This document shows, piece by piece, positions 1 to 64,000 of a stretch of 64,000 bases of DNA (position 1 is the stretch's first letter; every line of letters begins with the position of its first letter). The DNA comes from Malaciobacter pacificus (lineage in GTDB: Bacteria > Campylobacterota > Campylobacteria > Campylobacterales > Arcobacteraceae). The notes beneath the pieces are model-generated. The model made no database searches, was not told the DNA's origin, and saw nothing but the letters and a program-made list of their open reading frames with translations. The DNA lies in NCBI RefSeq assembly GCF_004214795.1, contig NZ_CP035928.1, forward strand, positions 310,001 through 374,000, given 5' to 3'. The position numbers and the translations under genes were made by a program.

Positions 1-524
1 ACAATTTGTGCTTTTGAAAGATGAACTAATGGAGTTTTTATCTCAATTTTTGTCTCTTCTTTTGTTCCTTGATTGATTGCCTTTGTCATATCTTGTATAA
101 ATTCATCTGTACAATCAGGATAGCCTGAACTATCTTCTTGAACAACGCCAATATACATAGCAGTTGCTTCTTCTTTTTCAGCAATTGCTGCAGTTATTGA
201 AAGAAAAATTCCATTTCTAAATGGTACATAAGTTATTGGAACTCCAGGTTTTACACCTTCAGTTGGGACATCAATAGATGAATCCGTTAATGCACTAGCT
301 CCAATTTGTGTGAAAAAGGGGATATCAATTTCATATTTTTCTAAAATTCCTAAATCATTACAAATATCTCTAAATGCTTTTAATTCTCTTTGTTCTGTTC
401 TTTGCCCATAATTAAAATGAACAGCAATTATTTCATAACCATCATTTTTAGCTATATATGAAGCTAAAGTAGAGTCCATTCCTCCACTTAATATACATAT
501 TGCTTTTTTAGCTGTGCTACTCAT
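1..524 (-). CDS. queC: 7-cyano-7-deazaguanine synthase QueC (partial, N-terminal part)
   Basis: The gene reads leftwards from an ATG at 524 and runs off the window, so about 174 N-terminal residues are visible. QueC turns 7-carboxy-7-deazaguanine into preQ0 using ATP and ammonia, in queuosine tRNA modification. The PP-loop ATPase motif SGGMDST is at residues 13-19, the family motif YGQRT at 39-43 and YVPFRNG at 99-105. The C-terminal zinc-binding cysteines expected for the family lie outside the window. Its ATG overlaps the end of the upstream moeA by 8 bases, which suggests coupled translation although the two pathways are unrelated. Confidence 0.93.
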   Translation of the reverse strand, partial: MSSTAKKAICILSGGMDSTLASYIAKNDGYEIIAVHFNYGQRTEQRELKAFRDICNDLGILEKYEIDIPFFTQIGASALTDSSIDVPTEGVKPGVPITYVPFRNGIFLSITAAIAEKEEATAMYIGVVQEDSSGYPDCTDEFIQDMTKAINQGTKEETKIEIKTPLVHLSKAQI

Positions 525-1740
525 GTGTTAAAAAGTCCTTATTCTCTTTATTAAAAAATTTCCAATTTATAGGAAGTATTTTTACTAAACTATCTTTAGT
601 TAGTTTTTCTACTTTTTCATCAATCACTATCATTGAATTACTACTACTTAATGTAGAAACCATTCCTGGACTTCTTTTTTTAGATATTGAGAAATATTCT
701 CCATTAAAAGTTCCAGGTATTATAGTTACTCTACCTTTTTTTAATATCAATTCTTCATCTAATTTTCCTAAAATATAATTAGGATAAATCTCATTTGAGC
801 CAATTAATTTTTGAATTAAAACTCTTCCAAACAGTTCAAGTATTAATGAACTTGCAAGGGGATTACCTGGAAGATTTAAAATATATGTATTATCTATTTT
901 GCCTAAAACAGTAGGTTTTCCAGGTTTTATAAAAATGCCATCAAAAATATTTTCATAATTTAGTTTATTAATTGCATCTTTTGTAAAATCAGCATCTCCA
1001 ACTGAAACTCCACCAGAAGTTATAATTAAATTTGCATCTAAACTATTTTGAATTAATTGTTTAATTGATTCTACACTATCTTTAGCTTGACCTATAAAGT
1101 TTACATCACAACCTAACTCTTTAGCTCTTGATATTAAAGTTGGAGTATTTGAATTATAAATTTGATGGGGTTCAATTTTTTCATAGTGAAGTTTTAACTC
1201 TTCACCGCTAGAAAAAACTACTATTTTTGGTTTTTTATAAACTTTAATATGTGTTATGCCTTGACTAGCTAATAGTGTGACTTTTGCAAAATTTATTTCA
1301 TCGCCTTTTGTAATTAAAAGTTCATTCTCTTTTATATCTTCACCAATAAATCGTATGTGTTGAAATTCTTTAACTTGTTTTTCTATTTTTATATTGCCAT
1401 TATCAAGTTCTTTTGTATCTTCTTTTGGAACAATTGCTGTTGCATTTGAAGGAATTCGTGCACCCGTCATAATCTTAATACAACTGTTTTCATCTAATAA
1501 ACTATTATTATCATCACCAGCAAAAATGGTATCTATAATTTTTAATTCTTTATCTTTTGATTTATGAATAATAGCATATCCATCCATAGCAGAATTATTA
1601 AATTTTGGTAATGATTGATTAGCATAAATATCTTGTGAAATAATTCTATTAACAGCATTTTCTATTGGTATAATTTCAAACTCCAAGTTTATATTTAAAC
1701 TTGAGATAATCTGTATAGCTTCATGAATATTAATAGCCAC
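517..1740 (-). CDS. moeA: Molybdopterin molybdenumtransferase MoeA
   Basis: MoeA inserts molybdate into adenylylated molybdopterin, the last step of molybdenum cofactor synthesis. The 407-residue length is normal for the family. Visible motifs are NNSAMDGYA near the N-terminus, the substrate-binding TSGGVSVGDADF in the middle, and KPGKPTVLG followed by LPGNPLAS further on. I chose the GTG at 1738-1740 because AAGGA lies about 7 bases upstream and the protein then begins with the usual family N-terminus; an ATG 18 codons further upstream would add a non-family extension. moaA, from the same pathway, is far away at 31.8 kb. The gene overlaps queC by 8 bases. Confidence 0.93.
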   Translation of the reverse strand: MAINIHEAIQIISSLNINLEFEIIPIENAVNRIISQDIYANQSLPKFNNSAMDGYAIIHKSKDKELKIIDTIFAGDDNNSLLDENSCIKIMTGARIPSNATAIVPKEDTKELDNGNIKIEKQVKEFQHIRFIGEDIKENELLITKGDEINFAKVTLLASQGITHIKVYKKPKIVVFSSGEELKLHYEKIEPHQIYNSNTPTLISRAKELGCDVNFIGQAKDSVESIKQLIQNSLDANLIITSGGVSVGDADFTKDAINKLNYENIFDGIFIKPGKPTVLGKIDNTYILNLPGNPLASSLILELFGRVLIQKLIGSNEIYPNYILGKLDEELILKKGRVTIIPGTFNGEYFSISKKRSPGMVSTLSSSNSMIVIDEKVEKLTKDSLVKILPINWKFFNKENKDFLTHE

Positions 1741-1821
1741 AATATTCCTTTTTTTTGAAATAAAAAACTTATGACAAGTTAGATATAATACCAAAAAATT
1801 TTAAAAGAGAGATAAACAATC

Positions 1822-2226
1822 ATGGAATTAATGCAAAGCGCAATCCAAACTCACGTATATGTAATATATTTTTTTCTAGCAGTTATGCTATTTAATTTAT
1901 ACTCAGTTAGTACACAAAAAGATTTTATAAAATTAGCTAAAAGATTAAGATTTATGACTCCTTTATATCATTTAACAAACGCTATTGTAATTTACACAGG
2001 AACTATTGTTGCTTTTTATGCTCAATATTTTAGTCTTACAATTGCTTTAATGATTCCTGCTTCTATTTTCTTATTAGTTATTGAGATTAAAAGATATAAA
2101 AAAATGAGAGTTATAAAAAGTGGTGATATTCAACTACAAGAAGAGTTTTATAAGTATGCTAAAAAAATCTATATAATTGAAATTATGGTTTTAGTTTTTG
2201 TTTATATGATTTCTAAGGTATTTTAA
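1822..2226 (+). CDS. Small integral membrane protein, unknown function
   Basis: I do not recognise a named family. The 134-residue protein has four likely membrane helices (about residues 10-29, 49-70, 72-89 and 115-133), with a basic loop RYKKMR after the third. Its stop codon shares one base with the rsmE start (TAATG), so the two are very likely co-transcribed and translationally coupled. An AGAGAG ribosome-binding site precedes the ATG. The gene is divergent from moeA with about 80 bases between them, which must hold both promoters. The operon with a ribosomal RNA methyltransferase says little about its job. Confidence 0.75.
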   Translation: MELMQSAIQTHVYVIYFFLAVMLFNLYSVSTQKDFIKLAKRLRFMTPLYHLTNAIVIYTGTIVAFYAQYFSLTIALMIPASIFLLVIEIKRYKKMRVIKSGDIQLQEEFYKYAKKIYIIEIMVLVFVYMISKVF

Positions 2227-2897
2227 TGCAATTTACATATGATGAAAATTGTGGTGAATCTATATTAACAATCAAAGATGATGTTTATAAATATTTAATA
2301 AAAGCAAGACGTCATAAAATAGAAGATGAAATTTATTTTAGAAATTTAAAAGATAATAATATATATTTATATCAACTTATTGATATTTCTAAAAAAGATG
2401 CTATTTTTAAACTTGTTTCAAGTGAAGAAAAAATAGTTTCAAATCAAAAGAAATTACACCTTGGTTGGTGTATAGTTGACCCTAAAACAGTTGAAAAATA
2501 TATTGCTTCATTAAATGAATTAGGCTTAGATAAAATTACATTTATATATTGTGAATATTCACAAAAGAATTTCAAAATAAATTTAGAAAAATTAGAAAAA
2601 ATTTTAATTAACTCTTCAAGTCAATGTGGAAGAAGTGATATTATAAAACTTGATATTTGTAAAACTTTAGATGAATTCTTAGAAAAAAATGATGATGTAT
2701 ATTTTTTAGATTTCTCAACTACAAATGTAGATTCTAAAAAGAATAATATTAAAACTTTAGTTCTTGGTTGTGAAGGCGGTTTTTCAACAAATGAAAGAGA
2801 TGATTTTGATAAAGATAAAGTTGTTGGATTTGATAGTAATTTAATTTTAAGAAGTGAAACTGCAGCTATAAGTGCAGTTTCAAAAATATTGGTATAA
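2226..2897 (+). CDS. rsmE: 16S rRNA (uracil-1498-N3)-methyltransferase RsmE
   Basis: RsmE methylates N3 of U1498 in 16S rRNA within the small ribosomal subunit, using S-adenosylmethionine. The 223-residue protein has the SPOUT-type trefoil-knot C-terminus: LGCEGGFS at about 180-187 forms the SAM pocket and LRSETAA at about 208-214 is the conserved helix of the family. The N-terminal part is the PUA-like RNA-binding domain. The start codon overlaps the stop of the preceding membrane protein gene by one base. It ends 20 bases before the convergent cytochrome gene. Confidence 0.93.
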   Translation: MQFTYDENCGESILTIKDDVYKYLIKARRHKIEDEIYFRNLKDNNIYLYQLIDISKKDAIFKLVSSEEKIVSNQKKLHLGWCIVDPKTVEKYIASLNELGLDKITFIYCEYSQKNFKINLEKLEKILINSSSQCGRSDIIKLDICKTLDEFLEKNDDVYFLDFSTTNVDSKKNNIKTLVLGCEGGFSTNERDDFDKDKVVGFDSNLILRSETAAISAVSKILV

Positions 2898-2917
2898 AAG
2901 TAAGAACTTTTACTTTT

Positions 2918-3313
2918 TTACCAATTTCTAACTAATGCATGACATCTAGAACATGCATTTAACATATCAGAGTATGCGTTTGTAGCATTGATATATGCTT
3001 TTTCTTCTAAGTTCAATTCTAAAACACTTGAACTTAAAGTAATTCTTTCAGCTGCATTTTTAGCAACATTTACTAAGTGTTTTTTATTCTCAGGTAAATA
3101 TTGAGCGATTACTTTTTCATCCGAAAATAGTGCATTACCTTCTTTTACAGATTTTAAACCTTTATTAATTAATTCAATATTATTATTTAGAAAACCTTTT
3201 TGAATTTCAATCATTCCGTTTTCCATTTGTGACATTGATTTCATCATAACATCATTAGCATTAGCAGCTGCAAATAATAATGTTGATGCAATAATTAATT
3301 TTTTTAAACCCAT
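2918..3313 (-). CDS. Periplasmic cytochrome c'-like monohaem protein
   Basis: The 131-residue protein has a signal peptide ending near AAANA (residue 19), a mostly helical body, and one haem-binding motif CSRCH at residues 121-125 close to the C-terminus. A helical protein with a C-terminal CXXCH is the layout of the cytochrome c' / c-556 class, which act as periplasmic electron carriers or bind gases such as NO. Which of these applies cannot be told from sequence. The ATG has a good AAGGAG site. It lies downstream of the bc1 operon, separated from it by a strong terminator, so it is probably a separate unit. Confidence 0.8.
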   Translation of the reverse strand: MGLKKLIIASTLLFAAANANDVMMKSMSQMENGMIEIQKGFLNNNIELINKGLKSVKEGNALFSDEKVIAQYLPENKKHLVNVAKNAAERITLSSSVLELNLEEKAYINATNAYSDMLNACSRCHALVRNW

Positions 3314-3426
3314 CTGATTCTCCTTGATTTATATATTTAATGATATTATCTTTTCAATTAAAACATGTTGATTATTTTAATAAATAACTAAAAGATAAGA
3401 TTAGTGTTGAATTCTTACTCACATAA

Positions 3427-3455
3427 AAAAAGCTAGAAGTAAATTACTTCTAGCT
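3427..3455 (-). terminator. Rho-independent terminator of the bc1 operon
   Basis: Reading leftwards after petC, the arms AGCTAGAAGT and ACTTCTAGCT (3431-3440 and 3446-3455) form a perfect 10-bp stem with a short AT loop, followed on the minus strand by a run of seven T. This is a classical terminator and separates petABC from the cytochrome c' gene. Confidence 0.85.
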
Positions 3456-3477
3456 TGTAATATTTTAAAATAAGTTC

Positions 3478-4362
3478 TTAATGAACTTCTCTCCATTTAC
3501 TTGCTTTCCATAAGAAGGCAAATATAGCAAAGATAACTAAGTAGATTAAGAATTTAGGTCCTAATTCTTCTCTCTCAGACTTTTTAGAATCACCAACTTC
3601 TTCTAAGTATGCAATAACTTGTTTTTGTGACTCTTCATTAAGTCCAACTCTAGGCATTGCAGTACCTTCTAAGTGTTTTTGAGGGTTGTTAATAAACGTC
3701 TCTAAGTATCCAGCACCTCTAGATCTGATGTGTTGAGATAAATCAGGTGGTAATTTACCCATGTATTTTTTTATATCAGCATCAGGTGTAAATGCTGCCA
3801 TTGTACCATTTAACATATCAGCATATTTAATACCGTGACATCTTTGACAAGCATTAACAAATACTTCTTTATTTGTCATCTCTTTTGGAGCAATAGATTT
3901 TAAATATGCAATCATATCTGCAATCTCTTGTGGTTGCATCCAGTCGTATCCTGGCATTGGGTGAATTTTTCCATCTTGGAATTTGTGCTCAACTAAAGCA
4001 GCTTTTGCAGGATTTTTAATAAATGCAGCTAAATATGATTCATTATACAATTTTCCTGCACTTCCTAAATCAGGAGGTGTTACACCGTAAGCAGCAGCTG
4101 AAGATGCATCATCCATTAATTTTGGGAAACCTTGAGACTCAATTGAGTGACAAGCAGTACAGTTTGATGTTACTAAAACTTGACCATTTGCTACGTCACC
4201 TGTTAATTCATTAACATCAGCTACATCTTTTTTTGTATCAGAAAAAGTAAAATCAGCTGGCGCTACATGTGGATGCATTTGAGAGTGAGCAAATGGCTCA
4301 ACTCCCCAGTAAGTAATAAGTGTTAGAACTACTACTACTGCTAATATTTTTAATTCTCTCAT
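3478..4362 (-). CDS. petC: Ubiquinol-cytochrome c reductase, di-haem cytochrome c1 subunit
   Basis: Third gene of the bc1 operon. This subunit accepts electrons from the Rieske protein and passes them to soluble cytochrome c. It has two CXXCH motifs, CTACH at 68-72 and CQRCH at 172-176, in two tandem cytochrome c domains. This is the di-haem type known from epsilonproteobacteria rather than the mono-haem c1 of mitochondria and alphaproteobacteria. There is an N-terminal membrane anchor (about residues 5-19) and a C-terminal helix (about 271-287). The ATG shares one base with the petB stop. The strong terminator downstream closes the operon. Confidence 0.93.
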   Translation of the reverse strand: MRELKILAVVVVLTLITYWGVEPFAHSQMHPHVAPADFTFSDTKKDVADVNELTGDVANGQVLVTSNCTACHSIESQGFPKLMDDASSAAAYGVTPPDLGSAGKLYNESYLAAFIKNPAKAALVEHKFQDGKIHPMPGYDWMQPQEIADMIAYLKSIAPKEMTNKEVFVNACQRCHGIKYADMLNGTMAAFTPDADIKKYMGKLPPDLSQHIRSRGAGYLETFINNPQKHLEGTAMPRVGLNEESQKQVIAYLEEVGDSKKSEREELGPKFLIYLVIFAIFAFLWKASKWREVH

Positions 4363-5612
4363 TATGCATCTCCTCTTTTCTTCGCGTCAATTTTTGTAAT
4401 AATAGGTAATACAACGAATAATAAAATAAATGCTAACGCTGAGAAGAATCCAACCCAAGCATTAGCACCTGTTGGAGGTAATTTTCCATATACAGTTAAT
4501 ACTATTAAGTCTACCATTAAAATCCAGAACCAAATAAAGAACATAGGTCTTTTGTGTGCTGGTAAGATTTTTGGATCTCTATCTAGCCATGGTAATACTA
4601 AGAATATAACGTTTGCAAATGCAAATGCAATTAATCCAATATCAAATGCTTTAAATCCAGCAATATCAAAGAAGAATCCTCTTAATACTTCATATGACCA
4701 TAAGAAATACCACTCTGGGTAAATATGCGCAGGTGTTACCATTGCATCTGCTGGGTCAAAGTTAACTGGGTCCATTGCAAAGTTATAATGGAAGAATACT
4801 AAATAGAAGTAGAAGATTAAGAAAATACCTAATACTGCTAAATCTTTAGAAATAAATACTGGCCAGAAAGGAATAACTTTTGATTCTCTTTTATTTCCTG
4901 ATAAATATTTTTCAGCTTCTGCATCAAAATCAATATCTTCAGATGATTGATTATTAACGTGAGGAATTCTTAATGTATAGAAGTGTAAACCAATAATCCC
5001 CATAATAGTAATAGGTAATAAGAATACGTGTAACATGAAGAATCTAGTTAAAGTAGCATCAGCAACATTAAAGTCACCTCTAATCCAGATAACTAATTGA
5101 TCACCAATAACAGGAACTCCACCAAATAAGTTAGTAATAACCATAGCAGCCCAGTAAGACATTTGTCCCCATGGTAACATATATCCAGAGAATCCAGCAG
5201 CAGAGAATGTCATGAATAATAACATACCTGAAATCCAAATCATTTCTCTACCTTGCTTATAAGAACCATAGTAGATACCTGTAAACATGTGAATATAAAT
5301 AATTAAGAATACAACAGAAGCTGCAACACCATGCATATGTCTAAATAACCAACCAAATGCAACTTCTTGCATAATTGTATAGTTTACTGAATCAAATGCT
5401 AAATTTACATCTGGTTTGTAGTACATCATTAAGAATAATCCTGAGATTACTAAGATACCAAATGTAGTTGCTAAAAGAACACCCATTGCCCATAAGAAGT
5501 TAATATCTTTTGGAATCCAGTATTCAGTCATTAATACTTTATTTAAAGCTGTAGTGTTAAGTCTTTGGTCTAACCATTCACCAACAGAGTTTGCTTTTTC
5601 AAATTTTGCCAT
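4362..5612 (-). CDS. petB: Ubiquinol-cytochrome c reductase, cytochrome b subunit
   Basis: Cytochrome b is the membrane core of complex III and carries the two b haems and both quinone sites. The 416-residue protein is fully hydrophobic and shows RHMHGVAAS and LHVFLLPITIMG with haem-ligand histidines, the motif PEWYFLWSYEVLR (the Qo-site PEWY), and GYMLPWGQMSYW. It fuses the cytochrome b N-terminal and C-terminal domains in one chain, unlike the split b6/subunit IV pair. The gene lies 10 bases after petA and overlaps petC by one base. Confidence 0.95.
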   Translation of the reverse strand: MAKFEKANSVGEWLDQRLNTTALNKVLMTEYWIPKDINFLWAMGVLLATTFGILVISGLFLMMYYKPDVNLAFDSVNYTIMQEVAFGWLFRHMHGVAASVVFLIIYIHMFTGIYYGSYKQGREMIWISGMLLFMTFSAAGFSGYMLPWGQMSYWAAMVITNLFGGVPVIGDQLVIWIRGDFNVADATLTRFFMLHVFLLPITIMGIIGLHFYTLRIPHVNNQSSEDIDFDAEAEKYLSGNKRESKVIPFWPVFISKDLAVLGIFLIFYFYLVFFHYNFAMDPVNFDPADAMVTPAHIYPEWYFLWSYEVLRGFFFDIAGFKAFDIGLIAFAFANVIFLVLPWLDRDPKILPAHKRPMFFIWFWILMVDLIVLTVYGKLPPTGANAWVGFFSALAFILLFVVLPIITKIDAKKRGDA

Positions 5613-5622
5613 AATAACTCCC

Positions 5623-6120
5623 TTATATTACTGCTTTAAGCATTTTTTGGTATTCAGGACCATCTTCACCTAAAGTAATAGTAGTACCAGAAACACTAAA
5701 CGGAGCTAAATCAAGAGGTCTTGGTGGTGGACCAAATACGTTTTTAGCAGAAGGAGTAAACTCTCCACCGTGACATGCACATTTCCACATAGTTTTTTTC
5801 CATGCAGGAATACATCCTAAGTGAGTACAAAGACCAATAACAACAGTGAATCTATCTTCACCAATTACTAAATCTCTTTCAGATGCTTCCATCTCTTTTG
5901 TTTTTTTTAGAACAAAAATTGGCTTACCTCTCCAAGTAATAACTTCAGGTTCTCCAGCTTTTAAAGTACTTAAGTCAAATTTAGTAAATCCACCAGCAAG
6001 AACACTTGGTAATGGATCCCAAACTTGTTTCATACCAACAAGCGACGCAGCACCACCTACAGCTGCAACAGCTGCAAATGAGTAACCAATAAAATCTCGT
6101 CTATTTGTTTGATTAGACAT
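5623..6120 (-). CDS. petA: Ubiquinol-cytochrome c reductase, Rieske iron-sulfur subunit
   Basis: First gene of the bc1 operon. The 165-residue protein has a twin-arginine signal, NRRDFIG at residues 6-12, followed by a hydrophobic anchor, as expected for a folded Fe-S protein exported by Tat. The 2Fe-2S cluster is bound by CTHLGC (98-103) and CACHGG (114-119). The ATG has AGGAAG upstream. The 160 bases between this gene and thrC hold the likely operon promoter. Confidence 0.95.
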   Translation of the reverse strand: MSNQTNRRDFIGYSFAAVAAVGGAASLVGMKQVWDPLPSVLAGGFTKFDLSTLKAGEPEVITWRGKPIFVLKKTKEMEASERDLVIGEDRFTVVIGLCTHLGCIPAWKKTMWKCACHGGEFTPSAKNVFGPPPRPLDLAPFSVSGTTITLGEDGPEYQKMLKAVI

Positions 6121-6156
6121 ATTTGGCTTCCTTTTTTTAGTTTTTTTAATCGCCTA

Positions 6157-6162
6157 ATTATA
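6157..6162 (-). promoter_or_regulatory. Candidate -10 hexamer for petABC
   Basis: On the minus strand a TATAAT hexamer lies about 37 bases upstream of the petA ATG, leaving room for a short leader with the ribosome-binding site. No clear -35 is visible, which is usual for sigma-70 promoters of Campylobacterota. Confidence 0.4.
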
Positions 6163-6270
6163 TAATTTTCATACTTAAATAGAATTGATTCACAGCATAA
6201 GAATAGCTTATAAAAGGAAAAATGGGAAGTTTTTACACATAAAAAACAAGTATTTTATAGGAAGTGTTTT

Positions 6271-6296
6271 ATTAGAGAATCTTATGATTCTCTAAT
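6271..6296 (-). terminator. Hairpin overlapping the thrC stop codon
   Basis: ATTAGAGAATC and GATTCTCTAAT form an 11-bp stem with a short loop that contains the thrC stop codon. No T-run follows on the minus strand, so it may protect the mRNA end rather than terminate intrinsically. Confidence 0.4.
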
Positions 6297-7763
6297 AAAT
6301 TTTACAATTTCAGATTCAATATTTTCTTTTTCAATGATTGTATTATGAATGATTTTTGAATTAAATAATTCTTTTATGTTTTGAGGTAGATTTGCTTTAA
6401 ATTTATTAGAAATTTCTTCTAAAGCTTCTTTATCAGCATATTTTTCATCATTTTCTAAAAGGGCATTAAGTACTGTTGGAGAGAATTTTGTCCACTCAGC
6501 TGTTGAATAAATAACAGTTTTTAAATCTTTTTCTTTTAAATTCTCATAAGCTTTTATACAAGTTGCTGTGTGTGGATCCATTAAGTATCCATCATCTAAA
6601 AATGATTTGATAACCTTTGCACCATATGTATCATTTGAATTTATTGCACTAAAATATTTTTGTAATTCTTTTGTTTCATCTTCACTCATCACAAACTTTT
6701 TGTTACTATTTAGATCTTCCATCATCTCTTTAGTTCTTTTTGCACCATAAAGAGAATATATTACCCTTTCTATGTTTGAAGATTTTAAAATATCCATAGC
6801 TGGAGATTTAGTTAATTTTAACTCTTTATCCGTGATATCATAAACACCTGTGTTAATCCACTCAGTTAAAATATTATTTTCATTTGAAGCAACTAGTAGT
6901 TTCTCAATTGGAACACCCATTTGAAGTGCATAAAATCCTCCAAGAACATTTCCAAAATTACCTGATGGAACTACAAGATAGATTTTTTCACCATAAGTTA
7001 TCTCTTCTTGTTTTAAAAGTTGGATATATGACCAGAAGTGATAGATGATTTGGAAAATAATTCTTCCAAAGTTAACTGAGTTTGCAGCACTAAGTTTAAT
7101 GCCATCATTTTTTAACTCTTCTTTAAATGAGTCAGATGCAAGTAAATTTTTTAAAGCACTTTGTGCATCATCAAAGTTACCATGAATTCCAATAACTTTT
7201 AGATTTTTACCATCTTCACAAACCATTTGTAATCTTTGAACATCACTAGTTCCACCATCTGGATATAAACAAGCTACTTGGATATTCTCTTTATTTTTAA
7301 ATGTATTTAAAGCTGCTGGTCCAGTATCACCTGAAGTTGCTGCTAAGATAAGATATTTTTCATTTTTAGCTTTTGCAATTGAGCTTAAAATAGAACCAAA
7401 AGGTTGTAATGCCATATCTTTAAAAGCACGTGTAGGTCCATGATATTGTTCATGTACAAAAAGGTCATCTTTTACTTTTACTACAGGACAAGGATTTGAA
7501 GCATCATCAAAATTATCATATAAATCTAAAGCTTTTTGAATCTCACGTTCTTCAATATCGATTTCAAAAGCTTTTAAAATATCATACGCAAGCTCTTTGT
7601 ATGATGAATTTAAATGATTTTGTAAAAAATTATCTTCTAATTTGGGTAATTGTTCAGGTACATAAAGTCCACCAAATGAAGCACTTGGATTTAAAATTGC
7701 TTCACTAAAAGTAACTTCACTTTGTTTAACTCCATCATTTCCTCTAGTTTCTATAAAATTCAT
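6282..7763 (-). CDS. thrC: Threonine synthase
   Basis: Threonine synthase converts O-phosphohomoserine to threonine with pyridoxal phosphate. The 493-residue length fits the long class with an N-terminal extension (FIETRGNDG at the start is typical). The PLP lysine lies in GPTRAFKDMAL, the phosphate-binding loop in AATSGDTGPAAL, and VPSGNFGN is the conserved glycine-rich segment. It starts 12 bases after argB and both are read leftwards, so the two form an amino acid biosynthesis operon. Confidence 0.95.
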   Translation of the reverse strand: MNFIETRGNDGVKQSEVTFSEAILNPSASFGGLYVPEQLPKLEDNFLQNHLNSSYKELAYDILKAFEIDIEEREIQKALDLYDNFDDASNPCPVVKVKDDLFVHEQYHGPTRAFKDMALQPFGSILSSIAKAKNEKYLILAATSGDTGPAALNTFKNKENIQVACLYPDGGTSDVQRLQMVCEDGKNLKVIGIHGNFDDAQSALKNLLASDSFKEELKNDGIKLSAANSVNFGRIIFQIIYHFWSYIQLLKQEEITYGEKIYLVVPSGNFGNVLGGFYALQMGVPIEKLLVASNENNILTEWINTGVYDITDKELKLTKSPAMDILKSSNIERVIYSLYGAKRTKEMMEDLNSNKKFVMSEDETKELQKYFSAINSNDTYGAKVIKSFLDDGYLMDPHTATCIKAYENLKEKDLKTVIYSTAEWTKFSPTVLNALLENDEKYADKEALEEISNKFKANLPQNIKELFNSKIIHNTIIEKENIESEIVKFIRES

Positions 7764-7775
7764 TTCAATATTTCC

Positions 7776-8675
7776 TTAATCGTTTAGTAGTTTTTCCATA
7801 TCAATCCCATTATTTGGGTTGTCTTTTCTTAAAAATTGAGTGCCAATTCCATCACTTGTGAATAATTCAAGTAAAATTGAGTGTTCAACTCTACCATCAA
7901 TAATATGAGCTTTATTAACACCATTGTAAATTGCATCAATACATGAATCAACTTTTGGAATCATTCCACCAGCAATTGTTCCATTGTCTTTATAGTTTTG
8001 TACATCTTTTTTATCAAGAGAATTTAAAAGATTTCCTTCTTTATCTAAAACTCCAACAGTATCTGTTAAAAATAGTACTTTTTGTGCTCCAATAGCTTGA
8101 GCTACTTTAGAAGCTGCAACATCTGCATTGATATTAAAACCAGGATGATTAGGTTCTGCACTATCTCCAATAGGAGCAATAACTGGAATAAATCCTTCTT
8201 TTATAAGATTATTAATTAATGTTCCATCAACACTTGTAATAACACCTGTGTATCCAAACTTACCATTTTCTTTTGGAGTTGCTTTTATAATTCCTGAATC
8301 TTTTCCTGAAATACCAATAGCTTTTGCACCATGGTGAGTTAAAAGTGAAGTGATATTTTTATTAATTTCACCACTTAATACCATTTCAACAACTCTCATT
8401 GTATCTTCTGATGTTACTCTATGACCATCTACAAATTCTGAATGAATCTCTAATTTATTTAAAAGTTCAGAGATTCTAGCTCCTCCACCATGAACAATAA
8501 CTGGCTTAATACCAACTAGTGAAAGAAGAACAATATCTTCTGCAAATTTTTCTTTTAATTCTGGGCTAGTTTGTGCTGAACCACCATACTTAATAACAAT
8601 AGTTTTTCCGTAAAATTTTTTGATGTGTGGTATAGCATCAAGTAGCGTTTGTACCTTTTGATGTTTAGCTTGCAT
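7776..8675 (-). CDS. argB: Acetylglutamate kinase
   Basis: ArgB phosphorylates N-acetylglutamate, the second step of arginine synthesis. The N-terminal KYGGSAQTSPELKEKFAEDI and PVIVHGGG segments bind ATP and substrate, and the C-terminal AGGMIPKVDSC is typical of the family. The 299-residue form with an N-terminal helix belongs to the class often feedback-inhibited by arginine; this is a family inference. It is first in a two-gene operon with thrC and is divergent from addA. Confidence 0.94.
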   Translation of the reverse strand: MQAKHQKVQTLLDAIPHIKKFYGKTIVIKYGGSAQTSPELKEKFAEDIVLLSLVGIKPVIVHGGGARISELLNKLEIHSEFVDGHRVTSEDTMRVVEMVLSGEINKNITSLLTHHGAKAIGISGKDSGIIKATPKENGKFGYTGVITSVDGTLINNLIKEGFIPVIAPIGDSAEPNHPGFNINADVAASKVAQAIGAQKVLFLTDTVGVLDKEGNLLNSLDKKDVQNYKDNGTIAGGMIPKVDSCIDAIYNGVNKAHIIDGRVEHSILLELFTSDGIGTQFLRKDNPNNGIDMEKLLND

Positions 8676-8752
8676 AAATTATCCTGTGAAAATTTTAAGG
8701 CTGATTATATCTAAAACTATCTTATTAATTAAAAATTTAGTATTATGTTAAT

Positions 8753-11488
8753 ATGAAAAAATATTTAGCCTTAAAAGCAAGTGCTGGAAGTGGTAAAACT
8801 TTTGCCTTAACAGTACGGTATATATCTCTTTTACTTCTTGGTGCAAAACCTAATGAAATACTAACTCTTACATTTACCAATAAAGCTGCAAATGAAATGA
8901 GTGAGAGAATTTATAAAACACTACTTACTTTAGGTGATGATGAAGCTTACTTAACACAAATTGTAAATCAATCAGGACTTACTAAAAGTGAAATTCTAGG
9001 AAAAAAAACACAATTAATAAATTCATTTTCAAACGCGACCTTATCTATTTTCACAATTGATAAATTCATAAATAAAATTCTTAGAGAGTTTTGTGGATAT
9101 ATTGGAATAAGTGATGATTTTGAAATCAAATATGATGATATAGAAGCTTTAAGTATGAAGTTTTTACAATCACTTGATCCAAAGCAGTTTGAAATATTAA
9201 TTGATTTTTCACTTTATGAAAATAAAAAATTTAATTCTATTTTTGAACTATTTAAAGATCTACTTGAAAAGAATGAAGAGATAGATATTGTAAATATTGA
9301 TGCAACACTTATTGATTTTCAAAAAGAGCAAACTTTAAAAGAGGGTTTAAAAATAAAAGAGCATATTTTAAATTGCCCCAGTGCATCTGATACGGTAAAG
9401 GGTATGGTTAGTTTTGAAACTTTTGATGAATTGTTTGGTAGGACATGGCTTGAAAAAGATTTACTAAGTGAACATAGAAATTTCAAAAAATGTGCAAATG
9501 AGACTTTAGATAAATATTTTTTAGAGTTAAAAAAACAAATGGGGATTTATTATAAATTAAGAGCTGGATATAGTTTAAGTAAGCTTTTTGAATTATATAA
9601 AATGTTTAAAGAGTTCAAACTCTCTTTTAATAAGGGAAAAAACTATCTAGAATTTAATGATATATCAAATTTAACTTATGAATTATTATCAACTAAAATA
9701 GATAAAGATTTTTTATATTTTAGGCTAGATTCAAATTTTTCCCATCTATTAATTGATGAATTTCAAGACACATCTTTACTTCAATATAAAATCTTAAATC
9801 CTTTAATTGAGGAGATTTTATCAGGAGATACAAGTAAATTTAAAACATTTTTTTATGTTGGAGATACTAAACAATCTATTTATAGATTTAGAGGTGGGAA
9901 AAGGGAACTTTTCGATTTTGTTGCTAATAGTAATAATCTAATAGATGTTGAAGTATTAAATACAAATTATAGATCTTGTGAAAATATTATTGAATTTGTA
10001 AACAAGCAGTTTTTAAATTTATCTAATTATGAGTACTATGCACAAGAAAGTATTACTAAAGGTGGATATGTTGAAGTTATTGAAGATAGTGCTTTGGATG
10101 AAGATGAAAAATATAAAAATATAGCTTCTAAGATTGCTTCTTTAATGAAAGAAGGTATTAACTCAAATGATATTGCAATTTTAACATATACAAATGATGA
10201 TGTTTTAAGTTTGTATTACTATTTAAAGAAAAAGTTTCCAAGTCTTAAAATAACAACTGAAATGACATCTAAATTAATAAATCAACAAAATGTTAAAGCT
10301 GTTATAAATGCAGTTAAATATATCTATTTTAAAGAGGATATTTATAAAGAGAATCTAAATGCTTTAATAGGTAAAAAGCTTTTAAACGAATTTAATTTTG
10401 AAATAGATTTAGATAAAAAATCAATGCAAGAACTTGTAAAAGAGATTTCTACTAATCTTGAAATAATAGATGAAAATGTAGTGAAATTTATAGATGAGTG
10501 TAAAATTTATAATAATATAGTTGATTTTGTTTATGAAATTGATAAGCTAGATTCAACTATTGAAAATAGTGAATCAACGGGATTACAAATATTAACTATA
10601 TTTAAATCAAAAGGTCTAGAGTTTCACACTGTATTGATGCTAGATAGAATTAAAAAGAAAAATGCTGATAGATCAACCTTACTTTTTAATTATGAAAATA
10701 TAGAATTAAAAAATATTTTTTATAAGATAAAAGGCTATGAAAATTATAACAAAGAGTATTTTGAAGCTTTAAAAAAAGAGAAGAGTTTAGTTATTGAAGA
10801 TGAGTTAAATATTTTATATGTTGCTTTAACTAGAGCAAAAAATAATATGGTTATTTTTAAAAAGCAGAAAGCTTCAGTTTTTGACTATTTAAGTATGAGT
10901 CCTATAAAAATTGGACAAGTAATTACAAGTGAAAATTTATCAAAGAATCATGAAAAAGTTGAGAAGGTTATTTATAAACCACTTAAATTAGGTCTTCAAG
11001 ATAAACAAATAAGTACTGAAAAAGAGTATTATGAAAATCATTTACACTCTAAGTATTTTGGTCTAGCAACACACTATTGCCTTGAAATGATGGATGAGTT
11101 TAACATAGATAGCTTAGATTATTGTATTAATTTGGCAAAAAGTAGATATTCAAATTATTTAGAATTAAATGATTTTGAGAAAATAAAAAATAGTATTTTT
11201 AATCTACTTCAAAATACTACTTTTCAAGAGTTGATTAAGGATTCTGAGTTTATAAGTGAACAATCCATAATATATAAAGAGGAGATAAAAATTATTGATC
11301 TTTTATTATATAAAAATGATAGTTACTATATTCTTGATTATAAAACTACTAAAGAAAAACATCTTGAACATAAAGTGCAAGTAAATCATTATAAAAAGGC
11401 TATAAGTGATATTTTTAATACATCAAATGTATACTCTTATTTAGTTTATATGAATGATGAATCAGTAAGTATTGATGAGGTTAAATAA
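8753..11488 (+). CDS. addA: AddA-like helicase-nuclease (RecB-like recombination protein)
   Basis: This is a UvrD/Rep-type superfamily 1 helicase joined to a C-terminal RecB-family nuclease, 911 residues. Walker A ASAGSGKT is at residues 9-16, the DEFQDTS motif follows further on, and YVALTRAKN is helicase motif VI. The nuclease motif DYK at 862-864 with a following QVNHY is the catalytic signature. In Helicobacter and relatives, AddA with AddB replaces RecBCD in double-strand break repair. addB is not in this window. No strong ribosome-binding site precedes the ATG. The gene overlaps the convergent thiE-like gene by 8 bases. Confidence 0.88.
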   Translation: MKKYLALKASAGSGKTFALTVRYISLLLLGAKPNEILTLTFTNKAANEMSERIYKTLLTLGDDEAYLTQIVNQSGLTKSEILGKKTQLINSFSNATLSIFTIDKFINKILREFCGYIGISDDFEIKYDDIEALSMKFLQSLDPKQFEILIDFSLYENKKFNSIFELFKDLLEKNEEIDIVNIDATLIDFQKEQTLKEGLKIKEHILNCPSASDTVKGMVSFETFDELFGRTWLEKDLLSEHRNFKKCANETLDKYFLELKKQMGIYYKLRAGYSLSKLFELYKMFKEFKLSFNKGKNYLEFNDISNLTYELLSTKIDKDFLYFRLDSNFSHLLIDEFQDTSLLQYKILNPLIEEILSGDTSKFKTFFYVGDTKQSIYRFRGGKRELFDFVANSNNLIDVEVLNTNYRSCENIIEFVNKQFLNLSNYEYYAQESITKGGYVEVIEDSALDEDEKYKNIASKIASLMKEGINSNDIAILTYTNDDVLSLYYYLKKKFPSLKITTEMTSKLINQQNVKAVINAVKYIYFKEDIYKENLNALIGKKLLNEFNFEIDLDKKSMQELVKEISTNLEIIDENVVKFIDECKIYNNIVDFVYEIDKLDSTIENSESTGLQILTIFKSKGLEFHTVLMLDRIKKKNADRSTLLFNYENIELKNIFYKIKGYENYNKEYFEALKKEKSLVIEDELNILYVALTRAKNNMVIFKKQKASVFDYLSMSPIKIGQVITSENLSKNHEKVEKVIYKPLKLGLQDKQISTEKEYYENHLHSKYFGLATHYCLEMMDEFNIDSLDYCINLAKSRYSNYLELNDFEKIKNSIFNLLQNTTFQELIKDSEFISEQSIIYKEEIKIIDLLLYKNDSYYILDYKTTKEKHLEHKVQVNHYKKAISDIFNTSNVYSYLVYMNDESVSIDEVK

Positions 11489-12047
11489 AGTATCTAATTG
11501 AAGCAAATCCAAAAGCTTTACTTTTTTTAATTTGTTCAACTTGCTCATCATTTACTATTCCACCAAGAGCAATAATATCTATATCTTCATATATTTTAAT
11601 TGTTTGTTTTAATTTATCAATACCTTTTGGTTCACCTTTATTAGGTGTTTTGAAAATTGGTGAATAAGTAATGGCATTTACATGTCTATTTTGAGCTTTT
11701 TCAATATCATTAAAATTATGACATGAGATAATTGTGTATAGACCTAATTTTTTCGCTTTTGTTATATCATCAAATTGTTTAGAAGTTAAATGAACTCCAT
11801 CTGCATTAAGCTTTTTTGCAAGTTCATAATCACCATTTATTAAAATTTTTTTTATATCAAAGTTTTTACAAATTTTTACAAATATTTCTGCTAAATCTTT
11901 AAAATTAGGTGATGTTTTATCCCTAAAACATGCAAAATCAACTCTATTTTTTGATAAGACTTTAAATAGATTTTTTTCAAATAACTCTTTATTATCTGAG
12001 TAGTATTTTGGATCAGTTATTAAATAACTTATAAACTCCTCTTGCAT
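11481..12047 (-). CDS. Thiamine phosphate synthase / TenI family protein
   Basis: The 188-residue TIM-barrel protein shows DGVHLTSKQ, ISCHNFNDIEKA, TYSPIFKTPNKGEPKG and ALGGI in the order of the ThiE/TenI family. ThiE joins the pyrimidine and thiazole phosphates to make thiamine phosphate, whereas TenI aromatises the thiazole. The protein is shorter than typical ThiE, and the substrate-binding KTPNKG loop is kept but DGVHLGQ is changed to DGVHLTS, so I cannot decide between the two. It stands alone, convergent with addA. Confidence 0.75.
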   Translation of the reverse strand: MQEEFISYLITDPKYYSDNKELFEKNLFKVLSKNRVDFACFRDKTSPNFKDLAEIFVKICKNFDIKKILINGDYELAKKLNADGVHLTSKQFDDITKAKKLGLYTIISCHNFNDIEKAQNRHVNAITYSPIFKTPNKGEPKGIDKLKQTIKIYEDIDIIALGGIVNDEQVEQIKKSKAFGFASIRYFI

Positions 12048-12098
12048 TTAGATGCATTCCTTTATTGTAAAATTAAAAGAATTATATAATATTTGCCA

Positions 12099-12131
12099 TA
12101 AAAAAAGGGAAGATAAAAATTATCTTCCCTT
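12099..12131 (-). terminator. Rho-independent terminator of atpB
   Basis: Reading leftwards, AAGGGAAGATA and TATCTTCCCTT (12105-12115 and 12121-12131) form an 11-bp stem with a 5-base loop, followed by a run of seven T on the minus strand. It ends the atpB transcript. Confidence 0.88.
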
Positions 12132-12158
12132 ATGTGTTAATCAGTCTTTTGAAACTAA

Positions 12159-12845
12159 TTAGTGATCTTCATGTTCCATCATAATAGATCCTGCAATATA
12201 AACATAAGTTAAAATTGCAAAGATAAACGCTTGTAAAAAACCAAACGCAGCTAACATAAAGAATCCAGAAAGAGGCACAATCCAAGGTACTAACATAAGT
12301 AATACCATTAAGAACATGTCATCTCCTCTAATTGATCCAAAAAGTCTGAAAGATAGTGAAACAATTCTAGATAAATGAGAAATTATTTCGATTGGGAACA
12401 TTAAAGGTGCTAAAATAGGCATAGGTCCAGCAAAATGTTTAAAATAGTTTATAAAACCATTTTTCTTGATTCCAAGATAATTATAGTATACAAATACTAT
12501 AAGTGCTAAAGATAATGTAAAGTTAATGTTTGCTGTTGGAGACTCGAAACCAGGGATAAGTCCCATCCAGTTACTAACAAAAACTACTAATGCTAAAGAT
12601 GCAATTAAAGGCATATATATTCTAGCATTTTTCTCACCCATAGTATCAGAACCCATAGATATAACTCCACCTACAAAGGCTTCCATTACATTTTGTGCTC
12701 CTGTTGGAACTAATTGTAAGTTTTTAGTAGCTGCTCTTGCAACTAAGAAAATAATACCAATTACTAAAATGTAGTGAGATAGAATCATCCATTCTTGACC
12801 GTGACCACCGATAGCGCCTAAGAACGTAAACAGTCTTCCTTCCAT
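12159..12845 (-). CDS. atpB: F0F1 ATP synthase subunit a
   Basis: Subunit a forms the proton half-channels next to the c-ring. The 228-residue protein has five to six membrane helices; the essential arginine is in SRIVSLSFRLFGS and the last helices contain LQAFIFAILTYVYIAG. It stands apart from the other ATP synthase genes, with its own terminator; atpB separated from the F1 genes is common in Campylobacterota. The ATG has a GGAAG site just upstream. Confidence 0.95.
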   Translation of the reverse strand: MEGRLFTFLGAIGGHGQEWMILSHYILVIGIIFLVARAATKNLQLVPTGAQNVMEAFVGGVISMGSDTMGEKNARIYMPLIASLALVVFVSNWMGLIPGFESPTANINFTLSLALIVFVYYNYLGIKKNGFINYFKHFAGPMPILAPLMFPIEIISHLSRIVSLSFRLFGSIRGDDMFLMVLLMLVPWIVPLSGFFMLAAFGFLQAFIFAILTYVYIAGSIMMEHEDH

Positions 12846-12933
12846 TTTCTTCCTTTTTATGTTTCACAACACTAAATTACGTGCCTATTATATTGTTTTT
12901 AATCTAAAAATTTTCTTTAGTATTAAAATTAAC

Positions 12934-14154
12934 TTATATTTGTTTAAATTTGTAACCGTTTTGTTTCAAAGATTCTCTTATTTGTTTTTGGTGATCTTCA
13001 CCCTTTGTTTCAAGTGCAATTGTAATTTGGGCTTCACCAAATTCAAGCTTTATAGAGTCTCTATCATAATCGATTTGAACGATATTTGCTGAACACTCTT
13101 TAAAGATTTCAGTAAGTTTAGTAAGAGAACCTGGTTTGTCCATTAATTTAATAATTAAATTCATTTTTCTATATGATTTTACTAAACCTTTTTCTATAAT
13201 TTGTGAAATCATTGTTACGTCAATATTACCACCACTAACTATAGCACAAACTTCACTATCTTCAATATCAATTTTTTCATGCATAATAGCAGCTGTTGAA
13301 ACAGCACCTGCACCTTCAACTACAAGTTTATGCTTTTCTAGTAAAAATAGAATTGCATTTGCTATTTCATTATCACTCACTTCAACAATATCATCTACAT
13401 AATCGATAATAATATCAAGAAGTTTAGGTGTTACATCTCTAACTGCAATTCCATCTGCAATTGTTCTAACAGAAGTTGAATCAATTGGCATTTGAGATCT
13501 ATATGACTCTTTCATGGCTCTTGCACCTGTTGCAACCACACCGATAATTTTAATATCAGGATTTATAGCTTTTGCTGCAATTGCAATTCCTGAGATTAAT
13601 CCACCACCTCCAATTGGTACTATTATTTGTTTTAAATTTGGATTTGATTCAAGTATTTCTAGGGCAATTGTTCCCTGCCCTGCAATAACATCATCATCAG
13701 CAAAAGGGTGAATAAACTCTTTGTTATGCTCTTTTGTAAACTTTTTAGCAGCAGCATAGGCTTCATCAAAGTTTTCTCCTGTTAATACAACATTTGCACC
13801 ATATTGTTTTACTCCACTAACTTTTGTTAAAGGAGTTGCTTCAGGCATAAAAATTGTAGCTTCAATATTGAAGTAATTCGCTGCAAATGCCAAACCTTGT
13901 GCGTGATTACCTGCACTTGCTGCAACTACACCATTTTGTTTTTTTTCTTCACTTAAATTAGCAACTCTATTAAAAGCTCCTCTTAATTTAAAACTTCCAG
14001 TAAGTTGTAAATTATCTTTTTTTAAATAGATTTCACTATTGTAAGTTTCACTTAAAAATGGTGCTTTTGTAAAAGGAGTATTATAAGATATCCCTTCTAG
14101 ATTTTTTTTTGCTCTTTTTATATCATCTAACGTTATCATCTTGTTTCTTTTCAT
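12934..14154 (-). CDS. ilvA: Threonine ammonia-lyase (threonine dehydratase)
   Basis: The enzyme deaminates threonine to 2-oxobutyrate, the entry to isoleucine synthesis. The PLP lysine is K56 in TGSFKLRGA, the glycine loop is PIGGGGLISG, and SGGNID lies before an ACT-like C-terminal domain of about 75 residues (residues about 330-406). The 406-residue form with one ACT domain is the shorter type, often called TdcB/IlvA class 2. AAGGAA lies 6 bases before the ATG. Upstream, between it and metE, is an unusual pair of overlapping inverted repeats. Confidence 0.92.
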   Translation of the reverse strand: MKRNKMITLDDIKRAKKNLEGISYNTPFTKAPFLSETYNSEIYLKKDNLQLTGSFKLRGAFNRVANLSEEKKQNGVVAASAGNHAQGLAFAANYFNIEATIFMPEATPLTKVSGVKQYGANVVLTGENFDEAYAAAKKFTKEHNKEFIHPFADDDVIAGQGTIALEILESNPNLKQIIVPIGGGGLISGIAIAAKAINPDIKIIGVVATGARAMKESYRSQMPIDSTSVRTIADGIAVRDVTPKLLDIIIDYVDDIVEVSDNEIANAILFLLEKHKLVVEGAGAVSTAAIMHEKIDIEDSEVCAIVSGGNIDVTMISQIIEKGLVKSYRKMNLIIKLMDKPGSLTKLTEIFKECSANIVQIDYDRDSIKLEFGEAQITIALETKGEDHQKQIRESLKQNGYKFKQI

Positions 14155-14172
14155 GTTATTTCCTTGGAATAA

Positions 14173-14238
14173 TATCTAAAAATAGTTTTTACTTCTTTAA
14201 ATATAAACTATTTTTAGATAGGGACTAGCCCCTATCTA
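14173..14238 (-). promoter_or_regulatory. Two mutually exclusive hairpins between metE and ilvA
   Basis: On the minus-strand transcript the metE end forms TAGATAGGG / CCCTATCTA (14230-14238 with 14215-14223, 9 bp, containing the metE stop). The same TATCTA arm (14215-14220) is also the 5' end of a 16-bp stem, 14205-14220 with 14173-14188. The two cannot form together, an arrangement like an attenuator. No long T-run follows the second stem, and the ilvA ribosome-binding site starts a few bases later, so masking or mRNA processing is as likely as termination. Confidence 0.5.
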
Positions 14239-16520
14239 TACTCTGCACGTATTTGCTTTACGGCTTCTACCATATTTAATAGACTTTGTTTAGTCTCTTT
14301 CCATTTTCTCGTTTTTAATCCGCAATCAGGATTTATCCATAATTGTTCTTTTGGTAAAACTTTAAGTAATAGTTTAATTTGAGTTTTCATCTCTTCCACA
14401 CTTGGAACTCTAGGAGAGTGAATATCATAAACTCCAGGTCCTACTTCTTGTTTATATCCTACTTTTTTAAATATTTTAAGTAGTTCATTTCCACTTCGTG
14501 CAGTTTCAATAGAGATTACATCTGCATCCATATCTTCAATAGTTTTAATAATATCATTAAACTCACTATAACACATGTGAGTATGGATTTGAGTCTCTTT
14601 TTTTGCACTACTAACTGCTATTTTAAAGTCTCTTACTGCCCAGTTTTCATAATCTTTAATTTTTTCATTTCTTAAAGGGTATCCTTCTTTAAACGCAGCT
14701 TCATCAACTTGAATAATTTTTATTCCAGCTTTTTGTAAATCATCAATTTCATCACTTATAGCAATTGCAATTTGTTTAGAAATTTCACTTCTTGGTATGT
14801 CATCTCTTACAAAAGACCAATTTAAAATAGTAACAGGACCTGTTAGCATACCTTTCATGATTTTTTTTGTTTTACTTTGAGCATATGTAATCCAATCAAC
14901 TGTCATAGCTTTTGGTCTACTAATATCTCCAAAAATAAAAGGAGGTTTTACACATCTACTTCCATAAGATTGAACCCATCCATTTTGAGAAAATGCGAAT
15001 CCTTTTAATTGTTCTCCAAAGTATTCAACCATGTCATTTCTTTCAGGCTCACCATGAACTAAAACTTCTAAATCACAATCTTCTTGAAAAGCTATACACT
15101 CATCAATATAGTTTTTCATATCTTTTAAATATTGTTCTTTTGATATTGTTGCATTTTTAAAGTCTCTTCTTGACTTTCTAACTTCAGGTGTTTGTGGAAA
15201 AGAACCAATTGTTGTTGTTGCTAAATCTTTATATTTTAAAATCTCTTTTTGTAGTTTTATTCTCTCTTGAAAAGAACCATCTCTTGAAAAGTTTTCAAAG
15301 CTGTTTATTACATTAATTCTTTTTTGTACATTTTCATCATGGATTAGATTTGAGTGTTTTCTTTCAAAATTTGATTTAATGTTTTTTTCTAAATCCAATA
15401 ACTCTTTTTCTTTTAAATTATCAACTCCATTAAAGAAAATTTTTGAAATTAAATTTATTTCTTCAAGTTTTTCGCAAGAATAACTTAGCCAATCTTTTAT
15501 TTCATCTTGAAGTTTCTCTTCATACTTTAAAGTAAAAGGTGTGTGTAATAATGAACAAGATGAAGAAACAATTAAATTATCTTTATCTATAGTTTTTGAT
15601 ATATTACTTAGTTTTTCTAAAGAAGTTTGAATATCATTTTTCCAAATATTTCTACCATCAACTATTCCTGCAATTAGTTTTTTATTACTTTTTGAAATAT
15701 CTTCTAATGCTTGAATATTCTCTTCTCCATATAAGAAATCTAAACCAATTCCCCATACAGGAGTATTTACTAAAACTTTTGTAGCCTCTATTGAATGTTC
15801 AAAATATGTAGTAACAACAACTTTAATATTTTTACTTACTTCACACAATCTATCATATGCAGGTTTTATTAAACTTAATATTTTAGAATCATTATCTTTT
15901 ACAAAAGTAGGTTCATCAAACTGTACAAATATCTCATCATCAAGTTTTTCTAACTCTTTTAGTAACTCTTCGTAAATTGGTAATATTTTATTTAATAATT
16001 CAAAAGTATCACCTCTATCAACTCTTTTTGATAAGGCTAAAAATGTAATAGGTCCAATAATATTTATTTTTGTTTTAATTCCTAGCTCTTTAGCCTCTTT
16101 ATACTCTTCAACGATTTTTGTAGCATTTAATTTGTATTCATCTTCTAAACTTAATTCAGGAACTATATAATGATAATTTGTATTAAACCATTTTGTCATT
16201 TCCATTGCTACAGTTGAATCATTTCCTCTAGCCATAGAAAAATAAAGTTCTTCATTTTTTAAGTTTTTAAATCTTTTTGGAATAGCATTTAGTAAAATAC
16301 AAGTGTCTAAAACATTATCATAAAGTGAAAAATCATTTGAACTAATAAATTCAATTCCTGCATCTTTTTGATATTTCCAGTGTCTTTTCTTTAAATCACT
16401 TGCAACTTTTTTTACGTCATCAAATGAGCAATCTTTTGCCCAAAAACTTTCTAGTACTTTTTTAAGCTCTCTTTGTTCTCCAATTCTTGGAAAACCTACA
16501 ACGTATGAATTTACTGACAT
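14232..16520 (-). CDS. metE: Cobalamin-independent methionine synthase
   Basis: MetE transfers the methyl group of 5-methyltetrahydropteroyltriglutamate to homocysteine. The 762-residue length is full for the two-domain family. Zinc-site residues are visible in IHTHMCYSEF (His and Cys) and WINPDCGLKTRKW (Cys), and VHGEPERNDMVEYF is the conserved substrate segment at the start of the C-terminal barrel. The N-terminal half is the pterin-binding barrel. It is first in a likely metE-ilvA transcript. No cobalamin or SAM riboswitch is visible in the short upstream gap. Confidence 0.95.
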   Translation of the reverse strand: MSVNSYVVGFPRIGEQRELKKVLESFWAKDCSFDDVKKVASDLKKRHWKYQKDAGIEFISSNDFSLYDNVLDTCILLNAIPKRFKNLKNEELYFSMARGNDSTVAMEMTKWFNTNYHYIVPELSLEDEYKLNATKIVEEYKEAKELGIKTKINIIGPITFLALSKRVDRGDTFELLNKILPIYEELLKELEKLDDEIFVQFDEPTFVKDNDSKILSLIKPAYDRLCEVSKNIKVVVTTYFEHSIEATKVLVNTPVWGIGLDFLYGEENIQALEDISKSNKKLIAGIVDGRNIWKNDIQTSLEKLSNISKTIDKDNLIVSSSCSLLHTPFTLKYEEKLQDEIKDWLSYSCEKLEEINLISKIFFNGVDNLKEKELLDLEKNIKSNFERKHSNLIHDENVQKRINVINSFENFSRDGSFQERIKLQKEILKYKDLATTTIGSFPQTPEVRKSRRDFKNATISKEQYLKDMKNYIDECIAFQEDCDLEVLVHGEPERNDMVEYFGEQLKGFAFSQNGWVQSYGSRCVKPPFIFGDISRPKAMTVDWITYAQSKTKKIMKGMLTGPVTILNWSFVRDDIPRSEISKQIAIAISDEIDDLQKAGIKIIQVDEAAFKEGYPLRNEKIKDYENWAVRDFKIAVSSAKKETQIHTHMCYSEFNDIIKTIEDMDADVISIETARSGNELLKIFKKVGYKQEVGPGVYDIHSPRVPSVEEMKTQIKLLLKVLPKEQLWINPDCGLKTRKWKETKQSLLNMVEAVKQIRAEYR

Positions 16521-16577
16521 TAATATATCCTTTAATATTTTTTATTTTGATTTGTTTTTGTTATTTAAATATTAAAG

Positions 16578-16913
16578 TTATCGTGGTGGGTGTACTCCTG
16601 TTCGTCTAAATGCGAAACAAGTAGTATAATATGGACATCTAGGAATAAACTTAAAAAGTGAGACTGTTAGTTTTGTTTTTACTTTAAACAGGCAATCACA
16701 ATGACAAGGTTTATTAAAATTGATTGTATTAGTTAAGCATAAAAGAAGTTCCGGTGGATCTTCATTTTCAAGTTCATCACAATCTTTAGATAGTCTATAT
16801 TGTAAAGTCTTTTTCGCAATAGTTACTTGAGATTCTAGTTTTTTTTGTACATTATGAGCTAATATACTAGCAAATGTAAAATATTTTTTTCCAAAACCTT
16901 TTGGTGACTTCAC
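16578..16913 (-). CDS. Cysteine-rich hypothetical protein
   Basis: I do not recognise this 111-residue protein. It starts at a GTG (16911-16913) with AAAGGA upstream. The N-terminal half is basic and helical; the C-terminal half has CHCDC at 70-74 and CPYYTTC at 93-99, spacing that could bind a metal or an iron-sulfur cluster. It ends with an unusual GVHPPR tail. It lies 57 bases upstream of metE on the same strand and is divergent from trmD. It could also be a chance frame, but the ribosome-binding site and patterned cysteines favour a gene. Confidence 0.5.
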   Translation of the reverse strand: MKSPKGFGKKYFTFASILAHNVQKKLESQVTIAKKTLQYRLSKDCDELENEDPPELLLCLTNTINFNKPCHCDCLFKVKTKLTVSLFKFIPRCPYYTTCFAFRRTGVHPPR

Positions 16914-17012
16914 AACAATCCTTTCATAAAATTTTAAGGGCGCAATTATACCCAGAAAAACTAAACTTAATTTAAAATTAGATAATATTTAGAAAAATCA
17001 ATAAGGGATAAA

Positions 17013-17702
17013 TTGAAATTTACTTTTGTTACTTTATTTCCAAACCTAATAGAACCATATTTTCAAGATTCAATATTAAAAAGAGCAATTGACTCAAATT
17101 TTATAGATTATGAGTTTTATAATCCTAGGGATTACACAACAAACAAACATCTAAAAGTTGATAAACAGATGATTAGTGGAGGAGCTGGAATGCTTATGAC
17201 TCCTCAGCCACTTTTTGATTGTTTAGATGAAATTAAAAGTAAAAATGAAGATGCATATATAATATTTCCACTAGCAGCAGCAAAGCCTTTTAATCAAAAT
17301 GATGCAAAAAGATTAGCCAAGAAAAAAAACATAGTTTTTGTTTGTGGTAGATATGAAGGTATTGATGAAAGAGTAATTGAAAAATATGCAAATGAAGTAT
17401 TTTCAATTGGAGAATATATATTAACAGGTGGTGAATTAGCATCAACTGTAATGGCGGATGCGATTTCAAGAAATGTTGAAGGTGTTCTTGGAAATGCTGA
17501 TTCTTTAGTAATGGAAAGTTATGAAAACAACCTTTTAGAAGCTCCATCTTTTACTAAACCTGAAAATTTCCAAAATTTAAGTGTGGTTAAAGAATTCTTA
17601 AAGGGAAACCATAGTAAAATATCCGACTTAAAAAATGGTCTATCTATTTGCAAGACGAGATACTTTAGGCCAGGTTTAGTTACCAACAAAAAAACAAAAT
17701 AG
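17013..17702 (+). CDS. trmD: tRNA (guanine-37-N1)-methyltransferase TrmD
   Basis: TrmD methylates N1 of G37 in tRNAs that read CNN codons, preventing frameshifts. The start is a TTG with AAGGGA 6 bases upstream. The 229-residue SPOUT protein shows [29 protein letters not shown] and [11 protein letters not shown], all part of the knotted SAM site. It is followed by rplS as in many bacteria, but rimM and rpsP are not next to it here. Confidence 0.95.
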
Positions 17703-17706
17703 AAGT

Positions 17707-17743
17707 GTGATACCCCGCAACTTGCAAATGCGGGCACTTTCAC
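17707..17743 (+). promoter_or_regulatory. Candidate structured leader of rplS
   Basis: Between trmD and rplS the RNA can form GTGA (17707-17710) with TCAC (17740-17743) and CCCGCA (17714-17719) with TGCGGG (17729-17734), a two-part stem closing a 9-base loop. It is GC-rich against a very AT-rich background and ends 14 bases before the rplS ATG. Ribosomal protein leaders bound by the product are known in other phyla, including for L19; assignment here is inference. Confidence 0.45.
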
Positions 17744-17757
17744 CAAAGGGAAATACA

Positions 17758-18114
17758 ATGAAAAATAGATATATTGCAAGCTTCGAAGCAGCGCAAATTG
17801 CAGAAAAAGAAGTTCCTCAGTTTAGAGCAGGGGACACAGTTAGATTAGGTGTTGAAATTAAAGAAGGTGAGAAAAAAAGAGTTCAAACTTTCGAAGGTGT
17901 AGTTATTGCTAGAAGTGGTGAAGGTGTAAGTGCAACTTTTACAGTAAGAAAAATCGGTGCTAACTCTGTTGGTGTTGAGAGAATCTTCCCATTATACTCT
18001 GAGTCTTTAAAATCTTTTGAGGTAATCAGAAGAGGTAGAGTAAGAAGAGCTAAACTTCACTACCTAAGAGGATTAAAAGGTAAAGCTGCAAAAATTAAAG
18101 AGCTTAGAAAATAA
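17758..18114 (+). CDS. rplS: 50S ribosomal protein L19
   Basis: L19 sits at the interface between the ribosomal subunits. The 118-residue protein has the family segments [22 protein letters not shown] and [22 protein letters not shown] start it at the ATG preceded by AAGGGAAA; a longer frame from 17707 would run through the leader hairpin and is not family-like. It follows trmD by 55 bases. Confidence 0.95.
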
Positions 18115-18128
18115 TTAAAATCTTCGTA

Positions 18129-18161
18129 AACTTATTGTTTATCTGTGATAAACAATAAGTT
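18129..18161 (+). terminator. Hairpin after rplS
   Basis: AACTTATTGTTTATC and its exact complement (18129-18143 and 18147-18161) form a 15-bp stem with a 3-base loop shortly after the rplS stop. There is no T-run, so termination may not be fully intrinsic. Confidence 0.55.
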
Positions 18162-18272
18162 ACTACATAAATAACTCATAAATATAAATCTTCACAAATT
18201 ATTAATTTTCAATAAACTAATACTAAAAATAAAATGATAAAATGTCACACTTAATTATTAAGGATAATATGA

Positions 18273-18878
18273 ATGTTTCATGAGATAATAGATTTTATAG
18301 TTAGTACAGTTAGTCAGTTAGGATATATTGGAATTTTTTTTATGATGTTCTTAGAGAGCTCATTTTTCCCATTTCCCTCTGAAGTAGTTATGGTACCAGC
18401 AGGATATTTAGCCTATAAAGGTGAAATGAATATATATATAGCTATCTCAGCTGGAATTGCAGGTTCACTTGCAGGAGCACTTTTTAACTATTATTTAGCA
18501 GTAAAATTTGGAAGAAAGTTTTTAATTAAATATGGTAAATATTTTTTTATTAAAGAACAAACTATAGAAAAGATGGAAGAGTTCTTTAAAAAGCATGGAC
18601 ATATCTCTACTTTTTCTGGAAGATTAATCCCTGCTGTTAGGCAATATATTTCATTTCCAGCAGGACTTGCAAGAATGAATCTACTAATTTTTTCTATTTA
18701 TACAAGTTTAGGTGCAGCTATTTGGGTTGTGATTTTAACTCTATTAGGTTATTACTTAGGTGATAATGAAGCCCTTATAAAAGAGTATTTAAGATATATA
18801 ATAGTTGCAATTTTAATCACTCTTGTAATTTTAGGTATTTGGTACTATAAAAGATATAAAAATAGAGCCAGTGTTTAA
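18273..18878 (+). CDS. DedA family membrane protein
   Basis: DedA proteins are inner-membrane proteins linked to undecaprenyl-phosphate and phospholipid recycling and to maintenance of the proton gradient. The 201-residue protein has the E-x(2)-FFPFPSE type re-entrant motif near residue 30-37 and the conserved [16 protein letters not shown] segment, with several hydrophobic helices and a basic C-terminus. An AAGGA site lies upstream of the chosen ATG. The gene overlaps the convergent exporter subunit by 4 bases. Confidence 0.88.
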
Positions 18879-19345
18879 ATCACTGGTCTATTTAATCTCA
18901 TATAATATAAAGATGTTAATGCTAAACCAAAACTTATAGCTCCTAAAATTGATATTGCTTTTAATCCATTTTCTATAAAAATTTCAATAAGCTCAGGTGT
19001 TACACCATGAGAATTCATATCAACTAAAGTTATCATTGCTGTAAATGCATAAGTTCCTGGAATCATAGGAATAATTGAAGCTACGGTATAAACAGGTCTA
19101 GGTATCAAGAATTTTTTTGACCATCTTAATGCTACAACCCCTATAAATGCAGAAGCAATAAAAGTTGCTAATTCTATAGATAGTCCTAAATCCATGCAAG
19201 TGTCTTTTATGATGTATGTCATTGCTCCACCAATAGCACAATAAATCAAGGCATTTTTGGGCACATTAAAAAGCATTGCAAAACCAGTTGAAGCAACTGA
19301 AGCGAAAATAGAGTTTATAATAATATCAAAAATCAAACCACTCAT
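18875..19345 (-). CDS. ThrE-type exporter, small (YjjB-like) subunit
   Basis: The 156-residue membrane protein matches the C-terminal half of the threonine/serine exporter ThrE (DUF3815, YjjB-like), with four to five helices and the segment PGTYAFTAM. It acts with the protein encoded just upstream, which supplies the other half. I start at the ATG at 19345, which overlaps the upstream stop by one base (TAATG); a longer frame would extend inside that gene. Substrate is not known; relatives export threonine, serine or succinate. Confidence 0.82.
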
Positions 19346-20223
19346 TACCAGCCTTTTATATTTAATACACTCATGGCTAAAATAATACCCATACAAGTTG
19401 CAATTGTAAGAAGTGAAGCTTGAAGCCATCTACCCCAAGCCATACTTAAATATCCTTTGAAGCCATCTAAAAATGATGTAACAAATGGAAATCCAGGGAC
19501 TAATAAAAGTACACTAGCTGCAAATACTACATTTGGAGTATTAGTTAAATTAAATAATAGTGAAGTACTAGATAAAAGTGTAGCTATAAATGCAGTTATA
19601 CCAAAAGTAAGTATCAACATAAATCTTTTTTTAGATAACTCTTGTCTAATATACATAGCAATTGATGAACTAATAAATGTAATTGCAAATGCCCAAATAT
19701 CTGCACCATAAAGATATGAAAATGAAGCACAAGCAAGTCCAACCATTAAAATAACTAACCACCTATTATAATAGTTTGGTTGAATATTTTTCATGTGAGT
19801 AGTTACCCAATCTGAGTCATGTTTATCTTTTTCAATTTCTATTACCATTTTTTGTACATCACATACAATTGACATATTAATTGGTTTGTGATGAACCCTT
19901 CTTGTAGTAGTTGCAGACCTACCTTTTAGAAGTGTAGTTAATACAATAGCAGATGGGATTAGTGAGATTTCTACTGAATCCACTCCTAAGGCTTTTCCTA
20001 ATCTTTGGGCAGTTTGTTCTATTAGAATACTTTCTGCTCCAAACTCTAACATTAATACTGCAGCTTTTATTATTACTCTTGTTATTTTTGATTGTTCTTC
20101 GTAGTCGATGATTTGCTCTTTTCTTAGAAAATTTTTAAGAATTATAATTAAATTATATTTAAAAGTTATGTAGAAGTTGTGTATTTTATTTGCTTTAATT
20201 ATTATTTGATATAATTGCGGCAA
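19345..20223 (-). CDS. ThrE-type exporter, large (YjjP-like) subunit
   Basis: The protein matches the N-terminal ThrE domain (PF06738, YjjP-like): GAESILIEQTAQRLGKALG, then LKGRSATTTRRVHHKPIN, then about five membrane helices. The only upstream standard start is a TTG at 20223, which would give a 292-residue product with about 35 unusual AT-rich residues before the family region. The family-like start is near position 20110, where AAGAAAAGAG lies before an ATC-ATC pair but no ATG, GTG or TTG. So the true start is uncertain, and the given 5' end also overlaps the divergent promoter region. Confidence 0.75.
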   Translation of the reverse strand: MPQLYQIIIKANKIHNFYITFKYNLIIILKNFLRKEQIIDYEEQSKITRVIIKAAVLMLEFGAESILIEQTAQRLGKALGVDSVEISLIPSAIVLTTLLKGRSATTTRRVHHKPINMSIVCDVQKMVIEIEKDKHDSDWVTTHMKNIQPNYYNRWLVILMVGLACASFSYLYGADIWAFAITFISSSIAMYIRQELSKKRFMLILTFGITAFIATLLSSTSLLFNLTNTPNVVFAASVLLLVPGFPFVTSFLDGFKGYLSMAWGRWLQASLLTIATCMGIILAMSVLNIKGW

Positions 20224-20238
20224 TATAAAAGGAAAAAA

Positions 20239-20571
20239 TTGAAAGATTTAACAAAATATTTTACAAATAAAAACGTACTTTTTAAAGATATTAAAGAAGT
20301 TACTCCAAAAGAGCTTGGAAGTAGAAAAAAAATTGGAATTTATAGTGCAACAAGTGTTGATAAGAATTATTATGCAATATTTATAGTTGATGCTAAAAGT
20401 AGATTTTTAAGAAAAAATGCAGAAGATTTAATAGAACTTGGTGGAAAGTTAGCAGATTTTGAAGGTCATAATTTTAAGAAAAAAGAGTTACTGATTTCAA
20501 GTCCACTATGTAGTAAAGCAAAAACATTTTTAAAAGAAAACGGATGGAGTGTAAGAGTTGATTTTATGTGA
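20239..20571 (+). CDS. Conserved hypothetical protein upstream of coaX
   Basis: I do not recognise a named family for this 110-residue soluble protein. It starts at a TTG with AAAGGA 6 bases upstream; an earlier TTG at 20215 lacks such a site. It contains GIYSATSVDKNYYAIFIVDAKSRF and ends inside the coaX start (14-base overlap), so the products are likely co-translated. The charged, mixed alpha/beta composition suggests a small cytosolic protein, perhaps helping the biosynthetic enzymes that follow. Confidence 0.72.
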   Translation: MKDLTKYFTNKNVLFKDIKEVTPKELGSRKKIGIYSATSVDKNYYAIFIVDAKSRFLRKNAEDLIELGGKLADFEGHNFKKKELLISSPLCSKAKTFLKENGWSVRVDFM

Positions 20572-21184
20572 TATTGGTAATAGCACTTACCACTTTTTCA
20601 TCAAGGGAAAACATAAAAAATATTTTTTAGATGAAAAGCTTCCAAAATTTGATGAAGAAATATATTATGTATCAGTAAATAAAAGCGCGACTAAAGAGTT
20701 GAAAAAAGTTAATCCTCAAGCTAAAAATATCAAGAAATTAATGAATTTTAAGACTTCTTATGTAGGACTTGGTATTGATAGGGCAATTGCTAGTTATTTT
20801 GAAAAAGATTCAGTAATAGTTGATGCAGGTAGTGCGATTACTGTTGATATTATGTCAAAAGGAAAGCATCAAGGTGGATTTATATTACCTGGATTTAGAG
20901 CATTTATGAAAACTTATCCAAAAATTTCCAAAAAACTAAAGTTTGATTTTGAAAAAAATATAAATTTAGATAAAATACCGCTTCAAACAAAAGATGCTAT
21001 TACATACGCTATGATGAAATCTATCATTTTACCAATCAAAGAAGTAAGCGAAAACAAAAAAATCATCTTCACAGGTGGAGATGGAAAACTATTAAGTAAA
21101 TATTTTGAAAATAGCACATACAAAAAAGATTTAATATTTGAGAACATGAAAAGGATTATTGATGCTAACGATTGCATTGCCTAA
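20558..21184 (+). CDS. coaX: Type III pantothenate kinase
   Basis: CoaX phosphorylates pantothenate, the first step of coenzyme A synthesis, and belongs to the ASKHA fold. The 208-residue protein has the N-terminal phosphate motif LCDIGNS, the pantothenate-site GLGIDRA, VDAGSAITVDIM and HQGGFILPG. The start is a TTG with GGAG upstream, 14 bases before the end of the preceding gene. It overlaps hisG by 23 bases. This short form (about 210 residues) is usual in Campylobacterota. Confidence 0.9.
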   Translation: MILCDIGNSTYHFFIKGKHKKYFLDEKLPKFDEEIYYVSVNKSATKELKKVNPQAKNIKKLMNFKTSYVGLGIDRAIASYFEKDSVIVDAGSAITVDIMSKGKHQGGFILPGFRAFMKTYPKISKKLKFDFEKNINLDKIPLQTKDAITYAMMKSIILPIKEVSENKKIIFTGGDGKLLSKYFENSTYKKDLIFENMKRIIDANDCIA

Positions 21185-21770
21185 GGGAAGAATTGCAGAA
21201 GAGACTTTAGACAAATTTGAGAAAGCTTTTGGTGAAAAATTTGTATTTGAGAATAGAAAACTTATCTTAGAAAAAAGTGGTTTTAGATTTTTAAATGTAA
21301 GAAACCAAGATGTACCAACATATGTAATGCATGGGGCAGCAGATTTAGGAGTTGTAGGACAAGATGTTTTAGAAGAAAAAGAGTATGACTTAATCAAACT
21401 TCTAAACCTACAACTTGGAAAATGTAAAGTTGCTTTTGGTCTAAGAAAGGGTGAAAAACTTGATATGACTAAAAGTAAAATTACAGTTGCAACAAAACAT
21501 GAAAAAATAGCTAAAAAATACTTTGAAGAAAAAGCAATGGCAGTTGAGATTATCAAACTTTATGGTTCTATTGAACTTGCACCATTAGTTGGTTTATCAG
21601 ATTGTATTGTTGATATTGTTGAAACTGGTGAAACAATGAAACAAAATGGTCTTGAAGTAGGTCCTACTATCATGGAAAGTTCTGCACACTTAATTGCTAA
21701 TAAAAACTCATTTTACGCTAAAAAAGATTTAATCTTAGATTTAAAAGAAAAGATAGAAGCTACTTTATAA
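21162..21770 (+). CDS. hisG: ATP phosphoribosyltransferase, short form
   Basis: HisG joins ATP and PRPP in the first step of histidine synthesis. At 202 residues it is the short form, which lacks the C-terminal regulatory domain and in known systems works with the HisZ subunit. ALPKGRIAE at the start, GAADLGVVGQDVL and DIVETGETMKQNGLE are the family segments. I use the ATG at 21162 with AAGGA upstream; a TTG directly before it is possible. The start lies inside coaX. hisZ is not in this window. Confidence 0.93.
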   Translation: MLTIALPKGRIAEETLDKFEKAFGEKFVFENRKLILEKSGFRFLNVRNQDVPTYVMHGAADLGVVGQDVLEEKEYDLIKLLNLQLGKCKVAFGLRKGEKLDMTKSKITVATKHEKIAKKYFEEKAMAVEIIKLYGSIELAPLVGLSDCIVDIVETGETMKQNGLEVGPTIMESSAHLIANKNSFYAKKDLILDLKEKIEATL

Positions 21771-22462
21771 TGGGATTAGAACTATACTCTAAAATAGAAC
21801 CTTTCTTAGATTTTGAAGATGAGGTTTATACTTTACACAAACAGTTTATGGAGTTTGTGATGGTAAATGAACTTGATAACATCATTGATATTGGATGTGG
21901 TCAAGGATACTTTTTAGAAAATCTTAAAATCAATGGTAAAAAAGCTTTTGGAACAGACCTTAGTGTAGAGCAAATCAAAGTTTGCCAAGAAAAAGGCTTA
22001 GATGCCAAAGCAATACCACTAAATGAAGTTAGTGAAAAGTTTGATTGTTCAACAGCAATTTTTGATGTATTAAACTATATTCCAAAAGAACACTTAGAAA
22101 CTTTTATAAAAGAGTCTTATGATGTTTTAAATGATGGTGGATATTTTGTATTTGATGTAAACTCATACTTTGGATTTGATGAGATTGCCCAAGGCTGCAT
22201 TACTATAGATTTAGAAGATAGATTTATAGCTATTGATGCAAACTTTGATGAAAAAAACTTACAAACAGACCTAACAGTTTTTACTCAAAATGATAATGGA
22301 ACTTTCACTAAAGAAAGTGATAGTATAGTTCAAGAGTACCACTCAAAAGAGTACTTAGAAAAACTACTAAAAAAATGTGGTTTTGAAGTACAAGAAATTA
22401 GAGACTTCAATCTTCACAGCGATGAAGATGCTGATAAACTAATATTTATTTGTAAAAAATAG
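21770..22462 (+). CDS. Class I SAM-dependent methyltransferase
   Basis: The 230-residue protein has the SAM-binding motif I DIGCGQGYFL at about residues 41-50 and the acidic post-motif GTDLS, followed by STAIFDVLNYIP. Its substrate is not evident; the family includes metabolite and protein methylases. It starts one base inside the hisG stop (TAATG), so it belongs to the 20239-22462 operon. Nothing in the sequence links it to histidine synthesis. Confidence 0.82.
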   Translation: MGLELYSKIEPFLDFEDEVYTLHKQFMEFVMVNELDNIIDIGCGQGYFLENLKINGKKAFGTDLSVEQIKVCQEKGLDAKAIPLNEVSEKFDCSTAIFDVLNYIPKEHLETFIKESYDVLNDGGYFVFDVNSYFGFDEIAQGCITIDLEDRFIAIDANFDEKNLQTDLTVFTQNDNGTFTKESDSIVQEYHSKEYLEKLLKKCGFEVQEIRDFNLHSDEDADKLIFICKK

Positions 22463-22626
22463 ATATTAGTTTTATTACATAATTCTAATTTTAATAATTA
22501 CTATTATAAAAATATAAATAAATTTTATAATTTACATAAATAAAGTATATAAAGTAAAAGTATTTTTACCAAAAAAACTATATAATTTTAGCTATTCCCA
22601 ATAAATTATTTGTAGTAGGAGGGTTT

Positions 22627-24546
22627 ATGGAATCGTTAAAGTCAAAGTTATTGCTTTTTTCTTTAGTACCTTTTTTATTAGGTGTTATTTTATTATCTAT
22701 TATAAATTATATAAACACAGATATAGTTTTAGAAGATACACTTAGTAATTTTGAAAAGTCAACTATTAAAGAGAAACAATCACTATTAAGAAATGAGTTG
22801 GTATCAATTAAATCATTAGTTGACAATATATTATCAAAAACTGATGATATTGAAGAAGCAAAAATAAGAATAATTGATTTATTAAGTGGTATTAGATACT
22901 TAGAAGATAATAGTGGTTATTTCTTTGCTTATGAAAAAAGAGATGATGGTTACTATTTTGGATTTCATCCAATAAAACCACAGTTAAATGGTAAGAAAAC
23001 AAATATAGAAAAGCCTGATATAAAAGGTTATGCTTTTAGGAAAGATTTAATTAACTTTGCAAAAGATAATAAATTTGTTACATATTCCTATGAAAGACCA
23101 AACACAAAAGAAATTGTACCAAAAATGGCATCTTCTGTTTATATTCCAAAATTACAATGGACTATAGTTACTGGTATTTATGTTGATGATATTGAAAAGC
23201 AAATGAATGTATTAGAAGAGAATATTGCAAACTCTATAAATAATTCTTTGATGATTTCTGTATTAGTGTGTGTTGTACTGATTATTTTAACTGTAATAAT
23301 TATTCTTCCTTCTTTAAATAAAGTATTGATTGAACCAATATACAAATTTCAAGATGGTTTAGTTAACTTTTTTGATTATCTAAATAAAAAAAGTACTGAT
23401 ATAGAGTTTGTTGAGTTAAAGACAAAAGATGAGCTAGGTCAAATGTCAAACTTATTAAATGAAAATATAAAAAAAGTACAAAAAGATATCGAAGAAGATA
23501 GACATATAATTGAAGATACAATTAAAGTTTTAGGTGAGTTTCAAAAAGGTGATTTATCTCAAAGACTTGAAACAAATGTATCAAATGAAGCCTTAATTAA
23601 ATTAAAATCTGTTTTAAACAACATGGCAGAGAATTTAGAAAAGAATATTGAAAATGTTTTAAGTGTATTAGATGAGTATAGTAACTATAAATATACTAAT
23701 AAAGTAAATCCTGATGGTTTAACTCAACACTTATTAAAATTAGCAGAAGGTGTTAATACTTTAGGTTTATCTATTACTACAATGTTAGTAGAAAATAAAA
23801 AGAATGGTTTAAATCTAAAAGAGAGTTCAAACACACTTTTAAGCAATGTTCAAATTTTAAATAATAGTTCAAATGAGGCTGCCTCAAATTTAGAGGAAAC
23901 TGCAGCAGCTTTACAGCAAATGACTTCAAATATTAGAGACAATACTCAAACAGTTGCTCAAATGTCAAATTTAGCAAATACTGTTACTAAGTCTGTTAAA
24001 GATGGAGAAGTACTTGCTTCTAAAACTTATAGCTCAATGGATGATATAAATACTCAAATCTCTTCAATTAATGAAGCTATTGTGGTAATTGATCAGATTG
24101 CATTTCAAACAAATATTCTATCCCTAAACGCAGCAGTAGAAGCAGCAACAGCAGGTGAAGCAGGAAAAGGATTCGCAGTAGTTGCTCAAGAGGTGAGAAA
24201 CTTAGCTTCAAGAAGCGCAGAAGCTGCAAAAGAGATTAAAGATTTAGTTGAAAATGCTACTTCAAAAGCAAATGATGGAAAAAATATAGCAACTAATATG
24301 GCTGATGGTTATGTTGAACTTAATCAAAATATTTTAGATACTATTGAGTTAATAAAAAATATAGAGTTTTCTAGTAAAGAACAGCTAAGTGGAATAGAGC
24401 AAATTAATGATGCTGTTTCATCTTTAGATAGACAAACTCAAGAAAATGCTAAAATAGCTTATGAAACACATGAGGTTGCCACTTCAACAGATAAGATTGC
24501 AACAACAGTAATAGATAATGTAAATAAAAAAGTGTTTAAAGAATAA
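22627..24546 (+). CDS. Methyl-accepting chemotaxis protein with Cache sensor
   Basis: The 639-residue receptor has a membrane helix at about 8-28, a periplasmic single-Cache-type sensor ([19 protein letters not shown] near 100), a second helix at about 206-230, a HAMP region, and a long coiled-coil signalling domain with the conserved tip [19 protein letters not shown]. It lacks the C-terminal pentapeptide used for CheR docking in enteric receptors. It has its own promoter region of 160 bases and a bidirectional hairpin downstream. The ligand is unknown; small organic acids are common for this sensor type. Confidence 0.92.
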
Positions 24547-24573
24547 AAAGATTGATTTAAAATCAATCTTTTA
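24545..24573. terminator. Bidirectional terminator between MCP gene and trpS
   Basis: AAAAGATTGATTT and AAATCAATCTTTT form a near-perfect stem with T-rich ends on both strands, serving the chemoreceptor gene and the convergent trpS. Confidence 0.8.
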
Positions 24574-24578
24574 TATGA

Positions 24579-25544
24579 TTAAATTAATCCAACTGCATCT
24601 CTAATAATTTCCATTTTAGCAGAAGCTATTTTTCTAGCTTTATCTGCCCCAAAAGCTAAAATATCATGTACTTCTTTTGGATTATTTAAGAAGTGTTCTC
24701 TTTTTTGAACGTATGGTTCAAAATGCTCATTGATTTTATCAAGAAGTGTTAATTTAAAGTGACCATATCCTTCACCAGGAGTTGCATATCTTTGTTGTAA
24801 CTGCTGTAATTCATTATCATTCATAAATAGTTCACAAAGTTTATAAATATTACAATTCTCCCACTCTTTAGGCTCATCAAGTTCTTTAGAGTCAGTTACG
24901 ATTCCCATAACTTGTTTTTTAATTTTTTTCTTAGTATTAAACATATCAATAGTATTGTTGTATGATTTTGACATTTTAGCTCCATCTGTTCCTGGAACTG
25001 TTGCAACATTGTCATCTACTTTTGATTCAGGCATTACAAAAACTTCTTTACCATAAGCATGATTAAATGAATTTGCAATATCTCTTGTCATTTCCACATG
25101 TTGAATTTGATCTTTTCCAACTGGCACTATATTTGAATCAAATAGTAAGATATCAGCTGCCATTAAAACTGGATATGAAAATAGTCCATGATTAGCTTGA
25201 ATACCACGTGCAGTTTTGTCTTTGTATGAGTGAGCTCTTTCAAGCAGTCCCATTGAAGTATGATTTGATAATAACCAGTAAAGTTCTAAAACCTCTTTTA
25301 CATGATGTTGTACCCAAAATGTAGATTTCTCTGGGTCCATACCAAGTGCTAAAAAGTTTACTGCTGCTTCAAAAGTGTTTTGTTCTAAAACCTCTTTTTC
25401 TTTTACTGAAGTTAGTGCGTGATATGATGCAATAAATGCAAATAAATCACCATCATCTTGTGATTCAATCATTGGTTTAATCATACCAAAGTAGTTACCG
25501 ATATGAATAGTTCCAGATGGTTGAATTCCTGATAAAATTCTCAA
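24579..25544 (-). CDS. trpS: Tryptophanyl-tRNA synthetase
   Basis: The class Ic synthetase charges tRNA-Trp. The 321-residue protein shows the HIGH-type motif HIGN within SGIQPSGTIHIGNYFG and the KMSKS motif in GAKMSKSYNN. Length is normal for the bacterial enzyme. It is read leftwards and ends a few bases from the shared terminator. Confidence 0.96.
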   Translation of the reverse strand: MRILSGIQPSGTIHIGNYFGMIKPMIESQDDGDLFAFIASYHALTSVKEKEVLEQNTFEAAVNFLALGMDPEKSTFWVQHHVKEVLELYWLLSNHTSMGLLERAHSYKDKTARGIQANHGLFSYPVLMAADILLFDSNIVPVGKDQIQHVEMTRDIANSFNHAYGKEVFVMPESKVDDNVATVPGTDGAKMSKSYNNTIDMFNTKKKIKKQVMGIVTDSKELDEPKEWENCNIYKLCELFMNDNELQQLQQRYATPGEGYGHFKLTLLDKINEHFEPYVQKREHFLNNPKEVHDILAFGADKARKIASAKMEIIRDAVGLI

Positions 25545-25593
25545 ATCAAAGTCCTTTTATTTTTTGCTGACATTATATCAAAACTACCTAAAA

Positions 25594-26871
25594 TTACTCA
25601 CTTTGGATTCTAATGTTTGACTTTGATATAATTAACTCAATATGCATGATTAAATCATAGTATTCTCCCATATATGCAAGGGGAACTTTTGTCTCATCTT
25701 TAATCTCTTTTTTTAATTTTTCTAAGTCATTTAGTTTGTCTTTTAACTCTTCTTTACTAAGCCCTTCTAATGATAAATCAAGGGCTTGAAGTTCGTCATA
25801 CCATCTATAAATTTTTGACCTAATGCTCCATCTATATAAAGGAAATATCCCTTTAAAAATAGGAATCATTAATGTAATTAAAGGAATTAATAAAATTTTT
25901 AATCTATCCAAATTTGAAGCTATCCAATATGGAAAAATCTTTTCTAGCCAAGTATCTCCATGGGTAAAATATCTTTGAGCCTCTTCATTTATAGGAATAG
26001 TTATACCACTAAGAGTTGGGAATTCATTTTCTTTTTCAAACATTCCTTTTTGAGAGTGTGCTTCTTTTACTTTTTTTATAAAAATTCTAATTAGTTCATC
26101 AGAAAATTCATTATGTGTTACTAGTAATGCAGTAGTTGCTAATAGTCTTTTATCTTCATTTGGTAAATTTTTATGAAGATTTACTGTTCCTTCATATAAG
26201 TTGACACTATTTAAGTAAGTAAATTTTTTACTATAAGCATTTGCTCTTCTAAATGAAAATAGATTTATATCTTTATTTTGTAATAACTCTTTTAAAATTT
26301 TATTATTTGAAGAAGTGACCAAAAACATTGCATCTATCTTTCCTGAAATTAATGCTTCTTTAGCTTCTATTGTGTTAAGGTTTAAAAGCTTACTATTTTC
26401 ATTATTAATACCATTTGTTTTTAAAACTTCTAAGCTTAAATCTTCAGTGCCACTTTTAGCTTCACCAATAGAAATTTTTTTACCATTTAAATCTTTAATA
26501 TATTCTACATCATGTAATTTTTTATTATAAAATATCCATAGTGGTTCATTGTATACTGATGCTAAGGCTTCAATATTTGAAGAGTTCTTTATACTACCAT
26601 TTTGAACAAAAGCAATATCAACTTTATTTGATTGTATTAATTCTAGATTTTCTATAGAACCACTTGTATTTATGATATTTACTTTTACTTTCTCTTTTTC
26701 TAATAATTCTTTATATTTTAGTGCTGTTTCATAATATTGACCTGATTTTGAACCAGTTGCTATGGTAATCTCTTTTTTAGGACTAGGTTGTATAAATTGA
26801 GCAGTAATATAAAATAGAATTACACCAATTATAATCATAAGTAAAGTAACATTTAAAAATTTATTTTTCAT
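25594..26871 (-). CDS. TAXI-type solute-binding protein with C-terminal membrane and cytosolic extension
   Basis: The protein (425 residues from the ATG at 26871, preceded by GAAAG; a TTG at 26886 is less likely) starts with a membrane anchor, then has a TAXI family periplasmic binding domain (TIATGSKSGQYYETA, VDIAFVQNG, SIGEAKSGTEDL). A second membrane helix near residue 325-345 is followed by an 80-residue charged, helical tail. TAXI proteins normally feed a TRAP transporter with a fused DctM-like subunit; none is adjacent. The membrane-anchored form with a cytosolic tail may be a sensor rather than a transporter part. Confidence 0.78.
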   Translation of the reverse strand: MKNKFLNVTLLMIIIGVILFYITAQFIQPSPKKEITIATGSKSGQYYETALKYKELLEKEKVKVNIINTSGSIENLELIQSNKVDIAFVQNGSIKNSSNIEALASVYNEPLWIFYNKKLHDVEYIKDLNGKKISIGEAKSGTEDLSLEVLKTNGINNENSKLLNLNTIEAKEALISGKIDAMFLVTSSNNKILKELLQNKDINLFSFRRANAYSKKFTYLNSVNLYEGTVNLHKNLPNEDKRLLATTALLVTHNEFSDELIRIFIKKVKEAHSQKGMFEKENEFPTLSGITIPINEEAQRYFTHGDTWLEKIFPYWIASNLDRLKILLIPLITLMIPIFKGIFPLYRWSIRSKIYRWYDELQALDLSLEGLSKEELKDKLNDLEKLKKEIKDETKVPLAYMGEYYDLIMHIELIISKSNIRIQSE

Positions 26872-26990
26872 CAAAAAGTCTTTCAAGGTTTATTGTTAAA
26901 AACTTTATAATAAGTAGGATTATATTTAACTAAAAGTATATGATATAAAACTTTTGATAGAATTTCAAAAATTTAAAAAGGAGATATTAT

Positions 26991-27197
26991 ATGACTACAG
27001 TTAAAGTTGAAAGACAATGTGGCTGTTTTAGAAACTCTGATTATGAAGCAGAGTCGCAATTTGAAACAGTTGATGAAGCATTACAAAAAGCACAATTAAT
27101 GTGTATTTCTATGAATGAAGACTTCTGTCATAAACATAAGTTCAAAGCAGAGTATGTTGATGGTGAAGTTATTATTAAAATGGAAATGAACGGATAA
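26991..27197 (+). CDS. Small cysteine-containing conserved protein
   Basis: This 68-residue acidic protein starts at an ATG with a strong AAGGAG site. It has CGCF at residues 10-13 and CISMNEDFCHKHKF near residue 38-51, giving four cysteines and two histidines that could bind a metal. I do not recognise a characterised family. It is alone between the TAXI gene (divergent) and serS. Confidence 0.7.
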   Translation: MTTVKVERQCGCFRNSDYEAESQFETVDEALQKAQLMCISMNEDFCHKHKFKAEYVDGEVIIKMEMNG

Positions 27198-27266
27198 TTT
27201 TTTATTCTAATCTCTTTGTAGATTTTTTTAGCTATAATGCAAAAAAATTAAAGACAAAGAGTTAGA

Positions 27267-28505
27267 ATGATTGATATAAAACTACTACAAAAAGAGTTCG
27301 ATACAACTGCAACTGCCTTAAAAAGAAAAGGTGTATCTCAAGATATTCTTGACAGTCTTCAACAAATCTCACTTACAGCAAAAGCTAAAAGACAAGAGAT
27401 GGAAGATGTTACTGCTGAACAAAATAAATTATCAAAAGAGTTTGGAAGATATAAAAAAGAGGGACTAGATATTGCTCCTTTACAAGCTCAAATCAATGAA
27501 TTAAAATCACAAAAACAAATTTTTGAAGATGAAGTTAGAGCTATAGAAGATGAGTTAACTAAATTAGCACTTGGAATTCCAAATCTTCCTGATGAAAATG
27601 TTCCAAATGGAGCAAATGAAGATGAAAATGTTGTTTTAGAAGTTATTGGTGAAAAACCATCTTTTGATTTTGAACCAAAAGAGCACTGGGATTTAGATAA
27701 TGGTTGGTTAGATTTTGAAAGAGGTGTTAAACTAGCAAAATCAAGATTCTCAGCTATTAGAGGTGAGGGTGCAAGATTAGAGAGAGCTTTAATCAACTAC
27801 ATGTTAGATTTTAACAGACAAAGAGGTTTTGAAGAGTGGTATGTTCCATTTATGGCAAATACAAATACACTTCAAGGAACAGGTCAATTACCAAAATTTG
27901 AAGATGATTTATTTAAAATTGAAGGTGAAGATTTATACTTAATTCCAACAGCAGAAGTATCACTTACAAATCTTTATAATGATGAAATAGTACCGGCTGA
28001 AGAGTTACCACTTATGCTTACATCTTATACTCCTTGTTTTAGAAAAGAAGCGGGAAGTGCAGGAAGGGATACAAGAGGTTTAATTAGACAACACCAGTTT
28101 GACAAGGTTGAAATGGTAGCTATTACTAAAGCAGATGAATCAGATGAAGTATTTGAAAAAATGGTATCTTGTGCTAGTGATTTATTAAGCTCACTTGGAC
28201 TTGCTCATCAAAAAGTAATGTTATGTACTGGTGACCTTGGATTTAGTGCAGCTAAAACAATAGATTTAGAAGTTTGGTTACCAGGTCAAGGAAAATTTAG
28301 AGAGATTTCTTCAATTTCGAATACAAGAGAATTCCAAGCTAGACGTGCAAAAATTAGATATAAAGATGGAAAGAAAAATGTATTAGCTCATACATTAAAC
28401 GGTTCATCATTAGCAGTTGGAAGAACACTGTTAGCTATTATGGAAAACTATCAAAGAGAAGATGGAACAGTTGCTATTCCTGAAGTTCTTAAAAAATATA
28501 TGTAA
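27267..28505 (+). CDS. serS: Seryl-tRNA synthetase
   Basis: SerRS charges tRNA-Ser and tRNA-Sec. The 412-residue class II enzyme has the N-terminal coiled-coil arm (about residues 25-105), motif 2 in [22 protein letters not shown] and motif 3 in [19 protein letters not shown]. Length is normal. A terminator hairpin follows directly. Confidence 0.96.
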
Positions 28506-28527
28506 AAGTTAGCTTCTGCTAGCTTTT
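28504..28527 (+). terminator. Terminator after serS
   Basis: AAAAGTTAGC and GCTAGCTTTT (10 bp, one G-U pair, loop of 4) overlap the serS stop codon and end in TTTT. Confidence 0.7.
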
Positions 28528-28862
28528 ATAAAAACTACAAGTTATTAATCCTCTATTAGATATTAAACAATTTTAAACTTTCTGATTTTTTTTTTGAGGA
28601 TACAAGGAAAAGTACCCACTACATTTCCTTGTATGACTAAATTTAATTAAGAAGTAAAGTAAATAAGTAAGTTCCATCTGAAATAGTTACAATTATTGTA
28701 AGTTATTTACTAAGGAGAGATAATGATGAAAACCTCTTATTTGAATTAATTATACACTTCATAAACTTAAAAATTGCTATGTTATTGCTACTAATATAAA
28801 AAAAATCTTAACTTTTTTGACTAATTTATATACATTTGGTATAAATTAAGTTTTGAATTTAA
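28528..28862. other. AT-rich gap of about 335 bases without a clear gene
   Basis: Between the serS terminator and the leftward gene ending at 28863 I see no full gene, no RNA gene and no IS end. The only item is an 8-codon frame with a strong ribosome-binding site at 28723-28749. The rest is A/T-rich sequence. Confidence 0.6.
28723..28749 (+). CDS. Possible 8-residue open frame with strong ribosome-binding site
   Basis: TAAGGAGAGATA precedes ATGATG, which opens a frame encoding MMKTSYLN before a stop. Nothing is encoded downstream on the same strand for 580 bases, so it is not a leader peptide of a visible gene. It may be the remnant of a lost gene start. Confidence 0.2.
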   Translation: MMKTSYLN

Positions 28863-29240
28863 TTATTTGACAAAAACTTTTGTATCAAAAAGTTTATTCT
28901 CAATTTTTACTTCAAAATATCCTTTTGTAATATTGTAGTGTTTGAAACTGATTTCTTCACCTATTTTAGTCTTATTTTTACTGTAAATAGGAATTGATTT
29001 TATTTTGTGACCTATTGATTTTCCTATTTTTACATCAATCTTTTGATTTTGGTAATTTCCAAAAACTACTATTTTTGAGTAACATAAACCATTATAGTCG
29101 TTTTTAGTCTCTCTTAAATGTTGAATATTTTCTCCATTTCCATTTTCATCAAAGATTCCAACAGCAACAGCTTTATCTATTTTTACATTTTTTGAAAATA
29201 AAGATGTAGTTATGATTAAAATTAAAATTAGATATTTCAT
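28863..29240 (-). CDS. Small exported hypothetical protein
   Basis: I do not recognise this 125-residue protein. It has a signal peptide (hydrophobic residues 2-14, then LFSK) and a body rich in beta-strand-forming and charged residues, with one cysteine in YNGLCYSK. The likely location is the periplasm. It stands alone, read leftwards, divergent from the siroheme gene. Confidence 0.65.
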   Translation of the reverse strand: MKYLILILIITTSLFSKNVKIDKAVAVGIFDENGNGENIQHLRETKNDYNGLCYSKIVVFGNYQNQKIDVKIGKSIGHKIKSIPIYSKNKTKIGEEISFKHYNITKGYFEVKIENKLFDTKVFVK

Positions 29241-29332
29241 ACTTTAATAGTACTATTTTTTTATGTAATTTTTGTGAAAATTAAAATAAATAGATTATTT
29301 AGATAAAATATAAAAAAATACAAAGGTATTCT

Positions 29333-29896
29333 ATGGCTAATTGTCCTATGTTTTTGAATTTAAAAGGTAGAAAAATATTGATTTTAGGTGGAGGAGAGAT
29401 AGCCACACGAAAATTAAAAGTTTTATTAGATTTTACAAAGGATATAACTGTAATCTCAAGATCTTTTAGTGATGAAATGCAAAAATTAATCAAAGATAAT
29501 AAGCTTAAGAATTTTAAAAAAGAGTATAAGCAAAATGATATTGTGGGTTTTAATATTTTAATTGTTGCTTTTAATGATATTGAATTACAAAAACAAATTG
29601 CAAAACAAGTAGAAGGTAAAAATTATCTATGTAACTTTGCAGATTTACCTGAAAATTGCGATTTTAATTTGGGTGCATATCTAAAAAAAGAAGATTTGAT
29701 TATTTCTATTTCTACAAATGGTGGAGCACCTTCTGTTATTACTCAACTAAAACTTTGGTTAGATAAAAAAATACCAAATAGTGTAATTGATTTTATAAAA
29801 GAGATAAAAAAAGAGAGGTTATCTCTTCCTAAAGGGGAAGAGAGAATGAAGTATTTTAGAAATAAAACAAAAGATTTTTTTGATAAATTAGATTAA
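29333..29896 (+). CDS. Precorrin-2 dehydrogenase / sirohydrochlorin ferrochelatase (Met8/CysG-N type)
   Basis: The 187-residue protein has a Rossmann fold with GGGEIATRKLKVLLDF (residues about 19-34) and the segment SISTNGGAPSVITQLK, typical for the NAD-dependent precorrin-2 oxidase of siroheme synthesis. Enzymes like yeast Met8p also insert iron with the same site. It is the free-standing equivalent of the CysG N-terminal half; the methyltransferase half is the convergent gene, which it overlaps by 4 bases. Confidence 0.88.
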   Translation: MANCPMFLNLKGRKILILGGGEIATRKLKVLLDFTKDITVISRSFSDEMQKLIKDNKLKNFKKEYKQNDIVGFNILIVAFNDIELQKQIAKQVEGKNYLCNFADLPENCDFNLGAYLKKEDLIISISTNGGAPSVITQLKLWLDKKIPNSVIDFIKEIKKERLSLPKGEERMKYFRNKTKDFFDKLD

Positions 29897-30639
29897 ATAT
29901 TTTCTTCTTTATCGAACCATTTTAATTCATCTCTTAAATTTACAACTTCTCCAACAATAATAATTGCAGGACTTACTGCTTCTTTTGATTTTTCAACTAT
30001 GTTTTCTAAGGTTCCTGTAATAACTTTTTGATTTTTAGTTGTTCCATTTGAAATAATCGCGCAAGGGTAGTTTTTATCTTTTCCAACTTTTAGTAAGTTT
30101 GTTACTATAAGTTCAATATTGTGTAAGCCCATCAAAAAAACGATTGTTTCATCTTCAATAAAAGATTTCCAATTAATTTGAGCGATATTATCACTAGATT
30201 TTCTATGTCCTGTTACTACTCTAAATGACGGAGTAATTCCTCTATGTGTAATAGGAATTCCTGCATATGCTGGAACTGAAATAGCTGAAGTAACCCCAGG
30301 AATAATTTCAAACTCCACACCTCTTTGTCTTAAATAAAGTGCTTCTTCTCCACCTCGTCCAAATACAAAAGGGTCACCACCTTTTAGTCTTACTACATTT
30401 TCATATTTTAATGAACATTGATAAATAATTTCATTGATTTCATCTTGAGGAACTCTATGGTTACCTTTTTCTTTACCTACAAAAATAAGTTCAACTCCAT
30501 CTTTTGCTTCTTTTAATATATCACTATTGGCTAGTCTGTCATATATAATCACATCAGCATTTTGAACAACTCTTAAAGCTTTTACAGTCATAAGTTCTAT
30601 ATCACCAGGACCTGCCCCTGTTAAGTATACGTTTGCCAA
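29893..30639 (-). CDS. cobA: Uroporphyrinogen-III C-methyltransferase
   Basis: SUMT methylates uroporphyrinogen III twice to give precorrin-2, the start of siroheme and cobalamin synthesis. The 248-residue protein shows YLTGAGPGDIELMTVKAL at the N-terminus, RLKGGDPFVFGRGGEE and PGVTSAISVPAYAGIPITHRG. Siroheme would serve nitrite or sulfite reductase, not visible here. It is convergent with the Met8-like gene. Confidence 0.93.
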   Translation of the reverse strand: MANVYLTGAGPGDIELMTVKALRVVQNADVIIYDRLANSDILKEAKDGVELIFVGKEKGNHRVPQDEINEIIYQCSLKYENVVRLKGGDPFVFGRGGEEALYLRQRGVEFEIIPGVTSAISVPAYAGIPITHRGITPSFRVVTGHRKSSDNIAQINWKSFIEDETIVFLMGLHNIELIVTNLLKVGKDKNYPCAIISNGTTKNQKVITGTLENIVEKSKEAVSPAIIIVGEVVNLRDELKWFDKEENI

Positions 30640-30789
30640 ATTTTTCCCTGAATATTTTTTTATATTTTACTATTATATTATATATAATTTAGACTTATAA
30701 TGTATATAAACTAACCATATAGTGTGTTTTATAAAAATTATAGTATATTACGATATTAATATAATTATAAAATATGAATAAGGTATATA

Positions 30790-31707
30790 ATGAGTTTTAA
30801 AAAGTATATAAAAGCTGTTGGAACAGGGCCTAAAGGAAATAGGGAGTTAGAAGAGAATGAAATTATTGATGCAATTGATAATATTTTATTAAGAACTGCA
30901 ACAGATTCTCAAATAGGAGCATTTTTAATTGCATGGAGAACAAAGTTTGAAACAAATAGTGAATTAAAAGCTATGGTTAAAGCTTTGAAAAAATATATGA
31001 AATTTCAAAAAGTAGAAGACTCTTTAGAATTGGGATACTCTTTTGATGGAAGAGCTAGTAATCCATTTTTATTTCCTTTATATGAAGAGATTTTAAAAGA
31101 GTTTTATTCTAAAAATAGTGATATTAGAAGATTAAATCTAGTTATTTCAGGAGATAGAGTTCAACCAGCTAAAAATGGTTTAACAACAAAAGAAGTTTAT
31201 TCACAAATACAAAAAGGTGAGTTTATTCATTTTTTTGATAGAAGTGAATATTTAAAAGAGTTAAGTGACTTAACTGACTTAAGACAAGAATTAGGTCTTA
31301 GAACAGCGTTTAATACAGTTGAAAAGCTATTAAGCCCTGGAGAGAGTGAATATGCAGTAACAACAGCATTTCATAAGCCATATGTTCAAAAGTATTTAGA
31401 TATCTTTGGAGAGTATTATAAAGATATTATTGTTGTAAAAGCAAGTGAAGGTAGTCCAGAAGTTATGAAAAATGGAAAATTCTGGAAAATGATTGATGGT
31501 GAAATAGTTGAGCAAAATTTTAAATTAGAAGATTACGAAATATCTTATGATAGAAGTTTTGAGAATATTACCCTTGAAGAATCACTAAATATAGTTAATA
31601 ATGCAGATGATGAGCTTATAAAACTTGCTAAATTTAATATTGCATTATATTTAGTATTCGCTTCTAGGGTAAAAACTATTGATGAAGCATGGGAAAGGTT
31701 AAATTAA
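30790..31707 (+). CDS. TrpD2/YbiB-like glycosyl transferase family 3 protein
   Basis: The 305-residue protein has the all-helical N-terminal domain (TATDSQIGAFLIAWRTKFE) and the alpha/beta C-terminal domain of the anthranilate phosphoribosyltransferase fold. The catalytic glycine-rich and KHGN motifs of TrpD are replaced, and VKASEGSPEVM stands where TrpD binds substrate. That places it with TrpD2/YbiB, which binds nucleic acids rather than making tryptophan. It lies upstream of moaA on the same strand with a 58-base gap. Confidence 0.75.
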   Translation: MSFKKYIKAVGTGPKGNRELEENEIIDAIDNILLRTATDSQIGAFLIAWRTKFETNSELKAMVKALKKYMKFQKVEDSLELGYSFDGRASNPFLFPLYEEILKEFYSKNSDIRRLNLVISGDRVQPAKNGLTTKEVYSQIQKGEFIHFFDRSEYLKELSDLTDLRQELGLRTAFNTVEKLLSPGESEYAVTTAFHKPYVQKYLDIFGEYYKDIIVVKASEGSPEVMKNGKFWKMIDGEIVEQNFKLEDYEISYDRSFENITLEESLNIVNNADDELIKLAKFNIALYLVFASRVKTIDEAWERLN

Positions 31708-31765
31708 TTTTACCTTTTTAAGCATTTATGTACTATGCTTAGGGTTTTAAAAATAGGAATATAAT

Positions 31766-32737
31766 ATGTTAATAGATGGATTTGGTAGAAAACATGATTA
31801 TCTAAGAGTTTCAGTAACTGAAAGATGTAATTTTAGATGTCAATATTGTATGCCTGAAAAACCATTTTCTTGGGTACCTAAAGAGAACCTACTTACTTAT
31901 GAAGAGCTATTTAAATTTATTAAAGTAGGTATTGATGAGGGTATTAAAAAAGTTAGAATCACAGGTGGTGAACCTCTTTTAAGAGAAGAGTTAGATGTTT
32001 TTCTAAAAATGATTTATGATTATAAAAATGATATTGATTTAGCTTTAACTACAAATGGTTTTTTATTATCAAAAGTTGCACAAAGATTAAAGGATTCAGG
32101 CCTTAAAAGAATAAATGTATCTTTAGATAGTTTAAATGAAGCAACGGCTGCTAAGATGGCTCAAAAAAATGTTTTAAAAACAGTATTAGAAGGTATTGAA
32201 GAAGCAAATAAAGTAGGTCTAAAAATCAAGATTAATTGTGTTCCTTTAAAGGGAATTAATGATCAAGATATTTTAGAAGTTTTAGAGTTTTGTATGGAAA
32301 AAGGTTATGTTGTTAGATTTATTGAGTTTATGGAAAATCACCATGCAAAAGATGGTGCAAAGGGATTAAATTCTGATGAAATTAAAGAGATAATATCTCA
32401 AAAATACCCTAACTTTAAAACAGTTCCTAGAGATACAAGCTCACCTGCTCAATACTATGAGTTTGAAAATGGTTTCCAATTTGGAATAATAGAACCACAT
32501 AAAGATGATTTTTGTGCTTCATGTAATAGAATTAGATTAACAGCTGAGGGTTACTTAATACCTTGTTTATATTTTGAAGATGCAATGAGTATTAAAGATG
32601 CTGTTCAAAATAATGATATAGATGAGGCTGCTAATATTTTAAAAAAGGTTTTAGCTAATAAACCTGAAAAAAATAAGTGGTCAACAAAAGATGAAAATGA
32701 AACTTCATCTAGAGCTTTTTATGAAACGGGAGGGTGA
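31766..32737 (+). CDS. moaA: GTP 3',8-cyclase MoaA
   Basis: MoaA is a radical SAM enzyme that starts molybdenum cofactor synthesis from GTP. The N-terminal cluster motif CNFRCQYC (CXXXCXXC) begins near residue 21, and the second C-terminal cluster is in [30 protein letters not shown] is the SAM-binding GGEP motif. The 323-residue length is normal, though the C-terminus ends in SRAFYETGG where many family members have a conserved GG tail, as expected. Confidence 0.94.
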
Positions 32738-32743
32738 GATAAC

Positions 32744-33529
32744 TCATCCTACTGTTTCAAAATAGTATCTTCCATTTTTTTGTGCTATTTCTAAATCAAC
32801 TTCAAAAATCTTAGATAAATTTTCACTATTTAAAACTTCTTGTTTTTTCCCTTGAATAAATACTTTGTTTTCATACATTAAAGCTATATGAGATATCTCC
32901 TCAAAAATCTCTTCAATATGGTGAGTCACTAAAATAATACTTGCTTGAGATGATAGTTTTTTCATCATATTTATAAAGTTTACTTGAGCTTTTATATCTA
33001 AACCAATAGTTGGCTCATCTAGTATAAAAGCACTTGGCTTATGAATTAAAGCTCTTCCTATAATTGCTTTTCTAAGTTGCCCAGTTGATAGTTGGTAAAC
33101 TTGCTTATCTTTTATCTCATTTAATTCTAAAAATTCAATTACTTCTAAAGCTCTAATGTGCTGAGCTTCACTGAAGTCTTGATGTTTAAATACCCCAATA
33201 GAACTATAATATCCACTTAAAACCACTTCATAGGTAGTTAGAAAATTACCATGGGTTTCAAAATAGTTATGTAAATCATTAGTAATAATTCCTAGGTATT
33301 GTTTTAATTCACTTAGTGTATATCTCTCTTTTCCTAAAATCTCTTTTTTATATTTATACTGTTTTCTTGGGTGAATTTCTGAAGATATTAATTTAATTAA
33401 TGTAGATTTTCCACTACCATTTTTTCCTAAAATTGCCCAGTTCTCACCTTTGGCAATTTTTAGATTTAACTCTTTTAATATTAGTTTCTCATCGTATGAG
33501 AGATGGATGTTTTCAAAATTTATTATCAT
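32744..33529 (-). CDS. ABC transporter ATP-binding protein (orphan, ModF/YfmF-like)
   Basis: A single ABC ATPase domain of about 261 residues with Walker A GKNGSGKST near 35-43, a variant signature LSTGQLRK, Walker B AFILDEPTIG and switch VTHHIEE. No permease or binding protein is adjacent. The slightly degenerate signature and orphan status recall ATPases tied to molybdate or iron uptake, but the substrate is unknown. I prefer the ATG at 33529 over a TTG five codons upstream. It is convergent with moaA, 6 bases away. Confidence 0.82.
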   Translation of the reverse strand: MIINFENIHLSYDEKLILKELNLKIAKGENWAILGKNGSGKSTLIKLISSEIHPRKQYKYKKEILGKERYTLSELKQYLGIITNDLHNYFETHGNFLTTYEVVLSGYYSSIGVFKHQDFSEAQHIRALEVIEFLELNEIKDKQVYQLSTGQLRKAIIGRALIHKPSAFILDEPTIGLDIKAQVNFINMMKKLSSQASIILVTHHIEEIFEEISHIALMYENKVFIQGKKQEVLNSENLSKIFEVDLEIAQKNGRYYFETVG

Positions 33530-33663
33530 GTTAAATTTTAGCAATATTTATCTAAAAGAAAATATAGTTTAAACTTAAAGATATTTTAATATTAATTTAA
33601 CTATAATCCGCAACCACTTTTGTAAAAGTGAAACAAATTAAATATACCTATTAGGAGGTCAAG

Positions 33664-33936
33664 ATGGCTTTAGATCAGGAAGTAAAAGCAGGAATTATTG
33701 CAAAGTATGCAAAAAAAGATGGTGATACAGGTTCAGCAGAAGTACAAATTGCTATTTTAACAGAGCAAATTAAAGTATTAACAGAGCACTTAAAAATTAA
33801 TAAAAAAGATCACTCTTCAAGATTAGGTCTTTTAAAAATGGTTGGTAAAAGAAAAAGATTATTAGCATACTTAAGAAGAAAAAACTACAACTCATTTGTA
33901 GAATTAGTAGCTTCTTTAGGAATTAGAGCTAAGTAA
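33664..33936 (+). CDS. rpsO: 30S ribosomal protein S15
   Basis: S15 binds 16S rRNA helix 22 early in small subunit assembly. The 90-residue protein has the family core [37 protein letters not shown] strong AGGAGG site lies before the ATG, and a strong terminator follows, so it is a single-gene unit. Confidence 0.96.
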
Positions 33937-33956
33937 TTAAGTTTTATTAGCTTAGA

Positions 33957-33992
33957 AAAAGGGTTGTAGTTTTGCTACAACCCTTTTTTTTT
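33957..33992 (+). terminator. Strong rho-independent terminator of rpsO
   Basis: AAAGGGTTGTAG and CTACAACCCTTT form a 12-bp stem with a 5-base loop, followed by eight or more T. This is the clearest terminator in the window. Confidence 0.95.
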
Positions 33993-34076
33993 ATTAAAAA
34001 ATTATATTAATTAATTATAATAACAAATCTTAATGAACTTTCTTGTAAAATTAAGACAAAAACAATCGGATTTAAT

Positions 34077-34475
34077 ATGTTATTAACAAAAAAAAGCGAA
34101 TACGCATTATTGTCACTTATTTCTATAGCTCAAGGCGAGAAGCCAAAAAATGTAGATGTATTATCAAAAGAGTTGGATATATCAAAATCATTTCTTGCAA
34201 AGATTATGCAAAATCTTGCTAAAAATGAATTAGTGATTTCTCACAGAGGTGTAAACGGTGGGTTTACTTTAAAAAAGTCTTGGGAAGAGATGACTATTTT
34301 AGAAATAGTCGAAGCAGCAGAAGAGAGAATACCTATGGTATTTGAATGTTCACCTTCATTACAAAGCTGTCCAAACCAAAAAGCACTTAATTGTTCTATT
34401 TGGCCTTTATTAAATAATTTACAATTAAAGGTAAATGACTTCTTAAAAGATTTAACACTAAAAGATTTAGTTTAA
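34077..34475 (+). CDS. Rrf2 family transcriptional regulator with Fe-S-type cysteines
   Basis: The 132-residue winged-helix protein (SEYALLSLISIAQGE, ISKSFLAKIMQNLAK, RGVNGGFTLKK) carries three conserved cysteines at C91, C98 and C106, the arrangement that binds an iron-sulfur cluster in IscR, NsrR and RsrR. It probably senses iron-sulfur status, oxygen or NO. It overlaps the DHH gene by one base. Its target promoters cannot be told from the sequence. Confidence 0.86.
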   Translation: MLLTKKSEYALLSLISIAQGEKPKNVDVLSKELDISKSFLAKIMQNLAKNELVISHRGVNGGFTLKKSWEEMTILEIVEAAEERIPMVFECSPSLQSCPNQKALNCSIWPLLNNLQLKVNDFLKDLTLKDLV

Positions 34476-35521
34476 TGAAATTATTTCACATTTCTCATAC
34501 AGATTTAGATGGTTATGGTTGTCAGTTAATTACAAAAGAGTACTTTAAAGAAGGCTCTTTTTATAATGCAAACTATGGTTTAGAAGTAAAACTGACTATT
34601 GCTAAGGTTTTAGAAGAGATTTTAAATTACAAAGATGAAGAGATTTTATTAATTATTAGTGATTTAAATCTAACTTTTCAAGAATCAAAAGACCTAGATA
34701 GAGATATAAATAAATTAAAAGAAGAAGGTTTTAATATTAAACTTCAACTTTTAGACCATCATGCTAGTGGTGAGAAAAGTGCTAATACTTTTGATTGGTA
34801 TTATTTAGATAATAAAAGATGTGCTACAAAAATAGTTTATGATTATATGTTTGAGCAGTTTGATGGTTTTGATAGTGAAACTATTAAATGGATGAATCCG
34901 CTAGTTAATGCAATTAATGCAATTGATATTTGGCTAGAAGATGAAATATTCAATTTTGAATTTGGTAAAGTTCTAATGACAATGGTTAGTAGTGCTAGAG
35001 AAATAAATAATGTTTTATTTGCTGATTTAAATAGGGACTATAGACATTTTTTATTGAAAAAAGCTACTATGTTTTTAAATGAAGAAAATGCAAATATAAA
35101 ACTAGATAGCAATATCCACAGTTTTAAAAAAGAGTTTTTGAATCAAACAAAAAATGATGATACTTTAGATAACCTAAGTGCAAAATATTTAGTAAAATCT
35201 TTAGCTGATGTAAAAGAGAGTTTAACTGTAACTTATAATGGACATAAAGGACTTTTAACTTATTGTTTAGGTTCTGTTTCAATTCCAGCAAATGCATTTT
35301 TAAAAGCAAATAAAGAGTATGATTTCTTTATTGATATTGGAAGAAAAGGTCATGCTTCATTTAGAGCAGATGGTGTTGTAAATGTTTCAATCATGGCTGA
35401 AAAACTTGCAAAAGGTGGCGGACATGTAAATGCAAGTGGTGCAAAATTTGAAGACTTCAAAGAGACTATTATCTATAATGATGTTAAGTCTTACTTACAA
35501 GAAAAACTAAATAAAATATAA
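34475..35521 (+). CDS. DHH family phosphoesterase
   Basis: The 348-residue protein has the DHH domain motifs HTDLDGYG (residues 8-15), a middle SDLN, and LLDHHASG near residue 90, which bind two Mn ions, and a C-terminal DHHA1 domain ending in the nucleotide-binding GGGHVNASG. Such proteins degrade short oligonucleotides or cyclic dinucleotides; the exact substrate is not clear from sequence. The start overlaps the Rrf2 regulator stop by one base, so the two are one operon. Confidence 0.86.
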   Translation: MKLFHISHTDLDGYGCQLITKEYFKEGSFYNANYGLEVKLTIAKVLEEILNYKDEEILLIISDLNLTFQESKDLDRDINKLKEEGFNIKLQLLDHHASGEKSANTFDWYYLDNKRCATKIVYDYMFEQFDGFDSETIKWMNPLVNAINAIDIWLEDEIFNFEFGKVLMTMVSSAREINNVLFADLNRDYRHFLLKKATMFLNEENANIKLDSNIHSFKKEFLNQTKNDDTLDNLSAKYLVKSLADVKESLTVTYNGHKGLLTYCLGSVSIPANAFLKANKEYDFFIDIGRKGHASFRADGVVNVSIMAEKLAKGGGHVNASGAKFEDFKETIIYNDVKSYLQEKLNKI

Positions 35522-35595
35522 TAACTCCATATAATTTATCCAGTTTTTTAAAAAATTTACTTATAATCTAGGTAAATTTTTTATAAGGATATAAA

Positions 35596-36024
35596 ATGGA
35601 GTGTGAATTCCCAAGTGTAAATTCAAATAATGAAGAAATAATAGAAATTTTTAATAATACAAAAACTATTGCAATTGCTGGTCTTTCTCCAAATGAAGAA
35701 AAAGCTAGTAATAGAGTTGCTAAATATTTACAAAGTGCAGGATTTAAAATTGTTCCTGTTTATCCAAAAGAGGATGAAATTTTAGGAGAAAAAGTTTATA
35801 GAACTATTTCTGAAATTCCATTTGAAATTGATATGGTTGATATTTTTAGAAAACCTGATGCCATTGCTGCAATTGTAGATGAAGTATTAAAAAGAGATGA
35901 TGTTAAATGTGTTTGGACACAATTAGGATTAGTAAATAATGAAGCTGCTCAAAAAGCAAAAGATGCTGGATTAAAAGTAGTTCAAAATAAGTGTACTAAA
36001 ATAGAACACGCAAATAATTTCTAA
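35596..36024 (+). CDS. CoA-binding protein (YccU-like)
   Basis: The 142-residue Rossmann-fold protein has IAIAGLSPNEEKASNRVAKYL near residue 25-45 and VYPKEDEILGEKVY, which match the YccU family related to succinyl-CoA ligase alpha. The cellular role of this family is unknown. It ends 4 bases inside the convergent histidine kinase gene. Confidence 0.8.
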   Translation: MECEFPSVNSNNEEIIEIFNNTKTIAIAGLSPNEEKASNRVAKYLQSAGFKIVPVYPKEDEILGEKVYRTISEIPFEIDMVDIFRKPDAIAAIVDEVLKRDDVKCVWTQLGLVNNEAAQKAKDAGLKVVQNKCTKIEHANNF

Positions 36025-37304
36025 GTAATAGTTAGTCTTGATGTATTTGGAAGCTCAAGTTTTGCAATACATCCTGACTTTCCATCTTTCCTATTTTTAA
36101 GTGAGATTTTACCTCTAAGTGCATCTGCTGCATTTTTAGCTAAAAATAATCCTAATCCAACTCCACTTTGATTGCCAACTCGTTTAAATGGTGCAAATAA
36201 ATCAATATCTTCATTAATACCTATTCCTTCATCAATTACTGTTAATACTATTTTATCTTTCTTCTTTTTTAATTTTATTGCAATAGATTTATTTTCAGGT
36301 GTAAATTTAATGGCATTTTGTACAAAGTTTTGAAGTATTTGGTTAAAAAGAGTAAGTCTAATAGATGTATGTAAATAATTAACATTTGAAAAAAATGTAA
36401 TGATTATATTTTTTTGAGCACTCAACATTCTATAATCATTTGATTTTTTCTTTAGATATTGTACTAAATCTAAATCTGTCATTTGTTCAAATTGTGCACC
36501 TTCAGCTCTTCCTATATCTAAAATTGAAGATATCATTTTATTCATATCATCAATTGATTTAATAGTAAGATTTAAAGTCTCTTCATATTGTTCTATTTCT
36601 CTTTTTTTTCTTAAAGTTACTTCATTTTTTAATTTCATAACTGCAAGTGGGGTTTTTAATTCATGGGCTGCACCAATAAAAAGCTCTTTTTTAAATTTAA
36701 CATATGTTTCAATTCTATTTGTTAATGAGTTAATTGAATTAGCAAGTGAGTGAAACTCAATTGGTAAATCTTTCTTATCTATTTGGGTTAAGGTATTTTC
36801 ATCCATATGTGATAGTTTATTATTGATTTGAATGATAGGCTTTAAAAGTGATTTTGATACAAATACTGAATATAAAAGCATCATTATAAATCCAGGAATA
36901 GCTAATATAAATAGGTTTTTGAAAATTAAAGAGTGTAATAATTCTCTTTCAAAGTCAATATTTTTTATGATTTGTAAGAAAAGTTTATCTTTTAATTCAA
37001 AAGGATATAATAGCTTCACATAGTAGCTTGAATTCTTTTTATAATTATAAAACTTATAGTTTTTTAAGTCTTTTTCATAAACTAATTCAACAGTAATGCT
37101 CTCTGTTTGTGATGGTTTAAAATTATCATGGGAATATGTTCCTTGATAAATCTGTTTAGCTTGTTTTAAAAGGTTTTTATGAATATCTTCGTAGATAGTG
37201 CTTCTTGTATATTCATAGAATATAAAAGATAAAGTAATAATGAAAAGTGAAGTGGCAATAATCAGTTTATTATAGAACTGTTTATATATACTTCTACTTT
37301 CCAT
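36021..37304 (-). CDS. Sensor histidine kinase
   Basis: The 427-residue kinase has two membrane helices (about 12-30 and 128-150) around a short periplasmic sensor, then a HAMP-like linker, the phospho-acceptor box in GAAHELKTPLAVMK, and the ATPase motifs NFVQNAIKFTP (N box), DEGIGI (G1) and GVGLGLFLAK (G2). It is second in an operon with the response regulator, 15 bases downstream of it. The stimulus is unknown. Confidence 0.93.
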   Translation of the reverse strand: MESRSIYKQFYNKLIIATSLFIITLSFIFYEYTRSTIYEDIHKNLLKQAKQIYQGTYSHDNFKPSQTESITVELVYEKDLKNYKFYNYKKNSSYYVKLLYPFELKDKLFLQIIKNIDFERELLHSLIFKNLFILAIPGFIMMLLYSVFVSKSLLKPIIQINNKLSHMDENTLTQIDKKDLPIEFHSLANSINSLTNRIETYVKFKKELFIGAAHELKTPLAVMKLKNEVTLRKKREIEQYEETLNLTIKSIDDMNKMISSILDIGRAEGAQFEQMTDLDLVQYLKKKSNDYRMLSAQKNIIITFFSNVNYLHTSIRLTLFNQILQNFVQNAIKFTPENKSIAIKLKKKKDKIVLTVIDEGIGINEDIDLFAPFKRVGNQSGVGLGLFLAKNAADALRGKISLKNRKDGKSGCIAKLELPNTSRLTIT

Positions 37305-37319
37305 TAAAAAAGAAAATTC

Positions 37320-38006
37320 CTATTTTTGATCTTCATCTACCGTATTTGGGTAGCAGAATCTATATCCTCTTCTTCTAATAGTCTCAATTGTAGAGATATT
37401 TAATGGTTTATCCATTTTTTGTCTAATTTGATTAATTGCAACTTCAATAACATTTGGAGTTACTAATTCAGGCTCTTCCCAAATTGCATCCAATAATTGC
37501 TCTTTAGAAACAATTTGATCTCTATGTCTTGCTAGGTGAGTTAAAACTTCAAAAGGTTTACCTTTTAATTCAATCTCTTCACCAGCATATTCAATTTTTT
37601 CTTCATCTGGGTTAATTGATAATTCATCAATTTCAATTACATTTGTTCCACCAAATCTTAATCTAGCTTCAATTCTAGCTAGTAAGATATCAAAATCAAA
37701 TGGTTTTTTAATGAAATCGTCAGCACCAGATTTTAATGCTTCAATTTCAGATTCTTTATCATCTCTTGCAGAGATAATAACAACAGCAGTTCTTGAGCTT
37801 CTATTTTTTACAATTTTACATAACTCAATACCATCACCATCTGGTAACATCCAGTCAGTTAATACTAAATCATAATTTCTAATATCTATAAAATATTCAG
37901 CATCTTTATAGTTTTCTGCAGTGTCTACTTGATATCCAAAATCAGTAAGACCCTCTTGTAATGTTCTATTTAAAGTAATTTCATCTTCAATAATTAATAT
38001 TCTCAT
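37320..38006 (-). CDS. OmpR/PhoB-family response regulator
   Basis: The 228-residue regulator has a receiver domain with the acidic pair ED (residues 7-8), the phospho-acceptor D51 in LTDWMLPDGDG, and K at the switch in IKKPFDFD, followed by a winged-helix DNA-binding domain ending in RRRGYRF. It is first in the operon with its kinase. Upstream there are AAGTTAA repeats that could be self-binding sites. Regulators of this class bind 11-bp direct repeats, like those found at the PQQ island, but nothing links this one to them. Confidence 0.94.
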   Translation of the reverse strand: MRILIIEDEITLNRTLQEGLTDFGYQVDTAENYKDAEYFIDIRNYDLVLTDWMLPDGDGIELCKIVKNRSSRTAVVIISARDDKESEIEALKSGADDFIKKPFDFDILLARIEARLRFGGTNVIEIDELSINPDEEKIEYAGEEIELKGKPFEVLTHLARHRDQIVSKEQLLDAIWEEPELVTPNVIEVAINQIRQKMDKPLNISTIETIRRRGYRFCYPNTVDEDQK

Positions 38007-38216
38007 CTCATCCCTTAAATTTAAGTTAAGTTTAAATTTTGGCGAATTGTATCATAAAAATTTAAAAATTTAAAGGGTTTTTAAGCTAAATTTTAAAATT
38101 TATAAAAAACTACTCAAATCAAGTGGTAATTATTTTTATTATTTAAAAATTTTAAGTTAACTTTTTATTAATGTATAAAAGATAAAATATCAACAATTAA
38201 ATGATTAAGGAATAAT

Positions 38217-39023
38217 ATGAGAAAAGTAGTATCAAGTTTTGTAGCTTCAATTGCATTAGTTTCTACGCTAAGTGCAGCTGATTTTTACGCAACAGTTGAC
38301 GGAGAGAAAATTACTAAAGATGATGTTGCTATGGCATTACAAGACCCAAGAATTAATTTTGAGAAATTACCAAAAAATGCTCAAAAAGAAGTTCTAGAAC
38401 AAATTATTAATAGAAAGCTAATTGCAAAAGATGCAATTAAAAATGGAATTGAAAAAGATAAAACATTTGAAAAAGCTATTAATAAAATGAAAGAAGATTT
38501 AGCTTTCCAAATTTGGCAAAAAAATGAATTAGAGAGTTTAAAATTTACAGATTCACAAAAAAAAGATTTTTATGAAAAAAATAAAGATAAGTTTGTACAA
38601 CCAGGTAAATTAAATGCAAGACATATTTTAGTTAAAACTGAAAAAGAAGCAAAAGATATTATTAAGCAATTAGATAAAGCTTCAGATAAAGAAGCAAAAT
38701 TTATTGAGTTAGCAAAAACTAAATCTGAAGGACCAAGCAAGAAAAATGGTGGAGATTTAGGAGAGTTTTCTGAAGCTCAAATGGTTCCAGAGTTTTCAAA
38801 AGGTGCTAAAAGTTTAAATCCAAAATCTTACTCAAAAACTCCAGTTAAAACACAGTTTGGTTACCATGTAATTTATTTAAAAGACAAAAAACCATCTAAA
38901 TCATTATCTTTTAAAGAAGTAGAAGGTAATATTTCACAAATTCTTATCGGAAATGAATATAACAAGAAAGCAAAAGAACTAGCTGATAAACTTAGAAGTA
39001 AAGCTAAGATTGTTATTAAATAA
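38217..39023 (+). CDS. Periplasmic peptidyl-prolyl cis-trans isomerase (PEB4/SurA-like)
   Basis: The 268-residue protein has a signal peptide (cleavage near LSAADF, about residue 21), a helical SurA-type N-terminal chaperone region, and a single parvulin domain (LNARHILVKTEKEA, GGDLGEFSEAQMVPEF, TQFGYHVIYLKDK). It is the layout of Campylobacter PEB4/CBF2, which helps outer-membrane protein folding. It is followed 21 bases later by fba, the same order as in other Campylobacterota. Confidence 0.93.
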   Translation: MRKVVSSFVASIALVSTLSAADFYATVDGEKITKDDVAMALQDPRINFEKLPKNAQKEVLEQIINRKLIAKDAIKNGIEKDKTFEKAINKMKEDLAFQIWQKNELESLKFTDSQKKDFYEKNKDKFVQPGKLNARHILVKTEKEAKDIIKQLDKASDKEAKFIELAKTKSEGPSKKNGGDLGEFSEAQMVPEFSKGAKSLNPKSYSKTPVKTQFGYHVIYLKDKKPSKSLSFKEVEGNISQILIGNEYNKKAKELADKLRSKAKIVIK

Positions 39024-39044
39024 TTAATTACACAAGGAGATAGA

Positions 39045-40112
39045 ATGGGTGCATTAGATGTAGTAAATGCGGGAGTATTAACAGGTAGTGAAGCAAAAAA
39101 ACTTTTTGCTTATGCAAAAGAGAACAACTTTGCTATTCCAGCTGTAAATGTTGTAGGAACTGATTCTATAAATTCAGTTTTAGAAGCAGCAGCTAAAGTA
39201 AATTCACCAATTATTGTTCAGTTTTCAAATGGAGGAGCAGGATTTTATGCTGGAAAAGGTTTAAAATCTTCTGATGCTGCAGTATTAGGTGCAATTAGTG
39301 GAGCTAATCATGTTCATACTATGGCAAAAGCTTATGGGATTCCAGTAGTTTTACACACTGACCATGCTGCAAGAAAACTTTTACCATGGATTGATGGTTT
39401 AATTGAAGCTAGTAGAGAAAACTTCAAAAAGACTGGAAGACCTTTATTTACTTCACATATGTTAGATTTATCAGAAGAGCCATTAGAAGAGAATATTGGA
39501 ACATGTGTTGAGTATTTTAAAACTATGAATGAACTTGATATGATGATTGAAATCGAGTTAGGAATTACTGGTGGAGAAGAGGATGGTGTTGATAACTCTG
39601 ATGTTGATAATGCACTTTTATATACTCAACCAGAAGAAGTATGCTATGCATATGAAGAGTTAAGTAAAGTTAGTGAAAACTTCACTATTGCTGCATCTTT
39701 TGGAAATGTACATGGTGTTTATAAACCAGGAAATGTAGTATTATCTCCAAAAATTTTAGATAACTCACAAAAATTTATTACTGAAAAACACTCAACTGAT
39801 TCAAAACCAGTTGATTTTGTATTCCATGGTGGATCTGGTTCTGAGTTATCAGAAATCAGAGAAGCAATTGATTATGGTGTAATTAAAATGAATATTGATA
39901 CAGATACTCAATGGGCAACTTGGGATGGAGTTAGAGGTTTTGTAGCTAAAAACCATGATTATTTACAAGGTCAAATTGGTAACCCAGAAGGTGAAGATAA
40001 ACCAAATAAATCATACTATGACCCAAGAAAATGGCTAAGAGCTGGTCAAGAGTCTATGATTGCTAGACTTGAAGTAGCATTTTTTGATTTAAATTGCTTA
40101 AATAAAAACTAA
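39045..40112 (+). CDS. fba: Class II fructose-bisphosphate aldolase
   Basis: Zinc-dependent aldolase of glycolysis and gluconeogenesis, 355 residues. Zinc ligands and active-site segments are visible in LHTDHAARKLLPWIDG, the glutamate-rich MIEIELGITGGEEDGVD, ASFGNVHGVYKPGNV and FHGGSGS. It is co-oriented and close to the PEB4-like gene, likely in one transcript, and has its own terminator. Confidence 0.95.
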   Translation: MGALDVVNAGVLTGSEAKKLFAYAKENNFAIPAVNVVGTDSINSVLEAAAKVNSPIIVQFSNGGAGFYAGKGLKSSDAAVLGAISGANHVHTMAKAYGIPVVLHTDHAARKLLPWIDGLIEASRENFKKTGRPLFTSHMLDLSEEPLEENIGTCVEYFKTMNELDMMIEIELGITGGEEDGVDNSDVDNALLYTQPEEVCYAYEELSKVSENFTIAASFGNVHGVYKPGNVVLSPKILDNSQKFITEKHSTDSKPVDFVFHGGSGSELSEIREAIDYGVIKMNIDTDTQWATWDGVRGFVAKNHDYLQGQIGNPEGEDKPNKSYYDPRKWLRAGQESMIARLEVAFFDLNCLNKN

Positions 40113-40119
40113 TTAATTT

Positions 40120-40146
40120 ATAAAACTAGCTTATAGCTAGTTTTAT
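40120..40146 (+). terminator. Terminator after fba
   Basis: ATAAAACTAGCT and AGCTAGTTTTAT form a 12-bp stem with a 3-base loop just after the fba stop; the T-rich arm ends the structure. Confidence 0.7.
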
Positions 40147-40196
40147 AACACTGCTTTCAATTTAAAATTATATAATATCCCTAAAGGATTAAGTTT

Positions 40197-41630
40197 ATGA
40201 ATATAGTTTTAAATAAAGAAAAAATAGAGAATATTAACTCAGATTTAGAGTTAGTACTAATAAAAAATAAAAAAAATTTAAATTCTAAGATTAAAAAAGT
40301 TTTAGATGAAATAAACTTTTTTAGTTCAGCATATAATTGTTTTGCATCTCAAAATGAAAAAAAACTTTACATATATGTGAATGATAAATCAAATGAAACA
40401 TTTAAAATAGCATTTAGTAAAGCTTTAAATAGCGTTAAATCATATAATATTGATTCTATAAAATTAGATATTGTTCAATTGAAAAAAGAATTAAAAATTA
40501 ATAATATCGTAGAGGGCATATTATTAGGAACATATACTTTTAACAAGTATTTAAATGATAAAAAGAAAAATGATATTAAGATAATTATTTCTACATACAA
40601 TTCTATTACAAAATATGAAGATTTAAAGAAGAAGTTAGCATACTCTTTATCTTTAAGTAATAGTGTAAATTATGTAAGAGATATAGTAAATAGTGCCCCT
40701 GAAGATTATTATCCTAAAGTTATGGCTAGTGATGCTTTAAAAATTGCAGAAGATTCTAAGATTAATTGTGAAGTTTATGGTGAAGACTATCTTCAAGAAG
40801 TTGGAATGAATGCTATGTATAGTGTTGGAAAAGCTTCAAGACATGAATCTCAGTTAATACATCTTTCTTATAAACCTAAAAAGCCTAAGGCAAAAATAGT
40901 TTTAGTAGGAAAAGGACTTACATACGATACGGGAGGACTTAGTCTAAAAAGAGGCGAAGGTATGATTTCTATGAAGTGTGATAAAGGTGGGGCTAGTGCT
41001 TTATTAGGTGTGATGAAGTTTTTAAGTGAAAATGATGTAGACATTGAAGTTCACTCTATTTTAGGTGCTGTTGAGAATATGATAGGTGGAGATGCTTATA
41101 AACCTGATGATGTACTTAAAACTTATAGTGGAAAAACTGTTGAAGTTACTAATACAGATGCTGAAGGAAGATTGGTACTTGCTGATTGTTTAACTTATGC
41201 ACAAAAGAATATAAAAGATATTGATTATATTTTTGATTTTGCAACATTAACAGGAGCTAGTATTGGAGCTTTTGGAGGATATACGACGGCTGTAATGGGA
41301 TATAATGAAAAGATTAAAAAATTAATTACTAAAGCTTCAAATAAATCAGGAGAGTTAGTTGGATTTTTACCTTTCAATCAATTTATGGAAAATAAATTAA
41401 AAAGTTCAATTGCAGATATGACAAATACAAGTTCAAATAAAAATGGGGGAGCAATAACAGCAAGTTTGTTTTTATCTAACTTTATTGAAAAAGAAAATAA
41501 AAATAAATGGTTACATTTTGATATAGCAGGTCCTTCATATAGAAAAGAGACATGGGGATATAATCCTTATGGTGCAACAGGATGTGCAGTGAGATTAGTT
41601 GTTAGATTCTTAGAAAATATAAATAAATAA
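40197..41630 (+). CDS. pepA: Leucyl aminopeptidase (M17 family)
   Basis: The 477-residue protein has the conserved C-terminal catalytic domain: GKGLTYDTGGLSLKRGEGM, MKCDKGGASALLG and NTDAEGRLVLADCL, with the lysine, aspartates and glutamate that bind two metal ions. The N-terminal part is poorly conserved, as usual for the family. It removes N-terminal residues from peptides in the cytosol. It precedes the broken chemoreceptor gene. Confidence 0.94.
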   Translation: MNIVLNKEKIENINSDLELVLIKNKKNLNSKIKKVLDEINFFSSAYNCFASQNEKKLYIYVNDKSNETFKIAFSKALNSVKSYNIDSIKLDIVQLKKELKINNIVEGILLGTYTFNKYLNDKKKNDIKIIISTYNSITKYEDLKKKLAYSLSLSNSVNYVRDIVNSAPEDYYPKVMASDALKIAEDSKINCEVYGEDYLQEVGMNAMYSVGKASRHESQLIHLSYKPKKPKAKIVLVGKGLTYDTGGLSLKRGEGMISMKCDKGGASALLGVMKFLSENDVDIEVHSILGAVENMIGGDAYKPDDVLKTYSGKTVEVTNTDAEGRLVLADCLTYAQKNIKDIDYIFDFATLTGASIGAFGGYTTAVMGYNEKIKKLITKASNKSGELVGFLPFNQFMENKLKSSIADMTNTSSNKNGGAITASLFLSNFIEKENKNKWLHFDIAGPSYRKETWGYNPYGATGCAVRLVVRFLENINK

Positions 41631-41738
41631 CAAATTAATAATTTGAAGATTACACTTTGATTACAAAAAAAATAAGCTAATTTTGATTTTATAAATATTC
41701 TAATATATTTCCATTAATTAATCATTTTAAGGGAATAT

Positions 41739-42902
41739 ATGAATAGTTTAAAATTAAAAAATAAGATTTTTTTTGTACTCTTACTACCTCTAATAAGTAT
41801 CTGTATATTATCAATCTTAATTATTTTTGAGAATATTGAACAACAAAATAAGATAAAGGAAACTAGTTCTTATTTAAAAATATCTCAAGCAGTTTCATCT
41901 TTAATTTACCAGTTTCAAATTGAGAGGAACATATCAAATAAATATTTAAATTCTTATGGAGAAAGATATAAAAAGAATTTATTAGCCCAAGTTGAAAACA
42001 CAATTAATACTGAAATTGAATTAGAAAATAGCTTTAAAGAGTTTGATAATGATAAAAGTTTTATAAAAGAGTATAAACAAAAAAAAGAAGAGTTAAAAGT
42101 TTTAAGGGATGATGTTTTATCTTTAAGAGTTGATGAATCAACTTTATTAAATTTTTATGATGAAAAAATTAAAAATCTTTTTCTGTTTTTAGACGAATTA
42201 ATACTTCATTCAACTGACTCAAAAATATCAAAATTAATCCAATCTTATGTAGCCTTATCTAATTTAATTGATAAATCATTTAAAGAAAAGCAGTAACTTG
42301 AAGAGATTTTTTCAATAGGAAAAATACAAATTGAAGATTATTATAATATTGGTTCTTTATTATCATCTCAAAAAACCTATATTGATATCTTTGAAAAAAA
42401 TAGTACAGATGATATTTTAAAAATTTACAATGAATTCAAACTTAGTGATTCTTATAAACAAATTGAAAAATACAGAGAGATTCTATTATATAAAAATCAA
42501 AAAGATAATCTTTTATTAGCAATGAAAGGTGAAGCTGGTTATGGTGGATTAATTCATGATTTTAAGAATTATATATTAAGAGGAGATAGTAATTATTTAA
42601 CATCATTACAGCAAAAACACACAAATATTTTAAGAACAATTAGAAAATATAAAAGATTAAAAAATGTTACAAAAGAAGAGAAAAAGCATTTAAAAATAGT
42701 TCAAAGAGTATTTGATAAATATCTTTTAGCAAGTGATGAAATAGCTCAATATAAGCAAGAAGGCTTATCAATATTAGAGATTGATGAGAAAGTTAAAATA
42801 GATGATACAAAAGCTTTAGAAACATTAGATAAATTATCAAAAACAATCTATGGAACATCTTTATCACAATGGAGTAATATCTCTACTTTAAGAATTGAAG
42901 AG
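41739..42902 (+). pseudogene. Chemoreceptor 5' part with NIT sensor domain, interrupted by TAA and IS
   Basis: This is the N-terminal half of a chemoreceptor: a membrane helix at residues 10-29, then a helical NIT (nitrate/nitrite-sensing type) domain. An in-frame TAA at 42294-42296 stops the frame after 185 residues, between KEKQ and LEEIF; reading continues in the same frame beyond it with family-like sequence (MKGEAGYGGLIHDFKNYILRG). A single base change from CAA would explain the stop. The NIT domain ends at LRIEE, exactly where the IS element begins. The second membrane helix and HAMP are missing. Confidence 0.85.
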
Positions 42903-42927
42903 TGGAGTGGTAACATAAATTCAGACA
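42903..42927 (+). repeat. Left terminal inverted repeat of the IS3 element
   Basis: Starts TGGAGTGGTAACATAAATTC and pairs with the right end at 22 of 25 positions. Confidence 0.9.
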
Positions 42928-42976
42928 AAGAATTTTAGAGATTCTGCGTTAAAATAAAAAATGAATAAGGGTTACC

Positions 42977-43273
42977 ATGAGAAAATATAGTCAAGAGTTT
43001 AAAGACTCAACAGTACAATTAATTATTAACAATAATGAAAATGTAAAAGATATAGCAAAAGATTTAGATTTAAATCCAAAAACATTATATGCATGGGTTA
43101 CTGCATATAAAAAAGAACATAATATTCCAATGAGGAATATTGAAATAAAAAGTACACTCAAAGAGAGTGAAGCTGAAGAGCTTAAACGCTTACGTAAAGA
43201 GAATAAGATTTTAAAGCAAGAAAGGGATATATTAAAAAAAGCAACAGCATACTTCGCAAAAGAAACTCTATAA
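42977..43273 (+). CDS. IS3-family transposase OrfA
   Basis: The 98-residue protein has an N-terminal helix-turn-helix of the HTH_Tnp_1 type (RKYSQEFKDSTVQLI, then LNPKTLYAWV) and a C-terminal leucine-zipper-like segment LKRLRKENKILKQERDILKKA. It binds the IS ends and acts as a regulator. The run of seven A at 43234-43240 (codons TTA AAA AAA G) is the expected site for a -1 ribosomal frameshift that fuses it to OrfB. Confidence 0.9.
   Translation: MRKYSQEFKDSTVQLIINNNENVKDIAKDLDLNPKTLYAWVTAYKKEHNIPMRNIEIKSTLKESEAEELKRLRKENKILKQERDILKKATAYFAKETL
43234..43240 (+). promoter_or_regulatory. Programmed -1 frameshift site (A7G)
   Basis: Heptamer A-AAA-AAA in the OrfA frame followed by G. After a -1 slip the frame stays open through SILRKRNSIKYAWIQKHTK and into OrfB, giving the OrfAB transposase that is typical of the IS3 family. 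Confidence 0.75.
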
Positions 43274-43320
43274 AGTATGCCTGGATACAAAAACATACAA
43301 AGAGTTTCAATATCAATAAA

Positions 43321-44151
43321 ATGTGTAAAATTCTAAAAGTAAATAGAGCTTCATATTATCATTGGGTAAAAGCTGGTTGTATTGTAAAAAAAGTAGATAT
43401 TCAACTTAATGAACTTGTAAAATCTATATTTGTTTTTGGTAGAAATAATTATGGCAGTAGAAGAATTCAAGATAAACTAAAAGAACTCTATGGGCTTATT
43501 GTATCAAGAAGACGTATTTCTACTATTATGAAAGATTTGAATCTAAAAGTGAATATTAAAAGAAGATATAAAAATACTACAGATTCAAATCATAATCTAC
43601 CAATAGCACCAAATATTTTAAATAGAGATTTTTATGCTTCAAATCCTAATGAGAAATATGTTGGTGATATTACTTATATTCCTACTGGAGAGGGATGGTT
43701 GTATCTTGCAACTGTAATTGATTTATATTCAAGAAAAGTTGTTGGATGGTCTATTGATGATAGTATGAAAGTATCACTTGTAAATGATGCTTTAGATATG
43801 GCAATTAAACATAGAAATCCACCTAAAGGACTTATTTGGCATACAGATCGAGGAAGTCAATATGCTTCTTATAGTCATAAAGATTTATTGCAAAAATATG
43901 GAATAATTCAAAGTATGAGTAGGAAAGGAAATTGTTGGGATAATGCAGTAGCAGAGAGTTTTTTTAAATCATTAAAAAATGAGTTAATTTATCAGAAATA
44001 TTTCTATACTAAAAAACAAGCAAAACAAGAGATTTTTGAGTATATTGAGTTTTATTATAATAGAACAAGATCACATAGTTATCTTGGAAATTTATCACCT
44101 GTTAGATTTGAAGAAATCAATTTGATGTTACAAAATGAAATAGCTGCATAG
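43321..44151 (+). CDS. IS3-family transposase OrfB (DDE catalytic part)
   Basis: The 276 residues given start at an internal ATG, but the real product is most likely OrfAB made by -1 frameshifting at 43234-43240. The N-terminal part is the HTH_21 region (NNYGSRRIQDKLKE), the integrase core follows with catalytic D in YVGDITYIP, D in WHTDRGSQYAS and E in NAVAESFFKSLK. The C-terminus has the conserved YYNRTRSHSYLGNLSPVRFE. No internal stop is seen. Confidence 0.92.
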   Translation: MCKILKVNRASYYHWVKAGCIVKKVDIQLNELVKSIFVFGRNNYGSRRIQDKLKELYGLIVSRRRISTIMKDLNLKVNIKRRYKNTTDSNHNLPIAPNILNRDFYASNPNEKYVGDITYIPTGEGWLYLATVIDLYSRKVVGWSIDDSMKVSLVNDALDMAIKHRNPPKGLIWHTDRGSQYASYSHKDLLQKYGIIQSMSRKGNCWDNAVAESFFKSLKNELIYQKYFYTKKQAKQEIFEYIEFYYNRTRSHSYLGNLSPVRFEEINLMLQNEIAA

Positions 44152-44164
44152 AATTATAAAAAAA

Positions 44165-45550
44165 GTGTCTTATTTTAAGTTACCACTCCAATCTGAAGTT
44201 GAAGCTTTAAGAGGTATTATTAATAAAATGATTGATAGAACTAAATTAAAACTTGAAAATATCAACCTATTACTTAACAACTATACTTCTAATAACTATA
44301 CTTTTGAATTAAATGACATTCAAAAGAAAGGCATGTACGGTGACTTTGGTATTGTTTATAATTCAACTACACTATTAGCTCAAACAACATCTCAATTAAT
44401 AGCTATGATTACAAATGCAGGTAAAGAGTTAAATGATAACACAACTACACTAGCAACATCATCATATAATTTATCAATTGCAGCTAACCAACAAGCTTCA
44501 TCATTAGAGCAAACTGCTGCATCACTTGAAGAGATAACTAATAACCTTAAAAATAATAGTCACAGTATTAATAAAATGAGTAACATTGCAGATGAGTTAA
44601 ATATCTCTTCTCAAAATGGAGCAAATCTAGCAAATCAGACTTCTGATTCTATGAGTGAAATAAATGATAAAGTATTAGCTATTAGTGAAGCGATTGCAAT
44701 AATAGATAAAATAGCATTTCAAACAAATATTTTATCACTAAATGCAGCTGTTGAAGCAGCAACTGCTGGTGAAGCTGGCAAAGGATTTGCTGTTGTTGCT
44801 GCTGAAGTTAGAAATTTAGCTTCAAGAAGTGCTGATGCTGCAAATGAGATTAAACTTTTAGTAAGTGATGCAACATCAAAAGCAAATGAAGGTAAAAATA
44901 TTGCCAATAATATGATTGAAGGATATAAGACTTTAAGTTCTAAAATTTCTGAAACAAAAGAGATTATAGATGAGGTTACACACTTTAGTAAAGAGCAAGA
45001 AGAGGGTATTATTCAAATTAATCAAACAATAAACCAATTAGACCAGGCTACACAAAATAATGCATCAACTGCTAATGAAATTGATACTTTATCTAATCAA
45101 GTTGCTAAATTATCACATAGATTACTTCAAATTACTTCAAAGGCAAATATAAAAGATATCTATTATGAAATGGTTAATGATATTGACTTCTTAAATCAAG
45201 TTTCTAAATATAAAAATGACCATATTAATTTTAAAAAGAACAATTATAAAGTCTTAGATAGTTATGAGAATTCAACAGTTGTTGATTGTAAGTCTTGTAA
45301 TATGGGTAAATGGATTATATCTTGTGAAAATAATCATAATTACTTTACTAAAACAAAATATTGGGATGAGTTAAAACAAAGTCATCAGTTAGTTCATAAT
45401 GAGGTTCAAAACTATATATCAAGCAATCATAAAAAAGTTGATAATTCAAAACTAAAAGTTATAGCTAAAGATATTGAAAGCTATACTTTTGAAGTTTTTG
45501 ATAAATTAGATAAAGTTGTATTATTAAACTCTAAAAATAAGTTAAATTAA
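44165..45550 (+). pseudogene. Chemoreceptor 3' part: signalling domain and CZB zinc-binding domain
   Basis: The frame opens at a GTG inside the IS right end and runs for 461 residues without a membrane helix. It holds the linker of a chemoreceptor (EVEALRGIINKMIDRTKL), the signalling hairpin with [19 protein letters not shown], and a C-terminal CZB domain (HINF..., CKSCNMGKWI, HQLVHNEV) that binds zinc. The part after the IS is out of phase with the part before it by one base. It could be made as a soluble receptor from an IS-borne promoter, so it may not be fully dead. Confidence 0.8.
44166..44190 (-). repeat. Right terminal inverted repeat of the IS3 element
   Basis: On the minus strand it reads TGGAGTGGTAACTTAAAATA at its outer end and matches the left repeat at 22 of 25 positions. 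Confidence 0.9.
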
Positions 45551-46446
45551 AATTTTTTTTCGTATGAGGGATATAAGTTAATTATACTTCTCTCATACTC
45601 TTGTGTAAATAATGAATAGTTTTTAAACTCATTAGGAACATCTAAAGAGAGTATCTCAAAAGTATCTAAACCTTCTTCTACAGAGTTTTTTAATCTATTA
45701 TCTAAGAAAGTTAAATAATTAATATTTTCATCAATTACATTTTTTGAGTAAGCCACTGCTCCATGACCTGGAACTAATGTTTTAAAATCAAATTTTTTTA
45801 ATTTTTCTAATGTTTTTATCCATTTTTGTAAATCAGCATGGGGAGTTGCTAGAGCTCTTTGATTAAATATTAAATCTGATGTATATAAAGTTTTTGTATT
45901 TTTATCAAAAATTACAACATCACTTTTTGTATGTCCATCATATAAATAAACCTCTAGTTCATAGTTATTAAGTTTTAAAGTACCTTCTTTTAATACTTTA
46001 TTTGGAGATAATGATTTTGTAGTATAAGCAGTATCTTCTATTAAGTTTGCCATATTACTTACATACAATTCTCCATGGCTTTTTATTTCATTTAGTGTAT
46101 AAGTTGTACCATAAATATTTACATTTTTAAATACATAATTACCCAAGAAGTGATCAGGGTGATGATGTGTATTTATTACATATTTTATGGGTTTATTCGT
46201 AATTGTTTTAATCTTTTCTTTTAATTGCTTTGCATACTCTACAGTAGAACCTGTATCAATAAGAATAACACTATCTTTAGTTATAATAAATGCACTATTA
46301 GAGATGTCCCCACCATTTGAAGGTGAGAAATACTCTTTTTTACCTTCAAAGTAGTAGCTGTTTTCAGATACTTTTATAGGTTTTAAATCAAATTCAAAAG
46401 CAAAACCACAAACAGTTAGTGTTGTAAGTGATATTAACTTTTTCAT
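45547..46446 (-). CDS. Quinoprotein relay zinc metallohydrolase (MBL fold)
   Basis: The 299-residue protein has a signal peptide and a metallo-beta-lactamase fold with NTHHHPDHFLGN (zinc ligands), a later GHGAVA and LYDGHTKSDVVIFD. It lies in the order SoxYZ-like carrier then hydrolase next to a PQQ dehydrogenase system, which is the layout of the 'quinoprotein relay system' hydrolases related to SoxH. The reaction is not established. It shares one base with the upstream gene (TAATG) and ends 4 bases inside the chemoreceptor remnant. It is last of four genes driven by a PQQ-type promoter. Confidence 0.82.
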   Translation of the reverse strand: MKKLISLTTLTVCGFAFEFDLKPIKVSENSYYFEGKKEYFSPSNGGDISNSAFIITKDSVILIDTGSTVEYAKQLKEKIKTITNKPIKYVINTHHHPDHFLGNYVFKNVNIYGTTYTLNEIKSHGELYVSNMANLIEDTAYTTKSLSPNKVLKEGTLKLNNYELEVYLYDGHTKSDVVIFDKNTKTLYTSDLIFNQRALATPHADLQKWIKTLEKLKKFDFKTLVPGHGAVAYSKNVIDENINYLTFLDNRLKNSVEEGLDTFEILSLDVPNEFKNYSLFTQEYERSIINLYPSYEKKF

Positions 46447-47180
46447 TAGAATTTCAACTCAAAACTATTTGCATCATTATCTTTAAAAAGAATATTTAAA
46501 TTAGTGTATTTATTTTTCGTTTCGAAGATAAATCTAGGGTTTTCACTAATTGCAGGAGTTAATTTAATCTCATCAATTAAACTATTTCCATCTTTAATTA
46601 AGATCGTATCAACAAAGAATTTTGTATTACCAAATATTAGACCAGTTTCCATTGGATGAAAAACAGAAGCTTTAATTCTAGTAATACCTTTTTTATCAAA
46701 AACTTGACCTTTTGTTTGTCCTAAGAATTTAGAAAATTCGCTATTTTGTGATGCTTGAGAAGAGATGTCACATCCTCCTCCATTACTATGAATGTTCGCA
46801 CTTCCAACATGCCATAATCCACTTGAGTCTTGAACTAAAGCTCTTAATGGTGTTTCTTGAGCTACTTTTATATTTGATGAAAAAATAGGAAGTAGTTTAG
46901 TTGTTGGCATATCAACAATTTGAGCAATTGGATTTAAATCTGCAAAAATAATAAGTCTTTTGGCATCTTTAATTTTTGTTGCATCAACATAAATTGGAAC
47001 TTGAACAGGATTGTCTGCAAAACTAGGAACTTTAATTGTGATATTTTTATCATCAAAGATATATTCCTCTTCACCAATTATGGATTTTACTAAGTCGTCA
47101 AATGTTGGAGATATAATTGGATTTTTAGCACTTGCGGTAGTTGCTAAAAATACTAGGATGAAGAAGAATATATGTTTCAT
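46446..47180 (-). CDS. Quinoprotein dehydrogenase-associated SoxYZ-like carrier protein
   Basis: The 244-residue exported protein joins a SoxY-like domain (residues about 25-150, with the cysteine in NGGGCDISSQ) and a SoxZ-like domain (from about IKASVFHPMETGLIFG). In Sox sulfur oxidation the pair carries sulfur intermediates; the fused form found beside PQQ dehydrogenases has been proposed to shuttle an unknown group with the adjacent hydrolase. The signal peptide is at residues 1-18. It overlaps the hydrolase by one base. Confidence 0.82.
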   Translation of the reverse strand: MKHIFFFILVFLATTASAKNPIISPTFDDLVKSIIGEEEYIFDDKNITIKVPSFADNPVQVPIYVDATKIKDAKRLIIFADLNPIAQIVDMPTTKLLPIFSSNIKVAQETPLRALVQDSSGLWHVGSANIHSNGGGCDISSQASQNSEFSKFLGQTKGQVFDKKGITRIKASVFHPMETGLIFGNTKFFVDTILIKDGNSLIDEIKLTPAISENPRFIFETKNKYTNLNILFKDNDANSFELKF

Positions 47181-47207
47181 GATAAATCCTTTAAATTTAT
47201 TTATTTT

Positions 47208-48077
47208 TTATTCAACAGTCTTTGCAATTGGTGCCTGGTATTTAACTCCATATTTTTCAAAGATTTTAGCTATATTGCCATTTTCATACTCTTCATGAAG
47301 TAAACCATCTATGTGGTAACTTAATGGTCTAAATTCACTATCTACTGCAACTGCTAAATCCCATTTAGATTTAACTTGAGGAATACTATCACTCATGAAG
47401 TATTTATCTTGATTGTTGTTGTAATCTAAATAGTATTCAAGTTGTGATTTTAATCCTGCAATTGCATCAATTTTTCCTGATAAAAAATCTTTTACTGCAT
47501 CTTCATACTTAAAGTAATGCTTAACATTCTCCCTTATTAAACCTCTCGCAAATGCAGATAAATGTAAATCAGGTAATGCATCAAGTTCTACTCCAATTGT
47601 ATGATAGGCAAATATAGCCAAGTTTTTAAACTCTGGTATTACTTTTTTATGAGTTGCAATAACCCATCTTTCACTTTGGTAAGGTCCTCTAATTGAGACT
47701 CTTTCATTGATTAATTCACCAGTATAATCATCTGTTAGTCTTAAATAGTCATAATCATAAGGAACTCTAAACATTACATCAGCTTTATTCCTATGTATAA
47801 GGTTACCTTTCCAAAGTGTATTTCTTAAGTCATCTGATAGTGTTTCATCTGTACCTGTTTGATAAAATACAGGTTTTACATCAAGTGAAGCTGCAAGTTT
47901 TTTACCTAAATCTACATCGATTCCAGTTAACTTTCCATCTTTAATAAATGAATAAGGAGGAAAGTTTTCATAAACTGCTATTACCATTTCTCCACTTTTT
48001 TGAATATCTTCTATACTTCTTGCGTGAGCAAAAAGAGTAAGTAAGATTAATAAAATCGATGACTTAAGAATTTTCAT
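47208..48077 (-). CDS. Quinoprotein dehydrogenase-associated solute-binding protein (MxaJ/XoxJ-like)
   Basis: The 289-residue exported protein is a family 3 solute-binding fold (signal peptide 1-19, SGEMVIAVYENFPPYSFIKDGKLTGIDVDLGKKLA). Single-copy proteins of this type next to PQQ alcohol dehydrogenases are MxaJ, XoxJ or PedG-like and are thought to help activate or mature the dehydrogenase rather than transport a solute. No permease belongs to it. It is second in the leftward operon after the cytochrome gene. Confidence 0.82.
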   Translation of the reverse strand: MKILKSSILLILLTLFAHARSIEDIQKSGEMVIAVYENFPPYSFIKDGKLTGIDVDLGKKLAASLDVKPVFYQTGTDETLSDDLRNTLWKGNLIHRNKADVMFRVPYDYDYLRLTDDYTGELINERVSIRGPYQSERWVIATHKKVIPEFKNLAIFAYHTIGVELDALPDLHLSAFARGLIRENVKHYFKYEDAVKDFLSGKIDAIAGLKSQLEYYLDYNNNQDKYFMSDSIPQVKSKWDLAVAVDSEFRPLSYHIDGLLHEEYENGNIAKIFEKYGVKYQAPIAKTVE

Positions 48078-48100
48078 TTTTTACTTCTTTTTTAATTAAA

Positions 48101-48532
48101 TTATTCTGGTTGAGGTAAAGATAAAACGTAAGTTCTAATTGCCCACATAGCTTCTTGTGGTAAGATACCTTTAAATGGTGGCATGTAAACATTACCATTT
48201 CTAACTGCACCATTCATAAATCTCTCAATAAACCACTCATCACCATCAAATCCAGCTTCTAAATATCTTAAATCAGGAGCAACTCCACCAGAAATTGCAT
48301 CTAATCCATGACATCTAGCACAGTTTTCAGAATATTGGATTTTTCCAAACTCAACTACTTTTTTATCATCAGTTTTGTATGGATTCTCTTCCAGCATCTC
48401 TTCACCTAATAATGGAATTCCAGCTTTTTTGATTACTTCAACATCAATTGCTTGTGGAGTTACACTACCATGTCCAAATGCACATACTGCAGAAAATAGT
48501 GCAGCTAATCCAATTTTTTGAATTTTATTCAT
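48101..48532 (-). CDS. pedF: PedF-like cytochrome c, electron acceptor of a PQQ dehydrogenase
   Basis: The 143-residue protein has a signal peptide (AALFSAVCAFGHG), one haem motif CARCH within YSENCARCHGLDAISG, and methionines in MNGAVRNGNVYMPPFKG, one of which is the likely sixth ligand. It resembles the cytochrome c-550 PedF/ExaB that takes electrons from PQQ ethanol dehydrogenases and passes them to the oxidase. I start at the ATG at 48532 with AAGGAC upstream; a longer frame would add 15 residues without a signal peptide. First gene of the leftward operon. Confidence 0.85.
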   Translation of the reverse strand: MNKIQKIGLAALFSAVCAFGHGSVTPQAIDVEVIKKAGIPLLGEEMLEENPYKTDDKKVVEFGKIQYSENCARCHGLDAISGGVAPDLRYLEAGFDGDEWFIERFMNGAVRNGNVYMPPFKGILPQEAMWAIRTYVLSLPQPE

Positions 48533-48566
48533 AATTTTCGTCCTTTTTTTTGTTTTGAATATTGAA

Positions 48567-48599
48567 ATTATAGACAAATTTTATAGCTTGATTATAGCG
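48567..48599 (-). promoter_or_regulatory. PQQ-island promoter, site 1 (for the pedF operon)
   Basis: On the minus strand the site GCTATAATCAAGCTATA (48582-48598) is followed by 9 bases and TATAAT (48567-48572). It fits the GCTAAA-N5-GCTATA repeat shared by seven promoters of the island, with one mismatch in the first half. Confidence 0.75.
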
Positions 48600-48618
48600 A
48601 TTAAAAAGAATTCTAAAA

Positions 48619-48651
48619 TGCTAAACTCATGCTATAAAAATCCTATACAAT
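48619..48651 (+). promoter_or_regulatory. PQQ-island promoter, site 2 (for the TauA-like operon)
   Basis: TGCTAAACTCATGCTATA (48619-48636), 9 bases, TACAAT (48646-48651). The ATG follows 28 bases after the -10. Sites 1 and 2 share one divergent intergenic region, one per direction. Confidence 0.8.
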
Positions 48652-48678
48652 TTTATAAAAATAATTTAAGGATTCCCT

Positions 48679-49635
48679 ATGAACAAGTTTTTATTTACAA
48701 TGTTAATACTAACAATAAATTTATTTGGATTAGATAAAATAAAAGTTGGTGTATTAGCATTTGGTACTGTTAATTGGGAGTTAGATGTAATTAAAACTAA
48801 TGGTTTAGATAAGAAGTATAATTTTGATTTAGAAGTAGTAAAACTTGCTTCTAAAAATGCTACATCTATAGCATTCCAATCTAAAAGTGTAGATGTTTTT
48901 GTAACTGATTGGATCTGGGTAAATACCCAAAGAGAAAGAGGTAATGACTTTACATATTACCCTTACTCTAAAGCAAATGGAACACTATATGTTCCAATTG
49001 ATAGTAAAGCAAAAACACTTTTAGATTTATCAGGTAAAAATATAGGTGTTGCAGGTGGTCCTGTAGATAAAACATGGTTACTTCTTAGAGCATATAGTAA
49101 ACTTAAATATAATAAAGACTTAATTGATATAGTAAAACCTACATTTGCAGCACCACCTATTTTGATGAAAAAAGTGCTAGATGGTTCTTTAGATGGAGCT
49201 ATAAATTTTTGGCATTTTAATGCAAAACTAAAGGCAAAAGGTGCAAAAGAGTTCATTGATATTTCTAATGTATTTGAAGAATTAGGTGTACATAGTAGTA
49301 TTCCAATGATTGGATGGACATTTAGAGTTGAAGATATACAAAAAAATGAAAAACTATATAAATCTTTTATTTTAGCTACACATGAGGCTAAAGAATTACT
49401 ACTTTCAAGTAATAAGGAGTGGGAGAGACTAAAGCCACTAATGAATGTTAAAGATGAAAAAACTTTTGAAGCATTAAAAGAAGGGTATAAATTAGGTATA
49501 GTAAAAGAGTTAAATGAAAAATCAAAAAAAGATTTATCAAAAGTTTTTAATATATTACTAAAAGAAGGTGGGGAGAGACTTATGGGGTCGAGTAAATATT
49601 TACAAGATGAAACTTTTTGGAATTTTAAAAAATAG
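48679..49635 (+). CDS. TauA/SsuA-like ABC transporter substrate-binding protein
   Basis: The 318-residue protein has a short signal peptide (residues 1-17) and a NitT/TauT-type binding fold (GVLAFGTVNWELDVIK, VDVFVTDWIWV, GKNIGVAGGPVDKTWLLLRAY). It feeds the permease and ATPase encoded just downstream. Genes like this occur beside PQQ dehydrogenases in other bacteria, but the substrate is unknown; both an organic substrate and a metal or cofactor are possible. The operon is led by a PQQ-island promoter, which ties it to alcohol oxidation. Confidence 0.85.
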   Translation: MNKFLFTMLILTINLFGLDKIKVGVLAFGTVNWELDVIKTNGLDKKYNFDLEVVKLASKNATSIAFQSKSVDVFVTDWIWVNTQRERGNDFTYYPYSKANGTLYVPIDSKAKTLLDLSGKNIGVAGGPVDKTWLLLRAYSKLKYNKDLIDIVKPTFAAPPILMKKVLDGSLDGAINFWHFNAKLKAKGAKEFIDISNVFEELGVHSSIPMIGWTFRVEDIQKNEKLYKSFILATHEAKELLLSSNKEWERLKPLMNVKDEKTFEALKEGYKLGIVKELNEKSKKDLSKVFNILLKEGGERLMGSSKYLQDETFWNFKK

Positions 49636-49647
49636 ATAGGTTGTAAT

Positions 49648-50379
49648 TTGAATCAAACAAAAGTTGTATCGATTATTTTATTTATAATTATTTGGCAAGC
49701 CATATCTATATTTGTAAACTCTTCTGTCTTTCCAAGTGTTGTTGATATAGTTGGTGATTTAATGAAACATTTAGGTGATGGGGATTTACTCTTTCATCTA
49801 GGAGTTACCCTAAAAAGAGTTTTTATAGCTTTTAGTATTGCTATGATTATAGGAATATTTATAGGAATTCTTATGGGAGTTTCAAGAAAAATAGATGATT
49901 TGTTTGATTTTCTATTAGTTCTTGGTTTAAACATTCCAGCTTTAGTTACTATTGTTGTTTGTTATATTTGGTTTGGATTAACTGATTTTGCAGCACTATT
50001 GGCAGTTATTATAAATAAAGTTCCTATTATTGTTGTAAATGTTAGAGAGGGTACAAAAGCAATAGAAAGAAAGTATTTAAATCTTGCAAAAGTTTATAAT
50101 GTATCTAAAAAAGAGACTTTTTTTAAAGTTTTTTTACCACAAATTTACCCATATATTATGGCTTCAACAAGATTATCTTTATCTTTAATTTGGAAGATAG
50201 TATTAGTAGTAGAACTATTAGGAAGAAGTGATGGGATAGGGTTTAAAATATCAATGTTTTTCCAATATTTTAACATTACATCAATTTTAGCATATTCACT
50301 AGCTTTTGTTATAGTAATTTTATTGATTGAAAATTATATTTTAAAACCAATTGAGAATAAAATAAGTGCATGGAAATAG
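49648..50379 (+). CDS. TauC/SsuC-like ABC transporter permease
   Basis: The 243-residue protein has six membrane helices and the conserved EAA loop (YLNLAKVYNVSKKETFFKVFLPQIYPYIMA) that contacts the ATPase. It starts at a TTG, 12 bases after the binding-protein gene. It overlaps nothing but the ATPase start follows within 2 bases, so the three genes form one transporter operon. Confidence 0.88.
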   Translation: MNQTKVVSIILFIIIWQAISIFVNSSVFPSVVDIVGDLMKHLGDGDLLFHLGVTLKRVFIAFSIAMIIGIFIGILMGVSRKIDDLFDFLLVLGLNIPALVTIVVCYIWFGLTDFAALLAVIINKVPIIVVNVREGTKAIERKYLNLAKVYNVSKKETFFKVFLPQIYPYIMASTRLSLSLIWKIVLVVELLGRSDGIGFKISMFFQYFNITSILAYSLAFVIVILLIENYILKPIENKISAWK

Positions 50380-50380
50380 A

Positions 50381-51079
50381 ATGATAGATATAAAAATTAA
50401 CTCAAAATATTTTGAGAAAAAAGAGATATTAAAAGATATAAATTTAAATATTGAACAAAAAGAGTTTATATCTATTTTAGGTCCATCTGGATGTGGCAAA
50501 AGTACTTTTTTAAATATTTTAAGTGGATTAGATAATGATTATGATGGAAAAATTAATTTATCAACAAATAATGTTTCATTTATGTTTCAAGACCACAGGT
50601 TACTTCCTTGGCTAACTGTAAAAGAAAATTTATTACTAGTTTCAAAAAATAAAGATATAAATGAAATAATAGAGCTTCTAAAGCTTATAGATTTAAATGA
50701 AGTTTTAGATTTTTATCCTAAAGCCTTATCTGGAGGTATGAAAAGAAGAGTTGCATTAATTAGAGCATTTATTAATCAACCAGATGTAATTTTTTTAGAT
50801 GAGCCTTTTACTTCTTTAGATTTTCCAACTGCACAAGATTTAAAAAAAGAGTTTTTAAATTTATGTCAAAAATTTAATCCAACAGTTATATTAGTTACCC
50901 ATGATATTAGTGAAGCAATACTTTTTTCTAATAGAATTTTATTTTTATCTAAAAACCCAGCAAGTTTGATTTTAGAGTATCAAAATCCAAATGAACAAAG
51001 TTTTGATATTAAAAAAATAGATGAAATTAAAAATCAATTATTTGATTTATATCCAAATATATTAAAAGGAGAAATATAA
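50381..51079 (+). CDS. TauB/SsuB-like ABC transporter ATP-binding protein
   Basis: The 232-residue ATPase has Walker A GPSGCGKST near 34-42, Q-loop FMFQDHRLLPW, signature LSGGMKRR, Walker B VIFLDEPFTSLD and switch VTHDISE. I start at the ATG at 50381, preceded by GGAAAT; an in-frame GTG at 50366 lies inside the permease gene. It shares one base with the following DUF411-like gene. Confidence 0.9.
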   Translation: MIDIKINSKYFEKKEILKDINLNIEQKEFISILGPSGCGKSTFLNILSGLDNDYDGKINLSTNNVSFMFQDHRLLPWLTVKENLLLVSKNKDINEIIELLKLIDLNEVLDFYPKALSGGMKRRVALIRAFINQPDVIFLDEPFTSLDFPTAQDLKKEFLNLCQKFNPTVILVTHDISEAILFSNRILFLSKNPASLILEYQNPNEQSFDIKKIDEIKNQLFDLYPNILKGEI

Positions 51080-51483
51080 TGAAAAAAATAATATTGAGTT
51101 TTCTAGTATTCTTTTCTACATCATTATTTGCAAATGAGAATAAAATGCAAGTATTTAAACCTTTGACAAGTACTTGTCCTGCTTCTTGGTATGAGGAGAT
51201 GAAGAATATTACAAAAGATGTTGAAGTAATTACTTTAAGAGATGTAAAAGCAATAAAAAGAGATGTTGGAGTACCCTATGAACTTCAATCTTGTAATACA
51301 TCTTTTTTAAATGATTTTGTATTTGAAGGGAATGTACCTCTTGCTGCTATAAAGGATTATTTAGCAAATCCTGTAAAAAATAGTATAGGATTAGCTTTAC
51401 CTGCTTACGAAAATGATAAAGATAGAAAAAAAGTGTTTGTTATATTTGAAGATAAAACTTATGAAGAGTTTGGAATGTATTGA
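51079..51483 (+). CDS. DUF411-like exported protein lacking the metal-binding cysteine pair
   Basis: The 134-residue protein has a signal peptide (1-18) and the core of the DUF411 family: RDVKAIKRDVGVPYELQSCNTSFLNDFVFEGNVPLAAIKDYL. DUF411 proteins usually begin their mature part with a CGCC-type motif thought to bind copper; here the equivalent is CPASW, with one cysteine only. So the fold is kept but the metal site looks changed. It overlaps the ATPase stop by one base, as the fourth gene of this operon. Confidence 0.75.
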   Translation: MKKIILSFLVFFSTSLFANENKMQVFKPLTSTCPASWYEEMKNITKDVEVITLRDVKAIKRDVGVPYELQSCNTSFLNDFVFEGNVPLAAIKDYLANPVKNSIGLALPAYENDKDRKKVFVIFEDKTYEEFGMY

Positions 51484-51583
51484 TTATATGTTTTAAAAAT
51501 AATCTAAATAACCTTTATAAATAGCAATTCAGTTCAAATATATTATACTTCATATATTTATTATTTTATTAAAGGCTGCCTCT

Positions 51584-54091
51584 ATGAAGAAAAAATTATC
51601 AATCAGATTCAAATTAATTACTATAGTTGTAAGTGGATTAATTCTTCTAGGGTCATTAATATCCTATATCTCTATTAATATGTCCATGACATCACTTGAA
51701 AAATCTGAAATGGATAAATTAAAAGCTGTAAAAACTACTAAAAAAAATGAAGTACAGACATATTTTAATACTTTAGAATCTTTACTTTTATCTCTTGCTC
51801 AAAGTAAAACTACAAAAGATGCTTTTTTAGATTTTTATGAGGGGTTTCATAATTTAGAAAATGAGGTTGATTTAGGAATTGATTTTATTGAAGAGCAAAT
51901 TATCGTTGATTTTCAAAAAAACTATTTAGATTTAGTTAATTACAATGTTCCAAATAGTGATCAAAGAAAAGATATAAATATCTATTTACCTGTAAATAAC
52001 AACTCTTTAATTGCACAGTATATTTTTATTACAGATAATAAAGAGAAATTAGGTGAAAAGAATAATTTGATTTATAATGAAAAATATAAATCAAAATATA
52101 TGGATGCCCATAAACTATACCACAGTACATTCAATGAGTTTTTAATACATTATAGTCTATATGATATTTTTATGGTTGATTTAAAAGGTAACTTAATCTA
52201 TACAGATTTCAAAGAAAAAGATTTTGCTACTAATTTAATTAATGGTGTGTATTCAAAAACTGGTTTAGGAAAAGCATATAAAAAGGCTTTAGATCTTGAT
52301 AAAAACCAAATAGCCTTTGAAGACTTTGCTCCTTATGAACCTAGTTATAACTCAGCTGCTTCATTTATCTCTACACCAATTTTTATTGATGGGAAAAAAC
52401 AGGGTGTTTTAATTTTCCAAATGCCAGTTGATAAAATAAATGAAATCATGAATTTCAATGGTCAATATGAAGAGGCAGGTTTTGGACAAAGTGGTGAAGC
52501 ATATTTAATTGGTAGTGATTATAAAATGAGAAATGATTCTAGATTTGTAAAAGATTTAGATGATGAAATAGTTAAAGAGCTAAATTCAACAATTGGTGTA
52601 TGGGAAGTAAAAACAGACACAACCATAGCAGGTTTCGAAAAAAATCAAGAAAAAGGTTCATGGATTATTGATGATTATAGGGGAGTGTCTGTTTTAAGTG
52701 TATTTGAAAAAATAGATATTTTCCACGGTACACAGTGGCTTTTAGTGGCAGAAATTGATGAAGATGAAGCTTTAAAATCAGCCTATGAATTGAGAAACTT
52801 TGTATTAATTGTTTCTATAATTTGTATTATTGTTTTCTTATTACTTTTAATAGTTTCCATTAGTAAATTAATTATTAATCCAATTGAGAATTTAAAGAGA
52901 GGTTTAGACTCATTTTTTGCATATTTAAATCATAAAACTGATAATGTCAAAGAGCTTGAAATTATCTATGAAGATGAAATTGGACAGATGTCTAGGGTTA
53001 TTAATGAAAATATAAATTTAACAAAAAAAGCTATTGAAGAGGATAGAAAATTAATTGATGAAACTATTGCTGTTCTTAGTGAGTTTGGACAAGGCGATTT
53101 ATGTCAAAGAATAAATCTAAATGTCTCAAATCCAGCTTTATTACAACTAAAAGATGTTTTAAATAACATGGCAAATAATTTAGAAGAAAATATTGATAAA
53201 GTACTAGATATTTTAGAAAAATATTCTAACTATAATTATCTTGATAAAGTTGATAACAAAGGTTTAAAAGAGGACTTACTTAAATTAGCTAATGGTGTGA
53301 ATAATTTAGGAAATTCAATTACAAATATGTTGATTAAGAATAAAGAAAATGGATTAACCATTGATGAAACATCAGAAATTTTATTAAATAATGTTGATGA
53401 ATTAAATAGAAGTTCAAATAATGCAGCGGCTTCCCTTGAAGAGACATCTAGTGCAATTGAACAAATAACATCAAATATTAGAAGTAATTCTGAAAATATT
53501 TATGAAATGACTCAATACTCACAAAAAGTAAATGAATCATCTTCAAGTGGGCAAGTTTTAGCAAATGAAACAAATACAGCTATGGATGAAATAAATAGTA
53601 AAGTACATGCAATTAATGAAGCCATTGAAGTAATTGATCAAATAGCATTTCAAACAAATATTTTATCTCTAAATGCAGCAGTTGAAGCTGCAACAGCAGG
53701 TGAAGCTGGGAAAGGTTTTGCTGTAGTTGCCCAAGAGGTTCGAAATCTAGCTAATAGAAGTGCTGAAGCTGCAAAAGAGATAAAAGATTTAGTTGAGGAT
53801 GCTACATCTAAAGCTAATGAAGGCAAAGGTATTGCTTCTAAAATGATTGAAGGGTATAAAGAGTTAAATTCAAATATCGAACAAACTTTAGATTTAATCT
53901 CTAATGTTGAAAAAGCAAGTAAAGAACAACTTTTAGGAATAGAGCAAATTAATAGCACTGTTTCACAGCTTGACCAACAAACTCAAAAAAATGCACAAAT
54001 TGCATCTCAAACAAGAGATATTGCCTCAACTTCAAATACTATGGCAAAACAGATATTAAAAGATGTAGATGAGAAAAAATTTAAGCAATAA
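51584..54091 (+). CDS. Methyl-accepting chemotaxis protein with large Cache sensor
   Basis: The 835-residue receptor has a membrane helix at 13-30, a large periplasmic sensor of about 360 residues (two-lobed Cache type, with [21 protein letters not shown] near its end), a second helix at about 402-425, HAMP, and the signalling domain with the conserved tip [19 protein letters not shown]. It sits within the PQQ island between a transporter operon and the HxlR/YhdH pair, without its own PQQ box. It may steer the cell to the substrate oxidised there; the ligand is unknown. Confidence 0.9.
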
Positions 54092-54122
54092 AAAAATATA
54101 GAAATCTATTTTCTATATTTTT
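54092..54122. terminator. Bidirectional terminator between MCP and hxlR genes
   Basis: AAAAATATAGAAA and TTTCTATATTTTT (13-bp stem, 5-base loop) lie between the convergent genes and overlap the last codons of the HxlR gene. Confidence 0.75.
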
Positions 54123-54450
54123 CTTTATGAATCTCACCCCATAAATACAACTGTTTTAATATAGGTTTTAAAGTTTCACCATAAGGTGTGAGTGAGTATT
54201 CTACTTTAGGTGGAACTACTGGATAAACTTCTCTATTTATTATTCCATCTTCTTCAAGTTCTCTTAACTTTTGAATTAGCATCTTTTGTGTAGTTCTAGG
54301 TAATAGTTTTTGTAGCTCACTAAATCTTTTTGTTTCGCTTCTTAAATACCATAAAATTAATATTTTCCACTTACCTGCTAATACATCAAGTGCAGTTTCA
54401 ACTGGACATTTCTCATAATCTTCAATATTTTTATCAATTTTTTTAGTCAT
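54106..54450 (-). CDS. HxlR-family transcriptional regulator
   Basis: The 114-residue winged-helix protein has the family core [51 protein letters not shown] and [12 protein letters not shown]. The cysteine in the CPVE motif is the redox- or electrophile-sensing residue of relatives such as YodB and HypR. It is divergent from the YhdH gene, with an operator-like palindrome between them, which suggests it controls that gene in response to reactive aldehydes or quinones. Confidence 0.88.
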
Positions 54451-54487
54451 TAAAGTGCCTTTAAATCACAATAGTATCTTTTTAGAT

Positions 54488-54512
54488 AGTACATTTCTTT
54501 TTAGTATGTACT
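54488..54512. promoter_or_regulatory. Candidate HxlR operator
   Basis: AGTACAT and ATGTACT form a 7-bp palindrome with an 11-base spacer in the divergent hxlR-yhdH region. HxlR-type regulators bind such AGTAC / GTACT palindromes in their target promoters. Confidence 0.5.
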
Positions 54513-54579
54513 TGTTTGATTAGTATATTTTAGCTAAAGTTACACTATAAAGTAAATATATTTAAAAAAAGGAATTAAT

Positions 54580-55554
54580 ATGAAAGCATTTATTGTAGAA
54601 AAAATTGAAGATAAAAAATTTGAATCATCATTAAAAGAGATTGATACTCCAAAGATAGAAAAGGATGAAGTTTTAATAAAAGCAACTTATTCATCATTAA
54701 ATTATAAAGATGCATTAAGTTCTGTTGGAAATCCAGGTGTTACAAGAGTATTCCCACATGTTACTGGTATTGATGTTGCAGGTGTTATTGAGCAATCTAA
54801 TAGTGAAAACTTTAAAGTTGGACAAGAGGTATTAGTAACTGGATATGATTTAGGTATGAATACAAATGGTGGTCATAGTGAATATGTGAAAGTTCCAGCT
54901 TCTTGGGTAGTACCAAAACCAGAAAATATAACAGATAAAGAGATAATGACTTATGGAACAGCTGGATTAACAGCAGCATTAAGTGTAAATGAGTTATTAA
55001 ACAATGGCATTAAAAGTGGAAAAGTATTAGTAACAGGAGCAACTGGTGGTGTTGGAAGTATTGCTGTTTCTATTTTAAGTAAATTAGGCTTTGAAGTTGT
55101 GGCAATTTCTGGAAAAGAAGAGAAGATTGAGTTCTTAAAAGCTTTAGGTGCAAGTGAAGTAATTTTAAGAAAAGATTTTGATGTTGAAAATAAAAGACCA
55201 ATGGGAAGTGAAAAGTATGATGGAGTTATTGATACTGTTGGTGGAAATATTTTAGCAGAAGCTTTAAAAGTTATAAAATACGATGGAGTTGCTACTTGTT
55301 GTGGTTTAACATCATCATTTGAGTTAAATACAAATGTATTCCCATTTATTTTAAGGGGAGTTAGATTAATTGGTATTGATTCAGTTGAATGTAAAATAGA
55401 GAAAAAAATAGCTGCTTGGGTAAAAATAGCTGATGAGTTTAAAATTGATACTTTAGATGATTTAACAAATGAAATAACATTAGAAGAGGTAAAAGAGGCT
55501 TATGAAGCCCTATTAGCTGGAAAAGCAGTTGGTAGATATTTAGTTAAAATTTGA
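54580..55554 (+). CDS. YhdH/AcuI-type NADPH-dependent reductase (MDR family)
   Basis: The 324-residue zinc-less medium-chain reductase shows TYSSLNYKDALSSVGNPGVTRVFPHVTGIDVAG, the nucleotide motif VTGATGGVGSIAVSILSKLGF and FILRGVRLIGIDSV, the signature set of YhdH/AcuI. Such enzymes reduce acrylyl-CoA or other alpha,beta-unsaturated carbonyls and help detoxify reactive compounds. It is divergent from an HxlR regulator that probably controls it. In the PQQ island a role against reactive aldehydes is plausible but not shown. Confidence 0.88.
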   Translation: MKAFIVEKIEDKKFESSLKEIDTPKIEKDEVLIKATYSSLNYKDALSSVGNPGVTRVFPHVTGIDVAGVIEQSNSENFKVGQEVLVTGYDLGMNTNGGHSEYVKVPASWVVPKPENITDKEIMTYGTAGLTAALSVNELLNNGIKSGKVLVTGATGGVGSIAVSILSKLGFEVVAISGKEEKIEFLKALGASEVILRKDFDVENKRPMGSEKYDGVIDTVGGNILAEALKVIKYDGVATCCGLTSSFELNTNVFPFILRGVRLIGIDSVECKIEKKIAAWVKIADEFKIDTLDDLTNEITLEEVKEAYEALLAGKAVGRYLVKI

Positions 55555-55582
55555 GTTTAGGAGTAAAACCCTAGCTCAAACT
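55550..55582 (+). terminator. Hairpin after the YhdH gene
   Basis: TTTGAG/CTCAAA with inner TAGG/CCTA pairs form an interrupted stem around the stop codon region. There is no long T-run. Confidence 0.4.
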
Positions 55583-55676
55583 AGTAAAAATAGTATAAAA
55601 AAGGTAAAATTAAGTTTTTATTAAGTTCTATATGTTATGCTTAAAAGTAATAAAATATTACTAAAAGGATTAAATT

Positions 55677-55796
55677 ATGAATGTAAATACTTATGATGCA
55701 TATTATAATAATAAAGTTTCATCTGAAGATATAAAAGGTATGTTTAAAATAGAGTTGGGGATTATTGTAGCTTTAACTATTCTTATTTTAATTTAA
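55677..55796 (+). CDS. Small 39-residue single-span membrane protein
   Basis: AAAAGGA lies 6 bases before an ATG that opens a 39-codon frame. The product has a polar N-terminus rich in N and Y (residues 1-20) and a C-terminal hydrophobic segment GIIVALTILILI (28-39) that would span the membrane. The frame ends 9 bases inside the convergent DUF302 gene. I do not recognise a family, and it may be a chance frame, but the ribosome-binding site and clean hydrophobic tail support it. Confidence 0.45.
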   Translation: MNVNTYDAYYNNKVSSEDIKGMFKIELGIIVALTILILI

Positions 55797-56246
55797 GCTA
55801 TCCAGTAAAATCTTTTTTAATTTCATATTTATATCATCAGCAATTTTATCATTGTTTCTTAGTTTATGATACTTTCTAAAAGAAATATATCTATGATTTT
55901 TATCAGAATAAACTGAAATGTTTAGTGGGCAATAAGTTATATTCTCAATATTTTCTTCATGCATTTGTAGTGTGAAACTACTTTTGCATATTAAAATATT
56001 TTTACCTTTGTTTAGCACTGCTTGTTTATCTAAATATTCAGCAATTTCTTTAGTAGATTTTGCTAAATCAAGTTCATGTACAACAACAAAACTATTGAAT
56101 TCAATTTCTGATTTTAAATCTACATATAATTGTTCAAATGATGTATCATCTATTTTTATAGTGTATATATAATCATTTTCAATTATCTCATATTTTGCAA
56201 AAGCAAAACTAGTAAATATTAAAAGTGAAGAAATGAATTTTTTCAT
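55788..56246 (-). CDS. DUF302 family exported protein
   Basis: The 152-residue protein has a signal peptide (1-17) and the DUF302 core with VVHELDLAKSTKEIAEYL and ILICKSSFTLQM. DUF302 proteins of unknown role occur next to PQQ dehydrogenase transporters and in sulfur-metabolism loci. It is second in a leftward operon; it overlaps the preceding ABC binding protein gene by 4 bases. Confidence 0.78.
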   Translation of the reverse strand: MKKFISSLLIFTSFAFAKYEIIENDYIYTIKIDDTSFEQLYVDLKSEIEFNSFVVVHELDLAKSTKEIAEYLDKQAVLNKGKNILICKSSFTLQMHEENIENITYCPLNISVYSDKNHRYISFRKYHKLRNNDKIADDINMKLKKILLDSLN

Positions 56247-57394
56247 TTCTTACACTCCATTTCAAATGGTGCAATACCTAAAGTATCTAAATCAGTAGTT
56301 GGATGTAAAAATCCTTCTTGTGGAGAAGTTGTAATTAAAGCTCTTGGTTGAACTAAACTAATTGGCATTCTTAGTTGACCATTATAATTTCTAAATGAAA
56401 TTTTTCTTCCCATATACGCTGCTAAATCAAATTTATCTGAGTGAATATAATCAAGATTTGTTTTTAAATCAGCAGTATTTGTCTTTGTGATTGCACCTAT
56501 GATAGATCTTATTGCCGTCCAGTTTGTATAATCTTTTGATTGCATCCATCTATTTGAAAATTTTTCAAATCTACTTTGCATTTGAGCTGCTCCCCAAGCT
56601 TCAATAACTTTATGCCATGCAGTTGGAGTTAATCCTTGCGTTCCAGCAATTGGTCTTGGAAGCCAAGTATTAAAATACATAAATTCACCAAAGTCACCGT
56701 AATGGTCAGCTAAAACAATTAAATCATAATCATTTGCTTGTGTAAATACTGGAAATTCACTATTAGCTTTTCTTCTAATATCGCTATTGTTATCCCAAAC
56801 TTTTTCTTTTACAATTTTAGCATTAAACTTTTTTACTGATCTTTTTATATCTTTTACAATCTCTTTATCTTTTTGATTTTCTCCACTAATTAAAAAGATA
56901 TCTTTAAAATCTCTTTTTACTAAAAATTGTACTAATCCATCATAAAGCATTGCATTAGAAGGTGCTGTATGAAAGAAATTTGGTAAACAGTAGTTTTGTC
57001 TTAAAGATGTTGTTGGACTACTTGCGTTAATCATTAAAGCTTTTTTAGAAAGAGGATTTTCTAATAACTCTTTTAATAGATCATCTTCAACATTTAATAC
57101 TATATAAGAGTTACCATTGTTTATAAACTCTTCAAAATTCTTTTTTAATTCTGCCTTATCGTAAGATATCTTTTCAATTAGATTAAAATGTTGTTTTAAA
57201 AATCTTGCACTTTTATTACTATCTTTTACTGCAATTTGAGCACCTTTTAATCCTAAGTCTTCGGGATCTTCAATTACATTTGAAAGTACAGGTGGTTTTT
57301 CGATTTTTTGTTCTAGATATAAAATATTTACTTCTAAATTGTTTGCATTTACCAATCCAAGTAAAAAAAGAAAAACAATAATAACTCTTCTCAT
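56243..57394 (-). CDS. PQQ-system ABC transporter binding protein (PedA1-like)
   Basis: The 383-residue exported protein has a signal peptide (1-17) and a two-lobed receptor fold similar to branched-chain amino acid binding proteins (INASSPTTSLRQNYCLPNFFHTAPSNAMLYDGL, WNPR-like C-terminus ending in ECKK). It matches the class of binding proteins found with PQQ-dependent dehydrogenases and their PedBC-type exporter (PedA1). In Pseudomonas putida that transporter supports growth with the lanthanide-dependent enzyme; here the genes are split. It is led by PQQ-island promoter 3. Confidence 0.8.
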   Translation of the reverse strand: MRRVIIVFLFLLGLVNANNLEVNILYLEQKIEKPPVLSNVIEDPEDLGLKGAQIAVKDSNKSARFLKQHFNLIEKISYDKAELKKNFEEFINNGNSYIVLNVEDDLLKELLENPLSKKALMINASSPTTSLRQNYCLPNFFHTAPSNAMLYDGLVQFLVKRDFKDIFLISGENQKDKEIVKDIKRSVKKFNAKIVKEKVWDNNSDIRRKANSEFPVFTQANDYDLIVLADHYGDFGEFMYFNTWLPRPIAGTQGLTPTAWHKVIEAWGAAQMQSRFEKFSNRWMQSKDYTNWTAIRSIIGAITKTNTADLKTNLDYIHSDKFDLAAYMGRKISFRNYNGQLRMPISLVQPRALITTSPQEGFLHPTTDLDTLGIAPFEMECKK

Positions 57395-57419
57395 ATTTAT
57401 TCCTTAATAATTTTAAATT

Positions 57420-57452
57420 ATTATACAAAAGTTATATAGCATAAATACAGCA
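57420..57452 (-). promoter_or_regulatory. PQQ-island promoter, site 3 (for the PedA1-like operon)
   Basis: On the minus strand TGCTGTATTTATGCTATA (57435-57452), 9 bases, TATAAT (57420-57425). The start codon at 57394 lies 26 bases after the -10. Confidence 0.78.
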
Positions 57453-57493
57453 TTAATTGAGTTAAATTTTTAAATAAATTAAGAATAAATTAA

Positions 57494-57526
57494 TGCTAAA
57501 TTAATGCTATACTCTTTAAGTACAAT
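57494..57526 (+). promoter_or_regulatory. PQQ-island promoter, site 4 (for the 57557 operon)
   Basis: TGCTAAATTAATGCTATA (57494-57511), 9 bases, TACAAT (57521-57526). The ATG follows 31 bases after the -10. Confidence 0.8.
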
Positions 57527-57556
57527 TTTGAAGTTTAATTTTAAAAAGGAAAGAAA

Positions 57557-57976
57557 ATGAAAAAAATCTTATTATTTGTAGCAGCGCTACTAGTTACATC
57601 TGAGTTTGCAATTGCAAAAAATTTAAAGGGTTTATTACATTCAAGAACAACATTAGAGCCAATCACTATTAGTGTAGGTAAAGAGCTTGCTGCTAAACCT
57701 TATAAACTTGAAGCTGGTAAATATTATAAATTAGTTTTAAAAAGTGATGGTTCTAGAGAAGTTCCAATTGTAGGTGCAGAGTTTTTTAGAAATATTTGGG
57801 TAAACCAGGTTTCTATTAATGATATTGAAGTTAGACCTTTAGGTTTAGATGGATTCGAGTTTGATGATGAAGGTGAGATAGAACTTACTTTTGTAACTAT
57901 TAAACCAGGTACTTATACATTAGGTTTACCATCAGCTAAAAGTGATAGAGAAAGAGCAATTTTTATTGTTGAATAA
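57557..57976 (+). CDS. Exported cupredoxin-like protein without clear copper ligands
   Basis: The 139-residue protein has a signal peptide ending near FAIA (residue 20) and a beta-rich body that ends PGTYTLGLPSAKSDRERAIFIVE, a shape like the last strands of cupredoxins. The usual Cys and His ligands are absent, so a copper site is unlikely. It is first of two genes led by PQQ-island promoter 4 and lies 18 bases before the beta-propeller gene. I do not recognise an exact family. Confidence 0.7.
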   Translation: MKKILLFVAALLVTSEFAIAKNLKGLLHSRTTLEPITISVGKELAAKPYKLEAGKYYKLVLKSDGSREVPIVGAEFFRNIWVNQVSINDIEVRPLGLDGFEFDDEGEIELTFVTIKPGTYTLGLPSAKSDRERAIFIVE

Positions 57977-57994
57977 ATTTTATAAAGGGTATTA

Positions 57995-58960
57995 ATGATG
58001 AAGAAATTAATTCTAACATCAATTTTAACTGCATCTATTCTAAGTGCAGATACAGTATTTGTATCAAATGAAAAAGATAACACTATAACAGTAATTGATT
58101 CAAAAACAGAAAAAGTTATAAATACTTATGAAGTAGGTCAGCGACCTAGAGGTATTTTGTTAAGTAATGATTATTCAAAACTATATATTTGTGCAAGTGA
58201 TGATGATACAGTTCAAGCTATGGATACAAAAACTGGAAAGATTTTATATAATCTTCCTTCAGGTGAAGATCCAGAACAGTTTGCATTACATCCAAATGGA
58301 AAAGAGCTTTACATTTCAAATGAAGATGATGGTATCGTAACAATTGTTGATGTTCCAAATAAAACTGTAATTTCACAAGTTGAAGTAGGTTTAGAGCCTG
58401 AAGGAATGGCTGTTAGTCCAGATGGAAGTGTAGCTATTAATACATCTGAAACTTCAAACTTTTTACACTGGATTGATACAAATACAAAAGAGATAATCCA
58501 TAATACTTTAGTTGATGCAAGACCAAGACATATTGAATTTACTAAAAGTGGGGATAAAATTTGGGCATCAAGTGAAATTGGTGGAACTGTGATGGTTGTT
58601 GATACTAAAACGAAAGAAGAGATTGCTAAATTTGGTTTTAAAATTCCTGGTATTTTTAAAGACTTAATTCAACCAGTTGGTATTAAATTAACTGATGATG
58701 GGAAATATGCTTTTGTTGCACTAGGTCCAGCAAATCATGTTGCAGTAGTTGATGCAAAAACATATAAAGTTATAAAATATTTATTAGTTGGGAAAAGAGT
58801 TTGGCAATTAGATTTTGCAAATAATCAGAAAAAACTATACACTACAAATGGTGTAAGTGGTGATGTTTCAATTATTGATGTGGAATCTTTAAAGGTAGAA
58901 AAGACAATAAAAGTTGGAAGATATCCTTGGGGATTAGCAGTAATTCCAAGCGATAAATAA
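57995..58960 (+). CDS. YVTN-type beta-propeller protein of the PQQ system (PedA2-like)
   Basis: The 321-residue exported protein (signal peptide 1-18) consists of about seven YVTN-like repeats, for example VFVSNEKDNTITVIDSKTEKV and LYISNEDDGIVTIVDVPNKTV. This is the beta-propeller found with PQQ-dependent alcohol dehydrogenases and their ABC transporter, named PedA2 in Pseudomonas putida. Its exact role is unknown, possibly docking in the periplasm. It is the second gene of its operon and has its own terminator. Confidence 0.86.
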   Translation: MMKKLILTSILTASILSADTVFVSNEKDNTITVIDSKTEKVINTYEVGQRPRGILLSNDYSKLYICASDDDTVQAMDTKTGKILYNLPSGEDPEQFALHPNGKELYISNEDDGIVTIVDVPNKTVISQVEVGLEPEGMAVSPDGSVAINTSETSNFLHWIDTNTKEIIHNTLVDARPRHIEFTKSGDKIWASSEIGGTVMVVDTKTKEEIAKFGFKIPGIFKDLIQPVGIKLTDDGKYAFVALGPANHVAVVDAKTYKVIKYLLVGKRVWQLDFANNQKKLYTTNGVSGDVSIIDVESLKVEKTIKVGRYPWGLAVIPSDK

Positions 58961-59016
58961 TAATAACAAATTGGGAATGTTGATACTTTAATCAATATAA
59001 ATTAAATAATCTATAA

Positions 59017-59047
59017 ATAGCTTGGATACTTTCTCCTTCCAAGCTAT
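59017..59047 (+). terminator. Terminator after the beta-propeller gene
   Basis: ATAGCTTGGA and TCCAAGCTAT (10-bp stem, 11-base loop) lie about 57 bases after the stop, followed by T-rich sequence. Confidence 0.65.
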
Positions 59048-59165
59048 AATTTCTTTAAAAAATCTAAAAATAAAACTCAATATTTAATTTTCAATTAAAA
59101 TCAAAATATATATTTTATAATAAAATTCATATTAATTATATATAAATTTACAAATTTGAAACTTT

Positions 59166-59198
59166 TGCTAAACTCAAGCTATAGTATAGATATATAAT
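59166..59198 (+). promoter_or_regulatory. PQQ-island promoter, site 5 (for the PQQ dehydrogenase)
   Basis: TGCTAAACTCAAGCTATA (59166-59183), 9 bases, TATAAT (59193-59198). The leader to the ATG is about 65 bases, longer than for the other sites. The rest of the 308-base gap (58961-59267) holds only the terminator and AT-rich sequence. Confidence 0.8.
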
Positions 59199-59267
59199 TA
59201 CATAATTGTTTTAAAATAATTACATATAAATGTATTAATTTAAAATAAATTTTTTTAAGGAGAGACG

Positions 59268-61154
59268 ATGAAAAACAATATGTTACAAAAAGCAGCTATT
59301 GTAACTTTTATTGGTTTATTAGGACTTCAATCAAGTATTGCAAGTACTGATACAAAAAAAGTATCGTGGGAAGATATACTTAATGACAAAAATACAACAG
59401 AAGATGTATTAATGTATGGTATGGGACCAGAAGCAACTAGATATTCTAAATTAGATCAAGTTAATACTAAAACTGTAAAAGATTTAGTACCGGTTTGGAG
59501 TTACTCATTTGGTGGAGAGAAACAAAGAGGACAAGAATCACAAGCATTAGTTCATGATGGGAAAATTTATGTTACAGGATCATATTCAAGAATATTTGCA
59601 TTAGATTCTAAAACTGGTAAAAAAATTTGGTCTTATGAACACAGATTACCAGCAGATATTAAACCTTGTTGTGACGTAATCAATAGAGGTGCAGCTATTT
59701 TTGGGGATAAAGTATTCTTTGGTACTTTAGATGCAGGTATTGTTGCTTTAAATAAAGATACTGGAAAAGTAATTTGGAAAAAAAGATTTGGTTATGAAGA
59801 TAGACCAAATAAAGGTTACCAAGACGGTTATACAATGACTGGTGCACCAACTATTGTAAAAGATAAAAAAACTGGTAAAGTAATGTTAATTCACGGTTCA
59901 TCAGGAGATGAATTTGGTGTAATTGGTAAATTATTTGCACTTGATCCTGATACAGGAAAAGAGATTTGGATGAGACCAATGGTTGAAGGTCACTACGGAA
60001 GATTAGATGGTAAGAAATCTACTCCAACAGGTGATCCAAAAGCTCCAACATGGCCAGATGACAAAAATAACCCAACTGGTAAAAAAACTGCGTGGAGCCA
60101 CGGTGGTGGTGCACCATGGCAAAGTGCTAGTTATGATTATGAAACAAACTCAATTATAATTGGAACTGGTAACCCAGCACCATGGAATACTTGGGAAAGA
60201 ACTGCTGATGGTGGAGATCCAAGAGATTGGGATAGTTTATATACTTCAGGTCAAATTGCAGTTGACCCTACAACTGGTGATATTAAATGGTTCTACCAAC
60301 ATACACCAAATGATGCATGGGATTTCTCAGGAAATAATGAGTTAGTATTATTTGATTATGTAGAAAATGGTAAAACAATTAAAGCAACAGGTCATGCAGA
60401 TAGAAATGGATTCTTCTATGTAATTAATAGAGAAGCTATGCCTAAAGCTGAAAAACAAAGAGAAGATCAAGCTAGAAGATTTATTAAAGCGTTCCCTTTT
60501 GTTGATAAAATCACATGGGCAAGTCATATTGATCCAAAAACAGGTAGACCTGTTGTAGATCCAAAGCAATACCCACCATTACCAAAAGAAGGTGAGACAA
60601 GAGGTGAAGCTATTCAAGTTGCTCCACCATTTTTAGGGGGTAAAAACTGGAATCCAATGGCATATAATGAAGATACAAAATTATTCTATTTAGGTGCGAA
60701 TCACTGGGAAGAAGATTATTGGACTCAACCTGTTAAATATAAAAAAGGTGCAGCATATTTAGGTCAAGGGTTTAGAATTAAAAGAACTTTTGATGATCAC
60801 GTTGGTATTTTAAGAGCAGTGGATCCAGTAAAAGGTGAGATTGTATGGTCTCATAAAGAGAAATTACCATTATGGGCTGGTGTATTAACTACAAAAGGTG
60901 GTTTAGTATTTACAGGTACTGGTGAAGGTTATGTAAAAGCATTTGATGCAAAAACTGGTGAAGAGTTATGGAAATTCCAAACAGGTTCTGGAATTATTTC
61001 TTGTCCAATTACTTGGGAAGAAAATGGTGAACAATATATTGGTTTAGCTAGTGGATACGGTGGTGCTGTACCTTTATGGGGTGGAGACATGGCTGATTTA
61101 ACTAAACCTGTTTCTCAAGGTGGATCTTTCTGGGTATTTAAACTTAAAAAATAA
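59268..61154 (+). CDS. PQQ-dependent alcohol dehydrogenase (ExaA/PedE type)
   Basis: The 628-residue enzyme is an eight-bladed quinoprotein alcohol dehydrogenase with a signal peptide (1-25). The vicinal disulfide is C134-C135 in KPCCD; metal ligands expected by family are E215 (GDEFGV), N302 (GNPAPW) and the catalytic D352 in WDFSGNNE. The residue two after the catalytic Asp is S354, as in the calcium-dependent PedE/ExaA class, not the Asp of lanthanide enzymes. It probably oxidises ethanol or other short alcohols in the periplasm and passes electrons to the PedF-like cytochrome. AAGGAGAG precedes the ATG. Confidence 0.93.
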   Translation: MKNNMLQKAAIVTFIGLLGLQSSIASTDTKKVSWEDILNDKNTTEDVLMYGMGPEATRYSKLDQVNTKTVKDLVPVWSYSFGGEKQRGQESQALVHDGKIYVTGSYSRIFALDSKTGKKIWSYEHRLPADIKPCCDVINRGAAIFGDKVFFGTLDAGIVALNKDTGKVIWKKRFGYEDRPNKGYQDGYTMTGAPTIVKDKKTGKVMLIHGSSGDEFGVIGKLFALDPDTGKEIWMRPMVEGHYGRLDGKKSTPTGDPKAPTWPDDKNNPTGKKTAWSHGGGAPWQSASYDYETNSIIIGTGNPAPWNTWERTADGGDPRDWDSLYTSGQIAVDPTTGDIKWFYQHTPNDAWDFSGNNELVLFDYVENGKTIKATGHADRNGFFYVINREAMPKAEKQREDQARRFIKAFPFVDKITWASHIDPKTGRPVVDPKQYPPLPKEGETRGEAIQVAPPFLGGKNWNPMAYNEDTKLFYLGANHWEEDYWTQPVKYKKGAAYLGQGFRIKRTFDDHVGILRAVDPVKGEIVWSHKEKLPLWAGVLTTKGGLVFTGTGEGYVKAFDAKTGEELWKFQTGSGIISCPITWEENGEQYIGLASGYGGAVPLWGGDMADLTKPVSQGGSFWVFKLKK

Positions 61155-61227
61155 TTTTTTACGCAAATTGGGAATTAAAGTATATAAAATTATTAGTATA
61201 TGAGTTAATAACACTTAAAGGTATATA

Positions 61228-61923
61228 ATGAGAAATTTGATAATCATACTAGTTGCTTTTGTTGGCTTTCTTTATGGATATGAAGATGATATAAAAGTAA
61301 TTAATGGATGTAAACTAGTGCCAAATACACAATGTAAAAAAGTTGATTTAAGTAATCAAAATCTTTCAGGCTTAGATTTAAAAGGATCTAACTTTGAAGG
61401 TGCAAATTTTGAAGGCTCTATTCTTGATGGAACGGATTTAACTAAGGCTATACTTAAAAATTCGAACTTTAAAAATGCAAAATTAAGGCATGCAATTTTA
61501 AAGCAATCAGATATAAGTAATTCAAATTTTGTGAATGCAAATTTAGCAAGAGCAGATTTAAGACATGCAAATATGAAGGTCGCACAAGCATCAAATGCAA
61601 ATTTTGATGGAGTAAATGCATGGGCTTTATTTGCTCAAGGAAGTAATTTTGACAACTCTTCATTTCATGGTGCTAATTTTCAATTTGCAAGAATGAGTGG
61701 TTCTAGTATGCGAAATTGTAATTTACAAGCTATAAGTTTAGAAGCAGCATGGATGACTAGGGTAAATTTTGAAAATTCAAACTTTACTAATGCTTATTTA
61801 CAAGAGACTAAATTAGGTAATTCATCTTTACTAAAAGCAATTTTTACTGGAACTAGAATTCATTATGCAAATTTAAGTGGAGTTCTTATGGATGATTGTA
61901 TAGATTGTCCCACAAATTGGTAA
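61228..61923 (+). CDS. Exported pentapeptide-repeat protein
   Basis: The 231-residue protein has a signal peptide (1-17), two cysteines (C31 and C39) in a short N-terminal segment, then about 30 pentapeptide units of the A(N/D)LXX type (LDLKGSNFEGANFEGSILDG, and on to the end), and a final DDCIDCPTNW tail. Such proteins form a right-handed quadrilateral beta-helix. Similar genes lie beside PQQ dehydrogenase genes in other bacteria but have no established role. No PQQ box precedes it, so it is probably read through from the dehydrogenase gene. Confidence 0.85.
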   Translation: MRNLIIILVAFVGFLYGYEDDIKVINGCKLVPNTQCKKVDLSNQNLSGLDLKGSNFEGANFEGSILDGTDLTKAILKNSNFKNAKLRHAILKQSDISNSNFVNANLARADLRHANMKVAQASNANFDGVNAWALFAQGSNFDNSSFHGANFQFARMSGSSMRNCNLQAISLEAAWMTRVNFENSNFTNAYLQETKLGNSSLLKAIFTGTRIHYANLSGVLMDDCIDCPTNW

Positions 61924-61946
61924 ATCTTATAAAGGAGGTAAATGAC

Positions 61947-62021
61947 ATGAAATGGGAAACACCTATGTTTATAGATAATAGATTTGGTTTTGAAGTTACA
62001 ATGTATATTTGTAATGAATAA
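61947..62021 (+). CDS. pqqA: PQQ precursor peptide PqqA
   Basis: A 24-codon frame with a very strong AAAGGAGG site encodes a peptide with the PqqA pattern: MKWETPMFIDNRF, then GFEVTMYICNE. E16 and Y20 are the two residues that PqqE links to build the PQQ core, and their spacing (E-x3-Y) is exact; FIDxRxGxEVTxYIxN matches the family consensus closely. It lies 23 bases after the pentapeptide-repeat gene and is followed by a stable hairpin. No pqqB, C, D or E is in the window; they may lie to the right or elsewhere. Confidence 0.93.
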   Translation: MKWETPMFIDNRFGFEVTMYICNE

Positions 62022-62052
62022 TAAAAAATAACTGGTCTCCTTTAGTTTTTAG

Positions 62053-62085
62053 GATATATAACTTGAGTTTTTCAAGTTATATATC
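62053..62085 (+). terminator. Strong hairpin after pqqA
   Basis: GATATATAACTTGA and TCAAGTTATATATC form a perfect 14-bp stem with a 5-base loop, followed by a T-containing stretch. It separates pqqA from the PedB-like gene and would allow pqqA to be made in large excess. Confidence 0.8.
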
Positions 62086-62099
62086 TCTTACAATTAATA

Positions 62100-62132
62100 T
62101 GCTAAATTAATGCTACAAACATTTCATATAAT
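62100..62132 (+). promoter_or_regulatory. PQQ-island promoter, site 6 (for the PedBC-like genes)
   Basis: TGCTAAATTAATGCTACA (62100-62117), 9 bases, TATAAT (62127-62132). The ATG at 62163 lies 30 bases after the -10. It follows the pqqA hairpin directly. Confidence 0.8.
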
Positions 62133-62162
62133 TAATATAAATTCAAAAAATATGTGGTAAAC

Positions 62163-62885
62163 ATGAGTAAAAATATATTAGAACTAAAAGACGTTGAGTT
62201 TTCTTATGGTAGTAAAAAAGTATTAAACAATATATCTTTTAACATAAAAGAAGGAAGTTTCTCTGTTCTTCTTGGATTAAACGGTGCAGGTAAATCTACA
62301 GTTTTCTCTTTAATAACAAGACTTTTAAAATTGCAAGTAGGAAAAATTAATATAAATCAATATCCAATTAACGAATATTCAAAAGCTTTAAAAGATATTG
62401 GAATAGTATTTCAAGAGCCAACTTTAGATTTAGACTTAACAGTTAAACAAAATTTATATTATTATGGTTCATTAAAGGGCCTAAATTTCAAACAAACACT
62501 TGAATCTATTGGTGATGAGATTGTAAGACTTGAACTTCAAGATTCTCTTGATACTCCAGCTAGAAGATTAAATGGAGGACATAGAAGAAGAGTTGAAATT
62601 TTAAGAGCACTTATAAATAGACCTAAGCTTTTATTACTAGATGAACCAACTGTTGGTTTAGACTTAAAAAGTAGATTTGATATATTAGAGTATGTAAGAG
62701 ATTTAGTAAAAAGAGAAAATCTTTCAGTACTTTGGATTACACATCTATTTGATGAGGTTAATGAAGAAGACGATATTTCATTTATAAAAACTGGTCAAAT
62801 TGTTGAAGCTGGTATTGTAAAAGATATTGTAGCAAAATATGAAAAAGAAAATTTAGTTGAAACATTCAACCATTTAGTAAGGTAA
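62163..62885 (+). CDS. PQQ-system ABC transporter ATP-binding protein (PedB-like)
   Basis: The ATPase of 240 residues has Walker A GLNGAGKST near 38-46, Q-loop VFQEPTLD, a variant signature LNGGHRRR, Walker B LLLLDEPTVGLD and switch WITHLFDE. With the ABC-2 type permease that follows (3 bases apart), it forms an exporter of the type found with PQQ dehydrogenases. I start at the ATG at 62163, since the GTG at 62154 has no better site. Substrate unknown; a toxic oxidation product or a metal chelate have been suggested for relatives. Confidence 0.87.
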   Translation: MSKNILELKDVEFSYGSKKVLNNISFNIKEGSFSVLLGLNGAGKSTVFSLITRLLKLQVGKININQYPINEYSKALKDIGIVFQEPTLDLDLTVKQNLYYYGSLKGLNFKQTLESIGDEIVRLELQDSLDTPARRLNGGHRRRVEILRALINRPKLLLLDEPTVGLDLKSRFDILEYVRDLVKRENLSVLWITHLFDEVNEEDDISFIKTGQIVEAGIVKDIVAKYEKENLVETFNHLVR

Positions 62886-62888
62886 AAA

Positions 62889-63671
62889 ATGAATATTTAT
62901 TTTAATTGTATGAAGGGTATTGTTTATAAAGAATTAATTAGATTTATAAAACAGAAAAGTAGATTTTTTTCAGCATTAGTAAGACCTCTTTTATGGTTAT
63001 TTATTTTTTCTGTTGGATTTAAAACAGCATTAGGTTTAGCTATAACACCTCCATATGAAACATATATAACTTATGAAACATATATTGTTCCAGGACTTGT
63101 TGGAATGGTTTTACTTTTTAATGGTATGCAAAGTTCATTGACTATGATTTTTGATAGAGAAATGGGAAGTATGAAAATTCTTTTATCATCTTATATAAAT
63201 AGAAACTACTTATTATTTTGTAAAATGTTTGCTACATCAATTGTTTCTACTATTCAAGCAATTACGTTTTTATTAATTGCAAAATGGTATGGAGTTGATA
63301 TTAGTTTTCTAGCAATAGTTATTACAATTCCTGTAATTATTATATCTTCTATAATTCTAAATGCTTTTGCACTATTTTTATCCTCTGTAATCAAACAGTT
63401 AGAGAACTTTGCAACAGTGATGAATTTTGTTATTTTCCCAATGTTCTTTTTAAGTTCAGCGCTTTATCCTTTATGGAAAATAAAAGATTCTTCAATTTTA
63501 TTATTTGAAATATCATCATATAACCCATTTACTTATATAGTTGAAGCCATAAGGTTCAGTTTATATCTAAAATTTGATATTCAGGTTTTTTTAATATTAG
63601 GAATTTCTCTTGTTATTACCCTTATAATGGCATTTGTAGGATTTAAATCTAAAAAAGTTAATCATGGCTAA
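62889..63671 (+). CDS. PQQ-system ABC-2 type permease (PedC-like)
   Basis: The 260-residue permease has six membrane helices, typical for ABC-2 exporters, with GLVGMVLLFNGMQSSLTMIFDREMGSMK in the first loop. It pairs with the adjacent ATPase. Its last codons overlap PQQ-island promoter 7 for the second dehydrogenase. Confidence 0.86.
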   Translation: MNIYFNCMKGIVYKELIRFIKQKSRFFSALVRPLLWLFIFSVGFKTALGLAITPPYETYITYETYIVPGLVGMVLLFNGMQSSLTMIFDREMGSMKILLSSYINRNYLLFCKMFATSIVSTIQAITFLLIAKWYGVDISFLAIVITIPVIIISSIILNAFALFLSSVIKQLENFATVMNFVIFPMFFLSSALYPLWKIKDSSILLFEISSYNPFTYIVEAIRFSLYLKFDIQVFLILGISLVITLIMAFVGFKSKKVNHG

Positions 63672-63698
63672 ATTTACGCTATATTTCTCATGTATACT
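63666..63698 (+). promoter_or_regulatory. PQQ-island promoter, site 7 (for the second PQQ dehydrogenase)
   Basis: GGCTAAATTTACGCTATA (63666-63683), 9 bases, TATACT (63693-63698). The site overlaps the stop codon of the permease gene. The ATG lies 52 bases after the -10. Confidence 0.78.
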
Positions 63699-63707
63699 TT
63701 TGCTTAG

Positions 63708-63724
63708 ACAAATTCCCAATTTGT
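63708..63724. repeat. Palindrome in the leader of the second dehydrogenase
   Basis: ACAAATT-CCC-AATTTGT forms a 7-bp dyad just after the predicted transcription start. The related sequence CAAATTGGGAAT occurs again at 58967-58978 and 61164-61175, both just after gene ends in the island. Confidence 0.5.
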
Positions 63725-63749
63725 TATCAAAATTTTTAAGGAGAGACTT

Positions 63750-64000
63750 ATGTTAAAAAACAGATTGCTTACAAGTGCAGCTGCTGTATCATTATCTGCA
63801 TTACTTACAGGTTGTGTAGCTGATAGTAATGTAGCTAAAACAGAAGCTAGCGCGACAAAAGCTGCTTATACACCAGTTACTAGTAACGATGTATTAAATG
63901 ATGTAAAAACTACAGGTGATGTATTATCAAATGGTATGGGATTACAGGGACAAAGATTCTCACCATTAACTCAAATTAATAAAGAGACAGTTAAAGATTT
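63750..64000 (+). CDS. Second PQQ-dependent dehydrogenase, predicted lipoprotein (partial, N-terminus)
   Basis: Only the first 83 residues are in the window. The signal sequence ends in a lipobox LLTGC (C22), so the protein is probably lipid-anchored, unlike the soluble first enzyme. After a short linker, DVLNDVKTTGDVLSNGMGLQGQRFSPLTQINKET parallels the first dehydrogenase (DILNDKNTTEDVLMYGMGPEATRYSKLDQVNTKT). The strong AAGGAGAGAC site is the same as before the first dehydrogenase. Whether it is the lanthanide type depends on residues outside the window. Confidence 0.85.
   Translation, partial: MLKNRLLTSAAAVSLSALLTGCVADSNVAKTEASATKAAYTPVTSNDVLNDVKTTGDVLSNGMGLQGQRFSPLTQINKETVKD

Follow-up and report, generated by a model that had tools for sequence, protein, structure and literature searches.

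The finding of a 24-codon open reading frame resembling pqqA in Malaciobacter pacificus, within a DNA stretch where no pqqB, pqqC, pqqD or pqqE is found, raises the question of whether this gene (here pqqA1) encodes a genuine PqqA precursor peptide, and of how it relates to the rest of the pathway. The stretch analyzed, called the window hereafter, comprises 64 kb (G000:C1:310001-374000) of the single-contig genome of 2.66 Mb, and pqqA1 starts at G000:371947. Its product was matched by both curated models, with 41.9 bits against TIGR02107 (cut-off 20) and 33.2 bits against PF08042 PqqA in a genome-wide search (cut-off 21.1, E 2.7e-7), or 35.3 bits against the same cut-off when the peptide was scored alone. 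As the first-pass annotation had stated, the gene has a strong ribosome site, lies between a pentapeptide-repeat gene and a strong hairpin (Table 1), and encodes Glu16 and Tyr20 with three residues between them (E16 V T M Y20), which is the residue pair joined by PqqE (PMC10906245). Both residues are invariant in an alignment of 10 copies of the PqqA family, in which 16 of the 24 residues are invariant while synonymous sites vary, in such a way that a chance open reading frame can be discarded. Judged from these matches, 61947-62021 is a genuine PqqA gene.

The apparent isolation of pqqA1 was addressed by searching the whole genome, where pqqB, pqqC, pqqD and pqqE were all detected above curated cut-offs. 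The pqqB gene starts 3.76 kb downstream of pqqA1 and is followed by pqqC, pqqD and pqqE, the four genes extending from 3.76 to 6.8 kb downstream. Their absence from the 64 kb, correctly reported before, is purely due to the window edge, which falls 1.78 kb short of pqqB, so the description of pqqA1 as hidden and away from pqqBCDE was an artefact of that edge, as a single cluster holds all of them. It had also been proposed that the cell produces PQQ, and that a genome devoid of pqqE or pqqC would make pqqA1 an orphan peptide. Since both genes were found, together with pqqB and pqqD, the cell very probably makes PQQ, and an orphan peptide without connection to PQQ is so improbable, with pqqBCDE in the same cluster and the PqqA family models matched above cut-off, that we discarded it. 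No dedicated PqqF was found in the genome, where two general M16 proteins are present, the better of them reaching 46.6 bits against the PqqF model (cut-off 320), and a non-dedicated protease may serve the pathway. Pathway calls are skewed both by genes as short as pqqA and by window edges.

Table 1. Features of the PQQ cluster. Positions are those of the window, except where preceded by G000 (the genome).
Feature	Position	Strand	Evidence or remark
Cytochrome c-550 PedF	48101..48532	-	TIGR04494, 175.4 bits (cut-off 122)
Promoter box facing pedF, relaxed pattern	48567..48598	-	-10 TATAAT
Promoter box facing second ABC operon	48620..48651	+	-10 TACAAT
PedA1-like ABC substrate-binding protein	56243..57394	-	TIGR03863, 422.9 bits (cut-off 413.6)
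Promoter box ahead of 139-aa gene and PedA2-like gene	57495..57526	+	-10 TACAAT
PedA2-like PQQ-associated beta-propeller protein	57995..58960	+	TIGR03866, 495.7 bits (cut-off 287)
Promoter box GCTAAACTCAAGCTATA ahead of ADH1-pedD-pqqA1 (putative transcript)	59167..59198	+	-10 TATAAT at 59193-59198
ADH1, calcium-type PQQ alcohol dehydrogenase (ExaA/PedE-like)	59268..61154	+	TIGR03075, 723.6 bits; Ser in WDFSG
PedD-like pentapeptide-repeat protein between ADH1 and pqqA1	61228..61923	+	Pfam PF00805, 169 bits
Shine-Dalgarno AAAGGAGG of pqqA1	61931..61938	+	Sequence; ATG 8 nt further on
pqqA1, PqqA precursor peptide MKWETPMFIDNRFGFEVTMYICNE	61947..62021	+	24 codons plus TAA; curated-model matches, E16/Y20
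15-bp hairpin 3' of pqqA1, without T-run	62052..62086	+	Fold -19.6 kcal/mol (region), z -4.41
Promoter box ahead of PedB-like gene (PedBC)	62101..62132	+	-10 TATAAT
PedB-like ABC ATPase	62163..62885	+	Best match TIGR03864 PQQ_ABC_ATP, 283 bits, just below cut-off 302
PedC-like ABC permease	62889..63671	+	TIGR03861, 337.6 bits (cut-off 241)
Promoter box ahead of ADH2 (and pqqA2)	63667..63698	+	-10 TATACT
ADH2 start, lanthanide-type PQQ alcohol dehydrogenase (PedH-like)	63750..64000, runs past window	+	Asp in WDFDG
pqqA2	G000:375563		Peptide MKWETPMFVDNRFGFEVTMYICHN
pqqB	G000:375780-376697		378 bits, above cut-off
pqqC	G000:376712-377458		332 bits, above cut-off
pqqD	about G000:377427-377696		100 bits, above cut-off
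pqqE	G000:377686-378816		472 bits, above cut-off
pqqA3	G000:382138 (L004:17139-17213)		Peptide MKWEKPQFVDNRFGFEVTMYICTK
OmpR-type regulator	G000:382255-382914		Encoded next to FIST-domain histidine kinase
Box sites ahead of ExaC-like aldehyde dehydrogenase	G000:384921-384959 (L004:19922-19960)		

Two PQQ alcohol dehydrogenases are encoded in the cluster. The best solved relative of ADH1 is ExaA (1flg, 1014 bits), to which its WDFSG site was aligned, and that of ADH2 is 6zcw (898 bits), an entry titled quinoprotein ethanol dehydrogenase which we take to be PedH, to which the WDFDG site was aligned. An extra Asp at the metal site (WDxDG) marks the lanthanide-dependent type (PMC5487730), and by their metal-site residues ADH1 would be the calcium form and ADH2 the lanthanide form. 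The ped-type set of PQQ alcohol dehydrogenase, PedF and PedABC-like transporter is present, with the PedB model slightly under its cut-off. PedF is likely the electron acceptor of the dehydrogenases, and alcohol oxidation by the cluster appears to rely on two enzymes, one of calcium type and one of lanthanide type. The PedA2-like operon also encodes a protein of 139 amino acids (57557-57976) that is kept in several relatives and had no match in Pfam or NCBIfam.

The genome contains three copies of pqqA, all of them intact and with strong ribosome sites, the Shine-Dalgarno elements of the other two copies being comparable to that of pqqA1. The distances from pqqA1 to these two downstream copies are 3.6 and 10.2 kb. 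While pqqA1 follows the calcium-type (ExaA/PedE-like) dehydrogenase and the PedD-like pentapeptide protein, pqqA2 is located beyond the window between the lanthanide-type (PedH-like) dehydrogenase and pqqBCDE. The third copy is isolated, flanked by an AraC-type gene and the gene for an OmpR-type regulator; it has its own TGGTATAAT, and its ribosome site is immediately preceded by a perfect 8-bp inverted repeat. Within the family Arcobacteraceae, pqqA was detected in 30 of 104 genomes, as a single copy in each of the other 29, and pqqC in 31 of 104; in the phylum sample, pqqA was present in 10 of 397 genomes. Pseudomonas aeruginosa has one pqqA.

We compared the gene order with that of relatives. 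Those with only the calcium-type enzyme (G373, G411 and G426) show the order ADH1-pentapeptide-pqqA-pqqBCDE, and in G402 a calcium-type dehydrogenase gene likewise lies upstream of pqqA, whereas relatives with only the lanthanide-type enzyme show the order ABC-ADH2-pqqA-pqqBCDE. In the present genome, ADH1-pentapeptide-pqqA1 is followed by ABC-ADH2-pqqA2-pqqBCDE, so that pqqA1 is placed as pqqA is in the calcium arrangement, and pqqA2 as it is in the lanthanide one. In terms of gene order, the locus is a junction of two arrangements that are separate in relatives, Ca-ADH-pedD-pqqA and Ln-ADH-pqqA. Two further genomes (G448 and G450) encode both dehydrogenases with one pqqA each, and thus the doubling of pqqA is not obligatory.

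A promoter box with the pattern GCTAWAYTNANGCTAYA, a direct repeat GCTA-N7-GCTA with a -10 element at fixed spacing, precedes several of these genes. Seven exact sites were found in the 2.66 Mb, all on the + strand and all in the cluster, within 26.3 kb, and the reversed control pattern gave 0 sites in the genome; inside the window, five were seen versus 0.02 expected. Among 97 distinct box sites drawn from the present locus and related ones, 86 have a TANANT -10 that starts exactly 26 bases past the first G, with 6 or fewer at any other offset. As read from the sequence, this layout is that of an activator-bound direct repeat replacing the -35 element. Box sites also stand ahead of the ExaC-like aldehyde dehydrogenase gene, where four GCTA half-sites in 11-bp steps form three overlapping boxes, divergent from the FIST-kinase/OmpR operon. 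In many relatives, some of them PQQ-negative, boxes of this kind are likewise found near the kinase. A box stands directly 5' of pqqA itself in G373 and G402, supporting that pqqA belongs to the box regulon in relatives. No box of its own was found for pqqA1, for which co-transcription across 2.7 kb is consequently assumed.

The cluster is flanked, here and in nearly all the relatives read, by genes for a FIST-domain histidine kinase and an OmpR-type regulator, the kinase being present in 31 of the 31 PQQ-positive genomes. The mean number of boxes was 7.2 in these 31 genomes, 1.8 in 31 genomes with the kinase only and 0.4 in 42 genomes with neither. The association between box and kinase was strong (Fisher p about 1e-14), with figures inflated by shared ancestry, as the genomes compared are relatives, whose boxes cannot count as independent. 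The distance from box to kinase start was 91-123 bases in the ten kinase-only genomes that were checked. The boxes probably serve as binding sites for the OmpR-type regulator, whose gene lies beside that of the FIST-domain kinase. The AraC-type gene was considered a less likely candidate, as many PQQ-positive relatives lack it next to the cluster, whereas the kinase is found in 31 of 31.

Putting these elements together, we regard as likely a scheme in which pqqA1 is a working gene co-transcribed with ADH1 and pedD from the box at 59167, pqqA2 is expressed likewise with the lanthanide-type dehydrogenase gene and pqqBCDE, and the OmpR-type regulator binds the boxes. The transcript from 59167 would most likely carry ADH1, the PedD-like protein and, at its 3' end, pqqA1. 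The PqqA1 peptide would be cross-linked at Glu16 and Tyr20 by PqqE with PqqD, and then completed by proteolysis, PqqB and PqqC, all these proteins except the protease being encoded a few kilobases downstream. In this way the supply of PQQ would rise along with the dehydrogenase that needs it, pqqA2 playing the equivalent role for the lanthanide-type dehydrogenase and pqqBCDE. A more specific proposal, that each metal form has its own pqqA and that precursor supply is switched with the calcium or the lanthanide enzyme by a FIST-kinase/OmpR-type regulon through the GCTA-N7-GCTA box, is put forward as a tentative one.

The presence of three copies could also be a plain dosage device for the precursor peptide, unconnected with the metal or the dehydrogenase in use. 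This explanation is a serious candidate, though somewhat short of probable: few positions distinguish the three peptides, and PqqA supply has been reported, as cited in PMC11317620, to be rate-determining in Methylovorus, with five copies; but two of the copies here lie each behind a different dehydrogenase, each dehydrogenase has its own promoter box, and pqqA copies elsewhere show differing expression levels (PMC9851590). It is rather unlikely, in our view, that pqqA1 is a redundant relic carried along when a calcium-type module was joined to a lanthanide-type locus, with pqqA2 doing all the work. The position of pqqA1, being that of pqqA in the calcium-only relatives, would fit such an origin, as would G448, in which the two dehydrogenase genes are similarly ordered and pedD is not followed by a pqqA. 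Nevertheless, the frame, the Shine-Dalgarno site and all conserved residues of pqqA1 are intact, and the comparison with pqqA2 gave an estimated dN of 0.07 versus a dS of 0.68, values from few sites; a gene of 24 codons gives selection tests little power.

The scheme of a working pqqA1 expressed with its dehydrogenase was compared with known systems. The ped cluster of Pseudomonas putida has in common with the present one the calcium and lanthanide dehydrogenases of PedE/PedH type, a PedA1A2BC-like ABC transporter, a PedD-like protein and PedF (PMC12997753), the pentapeptide protein PedD adjoining pedE in Pseudomonas (PMC12997753). By contrast, the present cluster includes the pqq genes and extra pqqA copies, and the regulatory genes conserved next to it encode a FIST-domain kinase and an OmpR-type response regulator. 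The exaA/pqq region of P. aeruginosa shares a calcium-type ExaA, a pentapeptide neighbor (PA1981), an ExaC-type aldehyde dehydrogenase and a nearby pqq operon, but encodes only the calcium-type enzyme (PMC12997753). Several pqqA copies with a single pqqBCDE set are also found in Methylophilaceae, with 3-12 pqqA per genome (PMC4109929), and in Methylorubrum extorquens AM1, where two orphan pqqA respond to lanthanide supply (PMC11317620); unlike in these, two copies here lie directly behind calcium-type and lanthanide-type dehydrogenase operons, and in Campylobacterota. Multi-copy pqqA and ped clusters are thus already known, and the gene arrangement and the promoter box look new for Campylobacterota, no description of a PQQ/lanthanide system of this kind in Arcobacter, Epsilonproteobacteria or Campylobacterota having been found in titles and abstracts. 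PQQ and lanthanide biology has mostly been studied in Pseudomonas and methylotrophs, and a compact cluster with a pqqA per dehydrogenase and a sharp promoter box would provide a testable Campylobacterota system for the matching of cofactor supply to enzyme.

In two relatives, Arcobacter caeni (L084:10698-17374) and G408 (L089:8015-14714), a cassette adjoins the pqq genes. Its products are a second PqqE (480.8 bits in A. caeni), a second PqqC (258.8 bits), three U32 proteins (one UbiV-like, two UbiU-like), an IlvE-like aminotransferase and a protein of around 305 amino acids, and box promoters lie between its genes. The cassette of G408 separates pqqA from pqqB, and in the 20 kb read there no PqqE other than the second type was found. 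Searches with pqqC and pqqE gave no such cassette in the genome of the window, and a search for its UbiU-like gene on plasmids gave no match. In the UbiV-like proteins, the Fe-S cysteines known from E. coli UbiV are all kept (C39, C180, C193 and C197, 4 of 4). UbiU-UbiV are O2-independent hydroxylases (PMC6747719), and the cassette may be a route to PQQ without oxygen.

A hairpin is found 3' of every pqqA in the present genome, and of pqqA in 20 of the 20 relatives examined, with differing sequences. An intrinsic terminator after pqqA1 was discarded, as a strict scan of the region gave none and the hairpin has no T-run; its function is perhaps 3'-end protection or partial termination, and the one after pqqA2 may separate an abundant pqqA transcript from pqqBCDE. 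A possible pairing of the pqqA1 ribosome site (TAAAGGAG) with CTCCTTTA directly 3' of the gene was taken as chance, because it is absent at pqqA2 and pqqA3. A second long inverted repeat was observed immediately 5' of pqqB (L004:10720-10770) and in many relatives, among which its sequence differs and the pairing is kept.
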